IMG/VR virus record: IMGVR_UViG_3300003690_000299
Span: 1-20,657 of that record
Source of the DNA: a virus
Length of the DNA stretch: 20,657 bases
Direction: 5' to 3' (one strand)
Every line of letters begins with the position of its first letter. Position 1 is the stretch's first letter. This document shows, in pieces, positions 1 to 20,657 of this stretch. A model generated the notes under the pieces. The model did no database searches, was not told the origin of the DNA, and saw only the letters and a list, made by a program, of their open reading frames with translations. The translations under genes and the position numbers were made by a program.

Positions 1-1
1 G

Positions 2-46
2 GCGCTGCAAGGAGTAGACCCGATGGAGTTTATCGATGGCCACTAA
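2..46 (+). CDS. C-terminal end of an upstream gene (5' truncated)
   Basis: The frame starting at base 2 is open from the left edge and ends at TAA (44-46), giving ALQGVDPMEFIDGH as the last residues. The next gene starts at 36, inside this tail. The 11-base overlap equals the overlap between the next two genes (484-494), which is why I read this as a real gene end. Too little is left to suggest a function. Confidence 0.35.
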   Translation, partial: ALQGVDPMEFIDGH

Positions 47-494
47 CATCAAGGATGCCAGCTACGGCTTTGAGGCGGTCAAGTCAGTGCTCAGACAGAG
101 CAAGGACGGTATCGTTCTGAGCTTGGTCATCCACCCAAGCGATGTGCCCATCCCCCTCCTCTCCGATCCCATAGGCTCACGCTACATGGTAGGGATGGCT
201 CGTGTAGGCGACGATGAGGAAATCATTGAGCCTGAAAGCGTGCGAGAGGGTAAGCGCATGGTCACCAGTTGCGGCGCCCTGTGCAGAGACGATGACTTCC
301 AGCGGTGGCTGCTCGACAACGGCTTTTCTCTTGAGCAGACCGAAGAAGCGGCGGCAACCAGCGTCAAACAACTGCTGAGAGTCGAGAGCAGGGCTGAACT
401 GAGAGAGAACGTGGATGCCCAACGCAGGTGGGTTATCATCAGGCAGCGTTTCATTGACCGCGCAATACTTATGGAGACCGACATTGACGGATAA
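36..494 (+). CDS. Conserved-type phage protein of unknown function
   Basis: The gene encodes 152 residues. The ATG at 36 follows a GGAG ribosome-binding site (25-28) with 7-base spacing. It is a soluble, acidic protein with no signal peptide or membrane segment. The N-terminal half has beta-strand-like stretches (IVLSLVIHP, YMVGMARVGDD), and the C-terminal half is helical and charged. I do not recognise a domain. Its place directly before a DUF6378-like gene and upstream of the integrase suggests an early or middle accessory gene, possibly for nucleic acid metabolism, but this rests on context alone. It is translationally coupled to the next gene by an 11-base overlap. Confidence 0.75.
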   Translation: MATNIKDASYGFEAVKSVLRQSKDGIVLSLVIHPSDVPIPLLSDPIGSRYMVGMARVGDDEEIIEPESVREGKRMVTSCGALCRDDDFQRWLLDNGFSLEQTEEAAATSVKQLLRVESRAELRENVDAQRRWVIIRQRFIDRAILMETDIDG

Positions 495-822
495 GATTAA
501 AAAAGAACTACTTACTGAGGCCGAAGCTCTCGTCACTGGCCCTCGCGCCGAGGCTTATGGAGACACGGTAATCAACCACATGAGGATAGCCGATCTATGG
601 AATTGCTGGCTGCGAAACCGAAGCTGGGAGGCGTCTCTAATCATCACACCATACGATGTTGCGATGCTGATGATGCTGGTGAAGGTAGCCCGCTGCCAGG
701 AGAAACCGGGTCGAGACAACCACGTTGATATCGCTGGATACGCAGCAGTGATGGAAGATATCTATGAGCAGATAATAGGAGTGCAAGATGGCGGGCAAGA
801 AACACCGACAACGACGACTTGA
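484..822 (+). CDS. DUF6378-like phage protein
   Basis: I place the start at TTG 484 (112 aa), 7 bases after GGAG (473-476). The alternative ATG at 415 would overlap the previous gene by 80 bases and add a tail with no resemblance to the family. The residues look like DUF6378: an N-terminal helix with EAEALVTGPRAEAYGD, then HMRIADLW, then ITPYDVAMLMMLVKVAR, then DNHVDIAGYAAVMED. This family is common in phages and its biochemical role is, as far as I know, not established. The family call is from memory of the motif. The reading frame and the TTG start are seen directly. The 3' end overlaps the next gene by 35 bases. Confidence 0.8.
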   Translation: MTDKIKKELLTEAEALVTGPRAEAYGDTVINHMRIADLWNCWLRNRSWEASLIITPYDVAMLMMLVKVARCQEKPGRDNHVDIAGYAAVMEDIYEQIIGVQDGGQETPTTTT

Positions 823-1147
823 TGAAGAGAGCAGGGCATGGAACATCGTATTCCCTGTCGCTCTTATTGCTGCCGTTCGTGTTAAGGCAGAGGAGGAGGG
901 TGTCACGCCAGCGGCACTGGTGCGAGGGGCTGTTGAGCGCTACCTCTCCGACCACACGGCTATCTCGGGGGGGATTGTCACTGCGAATGCAGGAGGCAAT
1001 GAATATATGAGGGGCATACACGAGGCAGCAGCGGTACTGCGTTCCATCGTGACGCAGCCACGCTATCCTGCGGGCAATACCCTTGGAGACGTGTTGGCAC
1101 AGAAGGTCATCGATAAAATTGAATCTGATGGTCGGCAGAACACATAG
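788..1147 (+). CDS. Putative ribbon-helix-helix (CopG/Arc-like) protein
   Basis: The gene encodes 119 residues from ATG 788, preceded by AGGAG (777-781) at 6-base spacing. A basic N-terminal tail (KKHRQRR) is followed by a short strand-like stretch (NIVFPVALI) and two helices with the pattern AAVRVKAEEEG, VTPAALVRGAVERYLSDH. This matches a ribbon-helix-helix DNA-binding fold, in which a beta strand is followed by helix A, a turn with Gly, and helix B. The remaining C-terminal half is helical and of unknown role. It lies just before the integrase, separated by a strong stem-loop, so it could regulate integrase or its own operon. The fold is inferred from pattern, not from a profile match. Confidence 0.6.
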   Translation: MAGKKHRQRRLDEESRAWNIVFPVALIAAVRVKAEEEGVTPAALVRGAVERYLSDHTAISGGIVTANAGGNEYMRGIHEAAAVLRSIVTQPRYPAGNTLGDVLAQKVIDKIESDGRQNT

Positions 1148-1152
1148 AAATA

Positions 1153-1179
1153 GGGGGGGCAGCGACCAACTGCCCCCCC
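1153..1179. promoter_or_regulatory. Perfect 10-bp G/C stem-loop between regulator and integrase
   Basis: GGGGGGGCAG (1153-1162) pairs perfectly with CTGCCCCCCC (1170-1179) around a 7-base loop (CGACCAA). It sits between the stop of the RHH-like gene (1147) and the integrase ribosome-binding site (GGTGAGG, 1183-1189). No T-run follows on either strand, so it is not a standard intrinsic terminator. A transcription pause, partial terminator or mRNA structure limiting integrase translation are all possible. Confidence 0.5.
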
Positions 1180-1197
1180 AAAGGTGAGGTAACCCTG

Positions 1198-2061
1198 ATG
1201 ACTGCACAGGATGGCAACATCAAACAAAAAGTATCAACAGTAGGCGGCGCTGTCCAGCTATATCTTAGGTATCATATCGATCATATGGCCATTGATGCCC
1301 AGCGTGCTGAGATAGCATGGAGAAATATGGCGCCGCGCCTAAGCAACGTGCCCCTTCATGACCTTAATGGCCGCACTCTTAGTGCCTATACTGCCAATAG
1401 AAAAGCGTCGGCGGGTACAATCAACCGCGAACTGGGTGTCCTGAGCGCTGCCATACGTTGGTGCTACGCTCAAGGCTACACGGATAAACTAATACTGCTA
1501 CCTCGTCTTCCCTCTCCACCGCCTCGTCAGAGGTGGCTATCCAAGGAGGAGTGCGACAGGCTACTGGCTGCTGCTCGCCCCTATCCCCACGTCTGGGCGT
1601 TCATCGCGATGGCCCTGTTAACAGGCCAGCGCAAGGAAGCTATCCTTGGCCTGACAAAGGATCGGGTGTTTCTAGATGATGGATTCATCGATTTCAATGA
1701 GGATGGCCCCCTCTCCGAGAGGCGCAAAGCGAGGGCAGTAGTGCCAATCTCTGCTGAGATGCGTGAGTTGCTCGCGCTTCTTCAGTCCGACAGCATCTAC
1801 GTTGTTAACAACAATGGCCGGCGCATCAGGGATATGAGGAAGATATGGAGGAGGGTGACCGACACAGCCGGCCTAGAGGGAGTTACGCCGCATACACTCA
1901 GACACACGGTGGCCACGCTGTTGGTGCGGGCTGGCGTCCCGCTCATAGAAGTGTCGAAGCTGTTAGGTCACAGGGACAGCAGGGTCACCGAGAGAGTGTA
2001 CGCGAAGTTCAGCCCTGATTATTTGAAGAGGGCGACTGAGGCCCTGTCGATTGCTGCATGA
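1198..2061 (+). CDS. int: Tyrosine-type site-specific recombinase (phage integrase)
   Basis: This 287-residue integrase would catalyse site-specific recombination between phage and host attachment sites. The N-terminal part (about 15-105) is a SAM-like core-binding domain, including TINRELGVLSAAIRWCYAQG. The catalytic domain has the full set: Arg145 in LLTGQRKEAILGL, a probable beta-hairpin Lys177, His232-x-x-Arg235 in HTLRH, His258 in LLGHRD, and nucleophile Tyr268 in ERVYAKF. Length and spacing are normal for a compact phage integrase without an arm-binding domain. ATG 1198 has GGTGAGG upstream. Its 3' end overlaps the convergent Cys-rich gene by 53 bases. I see no tRNA-like attachment core nearby. 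The gene supports a temperate or once-temperate lifestyle. Confidence 0.95.
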   Translation: MTAQDGNIKQKVSTVGGAVQLYLRYHIDHMAIDAQRAEIAWRNMAPRLSNVPLHDLNGRTLSAYTANRKASAGTINRELGVLSAAIRWCYAQGYTDKLILLPRLPSPPPRQRWLSKEECDRLLAAARPYPHVWAFIAMALLTGQRKEAILGLTKDRVFLDDGFIDFNEDGPLSERRKARAVVPISAEMRELLALLQSDSIYVVNNNGRRIRDMRKIWRRVTDTAGLEGVTPHTLRHTVATLLVRAGVPLIEVSKLLGHRDSRVTERVYAKFSPDYLKRATEALSIAA

Positions 2062-2233
2062 TCCCATCGCAGCAGTCGTGAACTGAACGGTGGCAATTGA
2101 GGCAAGCGTAATGCCCGTGGATAAACTTTAATCTCGTAACCACCCCGCACCACGGGCAGTCGTGCCACCCATCTGGATCAAATGAAGAACTTCTTCTCCC
2201 ATCGTTTGTGTCGGAGCCACGGGATAAAGACAT
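2009..2233 (-). CDS. Small Cys-rich (zinc-ribbon-like) protein
   Basis: This 74-residue protein has CPWC (Cys26, Cys29), then FIHGHYACLNC (Cys44, Cys47) and HDCCDG (Cys54, Cys55). Two CxxC pairs 15 residues apart fit a zinc ribbon; the extra His and Cys residues may also bind metal. Small proteins of this CPWCG...HGHxxCxxC...CC type are, from memory, common in marine phages and Alphaproteobacteria, without known function. ATG 2233 lies inside the end of the upstream dioxygenase gene (56-base overlap), with a weak AAGGGTG about 7 bases upstream. No other in-frame start lies before the Cys cluster. It is the last gene of the leftward operon and runs 53 bases into the 3' end of the integrase on the opposite strand. 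Confidence 0.7.
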   Translation of the reverse strand: MSLSRGSDTNDGRRSSSFDPDGWHDCPWCGVVTRLKFIHGHYACLNCHRSVHDCCDGIMQQSTGPQSPSSNNQG

Positions 2234-2867
2234 AGGGGAACACCCTTGAGATCCAGACGATAAAATAGTTTATCCAGTTCAATGGCCGTGGCAATGGCTT
2301 CATGACATCCATGAATAGTACGGCTCGTAGCTGATCAGTATTATTGACTGCCCAATGTTTGTAGGTGTCATCGAAGAGGAGGCAGCGGCCCTCCCTCCAG
2401 TAGGCTTTCTTGCCCCCGACTATGATGTAGCATCGGTATGGATGAGGGATGTCGAGCGCCAAATGCAACCGAAGCACCCCTGAATACGGCCCTGAGTGGG
2501 GGTTCAGCTTCTTTCGTGGGCCAAGCACAGAAATGTAGGCAGATATCACATAGGGATGGCGACGTAAAATAGCGGTGGTAATAGGCATCAGCTTACAGTT
2601 CTTCTTGAACCAGATGCGAGCGCCCTTCAGGAAGAACATTCGCCATCTGTCATCGTTGCTGATGTAGGTTTGATCTGGGCTTATAGTTTGGAATGGAGCG
2701 AAGTCATCGTACCGTTTAATGATACGATCATATTCCTTGCGTATATCACCAAAGCTCTCTTCCAAATCACTGGCTATAGACACCGCGTTGGCATCGTAGA
2801 ATTTCTTTACTCCAAGAATATTCTTGCCCCGAAGCCAAGGCTGCATCAATCGTTCAATGATTATCAA
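2178..2867 (-). CDS. Fe(II)/2-oxoglutarate dioxygenase, Asp/Asn beta-hydroxylase family (LpxO-like)
   Basis: This 229-residue protein has the Asp_Arg_Hydrox fold core at about residues 55-192. Compared with human AspH as I recall it, the iron ligands match His124 (in NPHSGP) and His171 (in TYKHWA), and the 2-oxoglutarate residues match Arg133 (9 after the first His) and Arg181 (10 after the second His). The stretch FDDTYKHWAVNNTD followed by LFMDVMKP resembles bacterial LpxO, which 2-hydroxylates lipid A acyl chains, more than AspH. Residues about 197-218 are strongly hydrophobic, suggesting membrane association. The TTG start directly follows the TGA of the o-spanin-like gene, with GAGGAA just upstream. 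It is a phage auxiliary gene at the end of the late/lysis operon. Substrate is unknown: lipid A is an inference, and peptide Asp/Asn is the alternative. Confidence 0.85.
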   Translation of the reverse strand: MIIIERLMQPWLRGKNILGVKKFYDANAVSIASDLEESFGDIRKEYDRIIKRYDDFAPFQTISPDQTYISNDDRWRMFFLKGARIWFKKNCKLMPITTAILRRHPYVISAYISVLGPRKKLNPHSGPYSGVLRLHLALDIPHPYRCYIIVGGKKAYWREGRCLLFDDTYKHWAVNNTDQLRAVLFMDVMKPLPRPLNWINYFIVWISRVFPYVFIPWLRHKRWEKKFFI

Positions 2868-3095
2868 TCATTCCTCGCAGAGCGCTTCCCATACCGCATT
2901 GTATTGGTCGCCCCATACCAGCGTTGACTCTGCCCATGCCACTCCCTCCTCAACATAAGGGAATGGACCGGGCAAGCTAACGCAGGGAATGTACTTGATG
3001 TCACTCCGTATCGGGGGGGCCATACTTGTCTCGCAGCCGCTTACTGTCAGCATTATCACGAGCGCGACGAGCATTCTCAATCGCATTAAATGCAT
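2868..3095 (-). CDS. Putative outer-membrane lipoprotein, o-spanin (Rz1-like)
   Basis: I chose ATG 3095 (75 aa) because AAGGGG lies 7 bases upstream; in-frame TTG codons at 3101 and 3098 are weaker options. The N-terminus is a lipoprotein signal: basic residues, then MLVALVIMLT, then lipobox VSGC, so the mature protein would begin at the Cys of GCETS. The mature part is about 55 residues, with a PP pair and LPGPFPYVEEG. It overlaps the neighbouring helical gene by 95 bases in another frame, the usual architecture of Rz/Rz1 spanin pairs that fuse inner and outer membranes after holin and endolysin act. The lipoprotein call is strong; the spanin role is inferred from position and overlap. Confidence 0.65.
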   Translation of the reverse strand: MHLMRLRMLVALVIMLTVSGCETSMAPPIRSDIKYIPCVSLPGPFPYVEEGVAWAESTLVWGDQYNAVWEALCEE

Positions 3096-3216
3096 CAACA
3101 AGCCCCTTGTTTACGGCTTTAGATTCGCCAGCCTCCATAAGATTGCGATTGCGAGCCCACTCCGCGAGCAAGCCTGTCAACCTGAGCAATCCTTTTAGTA
3201 TGCCGAGGATGCTCAT
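3001..3216 (-). CDS. Putative i-spanin (Rz-like) helical protein
   Basis: This 71-residue protein starts at ATG 3216, overlapping the holin stop by 4 bases (ATGA), with AAGGA just upstream. Residues 2-19 (SILGILKGLLRLTGLLAE) form a hydrophobic, somewhat amphipathic helix that could anchor it in the inner membrane. The rest is charged and helical (NRNLMEAGESKAVNKGLVDA, then IENARRARDNADSKRLRDK), fitting a short periplasmic coiled coil. Its 3' half overlaps the lipoprotein gene. It follows lysozyme and holin, as expected for the spanin step of lysis. The membrane segment is weaker than in classical Rz, so a cytoplasmic helper protein remains possible. Confidence 0.55.
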   Translation of the reverse strand: MSILGILKGLLRLTGLLAEWARNRNLMEAGESKAVNKGLVDAFNAIENARRARDNADSKRLRDKYGPPDTE

Positions 3217-3431
3217 GCATCCTTGTTCTTATTTTTCATCACGTTACCAGCCAGCACGTTGAGAACCATCAAGACCCAGTTAACCACCCTGTCATCAGCC
3301 TTGCTTGGGGTGAGCGCCGTCAGCGCAGTCGCCGCGCTAACGATCCCGAAAATCGCGTGAACGTATGAGGGCCAACTGGAGACCCAACCCAAAATGAAAA
3401 CGCTTGAAGATTCGACAGCGGACATGTCCAT
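3213..3431 (-). CDS. Putative holin
   Basis: This 72-residue protein starts at ATG 3431, which overlaps the lysozyme stop (TAATG), with AGGAG 6 bases upstream. A transmembrane helix covers about residues 21-42 (SYVHAIFGIVSAATALTAL), followed by a polar loop (TPSKADDR), a second hydrophobic or amphipathic helix (VVNWVLMVLNVLAGNV), and a basic tail (MKNKNKDA). Small size, hydrophobic helices, a charged C-terminus and a position between endolysin and spanin genes fit a holin, which opens the inner membrane to release lysozyme. I do not assign it to a numbered holin family. It could be an antiholin or another small membrane protein, but no other holin candidate is present. Confidence 0.7.
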   Translation of the reverse strand: MDMSAVESSSVFILGWVSSWPSYVHAIFGIVSAATALTALTPSKADDRVVNWVLMVLNVLAGNVMKNKNKDA

Positions 3432-3895
3432 TACACGCTCCTCTTATTGTTGGAACTGGCGGTATTGTCTCCCAGTTTTATCATCAGCGCAAGGGTCTGA
3501 GCCCTCTGTCCTACTTGGCCCGCCCACTTGGAATCGAGTAGTTCTTCAGCCGCCTTGTCCCACAGATCGTCACCCAATGTGCAGTTTTCTATTAGCCGTA
3601 GAGTTTTCTTAAATGTTTTCAGGCGGTTAATTCCCAGATTAAAATGTAGGTCTACCAGTGCTGCCTGTCTCGTATCGTCTAGTTTGGTGAACCAGTGGAA
3701 GTTCCTCTTCAGTTCGCCGACAGATATCTCAATGTCATTGTCGAGAAGATGTCGGCACTCCTCCTTGGTGAGCCCTCTATCTGTCAGATTTCTTCCTACG
3801 CCGATAGTAATCTTACCCACCGTGTCCGTATAGGGGAAGCACTCCAGCCCCTCATGGTGAATCAGTTGGTCAGCCAACTTTAGAAGGTCGAGCAT
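3431..3895 (-). CDS. Endolysin: T4-type lysozyme (GH24 muramidase)
   Basis: This 154-residue enzyme hydrolyses the beta-1,4 bond between N-acetylmuramic acid and N-acetylglucosamine in peptidoglycan. Against T4 lysozyme, the catalytic triad is intact with exact spacing: Glu15 in HHEGLE, Asp24 in YTDTVGK, and Thr30 in KITIGVGRN (T4: Glu11, Asp20, Thr26). Downstream, ALVDLHFNLG and KTFKKTLRLIENC are also family-like. There is no signal peptide or SAR-like N-terminal helix, so export should depend on the holin. ATG 3895 follows the TAG of the giant upstream gene with no gap, preceded by a GAGGGGG purine tract, suggesting coupled translation. Confidence 0.95.
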   Translation of the reverse strand: MLDLLKLADQLIHHEGLECFPYTDTVGKITIGVGRNLTDRGLTKEECRHLLDNDIEISVGELKRNFHWFTKLDDTRQAALVDLHFNLGINRLKTFKKTLRLIENCTLGDDLWDKAAEELLDSKWAGQVGQRAQTLALMIKLGDNTASSNNKRSV

Positions 3896-6800
3896 CTACC
3901 CCCTCAACTCCCTGTTAATTTGAACAGAGAGCTTGCGGATACCAGTGAGTACATCTGATTTCAGGCGCTTGATTTGACGAATATATTTTCGTTTTTCCTC
4001 ACTGCTCATTACACGATCAGCCCTGATCTTAACCTCCTGATTACGCAAGTCAGATATCCTCTCACTCAAGTAATCTATTCTTGCCTTACGAGATACAAGC
4101 GGCCAGTTCTCTCTCCGTCTCTCCGCTGCCTGCTCAAAGTTCATGTTTGCCTCGTCTTCGGCAATGGAGTTTGCAACAAGTGCAAGTGCTTCCTTCAATG
4201 CATAGAAAGACTGAAGGTCTCCCCCCCCAAGTTCATCCTGCAAGAACCTCTGGAAGAATGGGTACTCTGTTGGGTTCATCGCCGGGGCATCCGGGTATCC
4301 CGCTATCGATCTTGAGATCGCATCCACTGCTTGGAGAGAATAGCGTCCCAGAGTACCCGTGTATGCTATCAGTATATGTTCTATCTTCTCAGCGGAGATA
4401 CCTGTTATTTTTGCCAGTTCTCTGGCAGTTTCCCCGACGCCAGCCCGTGCCTGCTCAGGAGCATTGCCTTCTGAGTAGGAAGGAACGATAGCTGACATAT
4501 CATACATTCTGACATTCACCGCAGCTTCGACCAACGGCTTCATAAACTGTGGTATAGGATTCATGTTCAGCGTGCCGACCACTCCTCTACCCATAGCCTG
4601 TCTAAAATCCTTGGCATCGTCAGTGCCGTTGATCAATCTGATCAAACGCTCTGGCAATACCTTGGTGAGTAGTCCCACCTCAAAAGCAATCGGTATCTTG
4701 GGCACTGAGACTGTCTTGGGGTTAAGGCCCATCCACTGAGGCTTCAGGATAAAATACATATCCTTCTTCTCTTCAGTGGCATTGGCATAGTGTGGGTCTT
4801 CCTCCGGGTCATCACTATGAGCAAGGGCATAGGCCGCCGATAGAGCGACAAGAGTAGTCGTGCGCCAGATAAATCTGCGCTTCCTTTCTGCGACCCTGAA
4901 GCTGCTGATACCATCTGCGCTGGCTGGACTGCCACGCCATAGTACATCCAGCCCCTGTATCCTTGCATTCAAGAAGGGAACCAGTGCCGTAACGAATTGA
5001 ATGGCCTTGCTGCGCCCTTTCCTGCTGAAGTTAATAACCTCAAGAGCTTCGTAAGCGGCCTGTGCTTCGTTCCCTGTCTCTCGTAACACAGCATTATAGA
5101 CAGCAATACGGGTTCCCATATCACTCGCTACCGTTATATCGTCTGCGAATTGCCACAGCTTCATAGCCGGGGCCAGCGGGGATTTGATGCTGGGTATCCA
5201 TCCCTTGGTCAGGTAATCCTTAGCTGATCCAGCGCCTGCGACACCCCTCCTCATGTACCCTTCCATAGATTTCTTCGCATCTTTGGGATCATTCTTGAAG
5301 TCAAAGCCACCGAAGACACCACTCGCCCTTAACAGAGCAGCCGATCCTGTACCACCCAGAGCCTCCCCGAAACCTAGTGCAGTACCAATGACAGGCCAGA
5401 TACTGGTCCCTGACGTAGTCCAAGCAGTGACCGTATCACGCAGCAAATTCGCCAGCATGAAGTCGGGCGTCTTGGTAACCAATTCACGAAGAAGATTCGC
5501 AGGGGTAGACATGATAGACATGCCCGGAATCTGTAGATCACCTGTTGCCTGCATGGAGTGAAGAAGCAGCGGGTCTGACGTGTAAAACCATACCGTCTCC
5601 CCATTAATCCTGACACCTATCTGATCGTTTACTATAGATTTACTCTCTGCTCCGGGGGCTAACCGCTCCGCCATATTCAGCCGACCCAAATCTCTAATGG
5701 CGCGCAGCATCCCCACGTTCCGCATGGAAGCGGTGATGGCAGCGTTGGCATTACGAAGAATATTCTCTAGAGGATCTTGAATACGCTGGGTGCTGGCCTT
5801 CACCTCAACCTTCGCGGGGGGAACACCGGGACGATCATTTAATTTCTTTAACAGGTCTATTCTTTCAAGGATCTTCGGTCCAGTCTTCTTGTCAAAGACC
5901 TTCACGTCCCTCACCCCATTGACCATAATAAAGAATGTCGGTTTACCTCCCTTCAGTTCCCTTGGGGCTGGGACATTGTACATATTCTGGAGTAAGTTGT
6001 TGTTAGCCCCGGCAGCAGTACCTACCTTGGAGGCCATTAGTACTTCATCCTGATCGGTTATTGGCAACTCATAAACCACCTGACCATCCAGCCCTCCCTC
6101 TCTGGTATCATCTACAAAGAGTTCCCTGTAGAACGGGAGGTAGTCACTGTTATCTCTCCATATCTGGGCTGCTTCCGTTGAGATCAGGTTCGCATCTTGC
6201 ATCATTAAGATCAGGGCATTGTTCAGTTTCTGGTAGTCATCATAAACTTGTTTAATCACAGAGTTACCATCGGCATCCTGATACTGTGGCTTATCCGCTA
6301 TCGCTAAACCCTGCTCTATCATCTCGTCTGTCATCATAAACTCACGCCCCTTGGGGTGTGCTGGCGTTGGCTCCTTCAGGCGCTTGGCCCTTCTCGCAGC
6401 GGCATAGAGTCCCCATGCCTCAAAGGAACCATACTTACGGAGATCATAAAGAGGATAGACTATCTGCATGAAGCCCTTCACTTCATCACTTGGCGCATAC
6501 CCGGCACGGGCCTTGAGATCAGATAACTCCTGCCTTAATATCGTCTGTAGTTCAGGAGGCGCTGCCTCTACTATCCTTGAATTGATGGCATGGAACATCC
6601 CACGGCTGTACATCAGAGGACCAACCGTCATCCACTGCTGCATCAAACCAGAAGATCTGTCGAGCATAGCCATCATGGCTGCCGCACTGGAGTCAGCATA
6701 GATATTGGCGTAGAGGTCGGGGAACTTCTTCCTTAATGCCACTTCAACAGCGCGTACCCCTTCCCACCTGTCCACAAAATTCCACCGCCAACGGCTCGGG

Positions 6801-8932
6801 CGAGAGAAGCTCTCGCTATAACGGAACATACCAAGGACATATTCCCCCAGAGTCTTGCGCTCTTTCTTGGTAGAGCCCATCACGTCGGCCAGCATCGCCC
6901 GATCAGAGGCATCAAGACCTTCGGGATTATTTATCTGGAGATGGCGCTTCTCTTTCTGGGACAGCTTGAGGATGGGCTTGTTGGCATTGGCACCGTTGGC
7001 CTCCCTCTTTGCAGTTAAGCTGACAGCGGGGCTAATAATCTGAGTCGGGCGCACATTGTACTTACCCACTTCTACGGGAAGTGCGTATGCAGTTACGAGA
7101 GAGGCAAAGTTTTTGTTACTTAACTCTCGATTGAGGGGGAAGATTGCATTAAAGTTAATTGGTTGCAGGACAATAGTACCGGGGGTAGCCCACCGATCAT
7201 ACCACCAGCGGATTACAAGTTTCTTCCCCCGTATATTATCAGTGTAGTCATCTGTCTCGTATACCTCAAACCCTGCTTCCTTCAGGGTGCCCTCAATCCT
7301 GTTGGCGTTGTACATATTGAGGATACCGGACACAAAGGAGTCCACGGAGTTATAATTGGTGTTCTCAACGATGTCGTCCAGATGTAAGGCGACGTGCTCC
7401 TGCCCCCAGCCAACATCTTTTCTAAGGCTTTCCGAGTATTCATTTTTCCCAGAAAGCAGGAGTACAGGATATTTCTTGCCCCCTATTACAACAGGAGTAA
7501 CCCCTCCATTGTACTTTTTAAGAGGGACGAAATTTGCGGGGGTTACATTATGGAAACCAGAGAAACTTCTCTGAAGATTTTGCCCCTCCCGTTCCGTTAA
7601 GGGGCGATCTCTACGGCCAGAGATAAGTTTCTCATCGACAGCACGCCTGCGTGGCCGTACCTCTTCTTCCTGTATTACAGCCTCTCCTTGTGGAGGCGGT
7701 AGAGACAGCCCTTCACTCCCCGGCAGTTCCGCCAGAGAAGCGTCTACTGTAGCATCGTTAACCATGACAAACTCAAGCGGGAGAAGGTCAACCTTCTGTT
7801 CAGAGAAACCACGTTCCCGCAGAGACAACCCGGCGACTCCTTCACGAGCATTAACCCAGCTATTCTGGCCCCTTGTCTCTGATGTTAAAGCCCACCTAGC
7901 CCACGGGTTATCGGTCATTAACATATGATTACGCCAGGCAGCCTCTTCTCCTCGTTGCCCGAAAGTAACAGGCGACATCGTATGTGCGTAGTAATCATGG
8001 ACGGCGCGAAGAAGATCGTTGTAAACAAGAGGACGACCATTCATATCAGTGCGCCCGCTGTCGGCAAGCAACGGATGATTATCGTAGGTTACGCCGGGTG
8101 GCCCAAATTCCCCGGCGTCAGTGGCCTTGATATACAGGTGGTTGTTGAAGAGAACGTCCTCCCGCATCTTGGCAGACATTCTCTTGCCCCCGTAAGGCTG
8201 CCCATCCCCAGGCCATACTTCTATCTTAATGGGCATCGCATCGAACTGTAGTAAAAGCTCTTGAGCTAATTGTTCGTAAGCATGTCGAACTATCGGATCA
8301 TCCAAACCATCCAAGCGCAGAGCATCATACGCATCTGCGATACGCCGTTGAACTCGTTGCTTCTCTGGAGTTATTGTTAGTGCTTGTTGGGAAGGCTGGA
8401 ATAAACGATTAACTAAACGGGATGCTACCCTTAACGTGGACGCCGACGCCCTGTCGTTTGACGGGGGACGAAATCTACCCTGTATGTCTCCGTAGCTGTG
8501 GGTTGCTCCCCGTCCTCTTCCGTAGGCCCAGAGTCTGGAAATATCTCTCCTAGTATTTTGTACCCTTCCTCCCAAGGATTTCCTTGCGCGTTGCGTAGCC
8601 TTGATAAAATCGTTGAATTGGTCGGCATTTGTTGGGTCTCCTACTAAGTAAGCCTCAAGGTACTGATCTGTTACCGTCAGTCCAGCAAGACCAGAAGAGT
8701 CTATCACCTTCTGTATCTCTTTTCTAGACAGCGGTTCTTTCAGATTAAATCTAACAGTAGCCGTATTGTATGATCCATCTTCGTACTGATGGCCTGCGAT
8801 AGTTCTGGGCTGTTTCTCGCCACGCACATGGATTTGTGCCTGATTAAAGTTGGTGCCAAATTTAGCGAGGGCAGATAAAACCCTTGGCCTGTCTGCCTCT
8901 CGGAAGGATAGGGTTACACCTAATGATGGCAT
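3896..8932 (-). CDS. Giant polyvalent virion-type protein with LPD38-like C-terminal domain
   Basis: This 1678-residue protein is probably packaged and perhaps ejected with the DNA. The N-terminus is a compact domain (about 1-110, VTLSFREADRPRVL). A second domain at about 195-360 has LLRAVHDYYAHT, GEEAAWRNHMLM and SETRGQNSWVN. Residues about 485-640 hold VGWGQEHVALHLDD (near 512), possibly nuclease-like. The helical region at about 700-1100 is unassigned. About 1155-1540 resembles LPD38, with LLRDTVTAW, VINFSRKGRSKAIQF, FLNARIQGLDVLWRG, a hydrophobic helix near 1360-1375 and FEVGLLTKVLPERLIRL. The C-terminal 100 residues are a charged coiled coil. ATG 8932 has no clear ribosome-binding site and overlaps the upstream reading frame by 71 bases, so translation is probably coupled. 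Domain names come from motif recall. Confidence 0.8.
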   Translation of the reverse strand: MPSLGVTLSFREADRPRVLSALAKFGTNFNQAQIHVRGEKQPRTIAGHQYEDGSYNTATVRFNLKEPLSRKEIQKVIDSSGLAGLTVTDQYLEAYLVGDPTNADQFNDFIKATQRARKSLGGRVQNTRRDISRLWAYGRGRGATHSYGDIQGRFRPPSNDRASASTLRVASRLVNRLFQPSQQALTITPEKQRVQRRIADAYDALRLDGLDDPIVRHAYEQLAQELLLQFDAMPIKIEVWPGDGQPYGGKRMSAKMREDVLFNNHLYIKATDAGEFGPPGVTYDNHPLLADSGRTDMNGRPLVYNDLLRAVHDYYAHTMSPVTFGQRGEEAAWRNHMLMTDNPWARWALTSETRGQNSWVNAREGVAGLSLRERGFSEQKVDLLPLEFVMVNDATVDASLAELPGSEGLSLPPPQGEAVIQEEEVRPRRRAVDEKLISGRRDRPLTEREGQNLQRSFSGFHNVTPANFVPLKKYNGGVTPVVIGGKKYPVLLLSGKNEYSESLRKDVGWGQEHVALHLDDIVENTNYNSVDSFVSGILNMYNANRIEGTLKEAGFEVYETDDYTDNIRGKKLVIRWWYDRWATPGTIVLQPINFNAIFPLNRELSNKNFASLVTAYALPVEVGKYNVRPTQIISPAVSLTAKREANGANANKPILKLSQKEKRHLQINNPEGLDASDRAMLADVMGSTKKERKTLGEYVLGMFRYSESFSRPSRWRWNFVDRWEGVRAVEVALRKKFPDLYANIYADSSAAAMMAMLDRSSGLMQQWMTVGPLMYSRGMFHAINSRIVEAAPPELQTILRQELSDLKARAGYAPSDEVKGFMQIVYPLYDLRKYGSFEAWGLYAAARRAKRLKEPTPAHPKGREFMMTDEMIEQGLAIADKPQYQDADGNSVIKQVYDDYQKLNNALILMMQDANLISTEAAQIWRDNSDYLPFYRELFVDDTREGGLDGQVVYELPITDQDEVLMASKVGTAAGANNNLLQNMYNVPAPRELKGGKPTFFIMVNGVRDVKVFDKKTGPKILERIDLLKKLNDRPGVPPAKVEVKASTQRIQDPLENILRNANAAITASMRNVGMLRAIRDLGRLNMAERLAPGAESKSIVNDQIGVRINGETVWFYTSDPLLLHSMQATGDLQIPGMSIMSTPANLLRELVTKTPDFMLANLLRDTVTAWTTSGTSIWPVIGTALGFGEALGGTGSAALLRASGVFGGFDFKNDPKDAKKSMEGYMRRGVAGAGSAKDYLTKGWIPSIKSPLAPAMKLWQFADDITVASDMGTRIAVYNAVLRETGNEAQAAYEALEVINFSRKGRSKAIQFVTALVPFLNARIQGLDVLWRGSPASADGISSFRVAERKRRFIWRTTTLVALSAAYALAHSDDPEEDPHYANATEEKKDMYFILKPQWMGLNPKTVSVPKIPIAFEVGLLTKVLPERLIRLINGTDDAKDFRQAMGRGVVGTLNMNPIPQFMKPLVEAAVNVRMYDMSAIVPSYSEGNAPEQARAGVGETARELAKITGISAEKIEHILIAYTGTLGRYSLQAVDAISRSIAGYPDAPAMNPTEYPFFQRFLQDELGGGDLQSFYALKEALALVANSIAEDEANMNFEQAAERRRENWPLVSRKARIDYLSERISDLRNQEVKIRADRVMSSEEKRKYIRQIKRLKSDVLTGIRKLSVQINRELRG

Positions 8933-9563
8933 AAGAAATATTGGCTGATTTAATATTGTTAGTAAGATAACTCAGTGCATCCCCGGCGATCTCTTGCAAA
9001 AGAATTACAGCACTCTGATCCCCGGTATTAGCCTCCTTCGTTAGACGATCAAGTCCCGGTATGGCTTCATTAGAAACAGCCAGATTAACCATGATTTCTG
9101 ACCGCATCCTTTGCGCGCTGCGAGCAGCAGCAACCTTATCCAATCGTTTAGCGGCACGGTTCAGATGCGGGCGCAACGATGGATTAATGTCATACGCGCT
9201 CCCTTCAATGGGGGCTTCCCGTTCTCCTATGGTTTCATTAATCTCCAGTAACGGATCTGCATAGCCTGCCCCCTCCAGCACCCCTCTGTAGGGAGCAGAA
9301 AGAAACAGCTTCTCAAAATCAGGGACACCACCGATACGATCATGTGTAAAATCACCGCTTTGAAGTATTTGTATCGCGCTCCTGTCCTCAATTCTGGAGT
9401 CTGCCATCTCATAAAGAGCTTTGGCCCATGACCATACGGTCTCTTGTATTTCAGCAGGAGACCATTGTTCAGGGCCAGATAGGTAGCCCCCTTCCCCGGC
9501 AATCGGACGTTCTGATTGAGCGCAAGAAGGTTCGGATCGATGTCTGAGTAAGTGGCCATCCAA
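8862..9563 (-). CDS. C-terminal part of the zincin-motif polyvalent protein, in the -1 frame
   Basis: This frame opens at TTG 9563 without a convincing ribosome-binding site, and its first 25-30 codons are a shadow of the upstream gene's conserved region. From about 9490 it reads as the natural continuation of that gene's C-terminal domain: WSPAEIQETVWSWAKALYEM is the expected sequence after a TNDAWMA...YLAL block. The rest (about 200 residues) contains FEKLFLSAPYRGVLEGAGYA and a helical segment (LRPHLNRAAKRLDKVAAARS). I therefore treat it as the displaced end of the 9227-13288 gene, created by a frameshift, not as an independent gene. It ends 71 bases inside the 1678-aa gene. Confidence 0.6.
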   Translation of the reverse strand: MDGHLLRHRSEPSCAQSERPIAGEGGYLSGPEQWSPAEIQETVWSWAKALYEMADSRIEDRSAIQILQSGDFTHDRIGGVPDFEKLFLSAPYRGVLEGAGYADPLLEINETIGEREAPIEGSAYDINPSLRPHLNRAAKRLDKVAAARSAQRMRSEIMVNLAVSNEAIPGLDRLTKEANTGDQSAVILLQEIAGDALSYLTNNIKSANISYAIIRCNPILPRGRQAKGFICPR

Positions 9564-12500
9564 GCATCGTTAGTTACCTCGTCCATAAACCCAAGAAGAT
9601 TGAGCATGAACGAATTAGCTTTAGGCCCAGACAAAACCACTCTGGTCGGGTCTGGCGCCGTTAAAGCCTTGACTGTATTATTCCTCCATGCACCAAGGAC
9701 ACTGGCTTCTCCTTTGTGCCCCTGTACATTGTCTCCCATGATACGGATGATGCTTGCTCTGTCAGTTGGACGGCCTTCAGCAGTCCACGCAGCCCACACC
9801 CGGAGGGAGTTTATTGCATCACTCTCGACTGAAGTTCGAGGAGATAACGCAGCCAGAAGAGCAGTGAATCTTGGTGCATCAGGGCCAAAAATCTTTGCAA
9901 TCGCCCGTTCGCTATACCTATACCATCCTCGTTTGACTCTTCCTGACAATGCAACTGCCGCCATCTCCAGTGGCTGTGGCAGTGTCTTGTAACTCTCTAC
10001 AAGATTACGGGCAGTTGTTTCTGTAAGAATAATCTGCTCATCTGGGCGAAGAAACTTCAACAATGGCGCAAGCCCCGGTACTTTTCTCCTTAGTTCCGCG
10101 ATCTCTCTCTTGTCCATCTTGGAGAGTTCGTATTCCTGCGGAGGCACTTCAGGAGTACGCGCAGCAGCCTGCGCTGCCGCTTCTTCAAACAGCGGCTCTT
10201 CAGCAGCCGCTTCCTCCACCTCTCTTGCTATTGCCTCTGGATCAATCGCCCTCTTTCTTGGCCTTGCCTCTTCAGGCAGATCAACATCTCTCTGACCGGC
10301 GGTGATCTCCATCTGAGGAACACGCCTCTGAGGAACACGACCCTCCACAATAGGAGTGAAACGTGCTGTGAAGTACATCGCATCCGCTGGCGACAAGGAC
10401 GACATGCCCCGGAAGAAATCTATAATCCTTCTAAACAGAGAGCGCGGCTTACCGACAACCTTTAGCCTGCCCGCTGCAAAATCTCGAAACGCCTCTGCTG
10501 TCGCCTCTTCGACAATGGCGTCCTCGTCTACAACAGTCTCATCTTTCTCATTCTTCTTCTGGTAATCCGGGTGTTCACTGTACTGCCTGTGCGCCTGCTC
10601 CAGATAGGTCATGCCTGTGTCGGGCACCTTGGCTCGTGACACAAACACGCCTAGCAGCCCCATATCAGCTTTAGTTAAGACGCCCAACTCAACGAGGGCA
10701 TGAATTACCTCGTGGTCTAGGGTTTCTCCCAATATGGCAGTGGCCTGTTCGGGAGTAGCGTTCTCCGGTATCTTCTCCAGAGCCAGCCGCATCAGCCGTT
10801 TGCCGTAGTCTCCCTTGTCTCCCCCCTCCAGCCTCTCTACCAGTTCCAGTGCAATCTTGTTGGAGGCTATACCTGCCCCGCGCAAGCGGGCGGCGAGCCT
10901 CTTTCTAAGACCCGGCATCAATGGCTGTGCTTCCCTTATGGCATAGTCAGCTACCCGCCATTTCTCCCCTCCTGGCCGGCCCCGCACCTTGATCAGATCA
11001 CCACGCTCCACAGCCGCACTGAGGATGGCGTCGGTGTTCTTTATCCTTCCCCCAAGCACCTCGGTCACGTCTGACTTCTGTATCTCCCCCTCACGCAGCG
11101 GGGTCTGGTATGGCTTGACCTGGATCTTGGTTCCCTCCTTATCCTTCAGATTGTTTCTGAAGGCTTCTGCTCGCTGCTTGGAGAGGAAGCGGGAACCTCC
11201 GTGAACAGACTTCCCAGCCTTTGGCCCGGCCTTATACACCACCTTCCACCATGCGCTACGCTCTCCCTGCCTGCGGGCAGAGGTGATAACAGCATTGTAC
11301 TGAGGAGCAGTGAAGGGCTTGCGCTTTGGCACTGGGATAGACTGGCGTTCTTCACCCGGTAATGTTGCGCCCAGTTCTTCCAGTCTTTCTCTCAGGACAC
11401 CTAACTGACCACCCCCCATTGTCTTCCAGCTATTCTTCTTTGAGCGCCCACCCGCTACACGTCTAGCAAAATCCTGAAACGCCTGATCATCATTCTTTAT
11501 ATTGCGGGCTGCGGTAAGCTGTTGAATACTTTTTACTGAAACCTCTTCTGCCCCCCTAATTCCTTTCAGATAGGCACTTATGGTTTTGTCTTTGAGGCCA
11601 GCGAGCGACATCTCTTCAACGGCAACCATGCCCGCCGCCAAGCGTGGAGCCTCGTCTTTGTTATTGCCTCGCCAACTGATAATCTTTTCCTGATGGACTA
11701 GGGAGAGTTCATTGAATGGGATGGTGGTATCAGCATCTGCCGCGCGAGCAGCCCGAGCCAAGTCCGGGTTATCATCTGGATGCACTGGGAATATCGCCGC
11801 ACGCGCCCTCAGTTCAAGCTCTATCTTCTCCTGACGGGCAAAGTTGGCATCAAGCTCTCCAACAAACGCTTCCCTTGCGCCCTCGGCTCTGGCCTCATTG
11901 TCTATAACCGGGGTGATTGGTATCCCTGCCTTAGTCTCGACACGCCATCCAGAGAAATCTGCGCCAGTGTCATCAGTGCCTGCGAAAGCAACAACAGGAT
12001 AATCATCTATATTTGTGCTGGGTCTTCCGTCCACCATTGACATGGGTGTGTCTTGGGCGAATTGCCGAACCTGCTGTTGTGCAAATGCAACGGGGTCTAG
12101 GTCTGCCCCTATCGGGGCATCGTAGTCCTCTCGTGCGAGAGGTGCTGGTTCTGCGGGGATATCTGTGGGGTCTCTGGGGTCTGGTGCTACACGGGGACGA
12201 GTGCTTGCAATAACAGCTTCTATAGAGCCGGGGAGCAGTGCAGCAATCGCCTCAAGCCCGACCTCGCCGGGTTTCGTGATCTCACCTTCGGTACGAACCT
12301 GCGCTACTGCTTCACCTGCTCCACCGCCAAGCGCCTGGGCGAGTAGCTCTACACCAGCACCAGCTACCTTGGGGGCTAATGGCAGTTCTCTACCCGTTGC
12401 CCTCATTGCTGCGCGAGCAGCCTGTTGGCCCACTTGCGCCTCAGTAGCAACCCCTGTCTCCCACGCTGCCCGTCTGGCTACATCTGCGGCGGTGCGGCCT

Positions 12501-13288
12501 GCTTCACTGGCTGCTTCGAAAGCCTTCGTACCGGCAAGAGTCTTAACTGTCGGGCCGAACAAACGGCCAGCAACACCTGCGGTCAGCGCGTCAAACAGGG
12601 CAATAGGAACGCCCCGGTTTATCGCAAACTTCTTTGCAACCTCCATTTTCTGGGGGTTGTTTAGAAACTCCAGTACCTGCTCCTCACTCTGTGTGTCAGT
12701 ACCCGCTTCGTTCATCGCATCCACAATGGAGAGCGAATATTCAACGGAGAGACTACCAGTACCAGCACCTGTGGCTGCGCCTAATGCACCTCCAACAGGC
12801 CCACCAATGAGGGTGCCGCCAGCCAGACCGGCAACAAACCCGACAAGACCGGGGATGGACGAGACGAGACTGCTTATGGTGATATCCCACACAGCGGCTG
12901 GGTTGGTGATGATCTCCTTCGCAGCTTCCGCCCAGGTCTCAGCCTCTTGTATCTCCTGAAGCCCCTGCTGTGCGATATCACTCATCGGGATTTCAGCGAT
13001 ATCCCGCCGCTGCTGGGCTATTGACTCAGCCATCTCCTCCTTGGAACGCCAGCCCAACATGTTCCCCATGATAGCTTCGGTAATCTGGAGTTGATTCCAA
13101 CCCCGCTGCACAGGCGCACCAATGTTTTCGTATGCCCAGCTATACTCCTCCTCTTCCTCTTGGGGAGCAGCAAAAAGACGTTCACTTTGCTGTTGAGCAT
13201 AGCGAATGACCTGCTCTTCCGTCGCCCCTTCGGGCGCGGTGACTATAATTTTTCGTCCACTTGGATCGTTAACTGTCCATTCAGGCAT
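9227..13288 (-). CDS. Giant polyvalent virion-type protein with HEVIH zincin motif (N-terminal ~1270 residues)
   Basis: The reading frame gives 1353 residues, but only about the first 1272 look genuine; the family-like end continues in another frame (8862-9563), for a predicted total near 1475. Residues 1-40 (WTVNDPSGRKIIVTAPEGAT) are a short N-terminal module seen in many phage polyvalent proteins. About 130-175 is a Gly-zipper hydrophobic segment (VGFVAGLAGGTLIGGPVGGA) that could insert in membrane. Near 860, LDHEVIHALVELG carries HExxH, with VEEATAEAFRDF about 60 residues later as a possible third zinc ligand, suggesting a metallopeptidase. From about 1085 on (GWYRYSERAI, LAALSPRTSVESDA, LSGPKANSF, TNDAWMA) it matches a conserved phage C-terminal domain. 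ATG 13288 has a weak GAGAG upstream. Virion location is inferred from size and neighbours. Confidence 0.75.
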   Translation of the reverse strand: MPEWTVNDPSGRKIIVTAPEGATEEQVIRYAQQQSERLFAAPQEEEEEYSWAYENIGAPVQRGWNQLQITEAIMGNMLGWRSKEEMAESIAQQRRDIAEIPMSDIAQQGLQEIQEAETWAEAAKEIITNPAAVWDITISSLVSSIPGLVGFVAGLAGGTLIGGPVGGALGAATGAGTGSLSVEYSLSIVDAMNEAGTDTQSEEQVLEFLNNPQKMEVAKKFAINRGVPIALFDALTAGVAGRLFGPTVKTLAGTKAFEAASEAGRTAADVARRAAWETGVATEAQVGQQAARAAMRATGRELPLAPKVAGAGVELLAQALGGGAGEAVAQVRTEGEITKPGEVGLEAIAALLPGSIEAVIASTRPRVAPDPRDPTDIPAEPAPLAREDYDAPIGADLDPVAFAQQQVRQFAQDTPMSMVDGRPSTNIDDYPVVAFAGTDDTGADFSGWRVETKAGIPITPVIDNEARAEGAREAFVGELDANFARQEKIELELRARAAIFPVHPDDNPDLARAARAADADTTIPFNELSLVHQEKIISWRGNNKDEAPRLAAGMVAVEEMSLAGLKDKTISAYLKGIRGAEEVSVKSIQQLTAARNIKNDDQAFQDFARRVAGGRSKKNSWKTMGGGQLGVLRERLEELGATLPGEERQSIPVPKRKPFTAPQYNAVITSARRQGERSAWWKVVYKAGPKAGKSVHGGSRFLSKQRAEAFRNNLKDKEGTKIQVKPYQTPLREGEIQKSDVTEVLGGRIKNTDAILSAAVERGDLIKVRGRPGGEKWRVADYAIREAQPLMPGLRKRLAARLRGAGIASNKIALELVERLEGGDKGDYGKRLMRLALEKIPENATPEQATAILGETLDHEVIHALVELGVLTKADMGLLGVFVSRAKVPDTGMTYLEQAHRQYSEHPDYQKKNEKDETVVDEDAIVEEATAEAFRDFAAGRLKVVGKPRSLFRRIIDFFRGMSSLSPADAMYFTARFTPIVEGRVPQRRVPQMEITAGQRDVDLPEEARPRKRAIDPEAIAREVEEAAAEEPLFEEAAAQAAARTPEVPPQEYELSKMDKREIAELRRKVPGLAPLLKFLRPDEQIILTETTARNLVESYKTLPQPLEMAAVALSGRVKRGWYRYSERAIAKIFGPDAPRFTALLAALSPRTSVESDAINSLRVWAAWTAEGRPTDRASIIRIMGDNVQGHKGEASVLGAWRNNTVKALTAPDPTRVVLSGPKANSFMLNLLGFMDEVTNDAWMATYSDIDPNLLALNQNVRLPGKGATYLALNNGLLLKYKRPYGHGPKLFMRWQTPELRTGARYKYFKAVILHMIVSVVSLILRSCFFLLPTEGCWRGQAMQIRYWRLMKP
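9460..9500 (-). other. Frameshift point in the giant zincin-motif gene
   Basis: On the - strand the upstream frame reads ...LPGKGATYLAL and then loses family character (NNGLLLKYKRPYGHG). The frame one base earlier picks up with PEQWSPAEIQETVWSW. The change therefore needs a -1 slip (or equivalent indel) within about 40 bases. A G-rich run, GGGGAAGGGGGC (minus strand, 9497-9486), lies here, and a tRNA on GGG (9490-9488) could re-pair one base back on GGG. There is no perfect X-XXY-YYZ heptamer in frame. Programmed slip, natural mutation and assembly indel are all open. Confidence 0.55.
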
Positions 13289-13315
13289 AAGCTACTCTCA
13301 TTTCAGCAACTTAAT

Positions 13316-13335
13316 AGAGGTGCATTTGCACTTCT
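13316..13335. promoter_or_regulatory. Near-palindrome in the longest intergenic gap
   Basis: AGAGGTGCA / TGCACTTCT flank a 2-base centre, matching at 8 of 9 positions. It lies in the 81-base gap (13289-13369) between the 835-aa gene stop and the start of the giant zincin-motif gene. There is no T-run after it, and the tiny centre makes an RNA hairpin poor, so an operator-like DNA site or chance are both possible. I see nothing else in this gap. Confidence 0.25.
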
Positions 13336-13369
13336 GTTACGGCTTACTGGTTATTTATTCGGGTGAATT

Positions 13370-15877
13370 TTATTCAATTCTTGCCCCCCAACCTTCTATA
13401 CCCGATCCAAACTGTTCCATATAAAACCGTGCCCAGTCGGTTTGGATTTTCAGTTTCTTATTAGCCAGCAAGAAGGCTTGTTCAAAGTCTGGCTGTTTTA
13501 TGTTTTGCAAAAGTTCTATCCCCTCGGCACTGTCTATTTTTACACCGGGATAAAGAAGTTTGAAGGTTTTCCTAACACCTTCGTGGTCTAGAATGGCCGA
13601 TTTAGCCTTCTCCCAGGCTGCGCCTGCCTCTTCCACAGCGCTCTGATAATCATCTCTATGCTTTATAGGAGTGCCTTGAGCCGTATAACTGGTAGCTTGA
13701 GATTTCAGGAGCTTTAAGTGTTTCTCATACCAAGGGAGTTCTCTCCACTGACTGACAGAATACTTTCCATCAATAGAATAGAACCATTCATCCATAGCTG
13801 CGCGAGCAGCCTGTTGGTCCTCTTGCGTTACCGCAGCGCGTTCCGCCGCTAACAGTTCATCGTACTTCGTCCTCTGCATATCCTTCAGCAGTCTCTCATT
13901 TGCATCTGGCCTCCCGTGCTGGGCGGCATAGGCTTGAGCCATAGCTGCCAGGTTCTGTGCGCTCGCCGCCATTATACTGACCTTGAGTTTCCCCCGCGCG
14001 AGGTTGGCTGCATAAGCCTTATCCTCGTATTCCCGACCCGCTGCTATTGCACCCGTCTTATATTCATAGGCTGACTTTGCTAAAGCAATATTCGCAGTAT
14101 CGGTGGTGTTCGCAAGATCAGTACGCATCGTTTCCAACGCAGTCGTGTTGGTTAATAAGGTGTTGATACTCTTGGCATAATCTTCGCGGTACTTATCCTT
14201 AACCTTCATGCCAGCTTCAATGAAAGCTGCACCTGCTTGATGCCAAGTCGGGTTACCTAATAGGGCGCCCCCCGCTGTCATCAGTAAATCATTTACATAT
14301 TGGCTCTGCAATTCTTCTGGGAGCTTGCCCCCTTTGGCAAACTTCTTGGCATCGGCCATAACCGCTTCGATTCTGCCTATAGAATCTCTGGACCTCTGCT
14401 CCATTCCCTTTATGGTCTCTCTTGAATTATTGATGAGGTCGGTCACTGGCAGTTGCAAGTCTGCTATAAGTTTCGTGGCACCAGCTTTTATCTCGTCGGA
14501 AGACTGGCTTGGAATATTTTCCAAGACAGCTAGATTACTTTCTTGAATGGCTGCACTATCAAGAACAGATTCAAAACCCCTACCGGGTGGGTCAACATCC
14601 ACTCTACTAACTATTGGAGACCGCCAAACATCATCAGGCTGCACACTAGCACCTGATATACTCTCCCCGAGGTCACCGCTGAGGGCGGCGCGTTCGGCGT
14701 CGGCGTCGGCTTCGCGTTCGGCGTCGGCGGCCTTGCGCGCTTCCACTGCGGCTTTAATAACGTTGGCATCCACGGCGTACGGATCTATCCCAACCGGCGC
14801 GTCGGCGTCTCCACCTGCGTCAGTTACCGCCGTCCCAGAATAGTCTGGTTGAGGGAGCAGACTCTTCGGCGCGGCGATATTTACCCCGCGACTCAGAAGT
14901 ATGTCATAATGTGTCCTCAAGTCACGGAGCACGCCCGAGTGGGGATCAGGAATCGCGGCAAGTCTGTCGAACCTCTCGCGGATTTCCGATGTCTCCCTCA
15001 GCGCAGGAGTCGGAAAAGGCCCACTTGAACCCAAAAAACTGGGGCGTCCCCGTTCGTATGGCTCGCGTTCACTGGGTGATGTTGGGGGGGTAAAAGCTGG
15101 CGCATACGTCCCACTGCTACCAGGGAGCCAGCCCACAGGATTCTGCATCCTGACTGTCGGCAGGTTATTAACGTAACCACCATCGTTAGCGTACCGCTTT
15201 ACAAAGCTCACTCCTGTTCCATAAGGACTGTCTGCTGCCCCATATCTCTTGACGAGAGGCATCCCCATAGCAGCTAGTTCTCTACTCTGTTTTCCTCTCT
15301 GCGCCAACAGCGCAGCAAGACCATATTTGAGTGGATCATAATCTCTGCCCGTGCGGCCTTTCTCATAATTATACCTCTTTGCCATCTCAGCACGTTGGGC
15401 TTCTTTTGCGGAAGCCATGATACCTGCTTCCGTCATGGGAAGAGCGTCGAGAGAAGCACCACCCAAAGCCCTCCTAACTGTAGGCAAGTTTCCTGCATAA
15501 CCACCACGGGCTGCTACAGCCATAGGAATCTGAGTGGGTTGCTGTGGAGGTTGGGGTGCAGGCTGCGCTGCAATCTGGGAGGGAACATTAGGAAAGCCGG
15601 GAGACATCGGTCTGTTCTGAGCGAAGGAGCCTTGCGAGGATATTTCTGGTTGCTCAGTTACCATACGCTCATAGACACTCCCTGCCTGCTGAGAGCTTCG
15701 CCCCTCTGCCATCTGCGCCTGAACAACCTTCTCCATTTCCTCTAATTCCTTGACACGAGCAGCAACAAGGTAAAGAGGAAAGAGACCTGATGGATTTCTT
15801 AGTTCTTCGGTGACTCTTTCTTTGGGGAGTCCCTTTAGAATATTTTCTTTTTCAACGATGGATACTGGAAGTGTCAT
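13370..15877 (-). CDS. Large virion-type protein of unknown function (835 aa)
   Basis: The protein has no recognisable enzyme motif. Residues 1-60 are helical and charged. Residues about 85-125 are Pro/Gln-rich (PAPQPPQQPTQIP). A Gly-Tyr motif occurs twice, GGYAGNLPTVR (125-135) and GGYVNNLPTVR (233-243), and a similar GGYAGGMPT occurs in the 1000-aa protein. A disordered, Asp/Ala-rich stretch (ADAEREADADAERAALSGD, near 380-395) leads to a long helical C-terminal half (about 450-830) with Ala-rich coiled-coil character. Its position among giant proteins and the Gln/Ala-rich protein suggests an internal virion or tail-associated component. ATG 15877 lies 3 bases after the upstream stop, with a GGGGGG run upstream and no classical ribosome-binding site, so translational coupling is likely. 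Confidence 0.75.
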   Translation of the reverse strand: MTLPVSIVEKENILKGLPKERVTEELRNPSGLFPLYLVAARVKELEEMEKVVQAQMAEGRSSQQAGSVYERMVTEQPEISSQGSFAQNRPMSPGFPNVPSQIAAQPAPQPPQQPTQIPMAVAARGGYAGNLPTVRRALGGASLDALPMTEAGIMASAKEAQRAEMAKRYNYEKGRTGRDYDPLKYGLAALLAQRGKQSRELAAMGMPLVKRYGAADSPYGTGVSFVKRYANDGGYVNNLPTVRMQNPVGWLPGSSGTYAPAFTPPTSPSEREPYERGRPSFLGSSGPFPTPALRETSEIRERFDRLAAIPDPHSGVLRDLRTHYDILLSRGVNIAAPKSLLPQPDYSGTAVTDAGGDADAPVGIDPYAVDANVIKAAVEARKAADAEREADADAERAALSGDLGESISGASVQPDDVWRSPIVSRVDVDPPGRGFESVLDSAAIQESNLAVLENIPSQSSDEIKAGATKLIADLQLPVTDLINNSRETIKGMEQRSRDSIGRIEAVMADAKKFAKGGKLPEELQSQYVNDLLMTAGGALLGNPTWHQAGAAFIEAGMKVKDKYREDYAKSINTLLTNTTALETMRTDLANTTDTANIALAKSAYEYKTGAIAAGREYEDKAYAANLARGKLKVSIMAASAQNLAAMAQAYAAQHGRPDANERLLKDMQRTKYDELLAAERAAVTQEDQQAARAAMDEWFYSIDGKYSVSQWRELPWYEKHLKLLKSQATSYTAQGTPIKHRDDYQSAVEEAGAAWEKAKSAILDHEGVRKTFKLLYPGVKIDSAEGIELLQNIKQPDFEQAFLLANKKLKIQTDWARFYMEQFGSGIEGWGARIE

Positions 15878-15880
15878 TGC

Positions 15881-16957
15881 TCAACCCCCCATCACGCTGC
15901 GAGCCAACCCTAGACCACCAAGGCCATAGCCCATCATTTGTTGGCCAATACTTGGCTGCGCCTGGTAAGTGCTAACTTCAGAAGAAGGAGTGACGGGAGC
16001 CCCATGCAGGATACCTCCGTAGTAGGCAAGCTGTTGCCGTGGGAAGTCCCGTTGCGAGATGAAGTCTGACAGCCCCACATCCAGTTGCTGCTGCTCAAAG
16101 GCTCTCTGTTGTTCTCCTACCTGCCTAAGAACATCAGCGCCACGCAAACCAAGAGCCTGTTCCTGTGCGCCTAACGCTGCTAACGCAGGCGCTGCACGAA
16201 GGCCAAGCTCTTCGCCTGCAATTCCAAGACGGGCTTGTTGCTGCGCTGCCTCTTCGCGCAAACCCTCGGCTTGTAACTGAGTTCTGGCCTGTTGTTGCAT
16301 TGCTTGCTCTCTTAAACCCTGCGATCTGAGCAATGCTTGCCGATCCTGTTCAAATACGCCCGTTGCTTCACGGTACGCCTGCGCCCGCTGAGTGGCCTCA
16401 ATGTCCCCAAGCCTCTCTTCCATTCTTCCTCTAGCAGAAGCCTCAGTTACTCCAGCGCGATAACCACCAAATGCTCCCTGACCGACGGCCTTAGCCGCAA
16501 GCTGCGGCACAAAATCTTCTTCAAACTGACGGCGTGCGCGTCTCTGCTGCACGTCAATCACATTCTCTATGAAGGGGTTCATGTACTGCGAGGCAACACC
16601 CGGAGCTACAAAGGAGCCCGGCGTAAATTCACCGGGGGCGGCTACCGGAGAAAAATCCCCCGGAGTATAACCGGGGCGGAATGCGGCTGCATCCTCAAGC
16701 CTTTGGGTGGCAGTACCCAGTTGTCCGGGCACGCCCTGTCGGGCGACACCTGATGCTATAGCAAATGACTCTTGCTGCTCAGGCGTGAACTCAGCAAGCC
16801 TCTGCCCCGGAAAGGCTTCGTATGGCCGCAGGCTCTCAGCCTCTGTCCTCTCCAAGACGTTCTCAAAGAAGGGCCGCACATATTCAGGCAGGTTTGTCTG
16901 CGTCACCGTCGATGTAGTCTGCGTCGGAGGCCCTGGGCCTCCACCACCTTTACCCAT
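15881..16957 (-). CDS. Gln/Ala-rich virion-type protein (MGKGGG family of marine phages)
   Basis: I choose ATG 16957 (358 aa), 7 bases after GAGGAG; the adjacent ATG at 16960 has only 4-base spacing, and the longer frame up to 17011 has no support. The N-terminus MGKGGGGPGPPTQTTSTVTQ is low-complexity, followed by LPEYVRPFFENVLERTEAES. Central motifs are NPFIENVIDVQQRRARRQFE and GQGAFGGYRAGVTEASARGR. Residues about 200-300 are a Gln/Ala/Leu-rich coiled coil with degenerate repeats (GLREQAMQQQAR, GLREEAAQQQAR). The C-terminus is Gly-rich and hydrophobic (GLGGLGLARSVMGG). I recall similar proteins in uncultured marine phages near internal virion or tail genes, without known function. It overlaps the GNAT-like gene by 8 bases. 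Confidence 0.75.
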   Translation of the reverse strand: MGKGGGGPGPPTQTTSTVTQTNLPEYVRPFFENVLERTEAESLRPYEAFPGQRLAEFTPEQQESFAIASGVARQGVPGQLGTATQRLEDAAAFRPGYTPGDFSPVAAPGEFTPGSFVAPGVASQYMNPFIENVIDVQQRRARRQFEEDFVPQLAAKAVGQGAFGGYRAGVTEASARGRMEERLGDIEATQRAQAYREATGVFEQDRQALLRSQGLREQAMQQQARTQLQAEGLREEAAQQQARLGIAGEELGLRAAPALAALGAQEQALGLRGADVLRQVGEQQRAFEQQQLDVGLSDFISQRDFPRQQLAYYGGILHGAPVTPSSEVSTYQAQPSIGQQMMGYGLGGLGLARSVMGG

Positions 16958-17384
16958 CATTTTTCTCCTCGAACATTTTTTCAAAAACAGTGTATTCAGG
17001 TGTCCAGCCATGCGTGGCTAACACTTTGGAGAACCCTTTACGACCAGTCATTTCTACACCCGCGCAATGATTATCCTTGGCCCATTGCTCCAACGTCTCC
17101 AGCATCGGATCACGCCACTGCATAATATCTCTGCCGCCTAAGAATTGGCCGGCCAACATACGTTTATCTGGATAATCGATAAACCTAGTAGTGAGCGCTG
17201 CTACAATCTCCTTGTCATCATCAAAGACAATCCAGAGATGCTGCTGAAAGTTTACAATCTCTCTAAGAATACTCTCCATTGTGAAGCGGCCATGCGCCGT
17301 GTGGAGAGACTTCCGAAGTATCGACTCTACCCTGTCCCAAACAGCAGATACATAGTTAGGGTCTACCAGTGATACTTCAGCCAT
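16950..17384 (-). CDS. GNAT-like acetyltransferase-fold phage protein
   Basis: I choose ATG 17384 (144 aa), which overlaps the end of the upstream gene by 8 bases; the GTG at 17417 is the alternative and would add 11 residues. The pattern fits a GNAT fold: an N-terminal helix (VWDRVESILRKSL), helix ESILREIVNFQ, strand LWIVFDDDKEIVAALTTRF, a loop with LAGQFLGGRDIMQW at the expected acetyl-CoA region, helix MLETLEQWAKDNHC, strand AGVEMTGRKGFSKVLATHGW, and YTVFEKMF. GNAT-like proteins of this kind occur between structural genes in many marine phages. The substrate is unknown; it may be structural or may modify a virion protein. The canonical Q/RxxGxG/A loop is not clear, so catalytic activity is uncertain. 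Confidence 0.55.
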   Translation of the reverse strand: MAEVSLVDPNYVSAVWDRVESILRKSLHTAHGRFTMESILREIVNFQQHLWIVFDDDKEIVAALTTRFIDYPDKRMLAGQFLGGRDIMQWRDPMLETLEQWAKDNHCAGVEMTGRKGFSKVLATHGWTPEYTVFEKMFEEKNDG

Positions 17385-20379
17385 AAACCCTGCGTAGCTG
17401 TTCCTCTTCCTGGCCACGAACTATGGCACCATTCTGTGGAGTTCCAGCCATGCCTGCCGCCATCGCCCTGCGTGATAAACTGTCCGCAGGTTCTATATAC
17501 TCGTTCTCCCCAACCAACAGGTTGGCTGTCTGCTTACCAGTGGTGGGGTCAACGATCTTACCCGGTATAACATCTGGGCCTTGCTGCGCCATCGCTTCCT
17601 CTTCTGTCATACCAACAGTGGTCTCTCCACTCGCCGTCTGTACCAGACCGCCGTTCTCTCGCTCACCACCTACCAGCGCCTGTAATTGCCGGAATGCTTG
17701 AGGCCCGAAGGTGTCAATGAATTCTGTAATAGCAGATTGCGCCGGCTCTGGCTCAAGCTCACCCTGCAAAGCGAGAACAGCCCGATCAAAGATAACCCGT
17801 TCTACGGGATTCTGCGGTTGGTCTGGTGCTGGCACAACCATCTCTCTCTCCGCTACCACTTCCTGCATGTCGGGAGTGGAGACTTCCATGATGCCAGTCT
17901 TCGATATCTCTGGCTCTCCAGCCACACCGCCATCACGTTTATTAATAATCTTATCGAACCAAAGGTTCGCTTGGTCAGCTACATCGAGACCCGTGTCGAG
18001 TGGACTAAACTTCTCGAACCAACGGTTCACTTGGCCAGCTACATCGAGACCCGTGTCGAGTGGACTAAACTTATCGAACCAACGGTTCGCTTGGCCAGCT
18101 ACATCGAGACCCGTGTCGAGTGGACTAAACTTATCGAACCAACGGTTCGCTTGGCCAGCTACATCAGACCAGCGGTGCCGAGAATCAATGCCTGCCAACC
18201 CACCATTAGCCCTGCGGTAAACCCGCTCCCTCATCATCGGATCAGCTACATCAGACCAGCGGTACTGAGGGTCTATGCCTGCCAGACCGCCGTTCGCTCT
18301 ACGATAAACTTGCTCCCTCATCGTCGGGTCAGGCGTATCAGACCAGCGGTACTGGGGGTCTATAAGATTACCAACGGGGCCACCATGAGCAGCCATCGCT
18401 GTTTGCTGTGGCCGTACCATCGGCAGCTTATCTGGAGAAATGCTAGAAGTATAATAACCGAGTTGTTGTTTGGGTTGCGCCCTCTGTTGCATGGGGTTCT
18501 GATTAAACGGCGTGGCTCCAGCCTGCCGTTGACCACCAAGACCAGCACCCATCATTGCTAGTTGATTGAGAGTTTGAGACCCCTGTCGCTGCTGCTGTTG
18601 GCCGCGCGGAATATCAATTTGCTTGTACCCAGACTGCGCCATGATTGTCGGCATTCCGCCTGCATAGCCGCCGCCGTTCCCGTAAGAGCCTGCATAGCCG
18701 CCGCCGTAAGGGAGGTACTGGAACTGCGGGTCCACGCCCGGTCGGTATCCTTCAGGTGGTGAGGCGACTGGCCGCTCATCTGGGCGATATGGACCTTCAT
18801 AATTATAAGAGCCAATACCATCTATTTCATCCCAATTATATTGAGGCTCATCAAATAAATTAAAAGCTCCACCACCAATGCCGGCAGCCGCCGCCAGTCC
18901 CGGCATGGCTACCTCTTGCCAGCCAACTGTACCCGGCGTGGATGCCCACTGTGTGGGATCGAAGCTCCCAAGCCCCTCGCCAAGTGCGGCCCAAGTTGGA
19001 TCGGCAGCAAACGCTTGTTTGCCCGCTGCCATCATAGCAGCGTCTTTCGTGGCGGGTGCGCCATATTGTAAAGCTAACTTCGCGGACGCATCGACGGGAA
19101 GACCTGCAGTAAGACTTGAGAAAGCATTAGGGGCTACAACATTTCCCCCTGCTCCAGCCAGTGATTGGTACATCCCTTCTCCTACAGCACGCTGACTAGC
19201 GGCGCCAGCGGCCTGTGTCGCTGTTTCAGCCGCAGCAACCTCTCCAGCACCACCAAATACACTCCCAAGTTGTCCAGCACCCCAGCCGCCAAGACCAGCG
19301 AGGAATGCTTTCCCCACGTCAACCCCCTCACCTTCTACTGCCTGACCAGCCAAGCTGCCAGCGCCTGAAGCTAATCCAAGCGCCCAAGGTGCGGCAGTGC
19401 CGCCACTAGCCACTGTCAGGCCAATGCCAGCAATTATTGGCAGTAGGCTACTCCAGATACCTGCTTCAGGTAGTCCCGTAGCAGGATTGATAGCCATGCC
19501 ATTGGCACGAAGTCCACCGATACCAGACGCAGCCAATGCGTTCAGCGCATTCACTTCATTCTGTGTCATGTGGACAAGCCTGTCATGGGCATCTTGAACC
19601 ATGCCGCCTGTATTCATGCCAACTACAGGGGCTTCGTGCCTAAACAGTGATTCCATCTGTTTCCTCCAAGTTCGATTATCACGCACCGCCGGTCCCGGCG
19701 CATACGGAGCACTGTATGTCTGCGCGAGAGCCGGATACTGCTCTATATATTTTTGACGTGCGAGTTCCTGTCCTCTGTTCAAGAGAAGTGTATGAAATTT
19801 ATTGACAGGGGCCGGGTTAGTATCCTGCGCGGCGAGCTTCCTCATCGGAAGATCGGGATGCCGCAAATCCTCGCGTCTGGTGATTGGTTCATTCAGCTTT
19901 TGAGCCTCACGCAGAATCCCCCTCCGTCTCTCTCTCTCTTCATCGGATGCCTCTGACCAGTCCAATCTGTCTGAACTTTGGTCGGGGGCTGCTCGCCGCA
20001 GAACCTCATGGATTAAACTCCCTAGCCCGGCTTTGGCCATCCCTCGGTGGCGATATTCGTGGGCGCCTACACCAGAGCCTATGTCGCCCGTGTGCCAAAC
20101 AGTGTCGGTACTGGGGGTGTAGGTGCCAAATACATTCCATAAGCGACCATCGCTTTTTTCTTGAGTATGATACGGCGTTGTTTCCAAATTCAAACCCGGC
20201 GCAAACATACCCAGCTTGGCAAGAAAATCGTTTTCCATCTGTGGCGCATGGGCTATTTCGTATTCCGTTTGTGCGAGCCTGATGGCCGGATGGTCGCTCG
20301 GAGGTCTCTGGACAACAGGCATCGACCGTATCCGTGACGTGAGCGATGTTGGGGGGGCTGAGTAATATCGGTCAGTCAT
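17377..20379 (-). CDS. Large repeat-bearing virion-type protein with N-terminal HEYRH motif (1000 aa)
   Basis: ATG 20379 has AGGAG 6 bases upstream. Residues 107-111 are HEYRH within GVGAHEYRHRGMAKAG, a zincin-type HExxH motif; no third ligand is obvious. Residues about 310-355 are a Gly/Ala-rich hydrophobic segment (LLPIIAGIGLTVASGGTAAP) that continues as a Gly-rich stretch, like membrane-penetrating segments of ejection proteins. Residues about 540-650 are Tyr/Gly/Gln-rich and probably disordered (PYGGGYAGSYGNGGGYAGG). Residues about 665-810 hold two nested tandem arrays: three 29-residue units (NGGLAGIDPQYRWSDVADP...) and about 3.6 20-residue units (DVAGQANRWFDKFSPLDTGL). The C-terminal 190 residues are mostly acidic. 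Its position first among the giant genes suggests a structural or ejected protein. The HExxH may be functional or coincidental. Confidence 0.75.
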   Translation of the reverse strand: MTDRYYSAPPTSLTSRIRSMPVVQRPPSDHPAIRLAQTEYEIAHAPQMENDFLAKLGMFAPGLNLETTPYHTQEKSDGRLWNVFGTYTPSTDTVWHTGDIGSGVGAHEYRHRGMAKAGLGSLIHEVLRRAAPDQSSDRLDWSEASDEERERRRGILREAQKLNEPITRREDLRHPDLPMRKLAAQDTNPAPVNKFHTLLLNRGQELARQKYIEQYPALAQTYSAPYAPGPAVRDNRTWRKQMESLFRHEAPVVGMNTGGMVQDAHDRLVHMTQNEVNALNALAASGIGGLRANGMAINPATGLPEAGIWSSLLPIIAGIGLTVASGGTAAPWALGLASGAGSLAGQAVEGEGVDVGKAFLAGLGGWGAGQLGSVFGGAGEVAAAETATQAAGAASQRAVGEGMYQSLAGAGGNVVAPNAFSSLTAGLPVDASAKLALQYGAPATKDAAMMAAGKQAFAADPTWAALGEGLGSFDPTQWASTPGTVGWQEVAMPGLAAAAGIGGGAFNLFDEPQYNWDEIDGIGSYNYEGPYRPDERPVASPPEGYRPGVDPQFQYLPYGGGYAGSYGNGGGYAGGMPTIMAQSGYKQIDIPRGQQQQRQGSQTLNQLAMMGAGLGGQRQAGATPFNQNPMQQRAQPKQQLGYYTSSISPDKLPMVRPQQTAMAAHGGPVGNLIDPQYRWSDTPDPTMREQVYRRANGGLAGIDPQYRWSDVADPMMRERVYRRANGGLAGIDSRHRWSDVAGQANRWFDKFSPLDTGLDVAGQANRWFDKFSPLDTGLDVAGQVNRWFEKFSPLDTGLDVADQANLWFDKIINKRDGGVAGEPEISKTGIMEVSTPDMQEVVAEREMVVPAPDQPQNPVERVIFDRAVLALQGELEPEPAQSAITEFIDTFGPQAFRQLQALVGGERENGGLVQTASGETTVGMTEEEAMAQQGPDVIPGKIVDPTTGKQTANLLVGENEYIEPADSLSRRAMAAGMAGTPQNGAIVRGQEEEQLRRVYG
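17951..18165 (-). repeat. 60-bp in-frame tandem repeat array (~3.6 copies)
   Basis: Units start at 18001, 18061 and 18121, with a partial left copy from 17951 and a partial right copy ending at 18165. Copies 18061-18105 and 18121-18165 are identical over 45 bases. The others differ from the 18061 unit at 2 positions each (60 and 50 bases compared). Each full unit encodes DVAGQANRWFDKFSPLDTGL. The near-identity points to recent expansion by slippage or recombination. Confidence 0.95.
18161..18375 (-). repeat. 87-bp in-frame tandem repeat array (~2.5 copies)
   Basis: Equivalent points lie at 18161, 18248 and 18335, an exact 87-base period. The 29-residue unit includes NGGLAGIDPQYRWSD and MMRERVYRRA. 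The copies are more diverged than those of the 60-bp array. The unit at its 3' coding end runs into the first 60-bp unit through a shared Asp-Val-Ala, so the younger array seems to have grown out of this one. Confidence 0.9.
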
Positions 20380-20388
20380 GGACTTCTC

Positions 20389-20460
20389 CTAAGCAATCAC
20401 AACAGTGACGCTGCCGACAGCAGCGGTACTGGTAGTTCCTGCGGGGTAGGGGTAAGCCAA
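20389..20460 (-). CDS. Possible 23-codon mini-gene or displaced gene end
   Basis: The frame from TTG 20460 to TAG 20389 reads LAYPYPAGTTST followed by AAVGSVTVVIA. The composition looks protein-like (YPAGTT, SVTVVIA), and its stop overlaps the AGGAG of the next gene (TAGGAG), as in genuine tight phage gene junctions. There is no good ribosome-binding site, and an in-frame TAA lies just upstream. It may be a true mini-gene, a displaced end of the upstream gene, or chance. Confidence 0.3.
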   Translation of the reverse strand: MAYPYPAGTTSTAAVGSVTVVIA

Positions 20461-20464
20461 ATAA

Positions 20465-20657
20465 TCAAGTTATTTCCAGATAGCTACCAATGACATGCAG
20501 CCGGTTTGCATTCGCAGCCGTTACCTTCAGTACCTCGGATTCTTGAATAACCAAAGGCTGCGTCAGAAGCTCCGCCGTTCCATTCGCCGTCGTCGCTTTC
20601 ACATTATAAAGCACAAACACTGCCGAAGCAGAATCAGTGACAGTCACCGTTATAGTG
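20465..20657 (-). CDS. C-terminal end of a virion-type gene (5' truncated at window edge)
   Basis: The frame is open from the right edge to TGA at 20465-20467, giving about 63 residues beginning TITVTVTDSASAVFVLYNVK and ending NRLHVIGSYLEIT. The GTG at 20647 is not a convincing start, because the same frame continues upstream in a Thr/Val-alternating beta-strand pattern. The alternating Thr/Val/Ala strands suggest a beta-rich structural protein, but I do not recognise a family. It is the first gene seen in this window of the leftward late transcription unit. Confidence 0.6.
   Translation of the reverse strand, partial: TITVTVTDSASAVFVLYNVKATTANGTAELLTQPLVIQESEVLKVTAANANRLHVIGSYLEIT

Follow-up and report, generated by a model that had tools for sequence, protein, structure and literature searches.

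The stretch of DNA analysed here, referred to as the window, is a virus record of 20.7 kb (20,657 nucleotides), which encodes a tyrosine integrase, an endolysin, a holin-like open reading frame (ORF), a spanin-like lipoprotein, a polyvalent protein with an LPD38 domain and a DNA-ejection protein. The ORF under study is located on the minus strand (2178-2867), starts with a TTG codon and codes for a protein of 229 amino acids. Residues 37-191 of this protein match the family PF05118 (Asp_Arg_Hydrox) in a profile search with an E-value of 1.7e-42 and a score of 145.4 bits, the gathering score being 22.6 bits. The protein recurs at 87-51% identity in 61 viral contigs of one scan, and 309 viral relatives were confirmed by a profile search. 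The dN/dS ratios of pairs with estimable dS range from 0.03 to 0.11, which places the ORF far from a chance ORF. Family match, viral recurrence and these ratios show that the ORF is a real gene for a full-length PF05118 protein and bear out its initial annotation as a dioxygenase gene.

Gene organization around the hydroxylase gene

The genes preceding the hydroxylase gene on the same strand code for the large polyvalent protein (3896..8932; PF18857, E 3.3e-21), an endolysin of the phage lysozyme type (3431..3895; PF00959, E 1.1e-12; PHROG endolysin, E 1.5e-19), a small hydrophobic protein that is holin-like by sequence and position (3213..3431; PHROG 9685 of unknown function, E 1.4e-6), a 71-amino acid protein (3001..3216) and a small lipoprotein (2868..3101; LPAM_1, E 0.0068). 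The 71-amino acid ORF yielded no informative family match in profile searches; it overlaps the lipoprotein gene, and overlap and position make it a candidate for an i-spanin-like partner. It had been noted that the hydroxylase gene starts directly at the stop codon of an o-spanin-like lipoprotein gene. Indeed, the stop codon TGA (2870-2868) abuts the TTG start codon without a gap, and a GAGGA motif is found upstream of the TTG; the lipoprotein thus adjoins the hydroxylase as described, but its designation as o-spanin-like is less well founded (PHROG Rz-like spanin, E 0.033). Orientation and overlap suggest that the hydroxylase gene is transcribed together with the late genes.

The 3' end of the hydroxylase gene overlaps a small ORF on the minus strand (2009..2233) coding for a Cys-rich, zinc-ribbon-like protein of 74 amino acids, which has no Pfam match. 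The ORF, with its motif CPWCG...C..C, is conserved in the related contigs L003, L005, L009, L015 and L016. It also overlaps, in antisense orientation, the 3' end of the gene for the tyrosine integrase (1198..2061, plus strand; PF00589, E 4.7e-19), which is convergent to the late operon and marks the lineage of the window. A strong GC-rich hairpin, which is terminator-like on the minus strand, is present between an RHH gene and the integrase gene (1153-1179), and transcription of the late genes could extend as far as this hairpin, crossing the integrase gene in antisense orientation. A further plus-strand gene (484-822) codes for a DUF6378 protein of 112 amino acids; its PHROGs name 'phosphofructokinase' (E 2.8e-25) looks unreliable for a protein of that size. 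At the other end of the window, the minus strand carries the genes for a DNA-ejection-type protein (15881..17011; PHROG 4287 DNA ejection protein, E 4.7e-22), an acetyltransferase-like ORF with weak PHROG matches only (16950..17417; acetyltransferase, E 0.051) and a virion-type protein of 1000 amino acids, which is assigned by synteny and has no family match (17377..20379).

Three genomic contexts, gain and loss

The hydroxylase gene is found in three arrangements among the 61 relatives of the first scan. In context A, to which the window belongs, the order is polyvalent protein, endolysin, holin, lipoprotein, hydroxylase and integrase. In context B, the gene lies between a homolog of the 1000-amino acid virion protein and an acetyltransferase-like gene, which is followed by the gene for the ejection protein; the corresponding acetyltransferase-like site of the window carries no hydroxylase gene, whereas its homolog in context B has one just upstream. 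In context C, the hydroxylase gene follows the polyvalent protein gene and precedes the genes for the endolysin, a holin-like protein and a spanin-like pair. The primase-helicase of a context A record is found in context C records, but not in those of context B. In five context A contigs (L017-L021), the lysis genes have been replaced and the hydroxylase gene is still the last one; in L020, which was checked for this, a peptidase M15 endolysin (2954-3331) is present where the window type has a lysozyme.

Relatives lacking the gene were found for each of the three contexts, although the contigs counted here are not independent samples: 21 of 25 contigs with a close integrase carry the hydroxylase gene and four do not, 22 of 24 contigs with a close context C endolysin (87% or more) carry it, the exceptions being L285 and L290, and four of the five acetyltransferase-site relatives for context B are devoid of it. 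In the four contigs with an empty integrase site (L254, L258, L259 and L260), the homologous Cys-rich ORF is missing together with the hydroxylase gene, and all of them share one junction, at which the first hydroxylase codons run into the sequence beyond the Cys-rich ORF. This shared junction is a deletion scar. L290 has kept what appear to be the last 16 nucleotides of the gene. The matching empty sites together with the low dN/dS ratios characterize the hydroxylase gene as a dispensable but selected cargo gene.

The gene had further been described as joined to the lysis cassette. It does adjoin the cassette in the window; however, in relatives it is located between structural genes, at the other end of the cassette or is absent. 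Its position within the lysis genes is therefore not constant, with three late-operon sites and empty sites, and an obligate link to lysis is ruled out by synteny and the empty sites. The hydroxylase gene is lysis-adjacent in two of three lineages and is not part of the lysis system. The virion-protein neighbors in one lineage would be in line with an AspH-like peptide Asp/Asn beta-hydroxylase acting on a phage virion or lysis protein or on a host protein, but the neighbors vary among the three sites, so that there is no constant neighboring partner.

A profile built from viral members only scores 313-417 bits on these proteins, including 313 bits for L075, which was not part of the profile, and at most 232 bits in 754 sampled bacterial genomes (385 alpha- and 369 gammaproteobacterial). 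Viral-type hydroxylases, as detected by this profile, are absent from these genomes, no prophage carrying the gene was seen in them, and an initial scan of genomes for exact peptide patterns gave no match. The best match in the genome collection is L075 itself (PBMQ01000020.1), a phage contig in a metagenome-assembled genome (MAG) labelled Euryarchaeota. L075 carries, besides the hydroxylase gene, terminase-like and portal-like genes, and its binning is likely a contamination of the public MAG. Matches to the integrase reach only 36-41% identity, and neither the window nor 31 loci yielded a tRNA gene. For one structural protein of context B, the closest named relatives, with 31-35% identity, are those of phage DSL-LC04, the Roseobacter phages CRP-901/902 and the pelagiphages HTVC023P/027P. 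From these relatives and from IMG sample numbers, the uncultured phages carrying the hydroxylase gene are probably marine.

Family relationships of the viral hydroxylases

The iron ligands of the hydroxylase are H124 and H171, and 2-oxoglutarate is contacted by S113, R133, H135 and R181. His124, Arg133, His135, His171 and Arg181 are invariant in 81 OlsC-like rows and in 135 viral rows, which count some contigs twice; the two iron histidines and the two 2-oxoglutarate arginines pointed out in the initial annotation are thus found in all viral relatives. In an alignment with AspH, these histidine and arginine residues fall on H679, R688, H725 and R735 (as named in PDB titles). The AlphaFold2 model, which was calculated from an alignment of 62 sequences, has a pLDDT of 93.9 and a pTM of 0.91, and the predicted fold is the AspH-type double-stranded beta-helix. 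AspH is the top match both in Foldseek (E 5.9e-15) and in VIA-align (Z 23.4, with an rmsd of 2.8 for 195 residues). That AspH is the only close match among solved structures favors a peptide substrate; however, the structure searches cannot separate lipid from peptide substrates, because OlsC and LpxO structures are absent among the hits. In the model, the last helix (211-227) lies mostly beyond the part aligned with AspH, and amphipathic character is seen in the preceding helix (196-209) and in the N-terminal helix, with hydrophobic moments of 0.53 and 0.59; the protein may thus associate with the membrane.

The protein had been annotated as similar to LpxO, the lipid A 2-hydroxylase, in particular. 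It does match the LpxO profile (E 6.9e-31), but it reaches 170 bits on the model of OlsC, the ornithine lipid ester-linked acyl 2-hydroxylase, and 107 bits on that of LpxO, and six viral relatives drawn from all contexts score 179-205 and 100-118 bits, respectively. The control proteins behaved reciprocally: Rhizobium tropici OlsC scored 537 on the OlsC and 123 on the LpxO model, Salmonella LpxO 537 on the LpxO and 124 on the OlsC model. By profile score, the hydroxylase is clearly closer to OlsC than to LpxO. It stays far below the equivalog cut-off of OlsC (NF052565, 450 bits) and also misses that of LpxO (NF033391, 500 bits), and is consequently filed as neither of the two. It has been reported previously that genes first called lpxO proved to be olsC (PMC5767591).

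The residue comparison points in the same direction. F59, I62, N90, S113, K119, G126, D167 and N200 are fixed in the OlsC-like and fixed or nearly fixed in the viral rows and differ in all four LpxO rows, S113, K119, G126, D167 and N200 being invariant in the 135 viral and 81 OlsC-like rows, whereas no site was found at which the viral clade agrees with all four LpxO proteins and differs from OlsC. Since three of these four LpxO rows have an N terminus shortened by the chosen start sites, no claim is made on the N-terminal segment of LpxO beyond the Salmonella protein. Because the patterns used to collect the OlsC-like proteins covered D72, W75 and the GP-G-LR-H motif, conservation at these positions is partly by construction. 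Viral, OlsC-like and AspH proteins have an HxG motif, whereas LpxO proteins have HxD. The C-terminal tail, which had been described as hydrophobic and reminiscent of LpxO, turned out to be a helix pair, the first helix of which is amphipathic, and it contains no transmembrane segment of the LpxO type: the highest 19-residue hydropathy in the C-terminal part is 1.19, compared to 1.72-2.53 in four LpxO proteins. As the OlsC profile is preferred and the protein has neither HxD nor Glu167 nor a C-terminal segment of strong hydrophobicity, the LpxO assignment was not supported; membership in the LpxO family is ruled out by profile score, motif and hydrophobic segment, but not by the tree.

LpxO-like genes are also present on a record of a phage collection (OR845289.1, 4,421 bases) and on Enterobacter plasmids such as NZ_AP025917.1 (4,760 bases); as these records, labelled as plasmid or phage, are very small, LpxO may itself be a mobile gene.

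The viral hydroxylases form one virus-only clade, which includes L075, with support values of 96/96 in a wider tree and 100/100 in a tree with AspH as outgroup. The wider tree places AspH, together with three divergent PF05118 proteins, outside the group of OlsC, LpxO and viral proteins (100/99), and this separation speaks against a peptide hydroxylase, although all of these outside rows have long branches. When an AspH fragment with a long branch served as the sole outgroup, AU tests did not distinguish between a clade of viral proteins and LpxO (p 0.514), one of viral proteins and OlsC (p 0.524) and one of OlsC and LpxO without the viral proteins (p 0.491); the position of the viral clade on the side of AspH, which the peptide reading would predict, was thus not rejected. 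The AU tests cannot order the viral proteins, OlsC, LpxO and AspH, and the tree neither confirms nor refutes the LpxO call. As the tree does not decide, the assignment to lipid hydroxylases builds on the profile scores, on the residues shared with OlsC and on overall identity, which is 34-45% between viral and OlsC-like proteins and 22-26% between viral proteins and AspH. By sequence, the hydroxylase is nearer to enzymes acting on lipid acyl chains than to those acting on peptides, and the claim of a phage-encoded Fe(II)/2-oxoglutarate hydroxylase of this kind is upheld.

Substrate, proposed function and comparison with known systems

One residue sets the viral proteins apart from both lipid enzymes. 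Arg125, which adjoins the first iron histidine, occurs without exception in the 81 OlsC-like and the four LpxO rows; in 132 of the 135 viral rows, it is replaced by Glu (76), Ala (30), Ser (22), Thr or Asn. The protein of the window has Ser at this position and thus lacks the HRG motif of OlsC. Further differences fixed in the viral proteins are located near active-site strands. With the loss of Arg125, the substrate may differ: if Arg125 reads the charged headgroup of the lipid, the viral enzymes would have a different substrate, which may be a lipid other than an ornithine lipid or even no lipid at all. AspH likewise lacks this arginine, which is a further point for the peptide hydroxylase; however, given the lower identity to AspH and the retention of OlsC-specific residues and of the C-terminal tail, a peptide substrate is considered unlikely. 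The loss of Arg125 could also reflect a shift to another membrane lipid, such as a phospholipid, a sulfonate-containing aminolipid or a lysine or glycine aminolipid. The fixed differences at and beyond position 125 would fit this, and several unusual aminolipids are found in marine roseobacters (PMC9938194, PMC11631085); such a specificity is given little credence. An LpxO-like lipid A hydroxylase would catalyze the same type of reaction on the same kind of acyloxyacyl chain, and the LpxO profile match and the clade with LpxO, which the AU test did not reject, agree with it, but the lower LpxO score, Gly126 in place of HxD, the absence of Glu167 and of the strongly hydrophobic segment, and the lack of any site shared with LpxO against OlsC make this function quite improbable; lipid A is a possible, but less likely substrate. 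A point against the lipid reading is that no co-encoded PF01553 acyltransferase was found in eight larger relatives.

On balance, we lean towards a late-acting interfacial hydroxylase of the OlsC/LpxO kind, which would modify acyloxyacyl membrane lipids, probably aminolipids. The terminal helices may attach the enzyme to the cytoplasmic side of the inner membrane. OlsC and LpxO both act on an ester-linked chain carried by a 3-hydroxy acyl chain, which is most likely also true of the viral enzyme; it would hydroxylate the ester-linked 'piggy-back' chain, most likely at C2, of a lipid that is most likely an aminolipid of the ornithine or glutamine type rather than lipid A. By late co-transcription, the host membrane would be modified during virion production and before lysis, and the phage might benefit from an altered membrane packing before holin triggering or from a reduced adsorption of further phages. 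Ruegeria pomeroyi makes ornithine and glutamine lipids, and adsorption of phage DSS3-Phi2 to a mutant without both is about four-fold lower (PMC9938194), which makes an effect of the hydroxylase on superinfection conceivable. It is tempting, if rather speculative, to extend this to a branch of acyl-chain hydroxylases that is specific to viruses and has an altered active site; late in infection, it would modify an aminolipid, or an as yet undescribed acyloxyacyl lipid, of marine bacteria that are abundant, and thereby change lysis timing or exclude competing phages.

Little has been documented on phage genes that modify acyl chains in the membrane lipids of the host, and no report of a phage-encoded lipid A or ornithine-lipid hydroxylase was found in the open-licence literature, although an earlier description elsewhere is possible. 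The phages carrying the hydroxylase gene may chemically modify the host membrane late in infection. If true, the rewriting of aminolipids by a phage would link membrane chemistry to phage competition and provide a testable function for some of the phage genes annotated as 'aspartyl/asparaginyl hydroxylase', a name which implies a peptide substrate. Genes of the same family name have been described as aspartyl/asparaginyl hydroxylases in pelagimyophages and in a Limnohabitans phage (PMC7029224, PMC12195039), and phages of the HTVC023P type carry several 2-oxoglutarate oxygenases (PMC9599517).

The closest known system is OlsC (NF052565) of Rhizobium tropici, Ochrobactrum and Brucella microti, whose chemistry has been described (PMC11001654). 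The viral protein resembles it in the near full-length profile alignment (residues 18-228), the HxG iron motif, S113, K119, D167, N200 and W223 and the C-terminal tail; it differs in its score (170-205 bits against the cut-off of 450), the replaced Arg125, a shorter N terminus and the location of its gene in a phage late operon. LpxO (NF033391) shares the PF05118 domain and, presumably, the reaction on a secondary acyl chain, but possesses HxD, Glu167 and a strongly hydrophobic C-terminal segment, and the viral protein reaches 107 of the 500 bits required. Human AspH has the same fold (Z 23), the iron histidine and 2-oxoglutarate arginine pairs and HxG without an acidic third ligand; in contrast to the viral protein, with which it shares 22-26% identity, it contains a TPR region but neither the last C-terminal helix nor the OlsC-specific residues. 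Among phage proteins of PF05118, cyanophage TlmH and that of Pseudomonas phage Itty13 match the core only (34-37% of the query) and have very long branches, while the core hydroxylase of pelagimyophages (PMC7029224) and the gene of Limnohabitans phage DC33 (PMC12195039), which are likewise phage-borne, are PF05118-type or same-named genes.
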